The position numbers and the translations under genes were made by a program. From contig NZ_CP065373.1 in assembly GCF_015710575.1 (NCBI RefSeq), positions 3,162,001-3,226,000 on the forward strand: a DNA stretch of 64,000 bases, given 5' to 3'. How positions within the stretch are numbered: position 1 is the stretch's first letter; every line of letters starts with the position of its first letter. Shown here piece by piece: positions 1 through 64,000 of this stretch. Under the pieces are notes generated by a model. That model made no database searches. It saw only the letters and a list, made by a program, of their open reading frames with translations, and was not told the origin of the DNA. The stretch comes from Mycolicibacterium mengxianglii (lineage in GTDB: Bacteria; Actinomycetota; Actinomycetes; Mycobacteriales; Mycobacteriaceae).

Positions 1-144
1 CCAGCCCAGTTGCTCCTGCGGCCAGACGCCGTCGAGTTCGCGTTGTACTGCCCCCGCCGCGATCTCACCGGCGACGGCGTGGGCAGCGGCCAGCGCATCG
101 GCGGTGGTCGACAGAACGGGCACGGGAATATCGGTGATGGTCAT
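1..144 (-). CDS. N-terminal fragment of a possible acyl-CoA dehydrogenase/SfnB-like flavoprotein (runs off the window)
   Basis: An ATG at 144 opens 48 codons that continue past the window edge. The visible N-terminus (MTITDIPVPVLSTTADALAA, then a helix rich in Ala and Glu ending in an EQLGW stretch) resembles the first helix of acyl-CoA dehydrogenase-fold monooxygenases of the SfnB/DszC type. No catalytic or flavin-binding motif lies in the visible part, so the family is a guess from composition and start pattern. A short leader separates it from the next gene upstream on the same strand. Confidence 0.4.
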   Translation of the reverse strand, partial: MTITDIPVPVLSTTADALAAAHAVAGEIAAGAVQRELDGVWPQEQLGW

Positions 145-208
145 CCGGGGCTCCTCACTAGGGCAATCACACGGTAGGAGCAACCCCGAACCCGGCACAG
201 AGTAACAA

Positions 209-1204
209 TCAGCCCGAAGATATCCCGGCGTCGGTGACTCCGACTCCGTGGTGCAGCGCGGCGATGTCGGGGTGGGCTCGAAGACGCGATTTCCATGCGT
301 TCTCGCCGTAGGTGGTGAAGATCGGGTTGGCCGGATCGGCTTCCACGCCCCGGGCCCGCGCGGCGAGTTCGGGCGGCAACACCATCAGCGGAATCCTGGC
401 GTCCAGAGCGGGATTGAGGAAGAACGGGATGGACACCCGGTCGGTGCCGGGTGCCGGTGCCAGCACCCGGTGCCGGGTGGCGCGCAGGTATCCGCCGGTG
501 GCCACCTCCAGCAGTTCACCGGTGTTGACCACGAAGGCGCCGTCCACGGGAGGTACATCGACCCACCGCCCCGGCGACGCCTCGACCTGCAGTCCGGCCG
601 AGCCGGGCTCCATCAGCAACAGGGTGAGCACGCCCGAATCCTTGTGCGCCCCGACGCCCTGCGCGGTACGCGTGGTGCCCGGGTAGCGCACCACCTTGAT
701 CAGGGTGGCCGGGGCATCGGCGAACGCCGCGTCGAACAGGTCCTGCGCCCCGCCGAGGGACACCGCCCAGTGGCGGAGCAACCGCAGGCCGACGTCGGCC
801 AGCAGCGTGCTCCAGCGTTCGAACGCCGGCCGCAGTTCCGGCAGCGCCGTGGGCCACAGGTTCGGTCCCTGTAATCGCCAGTAGCCCTGGGCGCCGGCAA
901 CCACATCGCGTTCCGGTCCGATGTCGATCTGCTCTCGCCAGTCGACTTCGCCGTTGGTGAGCTCGCCGCCCAGCCGCGAATAACCGCGGAAATGCGGGCT
1001 TTTCAGCGCACTGATCTCGTCCTTGTCCGCGGCGGGCAGGGCGAAGAATCGCCGGGCCAGCGTCAGCACCTCGGCAGTCAGGCCGGCGGGAACACCGTGC
1101 CCGGTCAGATAGCAGAAGCCGTACCGGTGCGCCGCGTCCCGCAGCGCGGTCCGGAAACCGGCGGCGTCGGCGTCGGCGTCGGCGAGGTCGAGGACCGGGA
1201 GCAT
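209..1204 (-). CDS. Isopenicillin N synthase family 2-oxoglutarate/Fe(II) oxygenase
   Basis: This 331-residue protein has the two-part layout of the family: an N-terminal DIOX_N region (about residues 1-115, containing the GFCYLTGHGVP motif) and a C-terminal 2OG-Fe(II) oxygenase jelly roll (about 165-275). Iron ligands are visible as His and Asp in GAHKDSGVLTLLL and a distal His in TRHRV, followed by the RVSIPFF strand that supplies the Arg/Ser for 2-oxoglutarate binding. The family includes ethylene-forming, gibberellin and antibiotic oxygenases, and the substrate here cannot be told. It ends 64 bases short of the preceding oxidoreductase fragment and stands apart from nusB. Confidence 0.88.
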   Translation of the reverse strand: MLPVLDLADADADAAGFRTALRDAAHRYGFCYLTGHGVPAGLTAEVLTLARRFFALPAADKDEISALKSPHFRGYSRLGGELTNGEVDWREQIDIGPERDVVAGAQGYWRLQGPNLWPTALPELRPAFERWSTLLADVGLRLLRHWAVSLGGAQDLFDAAFADAPATLIKVVRYPGTTRTAQGVGAHKDSGVLTLLLMEPGSAGLQVEASPGRWVDVPPVDGAFVVNTGELLEVATGGYLRATRHRVLAPAPGTDRVSIPFFLNPALDARIPLMVLPPELAARARGVEADPANPIFTTYGENAWKSRLRAHPDIAALHHGVGVTDAGISSG

Positions 1205-1238
1205 GCCCCCATCATCGCGCGCCCGTCGCGCGTGGGCC

Positions 1239-1727
1239 TCAGACGCCGTCGGAGTTCGAGCCGCGCACCGCTTCGGCCGCGGCCCGGATCTGCGGGGTCA
1301 CCAGCATCACCTGGCCGAGCACGCCGTTGACGAATCCCGGTGAATCGTCGGTGGACAACTCCTTGGCCAGTTCGACGGCCTCGTCGACAGCGACGGGTTC
1401 CGGCACATCCTCGGCGTGCAGCAGTTCCCACACCGCAACCCGCAGGATCGCCCGGTCCACCGCGGGGAGGCGCTCCAGCGTCCAGCCCTGGAGGTGGTTG
1501 CTGATCAGATCGTCGATGTGCGCCTGATGCTCGGTGACACCACGGGCGACGCTCACGGTGTACGGGTTGAGCGGCTCGATCTCGGATTTGGAGTTCGCCA
1601 GCAGGGTGCGGGAGGAGGCGACCTCGGCCGGCGTCATCGCCCGGGCTTCGGCCTCGAACAGCAGATCGACCGCCCGCTTGCGGGCGGCGTGCCTGCCGCG
1701 TGACTTCCCGACCTTGCCGTCAGGCAT
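1239..1727 (-). CDS. nusB: Transcription antitermination factor NusB
   Basis: This all-helical 162-residue protein (NusB fold about residues 12-150) pairs with NusE/S10 on boxA RNA for antitermination of rRNA operons. Diagnostic stretches are the basic [21 protein letters not shown]-terminus, [17 protein letters not shown] and [19 protein letters not shown]. The length is close to the M. tuberculosis protein (156 aa). The ATG at 1727 overlaps the end of efp by 8 bases in another frame, so translation is probably coupled. The order pepQ-efp-nusB is the normal mycobacterial arrangement. Confidence 0.97.
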
Positions 1728-2283
1728 TCACGCGACCCAGATAGCTTCCGTCACGGGAATCGACCTTCAGCTTGTCGCCCTGGTTGATGAACAGCGGCAC
1801 CTGGATCTCCGCGCCGGTCTCCAACGTGGCCGGTTTGGTTCCCGCGGAGGAGCGATCACCCTGCAGGCCGGGCTCGGTGTGACTGACCAACAGCTCGACG
1901 GTGGTCGGCAGTTCCAGGTACAGCGGCGCGCCTTCGTTGAAGGCAATCTGCACCGGCATGCCCTCCAGCAGGAAGTCCGCCAACCGGCCGACCAGCTGCT
2001 CGGGCAGCGGGTGCTGCTCGTAATCCTCGGAATCCATGAACACGAAGTCGCTGCCATCCCGGTACAGGTAGGTGGCGTCGCGGCGGTCGACGGTGGCGGT
2101 CTCCACCTTCACCCCGGCGTTGTAGGTCTTGTCGACCACCTTGCCGGACAGCACGTTCTTCAACTTGGTGCGCACGAAGGCGGGACCCTTGCCGGGTTTG
2201 ACGTGCTGGAACTCGATGATCTGCCACAGCTGGCCGTCGATGTTCAGGACGAGCCCGTTCTTGAAATCGGCAGTCGATGCCAC
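1720..2283 (-). CDS. efp: Elongation factor P
   Basis: EF-P rescues ribosomes stalled on polyproline. I place the start at the GTG at 2283 ([13 protein letters not shown]), giving 187 residues, the standard length; the open frame continues upstream without homology. Domain I (about 1-60) carries the actinobacterial tip loop PGKGP with Lys32 at the tip, the position modified in some other bacteria; domains II and III (about 65-187) follow. No lysine-modifying EpmA/EarP-type gene is seen nearby. The 3' end overlaps nusB by 8 bases, and pepQ lies 56 bases upstream on the same strand. Confidence 0.96.
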
Positions 2284-2339
2284 GGTGGGTACTTCTCCTT
2301 CATGTGGTTCTTCGGGGCCCTGGTGAAACTGACCCTCGG

Positions 2340-3452
2340 TCAGAGGATCTGCAGTTCCTTGGGGAACCGGGTAAGTAGGTCGGGCGCCTGCGAGCCGACG
2401 ACCAGCGTGTCCTCGATGCGGACACCGCCGCGATCGGGCAAGTAGACACCTGGCTCCACGGTCACCGTAGAGCCAGCAAGAAGTGTACCGGCGGCAGCGG
2501 CGTTGATTCCCGGCGCTTCGTGGATCTGCAGGCCGACACCATGGCCGAGGCCGTGGCTGAACGTCTCCCCGTACCCGGCATCGGCGATGACCTGCCGTGA
2601 TGCGGTGTCGACGTCGCGCAGCGACACTCCGGGCGCCAGCGCCTCGCAACCCGCGCGTTGCGCGGTGGCCACCAGCGAGTAGATCTCGAGTTGCCAGTCG
2701 GCGGGCTGCTCGAGTATGAACGTGCGCGTCATATCGGAGTGGTACCCGGCCACGAGCGCCCCGAAGTCGATCTTGACGAAGTCGCCGCGGGCGAGCACGG
2801 CGTCGGTAGGCCGGTGATGCGGGACCGCCGAGTTGGCGCCGGTGGCGACGATGGTCTCGAACGAGGCCCCGTCAGCGCCGTGATCGAGCATCATGGCTTC
2901 CAGATCTCGGCGCACCTCCTTCTCGGTGCGCCCCGGACGCAGACCACCGCGTTCGATCAGCTCCGCCAGTGCGGCATCGGCGGCCTGGCACGCCAACCGC
3001 AGCAGTGCGATCTCGCCGTCGTCCTTGACCTCCCGCAGCGCCTCCACGGTCCCGGAGGCCCGCACCAGCGTCGCCGACGTGTCACGCACCACCCGTTCGA
3101 GTGTGTCGAAACCGTCGACGGTCACCACGTGGCTCTCGAAACCGATCCGCTGCGCACCGTCGGCGGCGGCGCGGCCCACCAGATAGCGCGCACACGCACG
3201 CTCGATGACGACCTCGAGATCCGGCGCCTGTCGGGCCGCCTGCGTGCGGTACCGGCCATCGGTGCTCAGCACCGGCAGGCGGCCGTCGGCGAACACCAGC
3301 AGCGCCGCGTTGGAACCGGAGAATCCGGACAGGTAGCGCACATTGTTCAGGTCCGTGACCAGCATCGCGTCCACGAACTCGGCGTCGTCCGGTCCGCCGG
3401 CCCGAGCACGCAGGCGCGCGCTGAGGTTGTCGCATCGCTGGGAATGTGTCAC
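2340..3452 (-). CDS. pepQ: M24 family Xaa-Pro dipeptidase/aminopeptidase
   Basis: This cytoplasmic metallopeptidase of 370 residues cleaves X-Pro bonds. An N-terminal creatinase-like domain (about 20-150) precedes the pita-bread catalytic domain (about 160-365). All five metal ligands are visible: Asp in KIDFGALV, Asp in YHSDMTRTF, His in [15 protein letters not shown], Glu in TVEPGVYLP and Glu in GGVRIEDT. It lies just upstream of efp, as in other mycobacteria; together they handle synthesis and breakdown of proline-rich peptides. It is divergent from the following membrane protein gene, with about 33 bases between the starts. Confidence 0.93.
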
Positions 3453-3485
3453 GCCCTGCCACGCTACTCGCTACGCTGTTGCCCC

Positions 3486-4181
3486 ATGTCTAAGTGGTTG
3501 CTGCGCGGACTGGTGTTCGCGGCGTTGATGGTTGTGGTCCGGCTCGTCCAAGGGGCGCTGATCAACCAGTTCGAAACCCATGCGCTGCTGATCAGCATGG
3601 TGCTCCTGCTCATCTTCGCCGTGGCGGTGTTCGTGTGGGGGCTGATCGACGGCCGCGCCGACGCCCGCAACAACCCCGATTCCGACCGCCGCGGTGATCT
3701 GGCGATGACCTGGCTGCTCGCCGGCCTGCTGGCCGGTGTGCTGTCCGGAGCGATCTCCTGCTTCATCTCGATGATCTACCCCGCGCTGTACGCGGGCGGT
3801 CTGATCAACGAGCTGACGACGTTCGCGGCGTTCACCGCGCTGCTGATCTTCCTGCCGGCGACCCTCGCCGTGGCTCTGGGCCGTTGGCTGGTCGACCGGA
3901 AGGCACCCGCCTATGAGCGCCGCCGCGAGGACGACGACCGTGCCGACACCGACGTCTTCGCCGCCGTGCGCGACGACCGCGGCGATCAGTACGCCACCGA
4001 CGGCTACCAGGAGAGCGCACACCAGTCCCCCGTGGCGACGTTGGAGCGCGACGAACAACGCACTGACGAGGTCGCGACCAAAGCCGAGGACGAGCAGCGC
4101 ACCGAGGGCCTGAGCTCAGACGCCTCGTCGGCCGCTGCCGACAGGACCGACGCCAGCCGCGCCGAGGAGCCCAGGAACTAA
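3486..4181 (+). CDS. Mycobacterial B-4DMT family membrane protein
   Basis: The ATG at 3486 gives 231 residues. Four hydrophobic segments (about residues 6-25, 33-51, 75-100 and 107-130) are followed by a hydrophilic tail of about 95 residues rich in Asp, Glu and Arg. This matches the actinobacterial four-TM B-4DMT putative transporter family, whose M. tuberculosis member (Rv2536) sits in the same place next to pepQ. Substrate and function are unknown. The longer upstream open frame is antisense to pepQ and is ignored. Confidence 0.8.
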   Translation: MSKWLLRGLVFAALMVVVRLVQGALINQFETHALLISMVLLLIFAVAVFVWGLIDGRADARNNPDSDRRGDLAMTWLLAGLLAGVLSGAISCFISMIYPALYAGGLINELTTFAAFTALLIFLPATLAVALGRWLVDRKAPAYERRREDDDRADTDVFAAVRDDRGDQYATDGYQESAHQSPVATLERDEQRTDEVATKAEDEQRTEGLSSDASSAAADRTDASRAEEPRN

Positions 4182-4206
4182 CCGAGCTTCGGTACTGGGA
4201 CCCCTG

Positions 4207-5978
<1,772 letters not shown>

Positions 5979-5980
5979 TG

Positions 5981-7189
5981 CTATCCCGAGATCTCGGCCG
6001 GTGCGTGCACCGTTTCCTGCTCGGCCACCGCAACCAGGTACGACTCCACGTTGCGCCGGGTCTCGGTCAGCGAGTCGCCGCCGAACTTCTCCAGGACGGC
6101 GCGGGCGACCACCAGGGCCACCATGGTCTCCACCACCACCGCGGCAGCTGGAACGGCACAGACGTCGGAGCGTTGGTGAATGGCCGCCGCCGCCTCCCCG
6201 GTGGACATGTCCACAGTGGCCAGGGCGCGTGGCACCGTCGAGATGGGTTTCATCGCCGCCCGCACCCGCAGCGGCTGGCCGTTGGTCATGCCGCCTTCGA
6301 GGCCGCCGGCGCGGTTGGTCGAGCGGACCACCCCGTCGGGGCCGGGGTACATCTCGTCGTGGGCCTGGCTGCCGCGCCGGCGAGCGGTGTCGAACCCGTC
6401 GCCGATCTCGACACCCTTGATGGCCTGGATGCCCATCACCGCGGCGGCCAACTGGCCGTCGAGCCGACTCTCGCCGCTGGTGAACGACCCCAGGCCGATC
6501 GGCAGGCCGCGCACGACCACCTCGACGATTCCGCCGAGGGTGTCACCGTCGCGCTTGGCGGCTTCGATCTCGGCGATCATGGACTGCTCGGCAGCCGCGT
6601 CGAAAGCCCGCACCGGACTGTCGTCGATGCGGGACAGGTCGGCGGCTTCCGGCGGCGGACCCAGGTACGGGTCGGAGGCGCCGATGGAGATCACGTGGGA
6701 GACGACTTCGACCCCGAGCGCCTGCCGCAGGAATTCCCGGGCGATGGTGCCGGCCGCCACGCGCGCGGCCGTCTCGCGGGCGCTGGCACGCTCCAGCACC
6801 GGGCGGGCGTCGTCGAAACCGTACTTGAGCATGCCCGCGTAGTCGGCGTGGCCGGGGCGGGGTCGGGTCAGCGGCGCATTGCGCGCCACCTCGAGGTCGG
6901 CGTCGGACACCGGGTCGGCGGCCATCACGGTTTCCCATTTGGGCCACTCGGTGTTACCGATCTCGACGGCGATCGGCCCGCCGAGGGTGCTGCCGTGCCG
7001 CACCCCGGCCAGGACGGTCACCTGGTCCCTCTCGAACTTCATCCGGGCGCCACGGCCGTAGCCGAGGCGACGACGGGCCAATTGGTCGGCGATATCGTCC
7101 GACGTCACCCGCACACCGGCGACCATGCCCTCGACGATGGTCACCAGTGCGCGACCATGAGATTCACCAGCGGTGGTCCAACGCAACAC
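5981..7189 (-). CDS. aroC: Chorismate synthase
   Basis: This FMN-dependent enzyme makes chorismate from EPSP in the last shikimate step. Signatures are [10 protein letters not shown] near the N-terminus, [30 protein letters not shown] and [21 protein letters not shown] prefer the GTG at 7189 ([10 protein letters not shown], 402 residues) because GGAAG sits 9 bases upstream and the M. tuberculosis protein starts at this point; an ATG three codons earlier (7198) is the alternative. It leads the aroC-aroK-aroB group. The start region is divergent from the MFS gene. Confidence 0.96.
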
Positions 7190-7297
7190 GTGTCCCATCT
7201 TCCCATGACGGTTTACCCATCACCCAATCCGGCGGTTTCGGCGCTGAGCGCGGCCCAGCGGTGACACCTGCGCAGAGGTCACTACGATCACTGTCCG

Positions 7298-8694
7298 ATG
7301 ACAGCCGAGTGGGATCCGCCGACCCCGCTGTTCGTCCCCACCCTGATCCTGCTCACCACCGCCACCGGGGTGGTCAGCAGCCTCGGCGCCCCGCTGGTGC
7401 CGACCATCGCCGCCGAACTCGGCGTCTCCCTCGGCGCCGCCCAGTGGACCCTGACCGCATCGTTGCTGGCCGGGGCCGTCGCGACCCCGCTGATGGGCCG
7501 GTTCGCCGTGGGCGCCCGTCGCCGCCCGGTGGTGCTGGCCGGTCTGATGCTGGTGGTGGCGGGCACCGTCCTGGCCGCGGCCGCACCGGCAATGGCGCGA
7601 TGGTCTGACGACCTCTCCCTCGGTGTGCTGATCGCCGGCCGGGTGGCGCAGGGCATGGCACTGGGTCTGGCACCGCTGGCCATGGCCGCCGCCCGCGATG
7701 TACTGCCCGCCCACCGGATCGGCCCGGTGATGGCCGCACTGTCGGTCGGCACCGTCGCCGGCGCGGGCCTGGGCTACCCGTTGACCGCACTGGTTGCGCA
7801 GCTGGGCGGGGTCTCGGCGGCGTTCTGGTTCGGCACGGTTTGACCCTGGCCACCCTGGCGCTGACATGGCGGCACCTACCGGCCGCCCCGCCCTGTCCCC
7901 GGCCCCGGGTGCGCACGTCGGAAGCGGTGTTGCTGTCGGTGGCGACGCTGGCGCTGCTGCTCGGCATCAGCCAGACCACCACGTGGGGTTGGGTGGATCC
8001 GCGCACCCTGGGGTTGTTCGCGGTCGGTGGGCTCGCCATGGCCGGCTGGGTGTGGCTGACCCTGCGCCACGACGAGCCGCTGATCGATCTGCGGTCGGCG
8101 TTCCGCGGCGCGGCGGCCGCCCCGAACATCACCGCGTTGCTGGCCGGCGCCGGGATGTACATGGGGCTGACGCTGCTGATGGTGCTCGTCCAAGTCGATA
8201 CGCCGTCAGGCTGGGGGCTGGGCCAACCGGTGGCGGTCGCGGGGTTGATGCTGGTGCCGTACTCGGCGATGAGCGTGCTCGGATCGCGGATCTCGCTGTG
8301 GGTGGGTGCACGCATCAGCCCGGGACGGGTGTTGCCCATCGGGTGCGCGCTGTATCTGGCGTCGACCGTGCAACTGGCGCTGGGCCACGACCACGTCTGG
8401 CAGGCGCTGCTGTCGATGGCGCTGGCCGGGCTGGGCAGCGGCAGTACGTTCGCCACTCTTCCGGTGCTTCTGGTCCGGGCCGTCCCCGCCGGGGAGACCT
8501 CCAGCGCGCTGGCGTTCAACCAGGTCCTGCGCTACATCGGGTTCTCGGTCGGCAGCGCCGTCGGCGTGACGGTGCTGGGGCTCGTCAGCGGCCCGGTGCC
8601 CGACGAACACGGTTTCGTGGCGGCGATGGCCGTCAATGCCGGGGTCTGGGTGCTGGCCATCGGCGTGGTCGTCCGGGCGATAGCGGCGCGGTGA
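7298..8694 (+). pseudogene. MFS drug-efflux-type transporter, disrupted by a frameshift near 7840
   Basis: Two abutting frames together encode one major facilitator protein of about 465 residues. The first (7298-7843, 181 aa) covers the first half and stops at TGA 7841. The second (7840-8694) continues in the -1 frame with a TTG overlapping that stop (TTGA). Hydrophobic helices run through both parts, and the loop motif GRFAVGARRRPVVLAG is in the first. The size suits a DHA2-type 14-TM protein. One missing base around GGCACGGTTTGACC explains the break. It could be a true pseudogene, a sequencing error, or two coupled half-genes. Substrate is unknown. Confidence 0.75.
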
Positions 8695-8695
8695 C

Positions 8696-9112
8696 TCACC
8701 GGCACGTCACCACGGCCAGGGCGGTCGCCAGGCACATCGACGGCCCGTGCGGCAGCACCCGGGCCCGGGCCGCCAGCGCCCACGCCACGGTCAGCAGCGG
8801 CGCGCCCAGCGCGGCGAGCACCCACACCTGCGCGCCGAGGGCACCTGTCACACCGCCCAGGCCCAGCGCCAGCTTCACATCCCCGGCACCCATCCCGCCC
8901 GGCGACAGCAGGTGCAACATCAGATACAGCCCAGCCAGGGCCGCCGCCCCGGTCAGGGCGGCAGCACCGCGCCCGCAGGTGACCGCCCCGAGCAGGATCA
9001 CCAGCGCACCCGGCAACGTCAGGGTGTTGGGCAGGCGTCGCTGCCGCAGGTCCGTCACGCTCAACACGATCAGCCACAGCGCGAGCACCGCGCCGGCCAC
9101 CCACTGCGCCAT
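8696..9112 (-). CDS. A24 family prepilin peptidase-like membrane protein (catalytic core only)
   Basis: This 138-residue polytopic protein resembles the catalytic half of type IV leader peptidases. Both aspartates of the aspartyl protease pair are present: Asp21 in SVTDLRQRRLPN and Asp78 in GGMGAGDVKL. The N-terminal methyltransferase domain and zinc cysteines of full-length PilD are missing, as in the M. tuberculosis homologue beside aroE and in archaeal preflagellin peptidases. No pilin or tad genes lie in this window, so its substrate is elsewhere. It follows aroE by 9 bases on the same strand. Confidence 0.85.
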   Translation of the reverse strand: MAQWVAGAVLALWLIVLSVTDLRQRRLPNTLTLPGALVILLGAVTCGRGAAALTGAAALAGLYLMLHLLSPGGMGAGDVKLALGLGGVTGALGAQVWVLAALGAPLLTVAWALAARARVLPHGPSMCLATALAVVTCR

Positions 9113-9121
9113 AGCGGCACG

Positions 9122-9949
9122 CTAGTTCAGCGCGGCCGCCATCTGTGCTCGCGGAGCGGGTCGGCCTGTGAATTGTTCGACCTGGGCGAAGGCCTGGTGC
9201 AACAGCATCTGCAGCCCGCTGACCACCCGTCCGCCCGCCGCGGTCACGGCCGCCGCCAGCGGCGTCGGCCAGGGGTGGTAGATCGCGTCCAGCAGCACCG
9301 GAACTGGCGCCACCGCGTCGGCGACCTCGGCTGCCGCATCGGCGGGGATGGTGCTGACCACCACCGACGCCTGCCGGACGTGATCAGCCAGCGAACCGCG
9401 CTGCAACGGGCAGTGTTCAGCGGTGACACCCAGGGCTGCGGCGAGCTTGATCAGCGGAGCGGCCTTGTCCGGGTTTCGCGCGGCCACACTGACGTGGCTG
9501 ATGCCCAGATCGGTCACGCCCATCAGCGCAGCAGGGGCGGTACCGCCGGCTCCCAGCAGTACCGCCGAACCGGTGAACCTTTCACCCAGCGCGCCGGCGA
9601 CGCCATCGATGTCGGTGTTGTCGGCGCGCCAGCCGGACGCGGTGCGCACCAGCGTGTTCGCCGAACCGACCAGCTCGGCGCGGGCCGTGCGCTCGGTCGC
9701 ATACCGCAGGGCGGCGAACTTGCCGGGCATCGTCACCGACAACCCGACCCACTCCGGTCCCAGCCCATCCACCAGCCCGGGCAGCTCGTCGGCCGAACAC
9801 TCGATCCGCTCGTAGGTCCAGTCCAGCAGTCCCAGTGCCCGATACGCGGCCAAGTGCAGCTGCGGGGACCGCGAATGCGCGATCGGCTTGCCCAGCACGG
9901 CGGCTTTACGGCCACAGGTTCCGCCGGCCGGTACTTGCTCAGCGAGCAC
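9122..9949 (-). CDS. aroE: Shikimate dehydrogenase
   Basis: This enzyme reduces 3-dehydroshikimate to shikimate with NADPH. The catalytic Lys is in SVTMPGKFAAL, the catalytic Asp in ADNTDIDGVAG, substrate Ser residues in IAHSRSPQLHL, and the nucleotide loop is GAGGTAPAAL. The GTG at 9949 gives 275 residues and overlaps the end of mltG by 11 bases; no good ribosome site is visible, so translation probably depends on mltG. The mltG-aroE pairing is conserved in mycobacteria. This gene is separate from the aroB-K-C group. Confidence 0.94.
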   Translation of the reverse strand: MLAEQVPAGGTCGRKAAVLGKPIAHSRSPQLHLAAYRALGLLDWTYERIECSADELPGLVDGLGPEWVGLSVTMPGKFAALRYATERTARAELVGSANTLVRTASGWRADNTDIDGVAGALGERFTGSAVLLGAGGTAPAALMGVTDLGISHVSVAARNPDKAAPLIKLAAALGVTAEHCPLQRGSLADHVRQASVVVSTIPADAAAEVADAVAPVPVLLDAIYHPWPTPLAAAVTAAGGRVVSGLQMLLHQAFAQVEQFTGRPAPRAQMAAALN

Positions 9950-11180
9950 TGTCGAGCACGCCGTTGTGCCGCGCGACCTCGATGTTCGCCAGGTGGTGCT
10001 CGTAATCCCTGGTGAACAGGGTGGTGCCCTGCATGTCGACGGTTACGAAGTACAGCCAGTCCCCCGGCTCCGGGCGCTCGGCGGCGGCGAGCGCGGCCTG
10101 GCTGGGCGAGCAGATCGGAGTGGCGGGCAGGCCCAGGGAGGCGTAGGTGTTCCACGGTGTCACCCGGGCCCGGTCGGCGTCGGTGGTGGCCACCTCCTGC
10201 CGGTCCAGCGAGTAGTTGACCGTGGAATCGAACTCCAGCTTGCGATTGTCGGCCAGGCGGTTGTAGATGACGCGCGCGACCTTCGGGAAGTCCTGCGGCA
10301 TGGATTCCCGCTGTACCAGCGAACCGACGACCAGTACGTCATAGGGCGAGATGTGCATCGCCGCCGCGGTGTCGAGCAGCCCACCACTTTCGTAGCGCAG
10401 GGAGCTGGCCGCGATGAGAGAAGCCAGGATCTCCTGAGGGGAGGCCGACGGGTCCACGTTCCAGGTGCCGGCGGCGATCAGCCCCTCGATGCGGCGGTGG
10501 TCGGCGCCCATCGCGGTGGCCGGCTCGACCGCCCACTGCGGCACCTGCAGTGCTTCCAGGTTGTCGGCCGCGGCCGCGGCGCGCAGGTCCTCGACGGACA
10601 CACAGGCACGCCGGCCGTCGAGGTCGGTGCAGGTGGCTTCGGCGATCAGGGACAGCACGCCCGCGGTGACGGCGTGGGTCCGGACGTCGGTCATGTCGTC
10701 GAGCTGGCGTCCTTCGGGGATGGTCAGTTTGCCCACCCGGTTGGCGGGATCGGTCAGCCGTTCCACGGCCGAGGCCGCGGGAATCTCGGTCCGCACCTTG
10801 TAGAAACCGGGCTGGATCGCCTGCATCTCGGCGCTGTCGGAGGCGGCGTCGACGAACGACTGGACGTCGGCGACGACCTCGGCATTGAGCAAGGTCTTTC
10901 CGATCGCGGTGGTCGAGTCACCGTCGTGGACCTCGATGACGACATCGGTGCCACCGCTTCCGGTGTAGTCCGACGGCGCACCGAACATCGAATGCCACAT
11001 TCGCGAGCCCAGGAACACCGTGGCGATGATGACGCAGATGAGCACCGCGATGGCCAACCCGGCCATGGTGCGCCGGCGCCGGCGGTTACGTTCGGCGCGG
11101 AGCCGCGCGGCGCGCGTCATCCGGGTCCGGGGCGGTCCCACGGCAACAGGCCGCGCACGATCGTCCAGGTCGTCAGCCAT
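9939..11180 (-). CDS. mltG: Endolytic transglycosylase MltG (YceG-like)
   Basis: MltG cuts nascent peptidoglycan strands at the membrane. I start at the ATG at 11180 ([12 protein letters not shown]), giving 413 residues. A basic cytoplasmic N-terminus (about 1-37) precedes one TM segment (about 38-59) and the YceG domain (about 150-410). The catalytic Glu is in [20 protein letters not shown], followed by the family markers [24 protein letters not shown] and the LYFV strand. The start overlaps the end of ruvX by 8 bases and aroE overlaps its end, giving a coupled ruvX-mltG-aroE run downstream of alaS. Confidence 0.93.
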
Positions 11181-11694
11181 GATTCGCCTCCGGTGTTGAT
11201 CCCCCCGGTTCTTCGCTGAGTTGTGCGCGTCGCTGATCCAGCCACCCCTGCAGGATCGCCACCGCAGCGGCTTGGTCGACGATCGCACGCTGGCCCTTGG
11301 CCCGCACCCCGGCCTCCCGCAGCGAACGTTGCGCGGTCACGGTGGTCAGTCGTTCATCGGCCAACCGCACCGGAACCGGCGTTATGCGCTCGGCCAGCCG
11401 GTCGGCGACGTCGATGGCGTCCAGGGCCGAGGTACCGGCCCGGTCGGCGAGCGTACGCGGCAGCCCGACGATCACCTCGACGGCTTCGTACTCCTCGACC
11501 AGCTGCCGCAGGCGGCGCAGATGCCTGCCCGCCGGGTCACGCCGGACAGTTTCCACCGGGGTGGCCAGGATGCCGTCGGGATCGCAGGTGGCGACACCGA
11601 TGCGCACCGTGCCGACGTCCACGCCGAGCCGGCGCCCTCGCCCCGGGTCATCACTGCCGGGCCGCTCGGGCAGCCGGTGCTCGCTGGAAGTCAC
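11173..11694 (-). CDS. ruvX: Holliday junction resolvase-like RuvX/YqgF
   Basis: This small RNase H-fold nuclease (173 aa) has been linked to 16S rRNA processing and Holliday junction resolution. The fold begins at [19 protein letters not shown] with the first catalytic Asp, then [17 protein letters not shown] and the C-terminal [15 protein letters not shown] with the last acidic residue. It lies 5 bases after alaS on the same strand, the conserved alaS-ruvX-mltG order. Confidence 0.94.
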
Positions 11695-11699
11695 TCGTC

Positions 11700-14399
<2,700 letters not shown>

Positions 14400-14523
14400 G
14401 TCTTCAACTTCCTGCTGGTCACGCACTCACGGTGGTGCGCACTGGTCACGGGCTGTTCAACCGCCTAACAGTACCGGTCACGGCACCAGCAGCGAAAAGG
14501 CGTGCGCAACACGCCGGGATCGA

Positions 14524-14925
14524 TCAACCCGCGATGAAGCTGAGCCTGACCGACCGGCGGGGGTTGTCCCGGTTGAGGTCGACGAGCACCACGCTCTGCC
14601 AGGTGCCCAACAGCAGGGTGCCGTCCAACACCGGCACCGTCACCGACGGCGAGATGAGCGCGGGTAGTACATGGTCGGCGCCGTGCCCCGGCGAGCCGTG
14701 CCGGTGCCGGTAGCGGTCGTCACGGGGCAGCAGCCGCTGCAGCGCGTCCACCAGATCGTCATCCGAGCCGGAGCCGGTTTCCATGAGCGCCAGCCCCGCC
14801 GTGGCGTGCGGCACGAAGACACTGCACAGCCCGTCGGACTGGCTGGAACAGAACCGGCGCACGTCCTCGGTGAGGTCGACCAGAAGCCGCCGGCTGGTGT
14901 CGATGTCGAGCAGGTCGGTGATCAC
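14524..14925 (-). CDS. YjbQ/UPF0047 family protein
   Basis: The GTG at 14925 opens 133 residues that cover the whole single-domain family. Recognisable parts are CSVFVPHATAGLALMET with the conserved His, the His-rich DRYRHRHGSPGHGADH, and the C-terminal LLLGTWQSVVLVDLN. Members have been reported to show weak thiamin phosphate synthase activity, but the physiological role is unsettled. It sits just upstream of alaS on the same strand with 124 bases between, as Rv2556c does in M. tuberculosis. Confidence 0.9.
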   Translation of the reverse strand: MITDLLDIDTSRRLLVDLTEDVRRFCSSQSDGLCSVFVPHATAGLALMETGSGSDDDLVDALQRLLPRDDRYRHRHGSPGHGADHVLPALISPSVTVPVLDGTLLLGTWQSVVLVDLNRDNPRRSVRLSFIAG

Positions 14926-15043
14926 CGCACCAGCCTACGAAGCCGCGCGCGCAGAAGTTAATTCACGGAGGCGTTTATTCGCATCAGCGGCAGGGTATGC
15001 CGGGTCGCGTCGCCAAATAACCGCATCTTTTCCTGGAGGAAAA

Positions 15044-15331
15044 ATGACAGTCACCGGCATCATCACCGCCATCATCATCGGTGCGGTAATCGGAGTCCTG
15101 GGCCGTTTGCTACTGCCCGGAAAGCAGCCGATCGGGGTGCTGCTGACCATCGTCGTCGGCATCGTCGCCGCGTTGCTGGGCACCGTCCTGGCCCGCGCGA
15201 TGGGCATCGCCACCGCCACCAGTGGAGTTGACTGGCTGGAGCTGCTGGTCCAGGTCGTCCTCGCCATCGCCGGTGTGGCGCTGGTGAGCGCGCTCACCTC
15301 GCGCCGCCGAAGTGGGACGTTGCGCCGCTGA
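15044..15331 (+). CDS. GlsB/YeaQ/YmgE family stress-associated membrane protein
   Basis: The ATG at 15044 follows TCCTGGAGGAAAA, a near-perfect ribosome site. The 95-residue product has three hydrophobic segments (about 4-24, 33-52 and 62-82) with glycine-rich packing motifs (IIIGAVIGVLGRLLLPG) and a basic C-terminus, as in transglycosylase-associated or GlsB-type proteins. Function in mycobacteria is unknown; relatives are stress-induced. A strong terminator begins 22 bases after the stop, so it is likely a single-gene transcript. Confidence 0.85.
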   Translation: MTVTGIITAIIIGAVIGVLGRLLLPGKQPIGVLLTIVVGIVAALLGTVLARAMGIATATSGVDWLELLVQVVLAIAGVALVSALTSRRRSGTLRR

Positions 15332-15353
15332 GTCCCGCCCCCAACTGAGATTC

Positions 15354-15403
15354 GATCCCGGTTGACGCACCTTTTCGGTGCGTCAGCCGGGATCTTCTTT
15401 TTG
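15354..15403 (+). terminator. Strong rho-independent terminator
   Basis: An 18-bp stem (15354-15371 with 15377-15394, containing one T:G wobble) closes a five-base TTTTC loop and is followed by TTCTTTTTG. It lies directly after the GlsB-type gene. The stem also lies downstream of the convergent rarA gene, but the T-tract favours plus-strand termination. Confidence 0.92.
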
Positions 15404-15436
15404 TGTGGTGTCAACTGTGGGGGTATTCCGGCATTC

Positions 15437-16777
15437 TCACGACCTCCTGCGCCGGATGATGGCGCGCAACCGCTCGACCCGGCCGGCGAGCTCGCGCTCG
15501 ACCCCACGCCCGGTCGGCCGGTAGTAGTCCACCCCCACCAGCTCGTTGGGCGGATACTGCTGCGACACAACACCATCAGCGTGATCGTGCGCGTACTTGT
15601 AGCCCTGTGCGTTGCCCAGAGCCGCCGCTCCGGAATAGTGCCCGTCGCGCAGGTGCGGCGGTACCAGACCCGCCTTACCGGCCTTGATGTCGGCCATCGC
15701 GGCACCCAGGGCGGTGGTCACGGCATTGGACTTCGGGGCGGTCGCCAGGTGCACGGTCGCGTGGGCCAGCGTCAGCTGCGCCTCGGGCATCCCGATCAGC
15801 TGCACGGTCTGGGCCGCCGCCACCGCGGTCAGCAGCGCGGTCGGGTCGGCCATCCCGATGTCCTCGCTGGCCAGGATCATCAGCCGGCGCGCCACGAACC
15901 GGGGATCCTCGCCCGCGGTCAGCATCCGGGCCAGGTAGTGCAGGGCGGCGTCGACGTCGGAGCCGCGGACCGATTTGATGAAGGCACTCACCACGTCGTA
16001 GTGCTGGTCGCCGTCGCGGTCATACCGCACCGCTGCCTTGTCCAGCGACTGTTCGATCACCTCGACGGTTACCCGCTCGCCGGTTTCGGCGGCCACCTCC
16101 AGTGCGGTCAGCGCGCGCCGGGCGTCCCCCGCCGACAGCGCCACGATGAGCTCGACGGCCTCCGGGTCGACGGGCACCTTGCCGCCGAGACCCCGCGGAT
16201 CCTCGATCGCCCGCTGCAGCACCGTGCCGATGTCGGCGGCGCTGAGCGGCTGCAGCTGCAAGATCAGCGAGCGGGACAGCAGCGGGGCCACCACCGAGAA
16301 CGACGGGTTCTCGGTCGTCGCCGCGACCAGCAGCACGATGCGGTTCTCCACGGCGGCCAGCAGCGCATCCTGCTGGGTTTTGGAGAAGCGGTGCACCTCG
16401 TCGATGAACAACACCGTCTGCTCACCGTGAACTGCGGACCGCCGTGCCACGTCGATGACGGCACGCACCTCTTTGACCCCGGCCGACAGCGCCGAGAGCG
16501 CCTCGAACCGTCGGCCGGTGGCATGGGAGATCAATGAAGCCAGGGTGGTCTTGCCGGTACCGGGCGGCCCGTACAGGATCAGCGACGCCGCGCCGGAGCC
16601 GTCGACCAGGCGGCGCAGCGGGGAGCCCGGCTGCAGCAGATGTTGTTGGCCCACGACTTCATCGAGCGAGTTGGGCCGCATCCGGACCGCCAGCGGCGCG
16701 TTCGGTGGGGCCGCAGTCGGCCTCGTCGCCCCGGAGGCAGGCGCGGGGCCGGACAGGTCGAACAGGCTGTCGGACAC
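15437..16777 (-). CDS. rarA: Replication-associated recombination protein A (AAA+ ATPase)
   Basis: This RarA/MgsA/WRNIP1-family clamp-loader-like ATPase acts at stalled forks. The 446 residues contain Walker A GPPGTGKT (about 69-76), Walker [11 protein letters not shown], sensor 1 ATTENPSF, the Arg finger region LLSRSLI, a lid domain, and the C-terminal MgsA tetramerisation domain with [11 protein letters not shown] and PPHLRDGHY. The start is GTG ([11 protein letters not shown]). Rv2559c is the M. tuberculosis equivalent near alaS. Confidence 0.94.
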
Positions 16778-16892
16778 CGTTCAGGATTACCACGACGCCC
16801 GGACCCCCTGCGACTCCCGATGATGTGGCAACCTCAACACCGAAGAGCGGTTGAAGTGATACACCTGGTCTGTGCACGAGGGAGCTGGCGTC

Positions 16893-17474
16893 ATGACTGT
16901 CCTGCGGCGAATCGCTGCCATTCCGTTTGCGGCCGCCATGGCGGCGTTGGTGTTCGCCGCGCCGGCATCGGCGATCGTGCCGCCGGCCGACGGTTACTAC
17001 ACCTTCACCGAGGCCGGCAGGCCGGGGGCCACGTGGACGCTGCAGAGCCTGTGCACCCAGGCCAACGGCACGCGGGCACAACCGGACTACACCGATCAGA
17101 CCATCCAGACGCTGGGCTGCAGTGTGATGATGGGCAGCCAGACCGCCGACACGGCCACCGCGGAGGAACGCGCCGTGAACTTCAACGGCAGCGCGGTCCT
17201 CACCAGCGGGCTGTGGACGATCACCACCAAGGTCTCTGAAGGCTTCAAGTGTCCCGACGGCAGCTTCGCCCCCTCCACCGATACCTACGCGTTCAGCGAA
17301 GTGACGCTCACCGGCACCCACACCTCGATGCATGACGCGGTCTGCGGCCAGGCCCCGGGGATGACGAAGGTGCCGTTCGCGTTGGCCTTCACCGGACCGT
17401 TGGACCCGCCGGTGGAAAACCGCTTCCCCATGAAGTGCAACTACCTGGTGGGTCGCCCGAGCATCTGCGCGTAG
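16893..17474 (+). CDS. Secreted mycobacterial protein of unknown function, Cys-rich
   Basis: The ATG at 16893 is preceded by GGGAG 8 bases upstream; an in-frame GTG at 16872 is weaker. The 193-residue product has a signal peptide (residues 1 to about 28, ending FAAPASA) and a mature part with six cysteines (in LCTQ, GCSV, KCPD, VCGQ, KCNY and SICA) that could form three disulfides. I recognise no domain. The style is typical of small exported proteins of mycobacteria. It ends 12 bases before the convergent DUF3097 gene. Confidence 0.8.
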   Translation: MTVLRRIAAIPFAAAMAALVFAAPASAIVPPADGYYTFTEAGRPGATWTLQSLCTQANGTRAQPDYTDQTIQTLGCSVMMGSQTADTATAEERAVNFNGSAVLTSGLWTITTKVSEGFKCPDGSFAPSTDTYAFSEVTLTGTHTSMHDAVCGQAPGMTKVPFALAFTGPLDPPVENRFPMKCNYLVGRPSICA

Positions 17475-17486
17475 CGCTTCAGATCC

Positions 17487-18335
17487 TCAGTCGTCGGTGG
17501 GCGCGGTGACAAAATCGATGAGCTCTTCCACGCGCCCGATCAGGGCCGGCTCCAGGTCGTTCCAGTCCCGCACGGTCGAGCGAATGCGCTGCCACGCCCG
17601 GGCGATATCGGCCTGGTCGGTGTGCGGCCAGCCCAACGCCTGGCAGACGCCGTGCTTCCAGGAGATGGTGCGCGGGATCTTCGGCCAGGTCCGCAGGCCA
17701 ACCCGGGCGGGTTTGACCGCTTCCCAGATATCGACGTAGGGATGTCCGACGACGAGCGCATGTGAGCCGTACGGGCCGCGGCGCACCTCATCGGCGATGC
17801 GGGTCTCCTTGGACCCTGCCACCAGGTGGTCGACCAGCACACCGAGCCGACGCCCCTGGCCGGGTGCGAAATCGGCGACCAGTGCGGGCAGGTCGTCGAT
17901 GCCGCCCAGGTATTCGACCACCACGCCCTCGACCCGCAGGTCGTCGCCCCACACCTGTTCCACCAGTTCGGCGTCGTGGCGGCCCTCGACGTAGATCCGG
18001 CCCCCGATCGCCGTTCGGGCCCGCATCCGCGGCACCGCTACCGAACCCGACGCGGTGCGGGCAGTGGCCGCCGCCGCCGGCGCCTTGCGGGGCGGGGTCA
18101 GGATGACAGGCTTGCCGTCCACCAGGTAGCCGGGACCCACCGGGAAGCCCCGCGTGCGCCCCTGCCGGTCCTCGAGGTCCATCCGGCCGTACTCGACGCG
18201 TACCACCGCGCCGACAAAACCGGTGGTCACGTCTTCGAGCACCATGCCGATCTCCACCGGCACCTCGGTGGCACGTACCCGGGTGCGCTGGTGCGGGTTG
18301 TCGGCGAGCACGTCCATTCCATAGCGGTCCGTCAC
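17487..18335 (-). CDS. DUF3097 family protein
   Basis: I start at the GTG at 18335 (VTDRYGMDVLADNPHQ), giving 282 residues; the open frame extends further upstream without an obvious start signal. Recognisable stretches are VLADNPHQRTRVRA, the RTAIGGRIYVEGRHDAELVE segment, which resembles a Toprim-like acidic core, and GPYGSHALVVGHPYVDIWEA. The family is confined mainly to actinobacteria and has no assigned function. The Toprim resemblance (Glu in VEGRHD, then a later Asp-rich VLVDHL) is my inference and hints at a nucleic-acid role. Confidence 0.78.
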   Translation of the reverse strand: MTDRYGMDVLADNPHQRTRVRATEVPVEIGMVLEDVTTGFVGAVVRVEYGRMDLEDRQGRTRGFPVGPGYLVDGKPVILTPPRKAPAAAATARTASGSVAVPRMRARTAIGGRIYVEGRHDAELVEQVWGDDLRVEGVVVEYLGGIDDLPALVADFAPGQGRRLGVLVDHLVAGSKETRIADEVRRGPYGSHALVVGHPYVDIWEAVKPARVGLRTWPKIPRTISWKHGVCQALGWPHTDQADIARAWQRIRSTVRDWNDLEPALIGRVEELIDFVTAPTDD

Positions 18336-18527
18336 GGCGGCGATCCTACGAACGGCCTCGGGGATGCCGGCAGCGCCACACCGCAGAGGAGCCGATCGTG
18401 ACCTGGGCGAGACCCGGCGAATTGTGTTGCACCGCCGCAACGGTGATTCGGCTGCAGCGCTCCGTTTTCACCCATGGTGACCCGGGTAGCCGTGGTGGGT
18501 CAGCCCCCACCAACTGTTAGGAGAGCC

Positions 18528-19709
18528 ATGAAGGCCGTCACGTGGCAGGGCAAGCGGGATGTCCGGGTCGAGACAGTGCCCGACCCCAAGATCGAAGAGG
18601 GCACCGACGCCATCATCGAGGTGACGTCCACCAACATCTGCGGATCCGATCTGCACCTGTACGAGGTGCTCGGCGCGTTCATGAACCCCGGCGACATCCT
18701 GGGACACGAGCCGATGGGGATCGTCACCGAGGTCGGTTCGGAGGTCAGCAATCTGAAGGTCGGCGACCGCGTGGTCATCCCGTTCCAGATCTCCTGCGGC
18801 AGCTGCTTCATGTGCGACGAACAGCTCTACACCCAGTGCGAGACCACACAGGTACGTGACCAGGGCATGGGTGCGGCGCTGTTCGGCTATTCCGAACTCT
18901 ACGGTGCGGTACCCGGCGGGCAGGCCGAATACCTGCGGGTCCCGCAGGCCCAGTTCACCCACATCAAAGTGCCCGTCGGTCCCCCGGATTCACGGTTCGT
19001 GTACCTGTCCGACGTGTTGCCCACCGCCTGGCAGGCCGTCCAGTACGCCGGGATTCCCGACGGCGGATCGGTGACCGTGCTCGGACTGGGACCGATCGGC
19101 GAGATGGCGGCGCGGGTGGCCGCACATCTCGGTTACGAGGTCATCGCCGTTGATCTGGTGCCCGAACGGGTGCAGCGGGCGGCCGGCCGGGGAATCCACG
19201 CCATCAACGCCGCCACGCTGAACGGCTCTGTCGGTGATGCGGTGCGGGCGTTGACCAAAGGCCGGGGCACCGACTCCGTGATCGATGCCGTCGGCATGGA
19301 AGCGCACGGCTCACCGGTGGCCAAGCTGGCGCAGCAGATGACCGGAATGCTGCCCGATATCCTGGCCAAACCGATGATGCAGAAAGCCGGCATCGACCGC
19401 CTCGACGCGCTGCTGACCGCGATCGACACCGTTCGGCGCGGCGGAACGATCTCGCTGATCGGCGTGTACGGCGGGATGGCCGATCCGCTTCCGATGTTGA
19501 CGTTGTTCGACAAGCAGATTCAACTGCGGATGGGCCAGGCCAACGTCAAGAAGTGGGTGGACGACATCATGCCGCTGCTCACCGACGACGACCCGCTGGG
19601 CGTCGACACCTTCGCCAGCCACGTCCTGCCGCTCGACGAGGCGCCGCATGCCTATGACATCTTTCAGAAGAAGCAGGATGGCGCCTTCAAGATGATGCTC
19701 AAACCCTGA
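18528..19709 (+). CDS. Zinc-dependent alcohol dehydrogenase (MDR superfamily)
   Basis: This 393-residue medium-chain dehydrogenase starts at the ATG at 18528 after TTAGGAGAGCC. Catalytic zinc ligands are in NICGSDLHLYE and GHEPMGIVTE; structural zinc cysteines are in SCGSCFMCDEQLYTQCE. The Rossmann loop is VLGLGPIGEMAARVA. It belongs to the FDH-like/threonine dehydrogenase-type group with a long insertion before the C-terminus (about 255-295). The substrate is unknown; glutathione-independent formaldehyde dehydrogenase is a possible annotation but not provable here. It stands alone, convergent with the metallopeptidase gene. Confidence 0.88.
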   Translation: MKAVTWQGKRDVRVETVPDPKIEEGTDAIIEVTSTNICGSDLHLYEVLGAFMNPGDILGHEPMGIVTEVGSEVSNLKVGDRVVIPFQISCGSCFMCDEQLYTQCETTQVRDQGMGAALFGYSELYGAVPGGQAEYLRVPQAQFTHIKVPVGPPDSRFVYLSDVLPTAWQAVQYAGIPDGGSVTVLGLGPIGEMAARVAAHLGYEVIAVDLVPERVQRAAGRGIHAINAATLNGSVGDAVRALTKGRGTDSVIDAVGMEAHGSPVAKLAQQMTGMLPDILAKPMMQKAGIDRLDALLTAIDTVRRGGTISLIGVYGGMADPLPMLTLFDKQIQLRMGQANVKKWVDDIMPLLTDDDPLGVDTFASHVLPLDEAPHAYDIFQKKQDGAFKMMLKP

Positions 19710-19738
19710 CGGCGCCAACCGGTTCGGATGGCTGGCCG

Positions 19739-20815
19739 CTAGCCCGCGTTACCCGCGGCGGCGGCCAGCTTCTCCGGATCGGAGGTCACCTCGTCGATCA
19801 CCGTGTGGATGAAGCGCATCTTGTCCAGCACCGCGGCCGGCAGTACGAACGGGTACAGGTCGTCGCGGCCCATGGAGCGGTTGACCATGTTGAGACCCCA
19901 CGCCAGTGGTAGCCACATCTCGATGATGTTGTCGAACCCGCTGGGGCCCAACACTCGTCGCTCCAGAGTGGCCCCGGCTGGGGCGAAGCTGAACGCCGCC
20001 GAGGTGTCCAGGGTGTCCCGGATGTGCAGATAGTGGGCGAAGGTCTCGGCCCAGTCCTCGGCGGGGTGCATGGTGGCATAGGACGAGACGAAGTTCTTCT
20101 CCCATCCCGCCGGAGCACCCTGGCTGTAATGGCGGTCCAGCGCCGCCTGGTAGTCGGCTTCGGAGTCGCCGAACAGCTCGTGGGACCGGGTCATGTAGTC
20201 CGGCGAGACGCCGATGAGACGGTAGAAGTAGTAGTGCCCGATCTCATGACGGAAATGCCCCAGCAACGTCCGGTAGGGCTCGTCCATCGAAACCCGCAAC
20301 TGCTCGCGGTGGACGTCGTCGCCCTCGGCGAGATCCAGTGTGATGACCCCGTTTTCGTGGCCGGTGAACACTTTCTCGTTCTCACTGGACAGCAGATCGA
20401 AAGCCAGTCCGAAATCGGGATCCTCGTCACGGCCGACGATCGGCAGCTTCAGCTCGTGCAGTTCGGCGATGAGCCGGCGCTTGGCCGCCTCGGCCACCGC
20501 GAACGCCGCCAGCGCCTTGGTGTCGGCGTCGTTGGGCCGTGTCCGGGTCAGCCTGCACGACGCGCAGAGCTCGCCCTGCACGGTGCTCATCGGGTTCAGC
20601 CTCACCAGCCAGTTGCATTCGGCCACATGCAGATTGGCACACAACCGGTACTGCCGCGCATCGACGGCGCCGCCGTGCTCGGCATCTTTGCCGGTGGCGA
20701 TCACCAGCATCGCCATGTCGTCCAGTGAGAACCCCACCGGGCTGTTACAGGCCAGGCAGACCGAGTTCTCGAACGTCAGATGCTGTCCGCAGTTGGGACA
20801 CAGGAAGTCACGCAT
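19739..20815 (-). CDS. Zinc-ribbon/HExxH putative metallopeptidase of the ATP-grasp/transglutaminase cluster
   Basis: This 358-residue protein starts at the ATG at 20815 (MRDFLCPNCGQ), about 9 bases after AGGGGGG; the GTG three codons earlier would sit on top of that site. The N-terminal ribbon has CPNCGQ and CLACNSP pairs, with a second cysteine set in LCANLH, AECNW and LCASCR. The catalytic motif is HEIGHYYFYRL (about 196-206), with PAEDWAETFAHYLH downstream supplying a probable third ligand. It matches the putative zinc-binding metallopeptidase family (Rv2568c type). It overlaps the transglutaminase gene by 8 bases and is the last gene of the four-gene operon. Confidence 0.85.
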   Translation of the reverse strand: MRDFLCPNCGQHLTFENSVCLACNSPVGFSLDDMAMLVIATGKDAEHGGAVDARQYRLCANLHVAECNWLVRLNPMSTVQGELCASCRLTRTRPNDADTKALAAFAVAEAAKRRLIAELHELKLPIVGRDEDPDFGLAFDLLSSENEKVFTGHENGVITLDLAEGDDVHREQLRVSMDEPYRTLLGHFRHEIGHYYFYRLIGVSPDYMTRSHELFGDSEADYQAALDRHYSQGAPAGWEKNFVSSYATMHPAEDWAETFAHYLHIRDTLDTSAAFSFAPAGATLERRVLGPSGFDNIIEMWLPLAWGLNMVNRSMGRDDLYPFVLPAAVLDKMRFIHTVIDEVTSDPEKLAAAAGNAG

Positions 20816-21752
20816 CGAGCACACCCCCCTCTATTGGCGCCACATCGACGGCCACATCGATCACACTGCTCTCCGAGTCGGTATAGATGATGCCCCGCAG
20901 CGGCGGAACGTCCGCGTAGTCTCTACCCCAACCGACGGTTATGTAACGTTCGTCGACCATTTGGTCGTTCGTCGGGTCCAGGCCCAGCCACTCCCCCGTC
21001 GGCGTCCACACCGCCGCCCACGCGTGGGTGGCATCCGCGCCCACCATCCGCTCCTTGCCCGGCGGCGGATCGGTGGCCAGGTAACCCGAGATATAGCTGG
21101 CGGCCAGGCCGTTGGCGCGCAGACAGGCGATCGCCAGGCGGGCGAAGTCCTGACACACTCCCTCCCGCGCCTCGAGCACCTCGGCCACCCGGGTGGACAC
21201 CGTCGTCGACCCGGAGCGGTAGGTGAAGTCGGTGAAGATCCGCCCGTTCAGATCGGTCAGGACATCGATGAGCGGTCGGCCGGGGATGAAACTGGGTGCG
21301 GCGTAACGGCGCACCGCATCGGTGATCTCCGGTTTGTGCAGATCGAGGGTGAACTCCGCGGCCAGGGCGCCGTCGATCCCCGTCGGTCGTGCCCCCTCCC
21401 ACGGTGCGCTCGCCGCGCCCGCGGTGTACAGCGCCGGCGGCGGGGCGTCCACCTCGACCACCGACCTGGCCGTCACGTTCAGCCGGTAGTGCCGCGCGGT
21501 GATATGGAAGTAGGAACTGATGTTGCCGTAGACATCCCGGCTGACCGAGCTGTCGGCTGCGCTCGGATCGATATCGAGGGCGTAGGACAGACACCGCTGG
21601 CGCACCGAGTCCCGGGGGGTGAGAAAGCCCCGGCCGTAGGAACTGGTCACCACGTCGGAATACCGGTACATCGTCTGATGGGTCACCTGGTAGCGGCGGC
21701 CGGCACCGGCATCCGGGGCCGGCGGCAGGGTGCCGTCGGGAAACACGCTCAT
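20808..21752 (-). CDS. Transglutaminase-like cysteine peptidase family protein
   Basis: This 314-residue protein has a bacterial transglutaminase N-terminal beta domain (about 20-105) and a papain-like transglutaminase core (about 150-260). The triad is visible: Cys in REGVCQDFARL, His in GADATHAWAAVW and Asp in LGLDPTNDQ. Members are predicted amidases, peptidases or acyl-transferases on peptide or isopeptide bonds. Its ATG overlaps the ATP-grasp stop (ATGA) and its end overlaps the metallopeptidase start, so the three products are made together. It corresponds to Rv2569c of M. tuberculosis. Confidence 0.9.
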   Translation of the reverse strand: MSVFPDGTLPPAPDAGAGRRYQVTHQTMYRYSDVVTSSYGRGFLTPRDSVRQRCLSYALDIDPSAADSSVSRDVYGNISSYFHITARHYRLNVTARSVVEVDAPPPALYTAGAASAPWEGARPTGIDGALAAEFTLDLHKPEITDAVRRYAAPSFIPGRPLIDVLTDLNGRIFTDFTYRSGSTTVSTRVAEVLEAREGVCQDFARLAIACLRANGLAASYISGYLATDPPPGKERMVGADATHAWAAVWTPTGEWLGLDPTNDQMVDERYITVGWGRDYADVPPLRGIIYTDSESSVIDVAVDVAPIEGGVLDA

Positions 21753-24427
21753 GGCATGACCCGGCGCTCATCAGGACCCCACAGCGGCTGCATGCCGCCC
21801 GGCAGTGACAGTTGCGTGGCGGTGATGACATTGGACAACTCCCGCAACGCCGCGAGTACACCCTGGAGCAGGTCCGCCAGCTCGCTGCGCCGGCCCTGGG
21901 GCGACACCACCTCCAGGTCGGCGGGATCCAACCGCCGCAGCCGGGTACTGATCTCGTCAACCAGCCGTTCGGCGCGGGAGCTGTTTGACGCCCCGGGCAG
22001 TGTCCGCAGATCCGCACGCAGCCGTTCCAGCTGAAACACCAGTGATCGCGGGTTCTCGGCGTCGAACAGCAGTAGTTCGGCCACTGCCGCCACACTGACC
22101 TTGCCGTGGTTGCGGCGGCGGTAGATGACCGCCGACTCGCACGCCACCAGGGTGGCTTCGGTGATGGTCTGCTCGGCGCCCGGACTGCGCGGGGTGGACA
22201 TCGTGGCCAGCAGCAGCGCGGCCAGCATGCTTCCCCGCTCGATCCGCTTGCCGATGTCCATCATCGTCCAGCCGACGTCGTGCACCATGGATTCGGCGGC
22301 CACCCCGGACAGCGCGAGCATCCCGGTCATGGTCTTGGAGTGTGCCGCCGCCATCTCGGCGTCGCCGCGCAGATGGGAATCCGGCGGAGAGTCCGAGGAG
22401 TGCAGCACCGCACGGTCGACGGTGGCCAGCACCATCCAGGTGTCGTTGGACATCTGGTCGCGCACCGCCCTTGCTGCCAAACCGAGCCGTTCCACCGACT
22501 GCGCCAGCGATCCGGGACGTTTGCGGTCGGCGGTCAGCAGCCACAGTGTCGTGGGGGCCACCGCGATCATCTCGGCGTAGTCACCGGCTGCCCCGGTGTC
22601 GGTGCCGGTGATGTTGCCCAGCGCCGTCAACAGCACCGGCACGCAGTCGCTGGCGTCGAGGTCCTGGCGGTGGCGGTATTCGTGATAACGCTCGCGGGTC
22701 ACGTTGAGCAGGCGGGCCATCTGTTCGGCGCGCTCGGCGTAGCGACCCGTCCAGAACAGGTCCGACAGCACACGCGGGGAGCTGACGGCGCTGGTGCCGC
22801 TGGCGGTGACCGCAGGCCCCGCCGGTAGGACGACGGCATGCTCCACGCCGACCCTGGCCGACGGCAGAACCCAGATGTCTTTGGCCGCAACACTATTGAG
22901 ATTGAAGGCAGCATCACCCGGGGAGAGCACGTATCCGAGGCCACCGATCATCGGGGCGTACCCGCCGCGTTGCGACACCGCGAAGAGTCGCATCCCGACC
23001 CCGGCCGCCGACAAGCCACCGGAATAGTGATCGGTGGGGGCCGAGGAGAACTGCGGAAGTTCCTGGCCCACCCATTGCCACGGCGTCGCGGTGATTCTGT
23101 CTGCCAGGTCCCGGCGTTGCGCCGCCGACAACCCCGGTCCGACGATCGGGGCGCCGCCGGTGGTCGGTTTGATCAACAGCGAATCCAGATTGGCCAGCAG
23201 GTGGGAGCGTTCCGCGTCGATACCGGCCCAGTACAACGGAGCGGTCGGCAGTTGCGGGGTCTCGCCGAGCAGCATCGCGGCCAGTTCCGGCAGGAACCGC
23301 ATGATCCCAGGGCTTTCCAGGATGCCACTGCCGAGGCTGTTGACCACCGTGACCGACCCGCGGCGTTGTGCCTCCACGAGTCCGACCACACCGAGGCGCG
23401 AGTCGCCCCGCAGATCCAGCGGGTCGGCATAGGCGGCGTCGACGCGGCGTAACACCACATCAACACGTTTCAGGGTGCCCAGCGACCGCATCCAGAGCTT
23501 GCCGTCACGCACCACCAGGTCCGCGTTCTCCACCAGGGGGAAGCCCAGCATCGAGGCCAGGTAGGCCTGGTCGAAGGCGGTCTCGGACAAGATGCCCGGG
23601 CTGAGCACCACGACCACCGGGTCTTCGGCGGCTTCGGGGGCCGCCTCGATCAGCGACAGCCGCAGCGCGTGCGCAAAGGGTGAGGTGGGCCGCGGGGCGA
23701 TGCGCTCGTACAGATCGGGAATGGTGTGGGCGACCACCCGCCGGTCGGCCAGCGCGTAACCCGCCCCCGAGGGCGCCTGTGTCCAGTCCGCATTCACCTC
23801 GAAGCCTTCACTGCCGGCGCGGCTGATATCGCACCCGTGAAGGAACAGTTGGTGACGGCCGGGTACCTCGATTCCGCGGGCGGCCCGGATGTAACCGGGA
23901 TGGGCGAACAGCAGTTCCGGGGGAAGCACTCCGCTGGTGAGGGCCCGCCGCTCGCCGTAGAGGTCCACCAGCACCGCGTCGAGCAGCCGGGACCGTTGCA
24001 CCAGCCCGGCCTGCAGAACGTCCCAGTCCGGCGGTGAGATCAACAGCGGGACGGCATCCAGGTGCCAGGGCCCCGGTTCCGCGGGGTCGAGACTGTTGGT
24101 GGACAGCGCTTCCCCGGCACCGTCGAGGGCGATGTAGGTGATGCCGTCGTTGTCGACGAGCCCACGGACGTCGGTGCGGAGCCGGTTGAGGCCGGCCTTG
24201 CCGCGTTCGCCGAGCACCTCGGCCAGCTCCCGCCACGATTCCCGGACATTGCCCGCCGGGTCCACGAACTCGTCGTAGCCGGACACCGCCGCGCTCCGGC
24301 CTTCGCGCACGTCGAAGAGCGCCTGCTGGGCCAGGGCCTCGCGGTATCCGGCGAGCAGACGGTCGGGGTCACGCCCCCCGGTTTCCCGGCCACCGAGTGA
24401 CCCGGAAATGGGCAGCGATGATGACAA
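21749..24427 (-). CDS. Circularly permuted ATP-grasp fused to an alpha-E domain (predicted peptide ligase)
   Basis: I choose the TTG at 24427 because AGGAG lies 8 bases upstream, giving 892 residues; the ATG at 24460 (903 aa) has no ribosome site. The first half (about 60-500) is the circularly permuted ATP-grasp (COG2308), with NADLVVRDGKLWMRSLG, VVNSLGSGILESPGIMRFLP and GGAPIVGPGLS. The second half (about 555-890) is the helical alpha-E domain (COG2307), beginning VLSDLFWTGRYAERAEQMAR. The two domains are often separate genes but are fused here. Published domain analysis predicts peptide or amide ligation. It follows the DUF2126 gene by about 50 bases. Confidence 0.9.
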   Translation of the reverse strand: MSSSLPISGSLGGRETGGRDPDRLLAGYREALAQQALFDVREGRSAAVSGYDEFVDPAGNVRESWRELAEVLGERGKAGLNRLRTDVRGLVDNDGITYIALDGAGEALSTNSLDPAEPGPWHLDAVPLLISPPDWDVLQAGLVQRSRLLDAVLVDLYGERRALTSGVLPPELLFAHPGYIRAARGIEVPGRHQLFLHGCDISRAGSEGFEVNADWTQAPSGAGYALADRRVVAHTIPDLYERIAPRPTSPFAHALRLSLIEAAPEAAEDPVVVVLSPGILSETAFDQAYLASMLGFPLVENADLVVRDGKLWMRSLGTLKRVDVVLRRVDAAYADPLDLRGDSRLGVVGLVEAQRRGSVTVVNSLGSGILESPGIMRFLPELAAMLLGETPQLPTAPLYWAGIDAERSHLLANLDSLLIKPTTGGAPIVGPGLSAAQRRDLADRITATPWQWVGQELPQFSSAPTDHYSGGLSAAGVGMRLFAVSQRGGYAPMIGGLGYVLSPGDAAFNLNSVAAKDIWVLPSARVGVEHAVVLPAGPAVTASGTSAVSSPRVLSDLFWTGRYAERAEQMARLLNVTRERYHEYRHRQDLDASDCVPVLLTALGNITGTDTGAAGDYAEMIAVAPTTLWLLTADRKRPGSLAQSVERLGLAARAVRDQMSNDTWMVLATVDRAVLHSSDSPPDSHLRGDAEMAAAHSKTMTGMLALSGVAAESMVHDVGWTMMDIGKRIERGSMLAALLLATMSTPRSPGAEQTITEATLVACESAVIYRRRNHGKVSVAAVAELLLFDAENPRSLVFQLERLRADLRTLPGASNSSRAERLVDEISTRLRRLDPADLEVVSPQGRRSELADLLQGVLAALRELSNVITATQLSLPGGMQPLWGPDERRVMP

Positions 24428-24477
24428 CGTCTGTTCTCCTGGTTCGTCGATAACTCTCATGCGTGCGGGCGGGCCCG

Positions 24478-27400
24478 TTATTGCAGCACGGTACGCACTC
24501 GACGAAGGTCCAGGATCCCCGGAGCGCCCACATCGATGGACTGGCGGGCCTGCTTCTCACGCAGATCCGACATGTCGACCTTGCCAGGGGTGAACCCGGA
24601 GGCCTCGAAACGCCGGCCGCGGCGTGACTCGGCCTCCACGGCGTTGACCGGTGGCGAGTCATAGGCCCGCCCGCCGGGATGGGCCACGTGGTAGGTGCAG
24701 CCACCGCGGGACATGCCCGATGCCACCTCGATCAGTTCGAACCGCAGCGGGCCGTCGACGGTGATGGTGGGGTGCAGGGCACTGGGCGGCTGCCACGCGC
24801 GGTAGCGCACCCCGCCGACCTGGATATCGGTGTTGTCGGTGGCCAGCAGCGGGACCGGATAGCCGTTGCAGGTGACGATGTAGCGCTGTCGGTCGGCTCC
24901 GATGAGTCGCACCTGCAGCCGCTCCACCGACGAATCCACGTAGCGCGCGGCGCCGCCGGCAGTCGACTCCTCGCCGAGGGTGTTCCACGGTTCGATCGCG
25001 CCGCGTAACTCGATCTCGACTCCGTCGAAGACCGCGGTGCCGATCCGCGGGAAGCGGAACTCGGTGAACGGGTCCAGCCAGCTGGTGTCGAAGTTGATCC
25101 CCCGCGCCCGCAGATCGGCAGCGACTTCGGCGATGTCACGAATGATGAAGTGCGGCAACAGGTACCGGCCATGCAGATTGTCGCCGTGGCGGATCAGCGG
25201 AGCCCGCAGCGGCTCATCCCAGAACCACGACACCAGTGAACGCACCAGCAGTGACTGCACCATCGCCATCTGGTAGTGCGGTGGCATCTCGAATCCGCGC
25301 AGTTCCAGCAGCCCGAGGCGCCCGCGAGGGCTGTCGGGGCTGTAGAGCTTGTCGATGCAGAACTCGGCGCGGTGGGTGTTGCCCGTGATGTCGGTCAGCA
25401 GATGCCGCAGCGCCCGGTCGCTGACCCAGGGTTGCGGATTCTTCGTCTCCCGGGTCAGCCGCGCGATCTCGGCGAACGCGATCTCCAACTCGTAGAGCGC
25501 TTCCGGGCGGCCCTCGTCGACACGGGGTGCCTGCGAGGTGGTGCCGATGAATCGGCCGGCGAACAGATAGGACAGCGACGGATGCCGCTGCCAGTAGGTC
25601 AGCAGGGACACCAACAGGTCGGGGCGGCGCAGCAGCGGTGATTCCGCGGGGGTGAGCCCGCCCAGGGTGATGTGGTTGCCACCACCGGTGCCGCCGTGGG
25701 TCCCGTCGACGTCGAATTGCTCAGTGGACAACCGCGCCAGCCGGGCCTGGGCATACAACGTCTCCAGTTGGGCACGCTGTTCGGCGAAGCTACGCGTCGG
25801 GGCGACGTTGACCTCGATGACCCCCGGGTCGGGGGTGACCGACATCGACTCCAGCCGCGGGTCCGCCGGCGGCCCATAACCTTCCACGACGATCGGGCAG
25901 CTGAGCTTGGCCGCCGCCTCCTCCAGTCGGGAGATCAGGTCGACGAAGTCGTCCAGGGCGTCGGTGGGCGGCAGGAAGACATAGAGCAATCCGTCCCGGA
26001 CCTCGGCGACCATCGCGGTGGTGGGGGCGTCGTCCGACTCGTCGATGTCTGCTGCTTCCGCCTGCGCAACGTCTTCGCGCCCGGGCAGCGGGCCACGGTC
26101 GACCAGCGGATCACCCGGATAGGTGGGGCGCGGCGGCTTCCAGTTGACGGAGTTCAACGGCAGCCGCAGTCCCGCCGGGGAATCACCGTCGAGCAGCACG
26201 ATGCGGCCGCGGCGCAGCCGCCAGTCCGCACTCGCCCAGCCGAGCTCGTCCTCACGCCGGTGCAACGGCAGTACGTAGGCCGTCGGCTCGACGACGGCGT
26301 CTTCGAGGCGGGACAGTAATTCTTCGCGCAGTTGCCCACTGTCGGCCTCGAGGTCGTCCTCCGCGGCTACCGCCGCACCGGCGGGCCGCCGCACCGATGC
26401 CGACAGGCGGCTCAGCGCATCCTCGTAGGCCGGCCGTACCTGACTGTCCGGCAGGCCCAGGCCGTCGGCCACGGCGCCGAGCAGCTGCGCCCCGATATCC
26501 GGCGCGAGGGAGGGTGGCACATCCGCGTCCGGTCCCGACGACCACGGGTCCGCCAGCAGCGTCGCGTCACTCCACAGGGGTTCGCCGTCCTTACGCCACA
26601 ACAAGCTGATCTGCCAGCGCGGCAACGGTTCTCCGGGATACCACTTGCCCTGGCTGCGCTGCACCAGTCCCTGAGGTGCCCACATCTCTTTGAGCCGGGC
26701 GGCCAGGGCGGAGGCGCGTTCCCGCTTGTGCGGGCCGTCGGCTTCGATGGTCCACTCCGGATCCACCTGGTTGTCGATCGAGACGAACGTCGGTTCGCCG
26801 CCGACGGTCAGCCGCACGTCCGCGTCATCGAGGCGGCGGTCCACCCGGGCACCCAGGTCGATGATCGAGCCCCACGCCGCTTCGGTGTAAGGCAGTGTGA
26901 CCCGCGGATCTTCGTGCACCCGGGTGACGGTGTTGGAGAAGTCCAGCACCGTCTCGGCGGGGCCGGTGGCACCGGTGATCGGCGCCGCCGACGCCGGATG
27001 CGGTGTCGCCGAGAGCGGGATGTGCCCTTCACCGGCGAAGAGCCCCGACGTCGGATCAAGGCCGATCCAACCGGCCCCGGGAATGTAGACCTCGGTCCAG
27101 GCGTGCAGATCGGTGAAATCGGCTGCGGGCCCGGACGGCCCGTCGAGCGCTTGGACGTCGGAGGCCAACTGGACGAGATAGCCGGAGACGAAGCGGGCGG
27201 CCAGGCCCAGCTGCCGCAGCACCGACACCAGCAGCCAGGCCGAGTCGCGGCAGGAGCCGATGCCGCTGCGCAGCGTGAAGTCCGGGGTCTGCACCCCCGG
27301 CTCCATCCGCACGCTGTAACCGACATCGGCGTTGACGGCCCGGTTCAGGGCCACCAGGAAGTCGATGGTGCGTCCGCCGGGGGCGATGCGGAAATTGCGT

Positions 27401-27813
27401 ACCCACTCGGTCGCCAGATCGCCGGGACCCGTGCCCACGTCGATTTCGTCGACTGGGCGCAGGTAGGGCTTGAGATCCTCGGCCAGGGCCTTGGGGTAGG
27501 TGAAGGGGAAGGTCTCTGCCCAGTCCTCGATGAAGAAATCGAAGGGGTTGATCACCTTCAGGTCGGCGATCAGCCCGACGTTGATGGCCAGCTGACGGGT
27601 GCGGTTGGGAAACACCAGCCGCGCCAGGAAGTTCCCGAACGCGTCCTGCTGCCAGTTGAGGAAATGGTCGGCGGGTTCGACTTCCAAGGAGTACGCCTCG
27701 ATCGGGGTCCTCGAGTGCGGAGCCGGACGTAGACGTACTACGTGCGGGTGCACCTCTACCAGCCGGTCGAAGGTGTAGGTGGTGCGATGCTCCAGCGCCA
27801 CTTTGATTCCCAT
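24478..27813 (-). CDS. Giant transglutaminase-DUF2126 protein
   Basis: The ATG at 27813 (MGIKVALEHRTTYTFDR) gives 1111 residues; GGGA lies 9 bases upstream. Residues 1 to about 290 form a transglutaminase module with Cys in GSCRDSAWLL, His in FTDLHAWTEVY and Asp in GLDPTSGLFAG. The rest is DUF2126 (COG4196), with DVRLTVGGEPTFVSIDNQ, the GGTGGGNHITLGG segment and LFAGRFIGTTSQAPR. DUF2126 resembles glutamate-cysteine ligase/glutamine synthetase-type amidoligases in published domain work, so the protein could both cut and join amide bonds. It is the first gene of the four-gene operon and corresponds to Rv2566. Confidence 0.9.
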   Translation of the reverse strand: MGIKVALEHRTTYTFDRLVEVHPHVVRLRPAPHSRTPIEAYSLEVEPADHFLNWQQDAFGNFLARLVFPNRTRQLAINVGLIADLKVINPFDFFIEDWAETFPFTYPKALAEDLKPYLRPVDEIDVGTGPGDLATEWVRNFRIAPGGRTIDFLVALNRAVNADVGYSVRMEPGVQTPDFTLRSGIGSCRDSAWLLVSVLRQLGLAARFVSGYLVQLASDVQALDGPSGPAADFTDLHAWTEVYIPGAGWIGLDPTSGLFAGEGHIPLSATPHPASAAPITGATGPAETVLDFSNTVTRVHEDPRVTLPYTEAAWGSIIDLGARVDRRLDDADVRLTVGGEPTFVSIDNQVDPEWTIEADGPHKRERASALAARLKEMWAPQGLVQRSQGKWYPGEPLPRWQISLLWRKDGEPLWSDATLLADPWSSGPDADVPPSLAPDIGAQLLGAVADGLGLPDSQVRPAYEDALSRLSASVRRPAGAAVAAEDDLEADSGQLREELLSRLEDAVVEPTAYVLPLHRREDELGWASADWRLRRGRIVLLDGDSPAGLRLPLNSVNWKPPRPTYPGDPLVDRGPLPGREDVAQAEAADIDESDDAPTTAMVAEVRDGLLYVFLPPTDALDDFVDLISRLEEAAAKLSCPIVVEGYGPPADPRLESMSVTPDPGVIEVNVAPTRSFAEQRAQLETLYAQARLARLSTEQFDVDGTHGGTGGGNHITLGGLTPAESPLLRRPDLLVSLLTYWQRHPSLSYLFAGRFIGTTSQAPRVDEGRPEALYELEIAFAEIARLTRETKNPQPWVSDRALRHLLTDITGNTHRAEFCIDKLYSPDSPRGRLGLLELRGFEMPPHYQMAMVQSLLVRSLVSWFWDEPLRAPLIRHGDNLHGRYLLPHFIIRDIAEVAADLRARGINFDTSWLDPFTEFRFPRIGTAVFDGVEIELRGAIEPWNTLGEESTAGGAARYVDSSVERLQVRLIGADRQRYIVTCNGYPVPLLATDNTDIQVGGVRYRAWQPPSALHPTITVDGPLRFELIEVASGMSRGGCTYHVAHPGGRAYDSPPVNAVEAESRRGRRFEASGFTPGKVDMSDLREKQARQSIDVGAPGILDLRRVRTVLQ

Positions 27814-27871
27814 AGCGGTTGATCCCATCACAACGGACACAGGCTCGCATTGCGCGAGGTCAGCGGAGCGC

Positions 27872-28792
27872 TCAGCGGTCGGCGGAGTGCGGCAGCGTGG
27901 GGCGCAGGATCAAGACCAGCACTCCGGCCACCACGATGCCGACCAGGTTGACGACGAGCTGCAGAGCCGATTTCGCGGCCAGATCCCAGTCGCCGAGGGT
28001 TGCGGCCACGGCGGCGAAGCCGGCAGCGGTCACGGTGTAGACCGAGATGAAGACCCCCACCAGCCCGGTGGCCTTCGCCGACACCAGCGACAGCATCCCG
28101 GCGGCGCCGGCCAGCAGCGCCACCACGAACGACACCGGGCCCACCTGGAAGATGAAGTCGACTTCCTTGAGGTGGTGGACGTCGTCCAGGGTGAGCCACC
28201 CGAGGGCCTCGGCCGCCATGGTCGCCAGTGAGGTGATGGCCATGGCAACTGGAAACCCGACCACCAGCGCCAGGGCCGCCCGTCGGGTCAGGTCTGCACG
28301 GCGGCGCACCAGTGCCACCGACAGCGCGGCCAGCGGGCCGAACTCCGGGCCGAGCACCATGGCACCCACCACGGTGACGGTGGAGTCGGTGACCACACCG
28401 ATCGCGGTCAGCAGACACGCCAATGTGAGAAAGAGCAGGAAGGTGACGCTGAGCGCGGATTCCTCGCGGGTGCGGCCGATCAGCTCATCCCACAGGAGCG
28501 CGTCGGCGGGGTCTCCCTCGGCGGCGTCCTCCGCCTTGTGCGCCTTGGTCGACAGCACGGTGTCGAGCACTTCCAGGGTGATGGCGCCGCGGTGCTGGAT
28601 GTCGAGTTCTTTGAGTTTCTTGATGACGTGGTTGGCGCACTCGCGGGCGATGTCGGCGGTGATCTCGTCGCCGGGCGGTTCGAGTGCCGCCCCCGGATAG
28701 AGCAGCAGGTTCGCCACGCCGACCTCGCCGCGCAGGATCTCCAGGACCGGCTCCCGCAGCTCGTCGGGTGCGATCACCCGTAAATGCAGCAC
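27872..28792 (-). CDS. DUF389 family membrane protein
   Basis: The GTG at 28792 opens 306 residues. An N-terminal ACT-like or ferredoxin-like soluble part (about 1-80) leads into six or more hydrophobic segments (about 115-300). The family core is FLLFLTLACLLTAIGVVTDS followed by TVVGAMVLGPEFGPLAALSVAL. DUF389 proteins are of unknown function; an uncharacterised transporter is a common guess. It lies upstream of the DUF2126 gene on the same strand, with 58 bases between, and could be cotranscribed with the peptide-modification operon. Confidence 0.85.
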   Translation of the reverse strand: MLHLRVIAPDELREPVLEILRGEVGVANLLLYPGAALEPPGDEITADIARECANHVIKKLKELDIQHRGAITLEVLDTVLSTKAHKAEDAAEGDPADALLWDELIGRTREESALSVTFLLFLTLACLLTAIGVVTDSTVTVVGAMVLGPEFGPLAALSVALVRRRADLTRRAALALVVGFPVAMAITSLATMAAEALGWLTLDDVHHLKEVDFIFQVGPVSFVVALLAGAAGMLSLVSAKATGLVGVFISVYTVTAAGFAAVAATLGDWDLAAKSALQLVVNLVGIVVAGVLVLILRPTLPHSADR

Positions 28793-28954
28793 CGGCGCAA
28801 GTTAACCGACTCGCAGGGCAGAAAACACGTGCAGCACGTCAAGTGTGCGGCTTGCACATTCCTATGTTATATATTCACACTGTGTTCGCGGCCACATGGC
28901 CGGCAACCGGCGAAACGGAGACAATTCTGTGAATTTTCCACAGTTGGGTGCTTC
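28793..28954 (+). promoter_or_regulatory. AT-rich divergent control region upstream of the DeoR gene
   Basis: In strong contrast to its flanks, 28858-28880 is AT-rich (TATGTTATATATTCACAC) and includes the perfect 9-bp palindrome CACACTGTG at 28876-28884. It separates the DUF389 gene (minus) from the deoR-kinase-transporter operon (plus). A DeoR-family repressor normally binds such sites near its own promoter. I could not assign -35 and -10 boxes with good spacing. Confidence 0.45.
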
Positions 28955-29782
28955 GTGAGTTCCGACGTGCGGACTCGCCGTGACCGGATCGAGCAGCTGG
29001 TGCGCACCGCCCGCGAGATCGGATACGCCGAGCTGGCGGCTGAGTTCGAAGTCTCCGAGATGACCATTCGGCGCGACGTCGAGGCGCTGGAGACACTCGG
29101 CGTGCTGCGCCGGGTGATGGGTGGCGTGATCGCGGTGCAGGGCAAGGACAACGAGCCCTCGTTCGCGACCCGAATGGCTGACGCCGCGCAGGAGAAAAAC
29201 CACATCGCCGACATGGTCGCCGACCTGATCGGCCCCAAGGAAACTCTCATCCTCGATTCCGGCAGCACTGCGCTGGCTGTCGCGCACTCGCTGCGGGGAC
29301 GCGGACTCGGTCTGACGGTGGTGACCCCGAGCATCATGGCCGCGCTGGCACTGGTCGACGAACCCGACACCAGCGTCGTGCTCACCGGTGGTGAACTGCG
29401 CTCCGGCGAGCTGAGCCTGATCGGCCCGAGCGCGGAAGACACGCTGTCCCATTACAACTGCGACACCTACGTGATGGGGGTTGCCGGTATCGACGGCGAA
29501 CGCGGAATCTCCGACTACCACCAGGCCGAAAGCCGGGTCAAACGTGCCGCCAGCAGCCGTGCCGACCGGGTGATCGTGGCCGCGGACAAGAGCAAGCTCG
29601 GCCGCGTCACCTTCGTCAGCATCGCCGCCCTGTCGCAGATCGACGCCATCGTCACCGACGGCCCGTCCGACCATCCGACGCTGGTGGCCGCACGCGGTGC
29701 CGGCGTCGAGGTCATCTGCGTTGTCGGACAGAGTGTTCCGGCCCCGGCGGCGGACACCCACACAGATAGGGAGCCGACATGA
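28955..29782 (+). CDS. DeoR/GlpR family transcriptional regulator
   Basis: This 275-residue repressor starts at GTG 28955 (VSSDVRTRRDRIEQLV). The winged HTH spans about 5-60, with recognition-helix sequence VSEMTIRRDVEAL. The C-terminal DeoRC sugar-phosphate sensor domain (about 75-240) carries LILDSGSTALAVAHSL and VVLTGGELRSGELSLIG. Such regulators respond to a phosphorylated sugar intermediate, here likely the product of the FGGY kinase. Its stop overlaps the kinase ATG as ATGA. It is the first gene of the catabolic operon and likely autoregulates it. Confidence 0.92.
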   Translation: MSSDVRTRRDRIEQLVRTAREIGYAELAAEFEVSEMTIRRDVEALETLGVLRRVMGGVIAVQGKDNEPSFATRMADAAQEKNHIADMVADLIGPKETLILDSGSTALAVAHSLRGRGLGLTVVTPSIMAALALVDEPDTSVVLTGGELRSGELSLIGPSAEDTLSHYNCDTYVMGVAGIDGERGISDYHQAESRVKRAASSRADRVIVAADKSKLGRVTFVSIAALSQIDAIVTDGPSDHPTLVAARGAGVEVICVVGQSVPAPAADTHTDREPT

Positions 29783-31269
29783 CAAACCACACCATAGGCA
29801 TCGACATCGGCACCACCGGTACCAAGACGGTGCTGCTCGACATCGCGGGTGGCATCGTGGCCACGGCCACCAGAGAGACCGCGCTGCACTCGACGGGACC
29901 GGGTTTCGCCGAGGCCGACACCGAGCAGTGGTACCGCAACGTCATCGAATCGATCCGGGAAGTGCTGGCCACCAGTGGGGTGTCTGCGGCCGACGTGGGC
30001 GCGGTCGCGACATCGGGAATGGTGCCCGCCGTCATCCCCGTGGACGGTGCGGGTAAACCGTTGCGGCACGCCATCCTTCAGAACGACGCCCGCGCGCACC
30101 GCGAGGTCACCGAGCTCGCGAACGCGCTCTCCGGGGTGGACCTGGTGACGCTGACGGGTTCGGCGTTGACCCAACAGTCGGTGGCCCCGACCCTCGTGTG
30201 GCTGCGTGAGCACGAACCCGAGGTCTACGCCCACGCCGCGCACTGGGTCGGTTCCTACGACTGGGTGCTCTCGGCGCTGGGCGCACCGGTGCACGTCGAA
30301 CAGAACTGGGCACTGGAATCGGGGCTGTTCAGCATCGACGGCGACATCGCGGATGCGGTGCTGTCCGCCGCGGCGCTGGACCCGGCCACGCTGGCTCCGG
30401 TCCGGCGTCCCGGCACGCAGGTCGGTGAACTCAGCAGGCGCGCCGCCGAGGAAACCGGCCTGCAGGCAGGTACCGCGCTGGTGGTCGGCGGTGCCGACCA
30501 CGTGCTCTCGGCGTTCGCGGCAGGCGTCAACAATCCCGGTGATGCGCTGGTGAAACTCGGTGGCGCCGGGGACATCCTGGTCGCCAGCGACACCAAGGTC
30601 GTCGATGAACGGCTCTACCTCGATGCACATCCGGTGCCGGGCCACTGGCTGCCCAACGGCTGCATGGCCACCAGCGGCAGTTTGATCCGGTGGTTCCAGG
30701 CGCTCATCGGCGGCCCAGGAAATGTAGAGCTCATGGCGCTCGACGACGAGGCGGCCTCACGTGCGCCGGCCGAAGTGCTGTGCCTGCCTTACTTCCTCGG
30801 CGAGAAGAGCCCGATTCACGATCCCGATCTGCGCGGCGTGTTCGCCGGTCTGCACCTCGGGCACACCAGAGCCGACATGTACCGGTCTGTGCTGGAGGCC
30901 ATCGCGTTCGGCTTCCGGCATCACGTCGACGTGTTCGGTGACATCGGCATCCCGCTGACCCGGGTGATGATTACCAACGGTGGTTCCAAGTCCACACTGT
31001 GGAAGCAGATCCACGCCGACGTGCTCGGTCTCGAGATGCTGCCGGTGCGCGGCCATCCCGGGGCGTCGCTCGGTGCCGCGGTGATCGCCGCCATCGGCGT
31101 CGGCGCTCTCGACGACTGGTCGGACGCGGCACGTTTCATCACGCTGGACTCCCCCTACGTCCCGGACCCGCAACGTCGCGCCGCCTACGACGCGGCGTAT
31201 GCGACGTGGCGCGAACTCGGCACCGCGATGACCCCCATCTCCCACGCAATCGCAGCCAGAACACGATGA
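29779..31269 (+). CDS. FGGY family carbohydrate kinase
   Basis: This 496-residue kinase has two actin-like domains: FGGY_N (about 4-245), with the phosphate loop IGIDIGTTGTKTVLLD, and FGGY_C (about 255-440), with VVGGADHVLSAFAAGVNNPG and MITNGGSKSTLWKQ. The family phosphorylates ketoses and polyols such as xylulose, ribulose, glycerol, erythritol and autoinducer-2; the exact sugar cannot be read here. It is cotranscribed with deoR (4-base overlap) and followed 26 bases later by the transporter genes. Gene context suggests the kinase acts on the ketose made by the SDR enzyme of the same operon. Confidence 0.9.
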   Translation: MTNHTIGIDIGTTGTKTVLLDIAGGIVATATRETALHSTGPGFAEADTEQWYRNVIESIREVLATSGVSAADVGAVATSGMVPAVIPVDGAGKPLRHAILQNDARAHREVTELANALSGVDLVTLTGSALTQQSVAPTLVWLREHEPEVYAHAAHWVGSYDWVLSALGAPVHVEQNWALESGLFSIDGDIADAVLSAAALDPATLAPVRRPGTQVGELSRRAAEETGLQAGTALVVGGADHVLSAFAAGVNNPGDALVKLGGAGDILVASDTKVVDERLYLDAHPVPGHWLPNGCMATSGSLIRWFQALIGGPGNVELMALDDEAASRAPAEVLCLPYFLGEKSPIHDPDLRGVFAGLHLGHTRADMYRSVLEAIAFGFRHHVDVFGDIGIPLTRVMITNGGSKSTLWKQIHADVLGLEMLPVRGHPGASLGAAVIAAIGVGALDDWSDAARFITLDSPYVPDPQRRAAYDAAYATWRELGTAMTPISHAIAARTR

Positions 31270-31295
31270 GTTTCAACGAAAGGAACTGTCCCACA

Positions 31296-32633
31296 ATGAG
31301 AATCACGCAGTGGCCGATTCAAGGGCCCTCTTCACGGCGGACGCGGCCACGCGCCTACTCCGCCTTCCTGGCCCTGTTGGCGGCCCTCGCCCTGGTCCTT
31401 TCCGGATGCGCCGGCAGCGGCGGGCCCGAGCAGGCCGAAGCGACCGGGACCGGCGAAGTGCCCACCGACATCTCAGGCACCGTTCGTATCCTGATGGAGA
31501 ATGTTCCGGACACCGACATCGTGTCGTCGATGGTGGCCGACTTCAACGCCGACTACCCCGACGTCAAGGTCGACATCGAAACGCTGACCTTCGACCAGAT
31601 GCGCGACAAGCTGGTCTCGTCGTTCCAGTCGTCCACGCCCACCTACGACCTGATCGTCGTCGACAACCCGTGGATGGTCGACTTCGCCAACGCTGACTTC
31701 CTGCAGCCGCTGGACGCCCGCATCGACAGCACCCCGGACTACGACGCCGGCGACTTCTTCAAGCCCCTGACCGACATCACAGAAGTCGACGGGGTCCGCT
31801 ACGCGGTGCCGTTCTACAACTACGCGCTGGGCTACCTCTACAACGCCGACGACCTGGCCGCGGCCAACCAGCAGGTGCCCACCACGCTGGACGAGCTGGT
31901 GAGCACCAGCAAGGCGCTCAAGACGCCCGAGCACGCGGGTATCGCGATGCAGCCGCAGCGCGGCTACAAGATCTTCGAAGAGTGGGGCAACTGGTTGTTC
32001 GCCGCAGGCGGATCGATCTACGACGCCGACGGCAACGTCACCCTGAACACCCCGGAGGCCAAGCAGGCACTCGAGGCCTACATCGACACCTACCAGAATG
32101 CCGCACCGGCAAACAGCCTGAGCTGGGGCATGGACGAAGCCCAGCGTTCGTTGGCAGCCAACCAGTCGGCGTCGATGATCAACTACAACTGGCAGCTGCC
32201 TGCCCTCAACGAGCCCGGTTCGAGCCCGTCGGCAGGCAAGTTCAAGCTGGCCCCCATGCCGGGCGGCAAGCAGGTGCTGGGCTCCTGGAACTGGGCCATC
32301 CCGGCCAACTCGGGTGCCTCCGACGCCGCTTGGGCGTTCGCGTCCTGGATCACCGCCAAGCCCCAGGACGTCATCCGCACCCAAAAGGGTGGCGCCGCGA
32401 TCCGGCAGAGCACGCTGGCCGACCCGGCGGTGCTCGACGGCGGCTTCGGAGCCGACTACTACAAGACGGTCGAGGAGTTGCTCGCCGACTCCGCTCCCCT
32501 GACCCACGGACCCAGCGGTGAGGAGATGATCCAGGCCGTCGGAACCGAGCTCAGCGAGGCAGTCGCCGGGACCAAGAGCGTTGAAGACGCCTTGGCCGCC
32601 GCTCAGGCCGCTGCCGAAAAAATCCAGGGCTAG
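31296..32633 (+). CDS. Carbohydrate ABC transporter substrate-binding lipoprotein
   Basis: The ATG at 31296 follows AAAGGAA. The 445-residue protein has a lipoprotein signal with lipobox LVLSGC and acylated Cys38. The family 1 solute-binding fold follows; recognisable parts are DLIVVDNPWMVDFANADFLQ, YALGYLYNADDL and LGSWNWAIPANS. It captures a sugar or polyol outside the membrane and hands it to the two permeases encoded just downstream. The ligand is unknown. Confidence 0.92.
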   Translation: MRITQWPIQGPSSRRTRPRAYSAFLALLAALALVLSGCAGSGGPEQAEATGTGEVPTDISGTVRILMENVPDTDIVSSMVADFNADYPDVKVDIETLTFDQMRDKLVSSFQSSTPTYDLIVVDNPWMVDFANADFLQPLDARIDSTPDYDAGDFFKPLTDITEVDGVRYAVPFYNYALGYLYNADDLAAANQQVPTTLDELVSTSKALKTPEHAGIAMQPQRGYKIFEEWGNWLFAAGGSIYDADGNVTLNTPEAKQALEAYIDTYQNAAPANSLSWGMDEAQRSLAANQSASMINYNWQLPALNEPGSSPSAGKFKLAPMPGGKQVLGSWNWAIPANSGASDAAWAFASWITAKPQDVIRTQKGGAAIRQSTLADPAVLDGGFGADYYKTVEELLADSAPLTHGPSGEEMIQAVGTELSEAVAGTKSVEDALAAAQAAAEKIQG

Positions 32634-32687
32634 TTCGAGTAGCCCGTGCTGAAGCCGACCACCCCACGAAAGGAGCGATGACCCACC

Positions 32688-33551
32688 GTGAAACCGCGCG
32701 TGAAATTCCAACACGGCATGGTCGCCCCCCTTGTCGCACTCTTCGTCGGGGTGGTCGGTTTCCCCCTCGGCTACGCGGCTTACCTGAGCGTCACCGACTA
32801 CAAGCTCACCGACCGTGGGGCGCCCGAGTTGGTGGGCGCCGACAACTACGTCGCGGCATTCGGTGACGGCGCGTTCTGGGACGCCTTCGGCACCACGGCG
32901 CTCTACGTGCTGGTGGCCGTCGGCCTCGAACTGATCATCGGCCTGGCCATCGCGTTGGCACTGCAAAAGCAGCGCTGGGCAAAGGATCTGACCCGGTCCA
33001 TGCTGCTGGCGCCGATGTTCATCACACCGATCGCGGTGGGACTGACCTTCCGCTTTCTGCTCAACGACCAACTCGGCGCCATTCCGGCGATACTGCACGG
33101 AATGGGTCTGGACTATGACTTCTTCGGCCCCGGCAAGGCATTGTTCACCCTGGCGTTCATCGACGTCTGGCAGTGGACACCGTTCATGGTGCTGCTACTG
33201 CTGGCCGGCCTGGAATCCATTCCGAAGGAGCCGCTGGATGCCGCCCGACTCGACGGTGCCAGTGGTCTGTACGTGCTGCGACGGGTGACATTGCCACTAC
33301 TGGCACCGGTCCTGGTGGTCGCGATCCTGCTGCGCAGCCTCGACGCGATGAAGGTGTTCGAGTACGTGTTCGCCACCACCCGTGGCGGGCCCGGCACCGA
33401 AACCCAGACACTGCAGTACTTCATCTACCAGACCGGGATTCAGTTCTTCCGGCTCGGTTCGGCGTCCTCGATGGCGTTCATCGTGCTGGTCCTGGTGTTG
33501 GCCGTCATCGTGATCGCGTTCCGGCGGATGGAAAGGACGAAATCGCAATGA
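32688..33551 (+). CDS. ABC transporter permease, MalF/UgpA type
   Basis: This 287-residue inner-membrane protein has about six TM helices. The EAA loop that docks to the ATPase is visible as IPKEPLDAARLDGASGLYVL. It starts with GTG 32688 after AAAGGAGCG; the ATG at 32678, nearer to that site, is out of frame. Its stop overlaps the next permease start (ATGA). It forms the heterodimeric channel with the second permease. Confidence 0.92.
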   Translation: MKPRVKFQHGMVAPLVALFVGVVGFPLGYAAYLSVTDYKLTDRGAPELVGADNYVAAFGDGAFWDAFGTTALYVLVAVGLELIIGLAIALALQKQRWAKDLTRSMLLAPMFITPIAVGLTFRFLLNDQLGAIPAILHGMGLDYDFFGPGKALFTLAFIDVWQWTPFMVLLLLAGLESIPKEPLDAARLDGASGLYVLRRVTLPLLAPVLVVAILLRSLDAMKVFEYVFATTRGGPGTETQTLQYFIYQTGIQFFRLGSASSMAFIVLVLVLAVIVIAFRRMERTKSQ

Positions 33552-34363
33552 CCCGTTCGACTGTGGTCACGGTGTTGCGGGTGGCGCTGCTGTGGGCAGC
33601 GGGCATCACCGTGCTGTTCCCCATCGTCTGGACCGCCCTGGCCAGCGTGAAAACCTCTGAGCAGCTCAACGATCCGTTCCTGCTGGCGTTCACGCCGACC
33701 TTCGAGAGCTGGCACAGCGTCCTGAGCTCCGGGATCCTCGCAGCCGCGGGTCGCAGCGCCCTGGTCGCGCTCGTCACCGTCGGCATCAGCGTCGTGGTGG
33801 GCAGCATGGGCGCCTACGCCATCGCCCGCTACCGGGCCGGTGGCACCTTGACCCGGTTCGGCATGCTCGCCGCACAGGTCCTGCCGCCGGCGGTCCTGGT
33901 GTTCCCGTTCTTGACCATGGCCTATGCGCTGCGGCTCAACGACACGGTGATACCGGTGATCTTCGCCCACCTGAGTTTTGTTCTGCCCGTGGTGACCTGG
34001 TTTCTGATCGGCTTCTTCGAGGCCGTCCCCCGCTCGCTGGAGGAACAGGCGCAGGTCGACGGCTTCAGCCGGTTCACCGCATTCCGACTGGTGGTCCTGC
34101 CTCAGGTGTTCCCCGGCATCGGCGCCGCGGCGATCTTCGGTTTCACATTGTCGTGGAACGACTTGTTCTACGGACTCATCCTGGCTCCCGGCAAAGCGGC
34201 GATCCTGCCGGTGGCCATCGCCGGATTCAACACGTTCCGCGGGGTGCAGATCGGCTCGATGAGCGCCGCGATCCTCATCGCGGTGGTCCCCGTCGTCATC
34301 GCAAGTTTCTTCATTCAGCGCAAGTTGGTGCAGGGCATCAGCGGCGGCGCGGTCAAGTTCTAG
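33548..34363 (+). CDS. ABC transporter permease, MalG/UgpE type
   Basis: The start is ATG 33548, overlapping the previous stop. The 271 residues include about six TM helices, a central MGAYAIARY segment typical of MalG-type permeases and an EAA loop VPRSLEEQAQVDGFSRFTAF. The longer upstream open frame is antisense-like noise within the first permease gene. It ends 21 bases before the ATPase gene. Confidence 0.92.
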   Translation: MTRSTVVTVLRVALLWAAGITVLFPIVWTALASVKTSEQLNDPFLLAFTPTFESWHSVLSSGILAAAGRSALVALVTVGISVVVGSMGAYAIARYRAGGTLTRFGMLAAQVLPPAVLVFPFLTMAYALRLNDTVIPVIFAHLSFVLPVVTWFLIGFFEAVPRSLEEQAQVDGFSRFTAFRLVVLPQVFPGIGAAAIFGFTLSWNDLFYGLILAPGKAAILPVAIAGFNTFRGVQIGSMSAAILIAVVPVVIASFFIQRKLVQGISGGAVKF

Positions 34364-34384
34364 AAGGTTGGTGATTAGCGCTAC

Positions 34385-35458
34385 ATGGCTACCGTCCGTT
34401 TCTCCGGCGTCAACAAGTCCTACGGAACCACTTCCGTGGTCAGCGACCTCAATCTGGAACTTCCCGACGGGTCCTTCACGGTGCTCGTCGGTCCGTCCGG
34501 ATGCGGCAAATCCACCTCGCTGAGGATGCTGGCGGGGCTGGAGACCGTCACGTCCGGCACCATCAGCATCGGTGACCGCAACGTCACGGCTCTACAACCG
34601 CGGGACCGTGACATCGCCATGGTGTTCCAGAACTATGCGCTGTATCCACATCTGTCGGTGCGGGAAAACATCGCGTTCCCCCTTCGGGCGACGAAAACAC
34701 CACGGCGCGAAGCGCTCACCCGCGCGGAGACCATCGGTGAGTCACTGGGGCTGGGCAAGCTGATGGACCGCAAGCCCAAAGACCTCAGCGGCGGGCAGCA
34801 GCAGCGGGTGGCGATCGGGCGGGCGATCATCCGCGAGCCGTCGGTGTTCCTGTTCGACGAACCTCTGAGCAATCTCGACGCCAAGCTGCGGGTCGAGACC
34901 AGAACCGAACTGCTGCAGATCCAGCGACGCCTGGGCATCACCTCGGTCTATGTCACCCACGACCAGGAGGAGGCGATGACGCTGTCGGACCGCATGGTCG
35001 TCATGCGCGACGGGCAGATCGCCCAGCTGGGCACACCCCAGGAGGTGTACGCCCGCCCGGCTGATACCTTCGTCGCGACGTTCGTCGGCAGCCCGAAGAT
35101 GAACTTGGTCGAGGGTGAACTGATCGACGGAACTGTCACGCTGCCAAGCGGTTTCAGCCTGTCGATCGGAGCGGCGACGGCTCGTGGCCCGGTGACCCTG
35201 GGCGTGCGCCCCGATGATCTGGTGCCCACCGTGTCCACCCTCGACGACGCCGCACGCGTCACCTTGATCGAGAACCTCGGGCCTCGGGCGATCGTCACCA
35301 TCGATGCCCGCGGCACCGAGCTCACCAGCGTCGTGGAGACCGCGCGACTGTCCGGTATCAGCGAGGGCGCCCGCGTCGACCTCGCGGCACGGCCAGGCTC
35401 CGCGCATCTCTTCGACACCCAATCAGGCCAACGTCTCGTTGGCTCCGACAACGAATAG
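34385..35458 (+). CDS. Sugar ABC transporter ATPase, UgpC/MsmK type
   Basis: This 357-residue protein carries Walker A GPSGCGKST (about 35-43), Q-loop VFQNYALYPHL, signature LSGGQQQR, Walker B VFLFDEPLSNLDAK and the His switch YVTHDQEEA. The C-terminal TOBE/regulatory domain (about 235-350) is typical of the CUT1 carbohydrate subfamily. It powers the two upstream permeases. The importer is therefore complete, with its own dedicated ATPase. Confidence 0.94.
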   Translation: MATVRFSGVNKSYGTTSVVSDLNLELPDGSFTVLVGPSGCGKSTSLRMLAGLETVTSGTISIGDRNVTALQPRDRDIAMVFQNYALYPHLSVRENIAFPLRATKTPRREALTRAETIGESLGLGKLMDRKPKDLSGGQQQRVAIGRAIIREPSVFLFDEPLSNLDAKLRVETRTELLQIQRRLGITSVYVTHDQEEAMTLSDRMVVMRDGQIAQLGTPQEVYARPADTFVATFVGSPKMNLVEGELIDGTVTLPSGFSLSIGAATARGPVTLGVRPDDLVPTVSTLDDAARVTLIENLGPRAIVTIDARGTELTSVVETARLSGISEGARVDLAARPGSAHLFDTQSGQRLVGSDNE

Positions 35459-35472
35459 GAACCCCTCCACAG

Positions 35473-36237
35473 ATGACCAAAACTGTTGTGGTGACCGGCG
35501 CAGGCTCCGGCATCGGACGTGCCATCGCGACCAGGCTGGCCCAGCGGGACTGGCGCGTCGTCGTCACCGATGTCAACGCCGAGGCTGCCGACGACGTGGC
35601 GCGGTCGCTGCCCGGTGCGGGCCATGAGGCGGCGCAGCTGGACGTCACCTCGGCCGACAGTGCCGCCGCCGTCGCCGCCGATGTCGCCGGCCGCCTCGGG
35701 CTCGACGCCTGGGTCAGCAATGCCGGTATCTCGTTCATGCACCGGTTCCTCGATGCCCCCGTGGAGCGTTTCGAGCAGACCATGGACGTCAACCTCAAGG
35801 GCGTTTTCCTCTGCGGTCAGGCCGCGGCGCGTGAGATGGTCAAGGCAGGCACCGCCGGCGCGATCGTCAACACCGCGTCCATGGCCGGCAAGCAGGGCCG
35901 GGTGCCCTTCCTCGCCGACTACGTGGCCTCGAAGTTCGGCGTTGTCGGCCTGACTCAGGCGATGGCCTACGAGCTCGGCGAACACGGCATCACCGTCAAC
36001 TGCGTGTGCCCCGGCTACGTCGAGACCCCCATGCAGTCAAGGGAATTGGAGTGGGAAGCCGAACTCCGCGGCACCACCCCCGACGGTGTGCGTTCGATGA
36101 TGCTCAACGACACGCCGCTGGGCCGTCTCGAGCAGCCCGAGGACGTCGCACGCGCAGTGGGGTTCCTGCTCTCCGAGGACGCCCGCTTCATCACCGGTGA
36201 GGCGCTGGCCGTCAACGGCGGCGCCTACATGGACTGA
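35473..36237 (+). CDS. Short-chain dehydrogenase/reductase
   Basis: This 254-residue classical SDR has cofactor loop VTGAGSGIGRAIA, the NAG motif in SNAGISFMHRF, catalytic Ser in NTASMAGKQG, the Tyr-Lys pair in DYVASKFGVVG and C-terminal GEALAVNGGAYMD. Its Asp after the second strand (VTDVNAE) favours NAD. It probably oxidises the imported polyol or sugar before the FGGY kinase step. It lies 14 bases after the ATPase gene and 41 before the BtpA gene. Confidence 0.92.
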   Translation: MTKTVVVTGAGSGIGRAIATRLAQRDWRVVVTDVNAEAADDVARSLPGAGHEAAQLDVTSADSAAAVAADVAGRLGLDAWVSNAGISFMHRFLDAPVERFEQTMDVNLKGVFLCGQAAAREMVKAGTAGAIVNTASMAGKQGRVPFLADYVASKFGVVGLTQAMAYELGEHGITVNCVCPGYVETPMQSRELEWEAELRGTTPDGVRSMMLNDTPLGRLEQPEDVARAVGFLLSEDARFITGEALAVNGGAYMD

Positions 36238-36278
36238 ATTCCCCCGCTTCACCCCATCACCACAGAGAGAGGCACATA

Positions 36279-37097
36279 GTGACCACCACCTGGCTCGACG
36301 AGGTTTTCAAGGTACGGAAACCCGTCATCGCCATGCTCCACCTCAGCGCGCTGCCCGGCGATCCCGGCTACGACAGCAAGAGCGGCATCACCGCTGTTGT
36401 GAACCGTGCGCGTACCGAACTCGAAGCGCTGCAGAGCGGCGGCGTCGACGGCGTGATGATCAGCAACGAGTTCAGCCTGCCGTACCTGACCAAGACCGAG
36501 CCGATCACCGCCATCACCATGGCCCGGATCATCGGCGAACTGCTGCCGGACTTCTCGGTGCCCTACGGCGTGAACGTGCTGTGGGACGGCCGGGCCTCGA
36601 TCGACCTGGCGGTTGCCACCGGTGCGAAATTTGTCCGCGAGATCTTCACCGGTGTGTACGCGAGCGACTTCGGCTTGTGGGACACCAATGTCGGCGAGGT
36701 CGCCCGGCACCGGACCCGCGTCGGCGGCTCTGATGTGAAGTTGCTGTTCAACATCGTGCCGGAGTCGGCGAAGTATCTGGTGGACCGTGATCTGGCCTCG
36801 ATCACCCGCACCACCGTCTTCGCCACCCTGCCGGACGCGATCTGCGTCTCCGGTGCCACCGCCGGTTCGCCGACTGACCTCGACGCGCTCCAGGTCGTCA
36901 AGTCCGCCGCCGGCGACGTGCCGGTGTTCGTCAACACCGGAGTACGGGCGGAGAACGTCGCCACCCAGCTCGGCATCGCCGACGGCGCGGTTGTGGGCAC
37001 CTACTTCAAGGAAGGCGGCGTGTTCGAGAACGCCGTCCAGCAGTCCCGGGTCGAAGAGCTCATGGGCGCTGCCAAGCAGTTCCGCGCGACCCTGTAG
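36279..37097 (+). CDS. BtpA/SgcQ family TIM-barrel protein
   Basis: The GTG at 36279 follows AGAGAGAGG. The 272 residues match the BtpA/SgcQ family along their length: KPVIAMLHLSALPGDPGYDS at the N-terminus, GVDGVMISNEF, PYGVNVLWDG, FVREIFTGVYASDFGLWDTN and the phosphate-site-like VFVNTGVRAENVATQLGIAD. BtpA was named for a role in photosystem I accumulation in cyanobacteria; SgcQ lies in an E. coli sugar cluster. No reaction is proven to my knowledge. As the last gene of a sugar operon lacking an aldolase, it is the natural candidate for the terminal step, which is my inference. Confidence 0.85.
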   Translation: MTTTWLDEVFKVRKPVIAMLHLSALPGDPGYDSKSGITAVVNRARTELEALQSGGVDGVMISNEFSLPYLTKTEPITAITMARIIGELLPDFSVPYGVNVLWDGRASIDLAVATGAKFVREIFTGVYASDFGLWDTNVGEVARHRTRVGGSDVKLLFNIVPESAKYLVDRDLASITRTTVFATLPDAICVSGATAGSPTDLDALQVVKSAAGDVPVFVNTGVRAENVATQLGIADGAVVGTYFKEGGVFENAVQQSRVEELMGAAKQFRATL

Positions 37098-37117
37098 TTC
37101 AACTGCCGCACACCGGT

Positions 37118-37150
37118 AGCCGGCGGGGCCTTCGGGCCCGCCGGCTTTCG
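37118..37150 (+). terminator. Terminator hairpin after the catabolic operon
   Basis: AGCCGGCGGG and CCCGCCGGCT pair as a perfect 10-bp stem around a short GC-rich loop (with internal CC/GG pairing and TTC tip), followed by a short TTTC. It lies 21 bases after the btpA-like stop and before the convergent DUF222/HNH gene. The T-tract is short, as is common in mycobacteria. Confidence 0.75.
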
Positions 37151-37161
37151 GCGTCTAACCA

Positions 37162-38538
37162 CTACGGATCGTCCGGGGCGAGGATGCGGTCCGGGTGGTG
37201 GTAGGTGTTGATGCGGGTTTGTCCGCACTCCAGCTCCGGCGGCGGGATCCACTCGGTGACACCATCATCGGCCCGGTTGCGGGTGGTCCACCCCGTGGTC
37301 TCCACCATCCGATTGTCCGGACCGCACGCCAACGTCAGATCCTCGATGTCGGTCAGGCCGCCGTCTTTCCAGTCTCTGTTGGCATGGTGCACCTGGCACC
37401 GATAACCCGGCGCGGTGCACCCCGGCGCGGTACAACCACGATGCTTGGCCAACAACACGATCCGCTGCCCCGCAGAGGCCGTCCGCCGCGCCCGGCCCAA
37501 ATGCAGCGGAACACCTTTGCCGTCGAAAATCACCAGATAGTGGTAGGCGTGCGACGCCAACCGCAGCACGTCACTCATCGGCAGCAGCGTGCCGCCGGCA
37601 GTCAGCCCCTGCCCGGCGCCGGTCTCGAGTTCCTTCAACGTGGTGGTGACGATGATGGTCGCCGGCAACCCGTTCAACTGGCCCAGCTCCCCCGACGCCA
37701 GCAGCGCCCGCGCGGCCGCCACCAGCGCATCGTGGTGGCGTTGCCCCTGACTGCGAGTGTCGGCCTCGGCCCTGACCGCATCCGGCTCGCCGTCGACCTG
37801 GGGGAACTCATCGGCAGGATTGCACATCCCCGGCGCGGCCAGCTTCGCGTTGAGCGCCTCCATGGCCGCCGCGGCCTCGGGAGTGAGCAGACCCTTGACC
37901 GGAACCATCCCGTCGGCGCGTTGCTTGCCATAGTGCAGATAACGTTGCGCCGCCCGGTCGACGTCGGTGAATTCGCCGTCCTGGTTGAGCAGATACCGCA
38001 ACCGGTCAGCGACCTGCTTGAACCCGTCAGGATCCAGCCCGAAGGCATGACGGCCCAGATCCACCTCAGCAGCGTCACGGGCCTGGTAATCGACACACGA
38101 CGGCAGCTTCTTGAAAAACCGGCGGATGTGGGCGATGTGGTCACGCCCGATCAGACCTTGGGCCTGGCCCCGGGCCACCGTCGGCAGCTTCGGCGCCAAC
38201 GGCTCCCCGGTGAGCCCAATCCGCGGACCCAGCAGTTCGGCGTCTTTGAGGCGGCGGGCAGCGTCCTCACCGCTGATCCGCAACCGCGCCATCAGCACTT
38301 TCTTGAAGCTGGTGGCACCCAACGACTTCGGGGTGGTTTCACTGCGCAACCGTTGATACACCTTGTGGTCGAGCACCGGCTGCGCCCGCGACACCGCCTC
38401 GCGGCGCTGCTGCACCTCCAACAGCTCACCCGGGCTGAACCCGTCGATCGACAGCCGGTTCATCTGCGCGGTCAACACTTCCACCTGAGCCAGGGCAGCC
38501 AGCATCGCCTCCTTGTCGGCGACCCCTGATGCACCCAT
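37162..38538 (-). CDS. DUF222/HNH endonuclease, 13E12 repeat family
   Basis: The ATG at 38538 (MGASGVADKEAML) gives 458 residues. DUF222 occupies about 30-330. The HNH domain at about 385-430 has APGYRCQVHHANRDWKDGG and LTLACGPDNRMVE, with CTAPGC cysteines before it. These genes occur in many copies in actinobacterial genomes and behave like repeated mobile-like elements; a homing-type nuclease role is presumed but unproven. The gene is intact here, in contrast to the broken relative at 59573-60944. Confidence 0.9.
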   Translation of the reverse strand: MGASGVADKEAMLAALAQVEVLTAQMNRLSIDGFSPGELLEVQQRREAVSRAQPVLDHKVYQRLRSETTPKSLGATSFKKVLMARLRISGEDAARRLKDAELLGPRIGLTGEPLAPKLPTVARGQAQGLIGRDHIAHIRRFFKKLPSCVDYQARDAAEVDLGRHAFGLDPDGFKQVADRLRYLLNQDGEFTDVDRAAQRYLHYGKQRADGMVPVKGLLTPEAAAAMEALNAKLAAPGMCNPADEFPQVDGEPDAVRAEADTRSQGQRHHDALVAAARALLASGELGQLNGLPATIIVTTTLKELETGAGQGLTAGGTLLPMSDVLRLASHAYHYLVIFDGKGVPLHLGRARRTASAGQRIVLLAKHRGCTAPGCTAPGYRCQVHHANRDWKDGGLTDIEDLTLACGPDNRMVETTGWTTRNRADDGVTEWIPPPELECGQTRINTYHHPDRILAPDDP

Positions 38539-38662
38539 GACCCGAACACTAGTGCGACCCACCGACAGAAAAGCCACCCCTGTGACCACAGATACCACAG
38601 TGGCACAACGGTTTTAGCGCCGCGCCGAGATCGACGAAATGGCGTGATCGTCTCGCACTTTC

Positions 38663-38686
38663 ACGCCCAAACGTGAGTTTGGGCGT
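38663..38686 (-). terminator. 10-bp perfect hairpin at the end of the HxlR gene
   Basis: ACGCCCAAAC and GTTTGGGCGT pair with a GTGA loop. The right arm reaches the last base of the HxlR stop codon, so the hairpin forms right after translation ends on the minus strand. The following sequence (TGAAAG) is not T-rich, so this may be an intrinsic-like terminator without a U tract or an RNA-stabilising stem. Confidence 0.6.
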
Positions 38687-39174
38687 CAAGCAGGCTCCGG
38701 GAGGGCCTTGGCGACCAGTCGCATGCCGAGCTCGTCGAGCGGGACGGGATGTCCTTCTTCGCAGACGATTTCGACGTGTGCATCGGCGCCGCACTCCAGG
38801 TGCGTGAGCTTGAGCCGGCCACTGTTGGGCAGATGGTTGCGGCCCCACTCGAACATCGCCCAGACCACCGGCATGAAATCGACGCCGGCCTGGGTGAGCA
38901 CGTACTCGTCGCGCGCCCGCTGTCCGGGCTCCCGGTAGGGCCGCTTGGCCAGCAGACCGGCCTCCACCAGTTCGCTCAGGCGCGCGGAGGTAGCCGCCTT
39001 CGTGATACCGACACGCTTGGCGAAGTCGTCGAACCGGGTGGTGCCGTAGTACGCCTCCCGCATGATCAGCATCGCCGACTTCTGGCCGGCGACGGCCATG
39101 GTCTTCTCGATCGGACACTCCCCCACTGGCGACCAGGCATCTCGGTCGAGCAATGGGCCCTGCAGCACCGGCAT
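38686..39174 (-). CDS. HxlR/ArsR-like winged-helix transcriptional regulator
   Basis: This 162-residue regulator has an HxlR winged-helix domain (about 15-105): CPIEKTMAVAGQKSAMLIMR, then FDDFAKRVGITKAATSARLS as the recognition helix region and PYREPGQRARDEYVLTQAG as the wing. The C-terminal part is extended and has two cysteines (LECGADAHVEIVCEEGHPV), resembling a small zinc- or redox-sensitive site. It is divergent from the thiolase gene, with a near-perfect inverted repeat in the 95-base gap. Confidence 0.88.
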   Translation of the reverse strand: MPVLQGPLLDRDAWSPVGECPIEKTMAVAGQKSAMLIMREAYYGTTRFDDFAKRVGITKAATSARLSELVEAGLLAKRPYREPGQRARDEYVLTQAGVDFMPVVWAMFEWGRNHLPNSGRLKLTHLECGADAHVEIVCEEGHPVPLDELGMRLVAKALPEPA

Positions 39175-39206
39175 CGGAATCCTTTCCGGATCTGAGTTGT
39201 TCTAGG

Positions 39207-39233
39207 TATACCCAGGTGCTATATCTGGATATA
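39207..39233. promoter_or_regulatory. Candidate HxlR operator between hxlR-type gene and thiolase
   Basis: TATACCCAG (39207-39215) and CTGGATATA (39225-39233) form an inverted repeat with one mismatch and a nine-base AT-rich spacer (GTGCTATAT). The arms are one to two helical turns apart, as for a dimeric winged-helix repressor. The site lies centrally in the divergent promoter region. Confidence 0.6.
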
Positions 39234-39269
39234 TACGACGATACTCAGCGCTGAGTGCCAGGAGGAGAA

Positions 39270-40454
39270 ATGACCGGATTTTCAGACCGGGATGCCGTCA
39301 TCGTGGGTGCGGTCCGCACCCCCGTCGGCAAGGGCAAAGCCAACGGTGCACTGCACGACATACTGCCCGCCGACCTGCTGGCGCACAGCCTGCGTGAGGT
39401 GGTCACCCGCACCGGCGTCGACCCCGCGAGCATCGAGGACGTCATCGCCGGAGCCGTGACCCAGGTGGGTGATCAGGCCGTCAACATCGCCCGCAACGCA
39501 CTGCTCGGCGCGGGATTCCCGGAAAGCGTGCCGGGCACCACCGTCGACCGCCAGTGCGGCAGCAGCCAGCAGGCGATCAGCTTCGCCGCCCAGGGTGTGC
39601 TGGCCGGCGCCTACGACATCGTGATCGCTGCCGGTGTCGAATCGATGAGCCGAGTACCCATGGGCAGTTCCGTGACCCCTGGCAGCAACCCGTTCGGTGC
39701 GGACATGACCGCCCGCTACCCCGAAGGCCTTGTGCCGCAGGGCATCAGCGCAGAACTGATTGCGGCCAAATGGGGCCTTTCGCGAACCGAGCTCGACGAG
39801 TTCTCAGCGTCCAGCCATGAAAAGGCCGCACGTGCCACCAAGGACGGGTTGTTCGACAACGAGCTGGCACCGATCGCGGGGCTGAGCACCGACGAGATCA
39901 TCCGTCCGGGCACGACGGTCCAGACGTTGGCCGGGCTCAAACCGGCCTTCTACAACGAGGCCGTCGGCGCCCGCTTCCCGCAGATCGGCTGGCAGATCAC
40001 GCCGGGCAACTCCTCACCGCTCTCCGATGGCAGCGCCGCGGTGATGATCACCAGCGGTGCGGCCGCCCGCCGACTGGGACTGACGCCGCTGGCCCGGATC
40101 CACACCACCACCGTGGTGGGCTCCGACCCGTTGTACATGCTGACCGGCGTCATTCCGGCCACCGAGAAGGTGCTGCACAAGGCCGGGTTGGCCATCACCG
40201 ACATCGACCTGTTCGAAGTCAACGAGGCGTTCGCCCCGGTGGTGCTGTCGTGGGCCCGCGACACCGGCGCCGACCTGGCGAAGACCAACGTCAACGGCGG
40301 TGCCATCGCGATCGGTCACCCGCTGGGCGCCAGCGGTGCCCGCATCATGACCACGCTGGTCAACGCCCTGCACCAGCGGGGCGGTCGCTACGGCCTGCAG
40401 GCGATGTGTGAGGGCGGCGGCATGGCCAACGCCACCATCATCGAGCGGCTGTAA
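39270..40454 (+). CDS. Acetyl-CoA acetyltransferase/3-ketoacyl-CoA thiolase
   Basis: The ATG at 39270 follows AGGAGGAGAA. The 394-residue thiolase has nucleophile Cys in VDRQCGSSQQAISFA, the NEAFAPV motif, His in GGAIAIGHPLGASGAR and the second Cys in QAMCEGGGMANATI. It cleaves or forms 3-ketoacyl-CoA in beta-oxidation. It is monocistronic, with a terminator hairpin right after it, and is likely controlled by the divergent HxlR protein. Confidence 0.94.
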   Translation: MTGFSDRDAVIVGAVRTPVGKGKANGALHDILPADLLAHSLREVVTRTGVDPASIEDVIAGAVTQVGDQAVNIARNALLGAGFPESVPGTTVDRQCGSSQQAISFAAQGVLAGAYDIVIAAGVESMSRVPMGSSVTPGSNPFGADMTARYPEGLVPQGISAELIAAKWGLSRTELDEFSASSHEKAARATKDGLFDNELAPIAGLSTDEIIRPGTTVQTLAGLKPAFYNEAVGARFPQIGWQITPGNSSPLSDGSAAVMITSGAAARRLGLTPLARIHTTTVVGSDPLYMLTGVIPATEKVLHKAGLAITDIDLFEVNEAFAPVVLSWARDTGADLAKTNVNGGAIAIGHPLGASGARIMTTLVNALHQRGGRYGLQAMCEGGGMANATIIERL

Positions 40455-40458
40455 GCGA

Positions 40459-40503
40459 TTCGGGCGCGCTCGTCACCGCTCAGCGGCGACGAGCGCGCCG
40501 AAA
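40459..40503. terminator. Bidirectional terminator hairpin between convergent genes
   Basis: GCGCGCTCGTC (40464-40474) pairs with GACGAGCGCGC (40488-40498); the stem extends by TTCG/CGAA with a one-base bulge, and AAA on one side and TT on the other suit termination in both directions. It separates the thiolase from the convergent oxidoreductase. Confidence 0.7.
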
Positions 40504-40929
40504 TCACTGGGTCCGGGTGAGCTCGAAGAGCGGGATGACGCGGCTGGTCTTCGACTGGTATTCACCGAATCCCGGCGCGGCGGCAACCACCTTCGGGTAC
40601 AGCTCGTCGCGCTCCTCGAGCGGCAGCTCGCGCACGGTGACGTCATACTCGTCGGTGCCGACCTCGATATGAGCCCGCGGGTTGGCCCGCAGATTGTGCA
40701 CCCAGGCCGGATCTCTGGGCGCACCGGCGTACGAGCCGAGGATCAGCATCTTGCCGTCGATCGTGAAATACGCCAGCGGCGAGAGCCGAGGTTTACCGGA
40801 CTTCGCGCCGGTGGTGTGCAGCAACAGCAGATCGGCACCCGCGAACGGTCCGCCGACCTTGCCGCCGTTGGCGCGGAACTCCTCGACGATCGCGGCATTG
40901 AAGTCATTCGAAGCTGATGGTTGGGTCAC
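40504..40929 (-). CDS. Ddn-like F420-dependent nitroreductase family protein
   Basis: From the GTG at 40929 the product has 141 residues; an ATG five codons upstream (40944) is also possible and neither has a clear ribosome site. The split-barrel family is recognised from FRANGGKVGGPFAGADLLLL, LHTTGAKSGKPRLSPLAYF, SYAGAPRDPAWVHNLRANP and EYDVTVRELPLEERDELY. Members bind the deazaflavin F420 and reduce nitroimidazoles or quinones; the natural substrate here is unknown. Confidence 0.88.
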   Translation of the reverse strand: MTQPSASNDFNAAIVEEFRANGGKVGGPFAGADLLLLHTTGAKSGKPRLSPLAYFTIDGKMLILGSYAGAPRDPAWVHNLRANPRAHIEVGTDEYDVTVRELPLEERDELYPKVVAAAPGFGEYQSKTSRVIPLFELTRTQ

Positions 40930-40981
40930 ACAGCCATGGTGCACCGCTCGACGATCGCGGTCAGAGGGAATGATCAGACAG

Positions 40982-41416
40982 ATGAGCGCAGAACTCGATT
41001 CCCCGATTCCCCGGTTCCACCTGGCGGTGCCGGTCGACGACCTGACTGCGGCGCGGCAGTTCTACGGCGAGGTCCTGGGCTGCGCACCGGGCCGCAGCGA
41101 CGACAGCTGGATCGACTGGAACCTGCACGGCCACCAGCTGGTCACCCACCGGGTGGCGCAGCGTCCGGCGCGGGCGCACAACCCGGTCGACGGCCACGAC
41201 GTGCCGGTGCCGCATTTCGGCCTGATTCTGACGGTGGCGCGCTTCCACGAGCTGGCACAGCGGCTGCGTGCCGCCGAGCAGCAATTCGTCATCGAACCGT
41301 ACGTACGGTTCGAAGGCCAGCCCGGCGAGCAGTGGACGATGTTCCTCTACGACCCCGCCGGAAATGCCTTGGAGTTCAAGGCATTCGCCGACGACTCGCA
41401 GGTATTCGCGACCTGA
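40982..41416 (+). CDS. VOC superfamily (glyoxalase/dioxygenase fold) protein
   Basis: The ATG at 40982 gives 144 residues; an in-frame ATG at 40970 is the alternative. Two beta-alpha-beta-beta-beta modules are visible: FHLAVPVDDLTAARQFYGEV with NLHGHQLVTH, and HFGLILTVARFHELAQRL with DPAGNALEFKAFAD. His (VPHFGLI) and Glu (LEFKAF) could be metal ligands. The substrate cannot be inferred. It is divergent from the Ddn-like gene and convergent with aspS. Confidence 0.85.
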   Translation: MSAELDSPIPRFHLAVPVDDLTAARQFYGEVLGCAPGRSDDSWIDWNLHGHQLVTHRVAQRPARAHNPVDGHDVPVPHFGLILTVARFHELAQRLRAAEQQFVIEPYVRFEGQPGEQWTMFLYDPAGNALEFKAFADDSQVFAT

Positions 41417-41422
41417 GCCGCC

Positions 41423-43198
41423 CTACTCGGCGGTCTTGGCCTTGGGCTTGGCGTCGATACCCGACTCTTTGCGCTGCTGCGGGGTGATCGGTGCGGGAGC
41501 GTCCGTCAGCGGGTCCACACCGCCGCCGGACTTCGGGAACGCGATCACCTCGCGGATGGAATCCACCCCGGCCAGCAGTGCGGTGATCCGGTCCCACCCG
41601 AAGGCGATGCCGCCGTGCGGTGGTGCGCCGAAGGTGAAGGCGTCCAACAGGAATCCGAACTTGTCCTGGGCCTCGTCATGGTCGATGCCCATCATCGCGA
41701 ACACCCGCTCCTGCACGTCACGGCGATGGATACGGATCGACCCGCCGCCGATCTCATTGCCGTTGCAAACGATGTCGTAGGCATTGGCCAGCGCGGAGCC
41801 GGGGTCGGTGTCGAAGGTCGCCTCCGATTCAGGCTTGGGCGCGGTGAAGGCGTGGTGCACCGCGGTCCACGCGCCCGAGCCGACAGCGACGTCCCCGGCG
41901 GCGGTGGCGTCATCGGCGGCTTCGAACAGCGGCCAGTCCACCACCCAGGTGAACGCCCATGCATTCGGGTCGATCATGTCGAGGCGCTTGGCGATCTCGA
42001 TGCGGGTGGCGCCGAGCAGGGCGCGCGCGGCCTTCGCCGAACCGGCCGAGAAGAACACGCAGTCCCCCGGCTTGGCGCCGACATGGGCGGCCAGGCCCTC
42101 CCGCTCGGCGTCGGACAGATTCTTGGCGACCGGACCACCGAGGGTGCCGTCTTCGGCGATCAGCACATAGGCCAGACCTTTGTGGCCCCGCTGCTTGGCG
42201 AATTCCTGCCAACCGTCCAGGGTGCGCCGCGGCTGGGACGCACCGCCCGGCATGACGACCGCACCGACGTAGGGCGACTGGAACACCCGGAACGGGGTGT
42301 CTTTGAAGTACTCGGTGCACTCGACGAGTTCCAGGCCGAAGCGCAGGTCCGGCTTGTCCGAACCGAACCGGCTCATCGCCTCGTTGTAGCTGATCCGCGG
42401 GAGGGGCAGCGGGAGGTCATAACCGATCAGCGCCCACAGCGCACGCAGGACTTCTTCGGACACCGCCATCACGTCGTCGGCAGAGACGAAGCTCATCTCC
42501 ATATCGAGCTGAGTGAACTCGGGCTGGCGGTCCGCGCGGAAATCCTCGTCGCGGTAGCAGCGGGCGATCTGGTAGTACCGCTCCATGCCTGCGACCATCA
42601 GCAGCTGCTTGAACAGCTGCGGGCTCTGCGGCAGGGCGTAGAACGAGCCGGGCTGCAGCCGGGCCGGGACCAGGAAGTCGCGGGCGCCCTCAGGGGTGGA
42701 GCGGGTCAGCGTCGGTGTCTCGATCTCAACGAAGTCATGCTCGGCCAGCACGGCCCGCGCAGCGGCATTGACTTTCGAGCGCAGCCGCAGCGCATTGCCC
42801 GGGCCCTCCCGGCGCAGGTCGAGATACCGGTACTTCAGCCGCGCTTCTTCACCCGCGGTCTCGTCGAGCTGGAACGGCAGCGGGGCGCTCTCCGACAGCA
42901 CGGTCAGCGAGGTGGCATTGACCTCGATCTCGCCGGTGGCGATCTCGGTGTTGGTGTTGCCTTCGGGGCGGATCTCGACCACACCTTCGACGGCCACACA
43001 GAACTCGGCACGCAACCGGTGTGCGGCGGCCAGTACCTCGGCGTCGCGGAACACCACCTGGGCCACTCCGCTGCCGTCGCGCAGGTCGATGAAGATGACA
43101 CCGCCATGGTCACGGCGGCGTGCGACCCAGCCCGCCAACGTCACCGTCTGGCCGGCGTCGGATGCCCGCAACGAACCGGCGGTGTGGGTGCGCAGCAC
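41423..43198 (-). CDS. aspS: Aspartyl-tRNA(Asn) synthetase (non-discriminating type)
   Basis: This class II synthetase starts at GTG 43198 ([10 protein letters not shown]) after AGGAG and has 591 residues. It has an OB-fold anticodon domain (about 1-105), the catalytic core with motif 1, [20 protein letters not shown] (motif 2), a GAD insert (about 290-420) and motif 3 [10 protein letters not shown]. It is the bacterial-type AspS; mycobacteria use it for both Asp and Asn tRNA together with GatCAB, which is known biology and not seen here. The upstream extension of the frame is non-coding. Confidence 0.95.
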
Positions 43199-43318
43199 AA
43201 TGCTCCTTGAGGTCGTGGGAGAACGGCAACAGTCTAGAGGTCTGCTGCCGGCCAGAATCCCGAGGCTTTCGCAGACAGGTCGCCGACACGAAGTAGACAG
43301 CTGTGGTGAACTGTCAAC

Positions 43319-43834
43319 ATGGCCGTCAAGCACGAGTGCGAGCGCGTCGATCTGGGCTTCATCGAGACCGCGCCCTACCGGTTCGTCAGCACCATCGAGC
43401 TGGCCATCACTGCGGAACAGCTGTTCGAGGTGCTCTCCGACGCCGAGTCCTGGCCGCACTGGGCCACCGTGATCACCAAGGTGACCTGGACCAGCCCGCT
43501 GCCGCGCGGCGTGGGCACCACCCGCACGGTCCACATGCGCGGGTCCATCGTCGGCGAAGAGGAGTTCCTGGCCTGGGAACCGTTTTCCCACATGGCTTTC
43601 CGTTTCAATGAGGCCAGCACCACCAGCATTTCGGCGTTCGCCGAGGACTACCGGGTGCGCGAGACCGCCCAGGGCTGCCATCTGACCTGGGTGATGGCGA
43701 TCAAGCCCAACGGGCTGGCGGGCAGCATCGGAATGCGTCTGGGCCGCCCGGTGATGGGCTGGCTGTTCCAGCGATTCCTGCACAACCTGCGCCGCTACAC
43801 CGACGCCAGGTACGCGGCCCGAGTCGACGGGTGA
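43319..43834 (+). CDS. SRPBCC family (START-like) protein
   Basis: This 171-residue protein has the helix-grip signature: [20 protein letters not shown], then [25 protein letters not shown] and a C-terminal helix ending [13 protein letters not shown]. Such proteins bind hydrophobic ligands and include polyketide cyclases and CoxG-like proteins; the ligand is unknown. It starts 120 bases from aspS on the opposite strand and is convergent with the esterase gene. Confidence 0.85.
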
Positions 43835-43859
43835 GGGGCGAGCGAATCAGGTCGGTCGC

Positions 43860-45356
43860 TCAGTACAGACCGGCCCAGGCTGCGCGACGAACCCCGTCGG
43901 GGTCCTCGACGGTGATGTCGCGGGCGGACTGGATGACGCGGGTGGCCCTGGTCTGCGCGTCGTAGCGGGGCCACTCGCCGTCCCAGACCTGCCCGTCCTC
44001 CCACCCGCGGGTGGCGAAATTCAGCCAGGTGCGCTGCATGCGCCGGCCCACAGCAGGCTGTAGCCGCCGACCCAGCGGATGCAGTTTGCGCCCCAGGTAC
44101 GAGCCGTAGCTGTGCTGGATGTGGACGATCTCGCTGCCATGGGTGGCGCCGAGGCCGAGCGCCCGCAGCGTCCACGTCGTGTGTTCGAAGCGGTAGACGT
44201 GGGTCGGGGCGTGGGCGCTGTAGGCGTCGGCGAACGCCCAGGCCGGTGCACCGAACATCACGTCGGAGCCGACGCCGATCAGTGCCCGCCGCCGCGGGAA
44301 ATCCGGGTACGCGGCCAGCACCCGCTCCCGCGCCTGGGCAGCGGTGCGGGCGAAGTAGTCGTCGATGGTGTCGCGGGTGGTCGGCAACATCGGCGGTTTG
44401 GTCCAGGCGAACATCGAAGCCTCATGGCTGTTGGTGCCGATGATCAGCGGAACCCGGGACACCGCGCCGGCCCGGGCGGCCTCGAGTGGATGCTGCGGTA
44501 GCAGCTCGACGCCATGGGTGAGCCCGTAGGCCAGCGTCGGTGAAGTCGCCGCACTCTGCAGCTGCACCACCCCCGCCGCCCGTCGCAGCCGCCGCTGCGG
44601 CAACCCCTTGAGCTCCGCCGGGGCCGCGCCCACCTCGTCGAGGAACCTGCGCGCCTGCTCTGCTCGGGTGTCCCGGTCAGCGATCAACGGCAGTGCCGGG
44701 CTTTGGGCGATGGCCCGCGCGAACAGCCCATCGGCCTGCGGGCATGCCAGCAGCGCCAGCACGGACGTCGCGCCTGCCGATTCACCGAACACGGTGACCC
44801 GCTCCGGGTCACCACCGAAGGCGGCGATGTTCTCGCGCACCCAGCGCAGCGCGGCGAGTTGGTCACGCAGACACAAATTGTCGTCGAAGCCTTCGCCGAG
44901 GGAACCGAGTTCGAATCCGCCGAACACTCCGATGCGGTAGGTGACGTTGACGACGACGACTCCACCGTTGGCGGCCAGGCGTGACCCGTTGTAGAGCTGC
45001 AGTTGCCCGGCACCGTAGACGAACGCGCCGCCGGGGATCCACACCATGACCGGCAGCGAACCCGAGGTGTCCGGGGACCACACGGTCACCGTCAGGCACG
45101 CTTCGTCGCGGATCTTGGGGTCGTCGCGGCCCCCGCCGACAAATGACCGACCTTGCGGCGGCAGCGGCCCGTGTTCGACGACATCGCGCACACCTGCCCA
45201 GGGCCGCACCGGCGCCGGCTCCAGGAAGCGACGATCGCCCACCGGCTGCTCGGCGTACGGCACGCCGCGCCACACGGCCACACCGCCTTCGGTGGTACCC
45301 CGCAACACCCCGCCCGACGTGCGCACGAGGGTCGATTGTTCGATGACGTCGGGCAC
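43860..45356 (-). CDS. Type-B carboxylesterase/lipase
   Basis: I start at GTG 45356 (VPDVIEQSTLVRTSGG), giving 498 residues. The alpha/beta hydrolase has the oxyanion region MVWIPGGAFVYGAG, nucleophile Ser in VFGESAGATSVLAL, probable Glu in the TNSHEASMFAWT region and His in GATHGSEIVHIQH. No signal peptide is seen, so it is cytoplasmic. The long upstream extension of the frame is antisense to the metallopeptidase gene and is discarded. Confidence 0.9.
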   Translation of the reverse strand: MPDVIEQSTLVRTSGGVLRGTTEGGVAVWRGVPYAEQPVGDRRFLEPAPVRPWAGVRDVVEHGPLPPQGRSFVGGGRDDPKIRDEACLTVTVWSPDTSGSLPVMVWIPGGAFVYGAGQLQLYNGSRLAANGGVVVVNVTYRIGVFGGFELGSLGEGFDDNLCLRDQLAALRWVRENIAAFGGDPERVTVFGESAGATSVLALLACPQADGLFARAIAQSPALPLIADRDTRAEQARRFLDEVGAAPAELKGLPQRRLRRAAGVVQLQSAATSPTLAYGLTHGVELLPQHPLEAARAGAVSRVPLIIGTNSHEASMFAWTKPPMLPTTRDTIDDYFARTAAQARERVLAAYPDFPRRRALIGVGSDVMFGAPAWAFADAYSAHAPTHVYRFEHTTWTLRALGLGATHGSEIVHIQHSYGSYLGRKLHPLGRRLQPAVGRRMQRTWLNFATRGWEDGQVWDGEWPRYDAQTRATRVIQSARDITVEDPDGVRRAAWAGLY

Positions 45357-45423
45357 CCCAGAATCGTAGTGTGCAAAGCTATATGCGCACGTAGTGGCGG
45401 CTTCGCGACGGGAGGGGTGCGCA

Positions 45424-46311
45424 GTGACCTTCAACGAAGGTATGCGGATCGACACCAGCACCACCAGGACCGGCGGAGGTGGTCGCGGCCCGGGTCGGGG
45501 CATGGCCATCGGCGGCGGCCTCGGCGGTCTGCTGGTCGTGGTGGTCGCGTTGTTCCTCGGCGTCGACCCCGGCGATGTGCTGAGCCAGCAGGGTCTCGAA
45601 ACCGACAACGTGCAGGCACCCGGTATCGATGTCAGCCATTGCCGTACCGGTGCGGATGCCAACGCCGATGTCGACTGCCGGGTGATCGCGACCGGCAATT
45701 CACTCGACGGGATATGGCCGCAACTGTTGCCTGACTACACCCGCCCGGGGTTGTTCCTGTTCACCGGTTCGGTGGACACCGCGTGCGGCCCGGCTGACAG
45801 CGCCGTCGGTCCGTTTTACTGCCCTGGTGACCAGACCGCCTATTTCGACACCGGCTTCTTCGACGTGCTCAGAACGCAATTCGGTTCCAGCGGTGGACCA
45901 TTGGCACAGGAGTATGTGGTGGCCCACGAGTTCGGCCACCACGTCCAGAACCTGCAGGGCGATCTCGGTCGCGCTCAACAAGGCGCCCAGGGCGCCACCG
46001 GCAACGGGGTGCGCACCGAACTGCAGGCCGACTGCTACGCCGGGGTGTGGGCGCATTACGCCGCCATCACCAAGCAGCCGGGCACCGACGTCACGTACCT
46101 GGAACCGTTGACCGACAACGACATCAACGACGCCTTGTCCGCGGCGGCCTCGGTGGGCGACGACCGCATCCAACAGGCCTCGACGGGCCGGGTGAATCCC
46201 GAGGCGTGGACGCACGGATCCGCCCAGCAGCGGCAGAAGTGGTTCACGCAGGGATACCGCACCGGCGATCCGAATGCCTGCGATACCTTCGCGACCAACG
46301 ACCTTGGGTAG
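45424..46311 (+). CDS. Neutral zinc metallopeptidase, YpfJ family, membrane-anchored
   Basis: The GTG at 45424 (VTFNEGMRIDTST) follows GGGAGGGG and gives 295 residues; an earlier GTG at 45394 is less likely. A glycine-rich cytoplasmic start and one TM helix (about 27-45) are followed by the YpfJ catalytic domain. The motif VVAHEFGHHVQNLQG and the downstream ELQADCYAGVWAHY provide the zinc site and third ligand. It corresponds to Rv2575 in the same neighbourhood as aspS. The substrate is unknown. Confidence 0.9.
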   Translation: MTFNEGMRIDTSTTRTGGGGRGPGRGMAIGGGLGGLLVVVVALFLGVDPGDVLSQQGLETDNVQAPGIDVSHCRTGADANADVDCRVIATGNSLDGIWPQLLPDYTRPGLFLFTGSVDTACGPADSAVGPFYCPGDQTAYFDTGFFDVLRTQFGSSGGPLAQEYVVAHEFGHHVQNLQGDLGRAQQGAQGATGNGVRTELQADCYAGVWAHYAAITKQPGTDVTYLEPLTDNDINDALSAAASVGDDRIQQASTGRVNPEAWTHGSAQQRQKWFTQGYRTGDPNACDTFATNDLG

Positions 46312-47947
46312 GGCGCACACTGCGGTCGACGCTGTCGCCGAACGCTACCTCGACACCTTCGCTACGCTCGACCCTTGCGCGGCAACAGAAATGGGCATCA
46401 TTGGTCACGATGACGAGCTGACCGACTACTCCCCCGATGGGGTGGCGGCCCGCGCCGAGGCCGCCCGGGCGACGTTGACGCAGCTGGCCGCCGTGGATCC
46501 GGTGGACGAGTGCGACCGGGTCACTGTCGCCGCCATGCGGGAACGTCTCGGCGTGGCGCTCGAACTGCACGACGCGGGGCTCGACGTCGGCGAACTGAAC
46601 GTCATCGCCTCACCTCTGCAGACGATGCGCGACGTATTCGATCTGATGGCCACCGATACCGACAGCGACTGGGCGACGATCAGCCGCCGGTTGGCTCTGG
46701 TGCCGGACCGGGTGCAGGGCTACGTCGCCGGACTCCGCGCCGCGGCCGGCGGTGATCACCCACCCGCTGTCCGTCAGGTCGAGCGCGGCATCGCCCAGGC
46801 GGTGCGCACCCAGGGGCTTTTTGTCGCCATGGTGGCCGGCGAGCCCGCCACCGACCCGCTGCTCAACAACGAACTGCGCGAGCACGCCGAGGCCGCCGCG
46901 GCTGCGTACGCGGGGCTGGCCGAGGCACTGCGCTCGGAGATCGGCCCGCTGGCCGGCGCCGCCGACGCGTGTGGCCGCGATGCCTACCGGCTGCATTCAC
47001 GGGCGTTCCTGGGCACCGGGATCGATCTCGAGGAAACCTACGCCTGGGGCTTGGACCAGCTGGAAAGCATTGTCGCCGAACAGGAGTCGATCGCCCAACA
47101 GCTCTATCCCGGCGCCTCGGTCGCCGAGGCGTTGCGGCGGCTCGATACCGAGCCCCGGTACGTCATCACCGGCACCGACGCGTTGCAACGCTGGATGCAG
47201 GACCTCTCCGATCGCGCCGTGTCAGCACTGGCGGACACCCACTTCGACATCGCCGATCCGCTGCGCAATCTGGAATGCCGGATCGCGCCCACCCAGAACG
47301 GCGGCATCTATTACACCGGCCCGTCGGAGGACCTCACCCGGCCCGGGCGCATGTGGTGGTCGGTGCCACCGGGCGTGGACACCTTCCACACCTGGCAGGA
47401 AACGACGACGGTGTTCCACGAAGGCGTACCCGGGCACCACCTGCAGATCGGCCGGGCCGTGGTCCTCGCCGATGAGCTGAACCGGTGGCGGCGGCTGGGC
47501 TGCTGGGTGTCCGGCCACGGTGAGGGCTGGGCGCTGTACGCCGAGAGGCTGATGGCCGAACTCGGCTGGCTCGACGACCCAGGCGCGCGGCTGGGCATGC
47601 TCGACGCCCAACGTTTCCGGGCCGCCCGCGTGGTGATCGACATCGGCGTGCACTGCGGCCTGAGCGCCCCCGACGGCGGCGTGTGGGATGCGGTGCGCGC
47701 GTGGGATTTCCTGACCACCCACAGTGCCATGGCCGAGGCCAATCTGAGTTTCGAGCTCGACCGCTACCTGGGCTGGCCCGGCCAGGCTCCGTCCTACGCT
47801 GTCGGACAACGGTTCTGGCAGCAACTGCGCCACGAGGTGACCGCCAAGGGCACCCCGCTCAAGGAATTCCACAGCCGGGCACTGGATCTGGGCGGGCTGC
47901 CGCTGGATGTACTGGCTGCCGCGCTCAGAGCCGGGACTGGGCCTTGA
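46274..47947 (+). CDS. DUF885 family putative metallopeptidase
   Basis: The ATG at 46274 overlaps the previous gene by 38 bases; a TTG at 46304 is a shorter option. The 557-residue helical protein matches DUF885 (COG4805), with the zinc motif VFHEGVPGHHLQIGR and a following GHGEGWALYAERL carrying the third ligand. Members are distant relatives of M3/M32-type peptidases. Its 3' end overlaps the convergent thioesterase by 23 bases. Confidence 0.88.
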   Translation: MPAIPSRPTTLGRAHTAVDAVAERYLDTFATLDPCAATEMGIIGHDDELTDYSPDGVAARAEAARATLTQLAAVDPVDECDRVTVAAMRERLGVALELHDAGLDVGELNVIASPLQTMRDVFDLMATDTDSDWATISRRLALVPDRVQGYVAGLRAAAGGDHPPAVRQVERGIAQAVRTQGLFVAMVAGEPATDPLLNNELREHAEAAAAAYAGLAEALRSEIGPLAGAADACGRDAYRLHSRAFLGTGIDLEETYAWGLDQLESIVAEQESIAQQLYPGASVAEALRRLDTEPRYVITGTDALQRWMQDLSDRAVSALADTHFDIADPLRNLECRIAPTQNGGIYYTGPSEDLTRPGRMWWSVPPGVDTFHTWQETTTVFHEGVPGHHLQIGRAVVLADELNRWRRLGCWVSGHGEGWALYAERLMAELGWLDDPGARLGMLDAQRFRAARVVIDIGVHCGLSAPDGGVWDAVRAWDFLTTHSAMAEANLSFELDRYLGWPGQAPSYAVGQRFWQQLRHEVTAKGTPLKEFHSRALDLGGLPLDVLAAALRAGTGP

Positions 47948-48803
47948 TCGAGTTGTCCGTCGTGCGCAGCGGCCGGATCAACCCCTCCTGGGCGAAGGAT
48001 GCCAGCAGGGCGCCCTCCTCGCTGTGCACGGTGCCGCGGACATAGGACATCCCGGCACCGACCTGGGTGCTTTCATGGGTGTAGAGCAGCCAGCCGTCCC
48101 AGCGGACAGGCTCATGGAAGCTCACGGTGATCGTCATGGGCGCCGTCGACACCGTCAGATGGGCCTGGCTGGTCCCGATGCCCTCATGTGCGCGCATGGT
48201 GGTCGAGATGCCCAGGTGTCCGGTGAAGTAGGCGATGAGCGCCTTGGCGAGATCGTCCCGGTCGGGCACCGGGTCGTAGTGCAGCCAGGCATGCAGCTCA
48301 GGTGGGCCCACCTCGTCGGGGCTGTTCACATCCACCACGTCGACCAGCCGCACCTGACGCCCTGTCATCGGCATGTTGCCCGGATGGGCCTCGGCGGGTC
48401 CAGCGACCTCGGGCTTTGGCAGATGGTGGGCGATGACGTCTTCGGTGGGGACATCGGCCAGGATCGTCATGGTGATGGTGCGTTTGCCGTTCTGCGAGGC
48501 GGTCACGACCGCGACCGCGGTGGAGCGGCCTTCGTTCACGACGTCGATCGACAGCTCGACAGGTGCGCCGACGAACACCGCGCGGCTGAACACCGCGTGG
48601 GCTGAGCGGATGGACTTACCCGGAAAGCGTTTGGCCACAGCGACGATCGCCTGCGCCAGCACCTGGGTGCCCTCCACCACCTGACGGTCGTCCTCCCCGG
48701 CCCGGCCGGTGTCGGCGCTCACCTGGTCGCCGGTGAGCTCCACGTCGAACAGGTCGACGAGTTCGCCCAGCGTCCAGAGCACCTGATCTGATTCCGTCGT
48801 CAT
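47925..48803 (-). CDS. Acyl-CoA thioesterase II (TesB-like, double hotdog)
   Basis: The ATG at 48803 (MTTESDQVLWTLGELV) gives 292 residues. The N-terminal hotdog (about 10-130) has SIRSAHAVFSRAVFVGAPVE and the C-terminal one (about 165-285) has SFHEPVRWDGWLLYTHESTQ, the usual TesB signature with a conserved Thr/Gln site. It hydrolyses medium- or long-chain acyl-CoA. It is divergent from the acyl-CoA dehydrogenase operon across a 296-base gap, and the two may share a lipid pathway. Confidence 0.88.
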   Translation of the reverse strand: MTTESDQVLWTLGELVDLFDVELTGDQVSADTGRAGEDDRQVVEGTQVLAQAIVAVAKRFPGKSIRSAHAVFSRAVFVGAPVELSIDVVNEGRSTAVAVVTASQNGKRTITMTILADVPTEDVIAHHLPKPEVAGPAEAHPGNMPMTGRQVRLVDVVDVNSPDEVGPPELHAWLHYDPVPDRDDLAKALIAYFTGHLGISTTMRAHEGIGTSQAHLTVSTAPMTITVSFHEPVRWDGWLLYTHESTQVGAGMSYVRGTVHSEEGALLASFAQEGLIRPLRTTDNSIKAQSRL

Positions 48804-49030
48804 TGGCCGTTGTCCCTCTCGAGTTGAAGATGCATGAACCCACGAATTCACAAGTCGCCGTGGCGGTCACACGTGGCCCTGCGGCCTTGGGTCCAAGACA
48901 GTAGCGCCAGCCCGACCGATTGCGCTAGGCACTCGCTCAACACGCCGTGCCGGCGTCTCGCAGCCCGGGAAACCTCGCCCAGCTGCGCAAACACTCCCGC
49001 CAGACATCCCTGGATCAGGCCTCCCTACGC

Positions 49031-49049
49031 GTGGTAACGTCGTTACCAC
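49031..49049. promoter_or_regulatory. 19-bp perfect palindrome, probable TetR-type operator
   Basis: GTGGTAACG and CGTTACCAC flank a single T, a perfect 9+1+9 inverted repeat 51 bases before the start of the truncated amidohydrolase gene. A second shorter palindrome, TAATGGCATTA, follows at 49056-49066 and repeats the ATTACC half-site. The rest of the 48804-49099 gap shows no gene. The layout suits repression of the acyl-CoA operon by a TetR-family protein encoded elsewhere. Confidence 0.7.
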
Positions 49050-49099
49050 TATCGATAATGGCATTACCAGTTACATATAGTCCACCTTCCAGGAGTTCG

Positions 49100-49342
49100 A
49101 TGCCGTCACGCGACTTGTCGTATCCCGTGTTCGACGCGGACAACCACTTCTATGAGCTCGGCTCCGACTGGCCGCACCCGGAGGGACTGGCTGACCCGAT
49201 CAACCTCGTCGGAGACCTCGAGACGATGGGTCTCGACGACGAAGGAATCCGGAAGATCATGGGTGGCAATCTCGTCGACCTCTTCAAGGTGCCCAACAAG
49301 AAGGTCTTCAAGCCCGACGCACCCGCCCTCGTGCCGGCCTGA
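49100..49342 (+). pseudogene. Internally deleted amidohydrolase, 80 codons remain
   Basis: The ATG at 49100 has an excellent AGGAG site 5 bases upstream. The first 19 residues (MPSRDLSYPVFDADNHFYE) are the N-terminus of an amidohydrolase_2 protein, with the metal-binding DADNH stretch. They run directly into the C-terminal end of the same family (LGSDWPHPEGLADPINLVG, then KIMGGNLVDLFKV). About 300 residues between are missing, with the frame preserved. It leads the acyl-CoA dehydrogenase operon. No activity is expected. Confidence 0.8.
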
Positions 49343-49403
49343 CGATCCAGCACGCGCGCAAGCGCGCTCAACTCTCGAAATCCGTAAAGGCGCAGCAGAT
49401 CTC

Positions 49404-50534
49404 ATGACCGATGTGGCAAATCCCGAACAGATGCTGTTCGCCTCCACCGCGCAGGCATTCCTGGACAAAGAAGCTTCCCTGACCAAGGTGCGCGAATTGC
49501 ACTCCCAGGGATCCTCCTTCGACCCGGCGTGGTGGCAGCGTGCCGCCGAGCTCGGCTGGGCCAGCCTGCTGGTGCCCGAGGAACTCGGCGGCGGCAGCGT
49601 ATCCGGTGACGGGTTGGCCGACCTCGCGCTGCTCGCCGAGCAGGCCGGGCGCAGCGTCGCGCCGGGACCACTGCACCCGGTGAGCGTCGGCCTGGCCGGA
49701 CTCGTCGAGGCACCCGCCGGACACGAGGACATCATCGAGTCGCTGGTGGCCGGCGAGACGGTCGCCTCCTGGGCGGTGTACGAACCCAGACAACCGTTCC
49801 AGCCGTCGCGGCCTAGCACCACGGCGACCCGCACCGAATCCGGCTACCGCCTCGACGGGGTGAAGGACCGGGTCGAGGCCGGCACCGACTGTGGTGTGCT
49901 GCTGGTCGTCGCCGACTGCGCGGGTGAGGTCCGCCAGTTTGTGGTACCGACCGACTCCCCCGGGCTCAGCGTCACGGCCCAGAAATCCGTCGATCTGGTG
50001 AAGTCATACGCCTGTGTGCAATTCGACGGTGTAGAGGTCGACGAGTCCGCGGTGGTGGGCACCGCCGACCAGAGCGCGGCGATCATCGAACGCCAACGTC
50101 AGGTGGCGTTGGTCCTGCAATGTGCCGAACTGGTCGGGATTCTGGACGCGGTGTTGACCTTCACCGGCCAGTGGTTGATGGATCGGCACAGCTTCGGGCG
50201 GCCATTGGCCTCGTATCAGGCCCTCAAACATCGCGCCGCAAACAACAAGATGTGGTTCGAGGCATGCCGGGCCACCACGGCAGGAGCCATCACCGCGGTC
50301 GCCGAGCGATCGCCGGATGCCGAGAAACTGGTGAGCGTCGCGAAAGCCTATGTGGCGGAGCGCACCCCGGTGATCCTGCAGGACTGCGTTCAGCTACACG
50401 GCGGCATCGGCGTCACGTGGGAGCACGATCTGCACGTGTACCTGCGCCGAGCATCGTTGTACCGGGCCATGTTCGGCTCCCCCGACGACCATCACCGCGC
50501 CGTGTACGCCTTGAGCAGGAAGAGCCAGGCATGA
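49404..50534 (+). CDS. Acyl-CoA dehydrogenase, subunit with catalytic Glu
   Basis: This 376-residue protein starts at ATG 49404. The ACAD fold is clear: N-terminal helices (WWQRAAELGWASLLVPEELG), a weak central beta domain without the usual ExxxGSD loop, and C-terminal helices with RHSFGRPLASYQALKHRAA and LHGGIGVTWEHDL, which places the catalytic base at Glu340. The next gene, overlapping by 4 bases, is an acyl-CoA dehydrogenase lacking this Glu. The pair resembles the alpha2-beta2 FadE enzymes used on steroid side chains in mycobacteria. Confidence 0.9.
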   Translation: MTDVANPEQMLFASTAQAFLDKEASLTKVRELHSQGSSFDPAWWQRAAELGWASLLVPEELGGGSVSGDGLADLALLAEQAGRSVAPGPLHPVSVGLAGLVEAPAGHEDIIESLVAGETVASWAVYEPRQPFQPSRPSTTATRTESGYRLDGVKDRVEAGTDCGVLLVVADCAGEVRQFVVPTDSPGLSVTAQKSVDLVKSYACVQFDGVEVDESAVVGTADQSAAIIERQRQVALVLQCAELVGILDAVLTFTGQWLMDRHSFGRPLASYQALKHRAANNKMWFEACRATTAGAITAVAERSPDAEKLVSVAKAYVAERTPVILQDCVQLHGGIGVTWEHDLHVYLRRASLYRAMFGSPDDHHRAVYALSRKSQA

Positions 50535-51784
50535 CAGATACAGCGTCCACCACCGCAATCAGCGAATCGGTCCAGGAATTCGCGGCTCGGGCCCGGACCT
50601 GGCTGGCCGAGAACATGCCTCGCATCGACCCCGACAAACCGCCGTTCAGCGTGCGCGCTGAGGCGGTGTCCTGGGAGCGCGCCAAAGAGCTGCAAAGACG
50701 CCTCTACGCAGGCGGATTCACCGGAATCTGCTTCCCCCGCGAGTACGGCGGCCTCGGCCTGGATCACGCCTACCAGCGGGCTTTCGACGCCGAGAGCCGC
50801 TACTACGAGATGCCACTGATCCTGAACACCCCGACATTGACCATCTGCGCCGCCACGATTCTCGACATGGGCAGCGATGACCAGAAGCGGGACCGTATCT
50901 CGGCCGTGCTCCGCGGGGACGAGATTCTGGTTCAGCTGCTCAGCGAGCCCAGCGGCGGCTCCGACCTGGCCGGTGTGATCACCCGGGCCGACCGCCGGGG
51001 CGACAAGTGGATCATCAACGGCGCCAAGACCTGGAGCACCAGCGCCTTCGCCGGCGACTACGGCCTGATGCTGGCCCGCACTGATTGGACCGTGCCCAAG
51101 CACGAGGGCCTGACGATGTTCCTGGTCCCGCTGAAGTCCCCTGGAATCACGATGCGGCGCATCAAGGAGGCCAATGGATCCGAGGAGTTCTGCGAGGAAT
51201 TCTTCGACGGCCTCGAACTCGGCGACGACGCCGTGGTGGGCGAGGTCAACAACGGCTGGGAAGTGGCGTCGCGTCAACTGTTCCACGAGCGCCGCGCGGT
51301 GGGCGGCGGGTCCGAATTCGCCAGCGGTTCAGGTGCCGAGAACATGCAGGAACTGCCCACCGACTACGTGGCCCTTGCCGAGTCCACTGGGCAGGGCGAT
51401 GATCCGCGTGTCCAAGAACTCGCCGGTCAGGCGCTGGTCCGGCGAATAGTCAAAGACCAGTTGATCCCCCACATCTCACGCGCGGTCGCCACGGGCGCGC
51501 TGCCGCCCACCGGAGGGACGTTGATCCGGCTGTTCCACGCCGACCAGACCGAGTTCGAGGTCGACACCACCTTGGCCATCGCCGGCACCGCGGGCGTCGT
51601 CGACTCCGGTGACGGCCTGATGGACATCGGTGTGCGCTATCTGTCCCGACAAACCGCGTCGCTCGGTGGTGGCAGCAGCGAGATGGCCCGCAATGTCATC
51701 GGTGAGCGCATCCTCGGCTTCCCTCGCGAGATGGCCGCCGACCGTGGTGTTCCGTTCAATCAGGTCAAACGCGGTAAGACATAA
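50531..51784 (+). CDS. Acyl-CoA dehydrogenase, partner subunit lacking the catalytic Glu
   Basis: The ATG at 50531 overlaps the previous stop as ATGA. The 417 residues include PREYGGLGLDHAYQRA, the substrate/flavin loop LSEPSGGSDLAGVITRA, WIINGAKTWSTSA and the C-terminal RYLSRQTASLGGGSSEMARN. At the position of the catalytic Glu the sequence reads AGTAGVVDSG, so the base is missing. It probably supplies flavin or structural contacts in a heterotetramer with the preceding subunit. Confidence 0.9.
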   Translation: MTDTASTTAISESVQEFAARARTWLAENMPRIDPDKPPFSVRAEAVSWERAKELQRRLYAGGFTGICFPREYGGLGLDHAYQRAFDAESRYYEMPLILNTPTLTICAATILDMGSDDQKRDRISAVLRGDEILVQLLSEPSGGSDLAGVITRADRRGDKWIINGAKTWSTSAFAGDYGLMLARTDWTVPKHEGLTMFLVPLKSPGITMRRIKEANGSEEFCEEFFDGLELGDDAVVGEVNNGWEVASRQLFHERRAVGGGSEFASGSGAENMQELPTDYVALAESTGQGDDPRVQELAGQALVRRIVKDQLIPHISRAVATGALPPTGGTLIRLFHADQTEFEVDTTLAIAGTAGVVDSGDGLMDIGVRYLSRQTASLGGGSSEMARNVIGERILGFPREMAADRGVPFNQVKRGKT

Positions 51785-51822
51785 GCACCAACAGGACTGA
51801 ACACTTTCGCTAATCTGTACCG

Positions 51823-52254
51823 ATGAGCCAACCCGCCACCGACATCTCACCGGCATTGGCCGCATCCCAGGCTTCCTGGAAAGCGGTACAGGCACACGAC
51901 AAGGACTCCTGGCTGGCGTTGATGGCCGACGACGTGGTGATCGAAGATCCGATCGGCAAAGCCATCACCAACCCGGACGGAAATGGGGTACGGGGCAAGG
52001 ACGCGGTCTCGGCGTTCTACGACACCAATATCGCGTCGAACAACCTGCGCATCACCTGCGAGGAGACGTTTCCGTCCAGCTCCCCCGACGAGGTGGCCCA
52101 CATCCTGATCCTGCGCAGCGAGTTCGAGGGCGGTCTCTCCAGCGAAGTGCGTGGTGTTTTCACCTACCGGGTGGACGACGCGGGCAAGATTGCCAACATG
52201 CGCGGTTACTGGAACATGGACGTCATGAAATTCGAGACCGCACAACGAGATTGA
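51823..52254 (+). CDS. SnoaL/NTF2-like ketosteroid-isomerase-fold protein
   Basis: This 143-residue protein has the NTF2-like cone fold: SWKAVQAHDKDSWLALMADD, VIEDPIGKAI and the terminal strand GKIANMRGYWNMD. It resembles steroid delta-isomerase or limonene-epoxide-hydrolase-like proteins that work with acyl-CoA and steroid catabolism. It follows the two dehydrogenase genes by 38 bases and is likely in their operon. The exact reaction is unknown. Confidence 0.82.
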   Translation: MSQPATDISPALAASQASWKAVQAHDKDSWLALMADDVVIEDPIGKAITNPDGNGVRGKDAVSAFYDTNIASNNLRITCEETFPSSSPDEVAHILILRSEFEGGLSSEVRGVFTYRVDDAGKIANMRGYWNMDVMKFETAQRD

Positions 52255-52257
52255 GTC

Positions 52258-53277
52258 TCAGAACAGCGTTTCCTGCAACGCCTGGGGCGTGGCGGCGGGC
52301 TGCGGCGTGGTCGGCCGGGAAAACCTGCGGTCATCCCCGTTGAGGCCGTGCCTGGCCACCAGCGGCGCCGCCCGCTGCCGTAACTCCGCTCGATACTCCT
52401 CCGGCAGGTAGGCACCGTGGCGGTACAGCCGGCGATAGGGCGCCACCAGCTCGGGGTACGCAGTGGCCAGCCACGACATGAACCAGCCGCGGGTGGAGCC
52501 GCGTAGATGCAACCCGAAGACCGTCACCCCGGTGGCGCCCGCCTCGGCGATCTGGCCGAGCAGCATGTCGAGGTGTTCGCGGGAGTCGGTCAGGTACGGC
52601 AGCACCGGCGCCACCATGACATGACAGCCCAGTCCGGCGGCGCGGATCGCCGAGATCAGCTGCAGCCGGGCGTGCGGCGTAGGGGTACCGGGTTCCAGCT
52701 GACGCTGCAGGTCCGCATCGCCGATCGCCAGAGATATGGACAACGACACCGGCACTTCTGCGGCCGCCGCGGCGATCGCCGGGAGATCGCGCCGCAGCAG
52801 GGTGCCCTTGGTGAGGATCGAGAACGGGGTGCCGGATTCGGCGAGGGCACCGATGATGCCCGGCATCAGCGCATACCGCCCCTCGGCACGCTGATACGGG
52901 TCGGTGTTGGTACCCAGCGCCACGGTCTCGCGGCCCCAGCTGCGCCGGCTCAGCTCACGTCGTAAAACCTCGACGACGTTGGTCTTGACCACGACCTGGG
53001 TGTCGAAGTCGTCGCCGGGGTCGAGGTCCAGATACTCGTGCGTCGGTCGGGCGAAGCAGTAACGGCAGGCATGGGAGCAGCCGCGGTAGCCGTTGACGGT
53101 GTATTTGAACGGGACCATCGACACCTCGGGCACTTTGTTCAACGCGGACTTGCACAACACCTCGTGAAAGGTGATGCCGTCGAACTGCGGTGTGCGCACG
53201 CTGCGCACAAAGCCGATGCGCTGCAGACCGGGCAGTGCCCCGTCGTCGACATCGACACCTTGAGCCGCCCATCGCAT
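52258..53277 (-). CDS. Radical SAM protein, Rv2578c family
   Basis: This 339-residue protein carries the radical SAM cluster motif in GYRGCSHACRYCFARPTHEY. A SPASM domain is absent. Other marks are KTNVVEVLRRELSRRSWGRE, VALGTNTDPYQRAEGRY and the C-terminal GSTRGWFMSWL. It belongs to the SplB-like group of DNA-photolyase-related radical SAM proteins found next to other conserved genes in mycobacteria; its substrate is unknown. It ends 3 bases after the convergent SnoaL-like gene. Confidence 0.9.
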   Translation of the reverse strand: MRWAAQGVDVDDGALPGLQRIGFVRSVRTPQFDGITFHEVLCKSALNKVPEVSMVPFKYTVNGYRGCSHACRYCFARPTHEYLDLDPGDDFDTQVVVKTNVVEVLRRELSRRSWGRETVALGTNTDPYQRAEGRYALMPGIIGALAESGTPFSILTKGTLLRRDLPAIAAAAAEVPVSLSISLAIGDADLQRQLEPGTPTPHARLQLISAIRAAGLGCHVMVAPVLPYLTDSREHLDMLLGQIAEAGATGVTVFGLHLRGSTRGWFMSWLATAYPELVAPYRRLYRHGAYLPEEYRAELRQRAAPLVARHGLNGDDRRFSRPTTPQPAATPQALQETLF

Positions 53278-53330
53278 GTCTCAATGCGAACATACGTTCG
53301 ACGGCGCTGTCAATGCCAGGCGTCAGTGGT

Positions 53331-53753
53331 TCACCAAGTTTTCAACTGGCACTGCAAGTTGTACGGCGCATCCTGCTGCACTACTACCTGGCCGTCGACG
53401 GCGATGTCGCAGTGTCCGTTCGGCGCGGCCTGCCCGCCCCTGGTGGTGCTGCTCGCGGTCAGGATGGCCCAATGCGGGTCTGAGAGCGTGGTTTCGAACA
53501 CCCACGGCACCCCGGGCGCCAGCCCGATGGTCTCGTGCTTGAGGAATGCGTACGGGTCGGCGTCGTACGCCTCTTGGCTCGGCGGTTCGACCGCAAGGTA
53601 GTAGACGTCAAACGGCGCACCGCCGGCTGCCACCAGCGTGTACCGGACCTGCTGTCCGGCGGGGGGTTCAGCGCCGGCCACTCCATGCGAGACCGCGAGA
53701 CCCGCGGCCGCGAGCACAACTGCTGCACCGACTTTGACTGTCACTTTTCCCAT
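53331..53753 (-). CDS. Exported MmpS-like domain protein
   Basis: The ATG at 53753 ([15 protein letters not shown]) gives 140 residues with a signal peptide to about residue 27 (VAGA); an ATG at 53762 is the alternative. The mature part has a beta-rich layout with [18 protein letters not shown] near the start and two cysteines in [15 protein letters not shown] and [10 protein letters not shown], the pattern of MmpS-type domains. No MmpL gene is adjacent, so an accessory MmpS role is unlikely; an Rv2576c-like secreted protein fits the neighbourhood. Confidence 0.7.
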
Positions 53754-54026
53754 GATGGTCATATCTTCCGACGCTACCTGATCGTTACACGGGCACTGGG
53801 CCGTCACTGCACCGATCCAGCTAAGCCGATAGACGTGCTCGCAAACATTGAAAAACCCTGTTTGCCCAGCACGTTAATGTATTCGTCACACACAGATATT
53901 TCGCAGAAACATATCCGCTCTAACGTCCGGATCGGTACCCGCGGAGGGTGCCGTTACGGTTCGGAGCTGGTTCTACAAGGACATATGTCTCCGTATACCG
54001 CGACTACCTGTCACGAAAGGCACTTG
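53754..54026 (+). promoter_or_regulatory. Upstream region of the urea transporter operon
   Basis: This 273-base gap between the MmpS-like gene (minus) and urtA (plus) holds no gene. It is less GC-rich than its surroundings around 53850-53935 and has loose GlnR-like half-sites (GTCAC and GAAAC within 53888-53914). Spacing does not match the usual GlnR box well, so control by nitrogen is an inference. AAAGG precedes the urtA start by 7 bases. Confidence 0.35.
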
Positions 54027-55301
54027 ATGCGCGGATCTGTGCGTCTCCATCGCTCCTCGCTGAAACGATCAGCTCTTGCTGCGGGGAGCGTGGTCTTCGC
54101 AACCAGTCTGGTACTCAGCGGTTGCGGCAGCAAAGCCACCGACACCGAAGCGGCCAGCGCCGCGTCATGCGTCGACACCGAAGGTTCGACCATCAAGGTC
54201 GGTTCCCTCAACTCTCTCTCCGGCACCATGGCGATCTCCGAGGTCACCGTGCGCGACGCCATCAAACTGGCCGTCGACGAGATCAACGCCGGCGGCGGCG
54301 TCATGGACAAGCAGATCGAACTCATCGGTGAAGACGGCGCTTCCGAGCCCACCGTGTTCGCGGAAAAGGCCGAGAAGCTAATCAGCAGCGATTGTGTCGC
54401 CGCGGTCTTCGGCGGCTGGACCTCCTCGAGCCGCAAGGCCATGCTGCCGGTCTTCGAGAGCGCGAACTCCCTGCTGTACTACCCCGTGCAGTACGAGGGC
54501 CTGGAGTCGTCGCCCAATATCTTCTACACCGGCGCCACCACCAACCAGCAGATCGTGCCCGCCCTGGACTACCTGAAGGAAAAGGGCATCAAGTCGCTCT
54601 ACCTGGTGGGCAGTGACTACGTGTTCCCCCAGACCGCCAACCGCATCATCAAGGCCTATGCGGAGGCCAACGGTATCGAGATCAAGGGCGAGGACTACAC
54701 CCCGCTGGGTTCCACCGACTTCTCGACCATCGTCAACAAGGTGCGCACCGCGGATGCCGACGCCGTGTTCAACACGCTCAACGGTGACTCCAACGTCGCC
54801 TTCTTCCGTGAGTACAAGAACGTCGGCCTGACGCCGCAGGCGATGCCGGTGGTGTCGGTTTCGATCGCCGAAGAAGAGGTCGGCGGCATCGGTGTGGAGA
54901 ACATCGACGGACAGCTGACGGCGTGGGATTACTACCAGACTCTCGATACGCCGGTGAACAAGTCGTTCGTCGAGGCATACAAGAAGGCATACGGTGCCAA
55001 CAAGCCCACCTCGGATCCGATGGAAGCCGCCTACACCTCGGTCTACCTGTGGAAGAACACCGTGGAGAAGGCGAAGTCCTTCGACGTCAAGGCCATCCAG
55101 GACAACGCCGACGGCGTGACGTTCGAGGCACCTGAAGGCCTGGTGACCATCGACGGGGAGAACCACCACATCACCAAAACCGCCCGCATCGGCGAAATCC
55201 GTCCCGACGGCCTGATCTACACCATCTGGGAATCCCCCGGCCCGATCGAGCCGGATCCGTTCCTGAAGTCCTACCCGTGGGCCGCCGGCCTCTCCGGCTG
55301 A
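54027..55301 (+). CDS. urtA: Urea ABC transporter substrate-binding lipoprotein UrtA
   Basis: The ATG at 54027 gives 424 residues with a lipobox LVLSGC (Cys33). The type I periplasmic-binding fold (about 50-415) contains [36 protein letters not shown] and the urea/amide group marker [12 protein letters not shown]. UrtA binds urea outside the membrane for the high-affinity importer encoded directly downstream. It opens the urtABCDE operon. Confidence 0.94.
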
Positions 55302-55312
55302 GGCACAACTAG

Positions 55313-56197
55313 ATGGATGTCCTGATCGGACAGCTGACAACAGGATTGAGCCTCGGCTCAATCCTGTTGTTGGCTGCACTCGGCTTGTCCCTGACGTTCG
55401 GCCAGATGGGCGTCATCAACATGGCGCACGGCGAATTCATCATGGCCGGCTGCTACACGGCCTACGTGGTGCAGCAGGTCTTCTCCAATGCCGGTGTCTC
55501 GCTGATCATCTCGTTGCTTGTCGGCTTCGTGGTCGGCGGCGCACTCGGTGTGCTGCTGGAGGTCACGCTGATCCAGCGGATGTATGACCGCCCGTTGGAC
55601 ACCCTGCTGGTGACCTTCGGGGTCGGCCTGGTCCTGCAGCAGGTCGCCCGCGATATCTTCGGCGCACCCGCGGTCAACGTCATCGCCCCGGCATGGCTGT
55701 CCGGCGGTATCGAAATCCTGGGTGCCGTGGTGCCCAAGACCAGGATCTTCATCATGGTGCTGGCCGTCGTCTGTGTGACCGTGCTGGCCATCGTGCTCAA
55801 GGTGAGCCCGATGGGCCGCCGCATCCGCGCTGTGGTGCAGAACCGCGATCTCGCTGAGACCAGTGGCATTTCGTCGCGCCGGACCGACATCACGACGTTC
55901 TTCATCGGGTCCGGTCTGGCCAGCGTCGCCGGTGTGGCGTTGACGCTGATCGGCTCGACGAGCCCCACGATCGGCCAGAGCTACCTGATCGACGCGTTCC
56001 TGGTGGTCGTGGTCGGTGGCCTGGGCCAGATCAAGGGAACGGTGATCGCGGCGTTCGGGATCGGGTTCTTGAACTCGTTCATCGAGTACAACACCACCGC
56101 GTCCCTGGCGAAGGTGATCCTGTTCGTGATCATCGTCATCTTCCTGCAGGTCCGGCCGCAGGGCCTGTTCACCGTTCGGACAAGGAGTCTCGTATGA
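55313..56197 (+). CDS. urtB: Urea ABC transporter permease UrtB
   Basis: This 294-residue LivH-type permease has about eight TM helices. Marks are LGLSLTFGQMGVINMAHGEF near the N-terminus and VVVVGGLGQIKGTVIAAFGI near the C-terminus. It lies 11 bases after urtA and overlaps urtC by 4. It partners UrtC in the membrane. Confidence 0.94.
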   Translation: MDVLIGQLTTGLSLGSILLLAALGLSLTFGQMGVINMAHGEFIMAGCYTAYVVQQVFSNAGVSLIISLLVGFVVGGALGVLLEVTLIQRMYDRPLDTLLVTFGVGLVLQQVARDIFGAPAVNVIAPAWLSGGIEILGAVVPKTRIFIMVLAVVCVTVLAIVLKVSPMGRRIRAVVQNRDLAETSGISSRRTDITTFFIGSGLASVAGVALTLIGSTSPTIGQSYLIDAFLVVVVGGLGQIKGTVIAAFGIGFLNSFIEYNTTASLAKVILFVIIVIFLQVRPQGLFTVRTRSLV

Positions 56198-57303
56198 GGA
56201 CTGTCCTGGGACGCTGGCAGACCTGGGCGGGATTCGGCATCGCCGCGGTGGTGCTGTTCGGCCTGGCTCCGGCCATACTGTCCGACTTCCGGCTGAGCCT
56301 GCTGGGAAAGTTCCTGTGCTTTGCGATCGTCGCCGTCGGCATCGGCCTGGCCTGGGGCCGCGGCGGCATGCTGGTCCTGGGGCAGGGCGTGTTCTTCGGC
56401 CTCGGCGGCTACATCATGGCGATGCACCTCAAGATCGCCGACGCCCAGCTGGCCGGCGACGACGTGCCGGATTTCATGCAGATCCAGGGTGTACGTGAAT
56501 TGCCGGGATACTGGGCACCTTTCGCATCGCCGGTGGTGACGCTGTTGGCCATCGTCATCATCCCGGCGGCGATCGCAGCGGCCCTGGGCTTCGGCGTGTT
56601 CAAACGTCGGGTCAAGGGAGCGTACTTCGCGATCCTGTCGCAGGCACTGGCCGCGGCGTTGGCGATCCTGCTGGTCGGGCAGACCGGCCTCGGCGGTTCC
56701 AACGGGCTCAACCGGTTCCGGACGTTTTTCGGCTTCACCCTCAATGACCCGGTGAACAGGCGGATGCTCTATTTCATCGCGGCCGCCGTACTGCTGATCG
56801 TCGTCGCCGTGGTGCGCCAGTTGATGCAGAGCCGCTACGGGGAGTTGTTGGTCGCGGTGCGCGACGGCGAGGAGCGGGTGCGCTTCCTGGGCTACGACCC
56901 GGCCAACATCAAGGTCGTCGCCTACACCGTCGCCGCGCTGTTCGCGAGCATCGCCGGTGCTCTGTTCGCACCCATCGTCGGGTTCATCGCGCCGTCACAG
57001 GTGGGCATCCTGCCGTCGATCGCCTTCCTGATCGGCGTGGCGATCGGCGGACGCACCACGCTGCTGGGCCCCGTGCTGGGCGCCATCGGTGTCGCTTGGG
57101 CGCAGACGCTGTTCTCCGAACGCTTCCCGTCGGAGTGGACCTACGCCCAGGGCCTGTTGTTCATCGTCGTCGTCGGCTTCTTCCCCGCCGGGTTCGCCGG
57201 CCTGTCGGTGTTGATGAAGCGGCGACGCAAGAAGACGGTGGACGAGCCCGATCCTGACCCCGACCCGGAAGTCGAAACCGAGAAAGTGGGTGCGACATCG
57301 TGA
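56194..57303 (+). CDS. urtC: Urea ABC transporter permease UrtC
   Basis: This 369-residue LivM-type permease overlaps urtB (ATGA). It has about nine TM helices, the GRGGMLVLGQGVFFGLGGY motif and the loop DGEERVRFLGYDPANIKVVA. The C-terminal tail is acidic with repeated DPDPDPE, which is longer than usual. Its stop overlaps the GTG start of urtD. Confidence 0.93.
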   Translation: MRTVLGRWQTWAGFGIAAVVLFGLAPAILSDFRLSLLGKFLCFAIVAVGIGLAWGRGGMLVLGQGVFFGLGGYIMAMHLKIADAQLAGDDVPDFMQIQGVRELPGYWAPFASPVVTLLAIVIIPAAIAAALGFGVFKRRVKGAYFAILSQALAAALAILLVGQTGLGGSNGLNRFRTFFGFTLNDPVNRRMLYFIAAAVLLIVVAVVRQLMQSRYGELLVAVRDGEERVRFLGYDPANIKVVAYTVAALFASIAGALFAPIVGFIAPSQVGILPSIAFLIGVAIGGRTTLLGPVLGAIGVAWAQTLFSERFPSEWTYAQGLLFIVVVGFFPAGFAGLSVLMKRRRKKTVDEPDPDPDPEVETEKVGATS

Positions 57304-58145
57304 CTGCACCACAAGCCACCGGTGCGCATCGCTCCCCGACTGCCGGCGGCAATGCCGGCATGGGCACCCAGTACCTCGAAGTGCGGGGTCTCACCGTTGA
57401 TTTCGACGGCTTCAAAGCTGTCAGCGATGTCGACCTCACGCTGTTCCAGGGCGACCTGCGCTTCCTGATCGGCCCCAACGGCGCCGGCAAGACGACGGTG
57501 ATCGACGCGATCACCGGCCTGGCGTCGGCCAGCGGCTCGGTCAACAAATCCGGTAAAGAACTTCTCGGCAAGAAAGTGCACCAGATCGCCAAGCTGGGAG
57601 TGGGACGGACGTTCCAGACGGCCAGCGTCTTCGAGAAGCTCACGGTTCTGCAGAATCTCGACATCGCGGCCGGCGCTGATCGCTCGTGGTGGACGCTGCT
57701 GCGCCGTCGCTCCGAGGTGCTGCCGTCGATCCAGGAGGCCCTCGAGATCACCGGGCTGACCGATCTGGCCGACAAGCCGGCCGGCGTGCTCGCCCACGGC
57801 CAGAAGCAGTGGCTGGAGATCGGCATGCTGCTGGTGCAGAACGCCGATGTGCTGTTACTGGACGAGCCCGTGGCAGGTATGAGCACCGAGGAACGCGAAG
57901 AGACCGGAAATCTGTTGCGCCGCATCGGATCTGAACGCACCGTCGTGGTCGTCGAGCACGACATGGACTTCATGCGCGCCTTCGCCACCTCGGTGACGGT
58001 GCTGGCCCGCGGCCAGGTGATCGCGGAGGGGACCGTCGCCGAGGTGCAGGCCAATCCGAAGGTCCAGGAGGTCTATCTGGGCACGGCCGCCGCCGGCGCG
58101 GACGGCATCCCCGATGAACTGATCGAAGACACGGAGGCGTCGTAA
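57300..58145 (+). CDS. urtD: Urea ABC transporter ATPase UrtD
   Basis: The GTG at 57300 overlaps the urtC stop. The 281 residues have Walker A LIGPNGAGKTTVIDA, the Q-loop GVGRTFQTASVFEKL, Walker B VLLLDEPVAGMSTEE and switch His in VVVEHDMDFMR. The signature motif reads LAHGQKQWLEIG, the UrtD/LivG form of the signature. A 25-residue poorly conserved leader precedes the fold. It is cotranscribed with urtE (TAATG). Confidence 0.93.
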   Translation: MTAPQATGAHRSPTAGGNAGMGTQYLEVRGLTVDFDGFKAVSDVDLTLFQGDLRFLIGPNGAGKTTVIDAITGLASASGSVNKSGKELLGKKVHQIAKLGVGRTFQTASVFEKLTVLQNLDIAAGADRSWWTLLRRRSEVLPSIQEALEITGLTDLADKPAGVLAHGQKQWLEIGMLLVQNADVLLLDEPVAGMSTEEREETGNLLRRIGSERTVVVVEHDMDFMRAFATSVTVLARGQVIAEGTVAEVQANPKVQEVYLGTAAAGADGIPDELIEDTEAS

Positions 58146-58837
58146 TGCTGGAACTGGTCGACGTTCGCAGCGGTTACGGCCGTTCGGAAGTCATCCACGG
58201 GGTGAGCATCGAGGTCCCGTCCGACGGCGTGGCCGCGGTGATGGGCCACAACGGCGCGGGCAAGACGACACTGCTGCGCGCTGCGGTCGGTCTCCTCAAA
58301 TGCAGTTCCGGCAAGGTGCTTTTCGAGGGTGAGGACATCACCAAGTTGCGTCCGTCGGCGCGGGTGGCCCGCGGATTGGCGTATGTGCCGCAGGGGCAGC
58401 AGTCATTCGGCCAGCTGACGACGGCGGAGAACCTGCAGGTGGTCGCCGACGGGCGCAAGAACGGCAAGCAGCTGATCGATGAGCAACTCGACCTGTTTCC
58501 GGCGCTCAAGGAGCTGCTGACACGGCGGGCTGGGCTGCTCTCCGGTGGACAGCGCCAGCAGCTGGCGATCGCCCGGGCGCTGATCACCAGCCCGAAGACG
58601 CTGATCCTCGATGAGCCCACCGAGGGCATCCAACCGTCGGTGGTGCATGAGATCGAAGAGGCGATCACCGCGTTGACGGCACGCGGCGATCTCGGCGTGC
58701 TGCTGGTCGAGCAGCACATCGGTTTCGCACTGGAGTCCGCGCAGCGGTATTACATCCTCGAAGCCGGCCGGGTGACCTCCAGCGGCACTGGGGGTTCGGC
58801 GTCCGAGGACGACGTCCGCGCCGCCATGGCCATCTAA
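58145..58837 (+). CDS. urtE: Urea ABC transporter ATPase UrtE
   Basis: This 230-residue LivF-type ATPase has Walker A GHNGAGKTTLLRA, signature LLSGGQRQQLAIARAL and Walker B LILDEPTEGIQPSVV, and ends the five-gene urea importer. No urease or urea amidolyase gene lies in the window, so urea breakdown must be encoded elsewhere. An inverted repeat follows 34 bases downstream. Confidence 0.94.
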   Translation: MLELVDVRSGYGRSEVIHGVSIEVPSDGVAAVMGHNGAGKTTLLRAAVGLLKCSSGKVLFEGEDITKLRPSARVARGLAYVPQGQQSFGQLTTAENLQVVADGRKNGKQLIDEQLDLFPALKELLTRRAGLLSGGQRQQLAIARALITSPKTLILDEPTEGIQPSVVHEIEEAITALTARGDLGVLLVEQHIGFALESAQRYYILEAGRVTSSGTGGSASEDDVRAAMAI

Positions 58838-58870
58838 CCTTCACCGCTCACCTTCACCTTTCACCCTTTA

Positions 58871-58934
58871 CCGCGAGCGGGCGTGTCCCCGGCAAACACG
58901 CCGGGCAAATCCCGTGGTTTACGCCCGCTCGCGG
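58871..58934. repeat. Nested inverted repeat after urtE
   Basis: CCGCGAGCGGGCGT (58871-58884) pairs perfectly with ACGCCCGCTCGCGG (58921-58934). The 36-base loop contains a second stem, CCCGGC (58888-58893) with GCCGGG (58900-58905), around AAACAC. There is no T tract, so it could be a factor-assisted terminator, a RIP/REP-like repeat, or an RNA-stability element for the urt message. Confidence 0.8.
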
Positions 58935-58959
58935 GCCGTCAGCTGGCACGCTGCAGGGC

Positions 58960-59493
58960 ATGAGTGCACCTGCCCCGGCCCGAATCCTGTCCGACACCGG
59001 CGGCCTGGTGGTCACCGACGACGGCCGACGGGTCAACGTCATCGACCGTGCCACTGGCGGTTTGGCGATTCTGGCCGTGGCCCTCGGGACGGTCGCACTG
59101 ATTTCCGGTGGCTTCGGCGTGGTAGCGGTGGCCACGGGTGCACCGCTTTTGGGTGGCCTCTTCGTCGTGATCGGTCTCGCCGTGGCGGCCGTCGTCGCCG
59201 TCGCCCTGCGCAAGATCAAGCATCGGCGGACCCAGCCGTTGGGCAGTTGCCGTTCCGTAGCGGTTCTCGATCGCAAGCTCAACCTGTTCACCGTCGCCGG
59301 CGGCACCCTGCTACAGCTGGACCAGATCCGGTTCGAACGCCGCAGGCAGTTGGGTTCCAGCTCCCCCAAACTTGTTGCGATCGCACCCAACGGGGTCCAT
59401 GTCCTCAAGCGCGGCAACCCCTTTGACGGCAGCATCGGCAACGTTGACGAAGTGCTCACCGCGGTTGTTCGGGGTGACAGCCTGTCGGCGTGA
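58960..59493 (+). CDS. Small membrane protein of unknown function
   Basis: This 177-residue protein has two hydrophobic segments (about 32-55 and 58-82) between a short soluble N-terminus and a basic C-terminal domain (RRRQLGSSSPKLVAIAPNGV). I recognise no family. It starts 25 bases after the nested inverted repeat and is the last intact gene before the decayed 13E12 region. Confidence 0.7.
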   Translation: MSAPAPARILSDTGGLVVTDDGRRVNVIDRATGGLAILAVALGTVALISGGFGVVAVATGAPLLGGLFVVIGLAVAAVVAVALRKIKHRRTQPLGSCRSVAVLDRKLNLFTVAGGTLLQLDQIRFERRRQLGSSSPKLVAIAPNGVHVLKRGNPFDGSIGNVDEVLTAVVRGDSLSA

Positions 59494-59572
59494 ACGCGGC
59501 GCCAGATCGAGATTGTGGCCGCGGGTTGAGCACACGAATTGTCACCCTGTTGCCTCATGTCAAGATGCGCGC

Positions 59573-59836
59573 ATAGCCGCCGCTGTTGCTGAGCTGACCA
59601 ACTCGGGTGCAGCCGCGACACGACGGCTCTACACCCCTTTTGATGCAGCAGAACCCCGCCACCAACCCGCACGGAAACTCCGGCGTTGGATGAAGAACCG
59701 AGACCGCACCTGCCGCTTCCCCGGCTGCACCCGGCCCGCCGAATACGCCGACCTCGATCACACCATCCCCTGGCCGGCCGGTGACACCCACGTCTCCGGC
59801 CTCAAGTGCCTATGCCGACACCATGACTTGTTCAAA
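59573..59836 (+). pseudogene. Left remnant of a DUF222/HNH (13E12) gene
   Basis: One frame encodes AAAVAELTNSGAAATRRLYT, then RDRTCRFPGCTRPAEYADLD, HTIPWPAGDTHVSGLKCLCR and HHDLFK, the end of DUF222 and most of its HNH domain. The 5' part of the gene is missing, and homology stops at HHDLFK, where DNA of different composition begins. The right-hand end of the same gene type lies about 0.8 kb further on (60648-60944). Confidence 0.8.
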
Positions 59837-59921
59837 AGGAACGGGGTCGGTGGGCGGTCGAAACGGCCACCGAGGAATTCCCGGCGAGCTAAAGACTTAC
59901 GCTGCACCCGTCGGCGGGCGG

Positions 59922-60137
59922 TCAGTCATCCACGGCGAGCGAGTAATGCCCAGGACCGGTTTCGAAACAGCTTGCATATCGGTACCCGCCGACCTTCGCC
60001 TGCCTCTCCGCAGCCTCGCAGGCCCCCTGATTCGTCCCGTAGTCGATGGTTTCGTAGGCGTTGGCTACGGCTGGGTGACCGATAGATACGGTTGCTGCGA
60101 CAGCGCTACACAAGACCACTCTGTGCCATATGTTCAT
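59922..60137 (-). CDS. Small exported two-Cys protein inside the insertion
   Basis: This 71-residue product starts at ATG 60137 with an excellent AGGAGGAG site 9 bases upstream. A signal peptide (to about residue 27, ending PAVANA) precedes a mature domain of about 44 residues with two cysteines (GACEAAERQ, YASCFET) that probably form a disulfide. No known domain. Codon use (ATA, AGA, TTG, TCT) and lower GC set it apart from the flanking core genes. It is not antisense to any gene and lies within the interrupted 13E12 copy. Confidence 0.65.
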   Translation of the reverse strand: MNIWHRVVLCSAVAATVSIGHPAVANAYETIDYGTNQGACEAAERQAKVGGYRYASCFETGPGHYSLAVDD

Positions 60138-60201
60138 GGATTAGAACTCCTCCTCGTCCATGAGCGCGACAACTAATCGGCCCCGTCTCAGTCCTAGTGG
60201 C

Positions 60202-60477
60202 CTAAAGTCCGACCGCGGTTGCGCCATACGCCGCTTCTGAAGGCGTGAACTGATCGATCGAGGTGAGTTGCTCGATCATTCCCGAACGAGAGAGCCCAGC
60301 GACCTCAAGATAACTTTGCGCGGAACGGATGGCACTTTGCTGACTCGTGGGAGTGAGAGGTAGTTGACCCACCGGAGTGAGCGGTACAAAAGGTACCGCC
60401 TGTACCGTGCCGGCAGCGACCCCACTGGTTGCGATGAGCGTGACGGCGGCAAAGGCGCTGATACACCACTTCTTCAT
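60202..60477 (-). CDS. Exported Ltp-domain protein (phage superinfection-exclusion type)
   Basis: This 91-residue protein starts at ATG 60477 (MKKWCISAFAAVTLIA). A signal peptide runs to about residue 27 (TVQA). After a Pro-rich linker, the segment AIRSAQSYLEVAGLSRSGMI followed by EQLTSIDQFTPSEAAYGATA matches the roughly 45-residue Ltp repeat. That repeat is known from the Streptococcus phage TP-J34 lipoprotein that blocks DNA injection and from secreted actinobacterial proteins. Only one repeat is present, and no lipobox Cys follows the signal. Host role is unproven. It shares the insertion with the small two-Cys protein on the same strand. Confidence 0.75.
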   Translation of the reverse strand: MKKWCISAFAAVTLIATSGVAAGTVQAVPFVPLTPVGQLPLTPTSQQSAIRSAQSYLEVAGLSRSGMIEQLTSIDQFTPSEAAYGATAVGL

Positions 60478-60647
60478 AGGCAAAAGGTACCGCTTCCTGA
60501 GGATTGCAGGGGTGTTATCTGCAAGGATGCTTTCAGCGTTTGCGCTGCGAGCAAAGTCTCATTGCCCGCTCGATTCCGCGAGCATGAAACGGACCCGCAA
60601 TGTCGGGACCCGTCTTTGCCTTGAAGTGTTCTTCAAGCAGTCGTTGC

Positions 60648-60944
60648 CACCGCTTGCTCAAGAGCATTCTGGACCGCAGGCGACGGCTGGTCCGACGTCC
60701 AGCACCCCGACGGCATCGTCATCGGGACCGCACCCACCGGTCATACCTACACCACGAGACCGGGCAGCCGACTGCTCTTCCCCGACTGGTTCACCGCCAC
60801 GCCACCACCCCCGGCCAACAGCGGCCCACACCGGATCCCACCGATCCAGGGCGCACCATCATGACGCCCAAACGAAAACACACCCGCGAACACAACGCCG
60901 CCCAACGCGCGCTCGACGGTCAGGGCAAGCGCGAAAGCACCTGA
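60648..60944 (+). pseudogene. Right remnant of the interrupted DUF222/HNH gene
   Basis: HRLLKS in one frame (60648-60665) is followed in the +1 frame by [19 protein letters not shown] and [20 protein letters not shown], and then in the first frame again by [20 protein letters not shown]. Together these are the C-terminal end of a 13E12-type protein, carrying two frameshifts. The stop at 60942 overlaps the 3' end of hisS. With the left remnant it defines an ancestral gene split by about 0.8 kb. Confidence 0.78.
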
Positions 60945-62194
60945 GCGACAACGGCATCGGCCGCTACATCAACCTGCTCGCCGGTGGCCAGGTTCTTGAC
61001 ACCCACGGTGCCCGCCTCGATATCGCGGTCACCGGCCACCAGTGCCACCGAGGCACCGGAGCGGTCAGCGGCGCGCATGGCGCCCTTCATGCCGCGGTCA
61101 CCATAGGCAAGATCCACTCGTACTCCCGCTGCCCGCAGGGTCGCCGCCAGCACAGCGAGCTCGAGTTTGGCCTGATCGCCCAATGGCACACAGAAGACGT
61201 CCACTCGGTTGGCCGCCCCGACAGTTTTACCCTCGGCCCGCAGCGCCAACAGGGTCCGGTCCACTCCGAGGCCGAACCCGATGCCGGACAGGTCCTGACC
61301 GCCCAGCTGGCCCATCAACCCGTCGTACCGGCCGCCGCCGCCGATCCCGGACTGCGCCCCGAGCCCGTCGTGCACGAACTCGAACGTCGTCTTCGTGTAG
61401 TAGTCCAGCCCGCGCACCATCCGCGGATTGATCACATAGGGCACACCGAGCCGGTCCAGGTGCGCCAGCACCGTGTCGAAGTGCGCTTTGGCCGCTTCCG
61501 AGAGGTGGTCGAGCATCACAGGCGCATCGGCGGTCATTGCCCGCACCTCTGGCCGCTTGTCGTCGAGCACCCGCAGCGGGTTGATCTGGGCCCGGGTACG
61601 CGTCGCCTCGTCGAGGTCGAGCTTGAACAGGAAATCCTGCAGCAGCTCCCGATAGGCCGGACGGCAGGTGTCGTCACCCAGCGAGGTGATCTCCAGCCGG
61701 AACCCGTCGAGGCCCAGCGACCTGAAGCCCGCGTCGGCAATCGCGATCACCTCGGCATCGAGCGCGGGATCGTCAACGCCGATCGCCTCGACACCCACCT
61801 GCTGCAACTGCCGGTACCGGCCGGCCTGCGGCCGCTCGTACCGGAAGAACGGCCCGGAATAGCAGAGCTTGACCGGCAGCGCGCCACGATCGAGCCCGTG
61901 CTCGATCACCGCGCGCATCACGCCCGCAGTCCCCTCCGGGCGCAGCGTCACCGACCGATCGCCGCGGTCGGCGAAGGTGTACATCTCCTTGGAGACCACA
62001 TCGGTCGATTCACCCACCCCGCGGGCGAACAGCGCGGTCTCCTCGAAGATCGGCAATTCGACGTCGCCGTAACCGGCACGCCGCGCAACGGCGAGCAGAC
62101 CGTCGCGCACTGCGACGAACTGCGCCGAATCGGGCGGCAGGTAGTCGGGAATGCCTTTGGGCGCCTTGAACTCGCTCTTCTTTGATTCAGTCAA
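60920..62194 (-). CDS. hisS: Histidyl-tRNA synthetase
   Basis: This class II synthetase has 424 residues. The start codon is TTG at 62194 (read as Met, then [13 protein letters not shown]). Motif 2 and the histidine loops are visible in [37 protein letters not shown] and [13 protein letters not shown]. The anticodon domain occupies about 325-420. It lies 6 bases after the MBL-fold gene on the same strand, the order seen for Rv2580c-Rv2581c. Confidence 0.95.
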
Positions 62195-62200
62195 GGAACG

Positions 62201-62830
62201 TCAGATCTCCTGCAGTTTCGGATTCGACCGGCGGCACGCGCCGATCGTGGTGGACGGGCCGTGACCCGGTAGTACCACGGTGCGGTCGTCGAGCACCATC
62301 AGTTTGGTGGCCACCGACCGCAGCTGCTGCTGCTGCTCGGGATCACCGCCGCAGTCATCGCCGACGCCCAGCCCGGTATTCAACAGCGTATCCCCGCTGA
62401 ACACCACCGGAACCGGCCCTTCGTCGGTGTCCGCGGTCAGCCGGAACACCACCGACCCCGCGGTGTGGCCCGGCGTGTGATCCACAGCGACGACGATGTC
62501 GGCGACGGAGACGTCATCACCGTCATGCACGTCGACGACCATCTCGGGCTGCTCAGCCCCCAACTCGGCCAACAGGCAGCGGTCCGCCGGATGGAGATAG
62601 GTGGGAATGTCCCAGGCAACGCCCAGATCGAAAGCCGACGCGGCGTGACTGGCGTGGCCGTGGGTCAGCAACACCGCGGCGGGTGTGAGGCCGTTGGCGG
62701 CGAAGAAATACTCCAGGGTCGCCACGGCCTCGTCACCGGGGTCGATGACGAGCGCCGCCGCCCCAGGCCCGTTGGCCACCAGGTAGCAATTGACGTCGCC
62801 CGGTCCGGCGGCGAAGCCTGTGATCAGCAC
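62201..62830 (-). CDS. MBL-fold hydrolase, glyoxalase II-like, altered metal motif
   Basis: The GTG at 62830 gives 209 residues with the metallo-beta-lactamase fold. The usual HxHxDH motif reads LLTHGHASHAAS, so Ser61 replaces the Asp that normally binds metal 2. His57, His59 and His62, the later VDHTPGHTAGSV, SGDTLL and LPGHGPSTT all remain. M. tuberculosis Rv2581c in this position has the canonical Asp, as I recall. Activity may be mono-metal or lost. It is cotranscribed with hisS. Confidence 0.88.
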   Translation of the reverse strand: MLITGFAAGPGDVNCYLVANGPGAAALVIDPGDEAVATLEYFFAANGLTPAAVLLTHGHASHAASAFDLGVAWDIPTYLHPADRCLLAELGAEQPEMVVDVHDGDDVSVADIVVAVDHTPGHTAGSVVFRLTADTDEGPVPVVFSGDTLLNTGLGVGDDCGGDPEQQQQLRSVATKLMVLDDRTVVLPGHGPSTTIGACRRSNPKLQEI

Positions 62831-62958
62831 ATCGACCAGTTTCGCACCCCGGGCAGCCCCGCCGGTTCACGCGGGTCGGCACCGGCACACTCGCCGCGAA
62901 CTGGCACACTCGGTGGCAACGGTGTGACCACAGCACCAGAAGAGAGAGGTCATCGGCG

Positions 62959-63846
62959 GTGCCGACGAACGAAGAACGACGTGAGAACGCCAAGCGGAAG
63001 TTGGAGAGGCAATTGCAGCGTCGCGAAGAGCAGGCCAAGAAGCGCCGGACGATGACGATCGTCGGCGGCGCCGCGGCAGCGTTGGTGGTGATCGCGGCCG
63101 TAGTGGCCACGGTCGTCATCACCCGAAACGATTCCGGCAACACCGCCTCGGCGTCCACCAGTGAGTCCACGTCATCGGTGTTCGATGCCCCCACGGCGGC
63201 GCCGGCAGCCACCGGCCAGCTCCCCGAGTTCGCGCCACAGGCCAGCACCGGAGCCGACTGCCAGTACCCGGCAGCTCAGCCGGCGAGCAAGAAGAACACC
63301 CCGCCGCGCACCGGCAAGGTGCCCACCGAGCCCGCAACGGTCAGCGCCAGCATGGCCACCTCACAGGGCAACATCGGCCTGCAATTGGACAACGCCAAGT
63401 CGCCGTGCACGGTGAACAGCTTCGCCAGCCTCGCGCAGCAGGGCTACTTCAACGACACCCCCTGCCACCGCCTGACCACCTCGCCGTCGCTGGCAGTGCT
63501 GCAGTGCGGAGACCCCACCGGGCAGGGCACCGGCGGGCCGGGCTACGAATTCGGCAACGAATACCCCACCGACCAGTACCCGGCCGGCGACCCCGGTTTG
63601 CAGCAGCCGGTGGTCTACCCCCGGGGCACCCTGGCGATGGCCAACGCCGGCCCAGGTACCAACGGCAGCCAGTTCTTCCTCGTGTACAAAGACTCCCAGC
63701 TGCCGCCTCAGTACACCGTGTTCGGCACCATCGACGAGACCGGTCTGGCAACGCTGGACAAGATCGCCGAGGCGGGCATCAACGGTGGCGGTGCGGACGG
63801 TCCCCCGGCGCAAGAAGTGACGATCAAGACGCTCGCGCTGGACTGA
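62959..63846 (+). CDS. ppiB: Membrane-anchored cyclophilin-type peptidyl-prolyl isomerase
   Basis: This 295-residue protein starts at GTG 62959. A charged cytoplasmic start (NEERRENAKRKLERQLQRRE) leads to one TM helix (about 32-54), a Ser/Thr/Ala/Pro linker and a cyclophilin domain (about 125-293). CHRLTTSPSLAVLQCGDPTG and GTNGSQFFLVYKD mark the active site; the usual FHR reads CHR, and the Cys may pair with nearby cysteines. It matches Rv2582. Confidence 0.92.
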   Translation: MPTNEERRENAKRKLERQLQRREEQAKKRRTMTIVGGAAAALVVIAAVVATVVITRNDSGNTASASTSESTSSVFDAPTAAPAATGQLPEFAPQASTGADCQYPAAQPASKKNTPPRTGKVPTEPATVSASMATSQGNIGLQLDNAKSPCTVNSFASLAQQGYFNDTPCHRLTTSPSLAVLQCGDPTGQGTGGPGYEFGNEYPTDQYPAGDPGLQQPVVYPRGTLAMANAGPGTNGSQFFLVYKDSQLPPQYTVFGTIDETGLATLDKIAEAGINGGGADGPPAQEVTIKTLALD

Positions 63847-63853
63847 TGCGGCG

Positions 63854-64000
63854 ATGACGGTTCCGCCACCCTACGGACCGCCGCCCGGGACGCCATGGCC
63901 GGACAACCCCTACCCGTGGACCGGCCAGGCGACCTATCCTTACCCGGAGCCGCCGAAGCCGACCAATGCGCTGGCCGTCGCATCGATCATCTGCGGGGTG
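63854..64000 (+). CDS. N-terminus of a Pro-rich membrane protein, DUF4190-like (runs off the window)
   Basis: Forty-nine codons are visible from ATG 63854. A Pro/Tyr-rich start (MTVPPPYGPPPGTPWPDNPY) leads to PKPTNALAVASIICGV, the opening of the first TM helix typical of actinobacterial DUF4190 proteins. It lies 7 bases after ppiB on the same strand, so coupling is likely. Confidence 0.65.
   Translation, partial: MTVPPPYGPPPGTPWPDNPYPWTGQATYPYPEPPKPTNALAVASIICGV

What the first reader, a model, noticed from the sequence alone, without database searches (positions are those of the whole stretch)
19739..27813. Four-gene operon with the parts of an undescribed peptide ligation and processing system
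Two transglutaminase-fold enzymes, a DUF2126 amidoligase-like domain, a circularly permuted ATP-grasp fused to alpha-E and a zinc-ribbon metallopeptidase are encoded back to back with 4- to 8-base overlaps at two of three junctions. All catalytic triads and the HEIGH motif are intact. Published domain analysis of ATP-grasp/alpha-E clusters predicts peptide tagging or synthesis, but no product is known to me. In M. tuberculosis the homologues (Rv2566-Rv2569c, from memory) are split between strands, while here all four share one strand, a simpler ancestral-looking layout. No precursor peptide is evident, so the substrate could be a cell-wall or cytosolic peptide.
Basis: partly seen in the sequence, partly recalled or inferred. 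Interest (0 to 1): 0.8.

Follow-up and report, generated by a model that had tools for sequence, protein, structure and literature searches.

The report
Ligase operon with inactive-looking ATP-grasp
A mycobacterial gene cluster that looks like a self-contained peptide-joining machine probably is not one: one of its two ligase-type proteins has lost residues needed to use ATP, and an intact counterpart of that protein lies elsewhere in the same genome.

The parts
24478..27813 (-). TGD: N-terminal transglutaminase-like domain (aa 1-285; C188, H237, D253) fused to DUF2126, a glutamine-synthetase-fold ligase (aa 286-1104)
24610..26901 (-). stretch of TGD that aligns to glutamine synthetases and other GS-fold ligases (about aa 305-1068)
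   Evidence: VIA-align of the AlphaFold2 model
21749..24460 (-). CPA: circularly permuted ATP-grasp domain fused to alpha-E, 903 aa; degenerate nucleotide/metal site
23783..23791 (-). CPA residues A224-D225-W226, where the intact paralogue has E195-D196-N197 (E.N motif)
21815..22777 (-). alpha-E domain of CPA (aa 562-882), conserved GRYxER motif kept
20808..21752 (-). TG2: stand-alone transglutaminase-like cysteine enzyme (C200, H243, D259), no strongly hydrophobic segment
19739..20815 (-). ZMP: zinc ribbon + Peptidase_Mx metallopeptidase (HEIGH; E260 counted from the GTG start)
27872..28792 (-). DUF389 membrane protein, likely optional first gene of the operon
   Evidence: same-strand neighbour within 150 bp in 18 of 65 mycobacterial loci with upstream sequence; overlaps the ATP-grasp gene in Tsukamurella

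Best explanation
The operon is the accessory half of a two-locus cytosolic system that makes and cuts amide bonds on a peptide or amino-acid substrate. Core (elsewhere in this genome, C1:1535494-1539047): an intact circularly permuted ATP-grasp ligase, alpha-E and a transglutaminase. Accessory (this window): TGD, in which an active glutamine-synthetase-fold ligase forms an amide through an acyl phosphate and a fused cysteine transamidase/hydrolase works on a related bond; CPA, a pseudo-ATP-grasp joined to alpha-E that no longer uses ATP and instead binds or positions the substrate or the core ligase; TG2, a second cysteine transamidase/hydrolase; and ZMP, a metallopeptidase that trims or recycles. 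Shown here: gene content, order, co-occurrence, loss or retention of candidate active-site residues, folds of two predicted models, purifying selection. Inferred: that the two loci act together, the make-and-cut chemistry, the scaffold role of CPA, the cytosolic place. Unknown: the substrate.
Against: Co-occurrence is confounded by kinship: the degenerate copy is in 6 families only. No expression, interaction or product data. The intact locus in this genome has its own transglutaminase and could act alone. Some pseudoenzymes acquire other nucleotide chemistry, so 'no ATP' is inferred. HHalign of DUF2126 against a GCS2 profile built here was not significant (probability 0.6%, no better than the ATP-grasp domain used as control); none of the 8 plain Foldseek matches of TGD at E <= 0.001 is a GS-fold enzyme, and VIA-align only re-aligns Foldseek's candidates; the TGD model is only moderately confident (pLDDT 71.5). 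A homologue of TG2, Rv2569c, is reported as a cell-wall serine protease (PMC11081392, passages), which fits a cytosolic cysteine enzyme badly.
Confidence: 0.55

Rival explanations
1. One reading: the operon is self-contained and every enzyme, the ATP-grasp included, is active; it ligates and processes a peptide alone.
Against: E.N motif and glycine loop lost throughout the clade (112 of 112); an intact paralogue is in the genome in 21 of 21 sampled cases.
Confidence: 0.1
2. CPA is not a scaffold but an enzyme with new chemistry in the old cleft, for example nucleotide transfer or ATP-free ligation using an acyl-enzyme from its neighbour TG2.
For: 28 of 79 columns invariant in intact copies are kept in at least 90% of 40 degenerate rows, including D182, R310 and the PSG motif; strong purifying selection; CPA-TG2 lie together without DUF2126 in the stretches L160-L164, L173 and L174. 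Glutathione synthetase-like nematode effectors, whose fold is among the matches (5oeu, 5oev, 5oet), are a case of that fold put to another use (the use is recalled).
Against: Both E.N residues and the nucleotide loop are gone.
Confidence: 0.15
3. Hydrolase-centred system: the transglutaminase-like proteins and the metallopeptidase degrade peptides or act at the cell surface, and the ligase-like domains are regulatory.
For: Three hydrolase-type active sites are intact; Rv2569c reported as a cell-wall protease (PMC11081392, passages).
Against: No strongly hydrophobic segment, hence no obvious signal peptide or TM segment, in the four proteins; candidate DUF2126 ligase residues invariant in 107 of 107 rows, unexpected if only regulatory.
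Confidence: 0.12
4. Neighbouring genes with independent roles kept together by chance or shared transcription.
For: Slow growers broke the co-directional order, with up to 3.3 kb between the pairs; CPA-TG2-ZMP occur without DUF2126 in L162 and L163; in L115 the ATP-grasp gene starts about 1.3 kb after TGD.
Against: The four stay within a few kb in all 69 mycobacterial loci where all four were seen (51 collinear + 18 inverted; 11 of 80 cut or incomplete); the same set recurs in Betaproteobacteria.
Confidence: 0.08

Closest known systems
Anbu operon (Anbu, ATP-grasp, alpha-E, transglutaminase; PMC6376114, PMC5666114, passages read)
   Same: Circularly permuted ATP-grasp, alpha-E and transglutaminase encoded together; the intact locus of this genome has these three.
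   Different: No proteasome-family gene at either locus; in the window alpha-E is fused to a degenerate ATP-grasp and accompanied by a GS-fold ligase and a metallopeptidase.
Transglutaminase-carboxylate-amine ligase family, example Rv2566 (PMC2588565, passages read)
   Same: TGD has this architecture.
   Different: The passages read describe the single protein; they do not mention a degenerate ATP-grasp or an intact partner locus.
Glutathionylspermidine synthetase/amidase and trypanothione synthetase-amidase
   Different: In TGD the ligase half is GS-fold, not ATP-grasp; in CPA the ATP site is degenerate.
rlo and rim loci of Pseudomonas (PMC12239564, passages read)
   Same: rlo: ATP-grasp protein with a protease and an inactive transglutaminase in one operon; rim: ATP-grasp RimK with protease RimB.
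   Different: RimK-like ATP-grasp (RloC shares 24% identity with RimK), retropepsin-like proteases and, in rlo, a membrane transglutaminase; alpha-E and DUF2126 do not appear in the passages read.
Pup ligase/depupylase (PafA, Dop)
   Different: No convincing small protein substrate gene found beside the operon.

Membership tests
Circularly permuted ATP-grasp ligase (active) | Fold and sequence homology | tested here: met
Circularly permuted ATP-grasp ligase (active) | E.N motif at the ATP site | tested here: not met
   A224/W226 in the window; 0 of 112 copies of its clade keep E or N, 33 of 33 of the other clade keep both
Circularly permuted ATP-grasp ligase (active) | Lys and glycine-rich nucleotide loop (as in KPVEGSGGYG of the intact copy) | tested here: not met
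   window reads KPTTGG then a gap; degenerate in the clade
GS-fold carboxylate-amine ligase (DUF2126) | Glutamine synthetase fold | tested here: met
GS-fold carboxylate-amine ligase (DUF2126) | Detectable profile similarity to GCS2 | tested here: inconclusive
   HHalign probability 0.6% with shallow profiles; unrelated domains as controls gave 0.2-0.6%
GS-fold carboxylate-amine ligase (DUF2126) | Conserved acidic, His and Ex[RK] motifs (as listed in PMC2588565) | tested here: inconclusive
   Candidates E340, E667, H714, E837-L-R839 invariant in 107 of 107 rows, but the strand assignment is mine and the sixth motif ends in E, not D
Transglutaminase-like cysteine enzyme (TGD N-terminus, TG2) | Cys-His-Asp triad | tested here: met
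   (one of 103 non-gap TG2 rows lacks the Asp)
Transglutaminase-like cysteine enzyme (TGD N-terminus, TG2) | Transamidase rather than protease activity | not testable with these tools
   needs an assay
Anbu operon | ATP-grasp + alpha-E + transglutaminase | tested here: met
Anbu operon | Anbu proteasome-like subunit in the operon | tested here: not met
   3 PF00227 matches in the genome, none at either locus
Peptidase_Mx | HExxH and a candidate third ligand | tested here: met
   HExxH 87 of 87; E260 86 of 86 non-gap rows; metal binding not tested

The most novel reading that the evidence does not exclude
The pseudo-ATP-grasp/alpha-E protein is a dedicated non-catalytic subunit of a heteromeric ligase assembled from two loci: the intact ATP-grasp supplies acyl phosphate, the degenerate copy with its own alpha-E holds the growing peptide, and TGD (GS-fold ligase plus cysteine hydrolase) makes and breaks a second bond, giving a reversible non-ribosomal peptide or tagging cycle.
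Probability: 0.25. Interest if true: 0.75.

Novelty: new variant of a known kind. Interest (0 to 1): 0.5.

Why it matters
Clusters of circularly permuted ATP-grasp and alpha-E genes occur in several phyla, and I know of no established product for them. If the fused copy is a pseudoenzyme that depends on an intact partner elsewhere, assays on this operon alone would test the wrong catalyst. The reading names which ligases to assay (DUF2126 and the distant ATP-grasp) and predicts that deletions at the two loci share a phenotype, which makes the open question testable. It would also be an ancient ATP-grasp pseudoenzyme kept under strong selection.

Tried and rejected
Counts. The co-occurrence lists were typed. 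'Intact copy' there means a CP_ATPgrasp_2 match of at least 492 bits. 'Degenerate copy' means a weaker match in an ORF that also holds alpha-E; its motif was read for 18 of the 21 (G007, G034 and G043 were not fetched for that gene). The intact motif was read for 25 of the 54, the 21 partner genomes among them. Left out of both sets: G202 and G212 (a single fused copy with a partial alpha-E), G200, G366 and G380 (no alpha-E match), G192 (split reading frame) and family f32 (no alpha-E match). Five of these are as L189, L190, L192, L193 and L196 and keep E.N. So fusion as such does not go with loss of the site, and the claim is about a clade, not about fusion. Peptidase_Mx: 27 genomes match at E <= 0.001; the 23 over the cut-off were used. 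Of 80 mycobacterial loci, L075 and L115 gave no ATP-grasp row (contig ends); matches covering under 250 aa were dropped.

A precursor-peptide search in 80 mycobacterial loci (1779 small ORFs) found families in at most 23 loci; the ten most widespread look by eye like tails of longer neighbouring genes or reading-frame shadows. I take it as no precursor found, not as proof of absence.

The 2009 paper by Iyer et al. on these operons is not held, so I cannot say whether it noted an inactive ATP-grasp. Searches for DUF2126 (0 papers) and pseudoenzyme + ATP-grasp (1 paper, on TTLL12, listing only) found no report. Papers seen as passages: PMC6376114, PMC5666114, PMC12239564, PMC12096838, PMC10318531 (its reference list only), PMC2588565, PMC11081392, PMC12568646; all others in search listings only.

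Full report
OBSERVATION. The four ORFs exist as described on the - strand. Junctions are a 17 bp gap, a 4-base overlap and an 8-base overlap. Pfam gives Bact_transglu_N + Transglut_core + DUF2126; CP_ATPgrasp + Alpha-E; Bact_transglu_N + Transglut_core; Zn ribbon + Peptidase_Mx. A DUF389 membrane protein gene (28792-27872) ends 58 bp upstream on the same strand. In 80 mycobacterial relatives, 65 have more than 1.1 kb of upstream sequence; 18 of these 65 have DUF389 on the same strand within 150 bp, and 8 more have it at 152-1591 bp. In Tsukamurella it overlaps the ATP-grasp gene. It is probably an optional member.

GENE ORDER. Of the 80 loci, 51 are collinear, 18 have the transglutaminase-peptidase pair inverted as a block, and 11 are cut or incomplete. 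The inverted set includes M. gordonae, szulgai, asiaticum and simulans (slow growers, recalled). In 12 of 12 loci from other genera of the order (L117-L128; L128 is of the same family) the first three genes are collinear; the peptidase follows in 6 of the 12 stretches. These 12 are all the DUF2126-bearing genomes outside the genus among 121 sampled (20 of 121 bear DUF2126). In same-genus and same-family genomes L162 and L163 the ATP-grasp, transglutaminase and peptidase occur without DUF2126; L164 has the first two.

ACTIVE SITES. Transglutaminase triads, HExxH and candidate DUF2126 residues are invariant or nearly so (107, 104, 87 and 107 rows, the window twice in each). The ATP-grasp is different. 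Against 3n6x and the genome's own paralogue, the LEDN stretch is NADW in the window and the glycine loop is missing. Over the copies found in the fetched loci (145 rows), 112 of 112 in the clade of this operon lack both E and N, while 33 of 33 in the other clade keep both. The clades split on one branch with full support, also after dropping the motif columns (73 rows each). Of 79 columns invariant in intact copies, 21 are lost, 28 kept and 30 in between in 40 less redundant degenerate rows. The lost ones include E195, N197, R199, D462, loop glycines G408 and G411 and the NSS..GG stretch; the kept ones include D182, R310 and PSG. That the lost columns are on the ATP side is supported by Cp1B, where R139, D141, E163 and N165 surround the adenosine and alanine changes abolish or weaken activity (PMC12568646, passages); the residue match to Cp1B is my inference. 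The domain is not decaying: dN/dS 0.03-0.13 in 10 of 10 pairs (drawn from 59 loci), within the range of the neighbouring genes. I call it a pseudo-ATP-grasp; this is inferred from sequence.

THE PARTNER LOCUS. The genome holds two alpha-E genes. The second is in an ATP-grasp/alpha-E/transglutaminase trio with the intact motif at C1:1535494-1539047. In a sample of 296 actinobacterial genomes the intact ATP-grasp is in 54, Peptidase_Mx over cut-off in 23 (23 of 23 within the 54), the degenerate copy in 21 (21 of 21 within the 54) and DUF2126 in 16 (16 of 16 within the 21). Relatedness inflates the hypergeometric values printed there; the degenerate copy spans 6 families. In 9 fetched loci the two halves lie together: four f45 genomes carry intact ATP-grasp, alpha-E, TGD, CPA and TG2 on one strand; four f43 genomes carry intact ATP-grasp, alpha-E, CPA and TG2, two of them also with TGD and ZMP; and a Caballeronia plasmid carries all six genes, ZMP on the other strand. 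No third transglutaminase was detected within those nine stretches.

READING. The simplest account is a core ligase locus plus an accessory module, which in the window's genome are two separate loci. The window module contributes a probably active GS-fold ligase fused to a cysteine transamidase/hydrolase, a second cysteine enzyme, a metallopeptidase and a non-catalytic ATP-grasp/alpha-E protein. A synthetase-hydrolase pairing has a known parallel in glutathionylspermidine synthetase/amidase, whose ATP-grasp half is among the structural matches of CPA. The substrate is unknown; no convincing precursor gene was found, and the four proteins have no strongly hydrophobic segment. The report that the TG2 homologue Rv2569c is a cell-wall serine protease, not affected by two cysteine protease inhibitors (PMC11081392, passages), does not sit easily with the conserved Cys-His-Asp triad and speaks against my reading if it holds here.

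NOVELTY. The families and the idea of ligation are published. I found no paper on the degenerate ATP-grasp or its dependence on an intact partner, but the 2009 paper most likely to mention it could not be read. I therefore class this as a new variant of a known kind.

Noticed in passing
17487-18368 (-): A DUF3097 gene follows the peptidase closely on the same strand in seven relatives (L037, L053, L069, L072, L087, L088, L101); in the window an alcohol dehydrogenase gene on the + strand (18474-19709) sits between them.
   Followed up: partly
L189, L190: Two actinobacterial genomes carry a single ATP-grasp fused to a partial alpha-E (737 and 736 aa frames) with the E.N motif intact, so fusion as such does not go with loss of the site.
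   Followed up: partly
L229 1354-2127 (-), genome C1:3748171: A third, divergent proteasome-family protein (36 bits to PF00227) lies apart from two adjacent matches at 2.056 Mb (presumably the 20S subunits) and from both alpha-E loci; by my count it has Thr1, Asp17 and Lys33 spacing, but no Anbu entry was among its sequence matches.
   Followed up: partly
28784-29782 (+): A DeoR-family regulator gene is divergent from the DUF389 gene; the 5' ends of the longest ORFs overlap by 9 bases.
   Followed up: no
23 mycobacterial loci, among them L103-L114, upstream of TGD: The gene upstream of TGD ends in a hydrophobic stretch and a proline/glycine-rich tail instead of DUF389.
   Followed up: no
L115 5499-6793: About 1.3 kb separates TGD from the start of the ATP-grasp gene, which is then cut by the contig end; the insert was not identified.
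   Followed up: no
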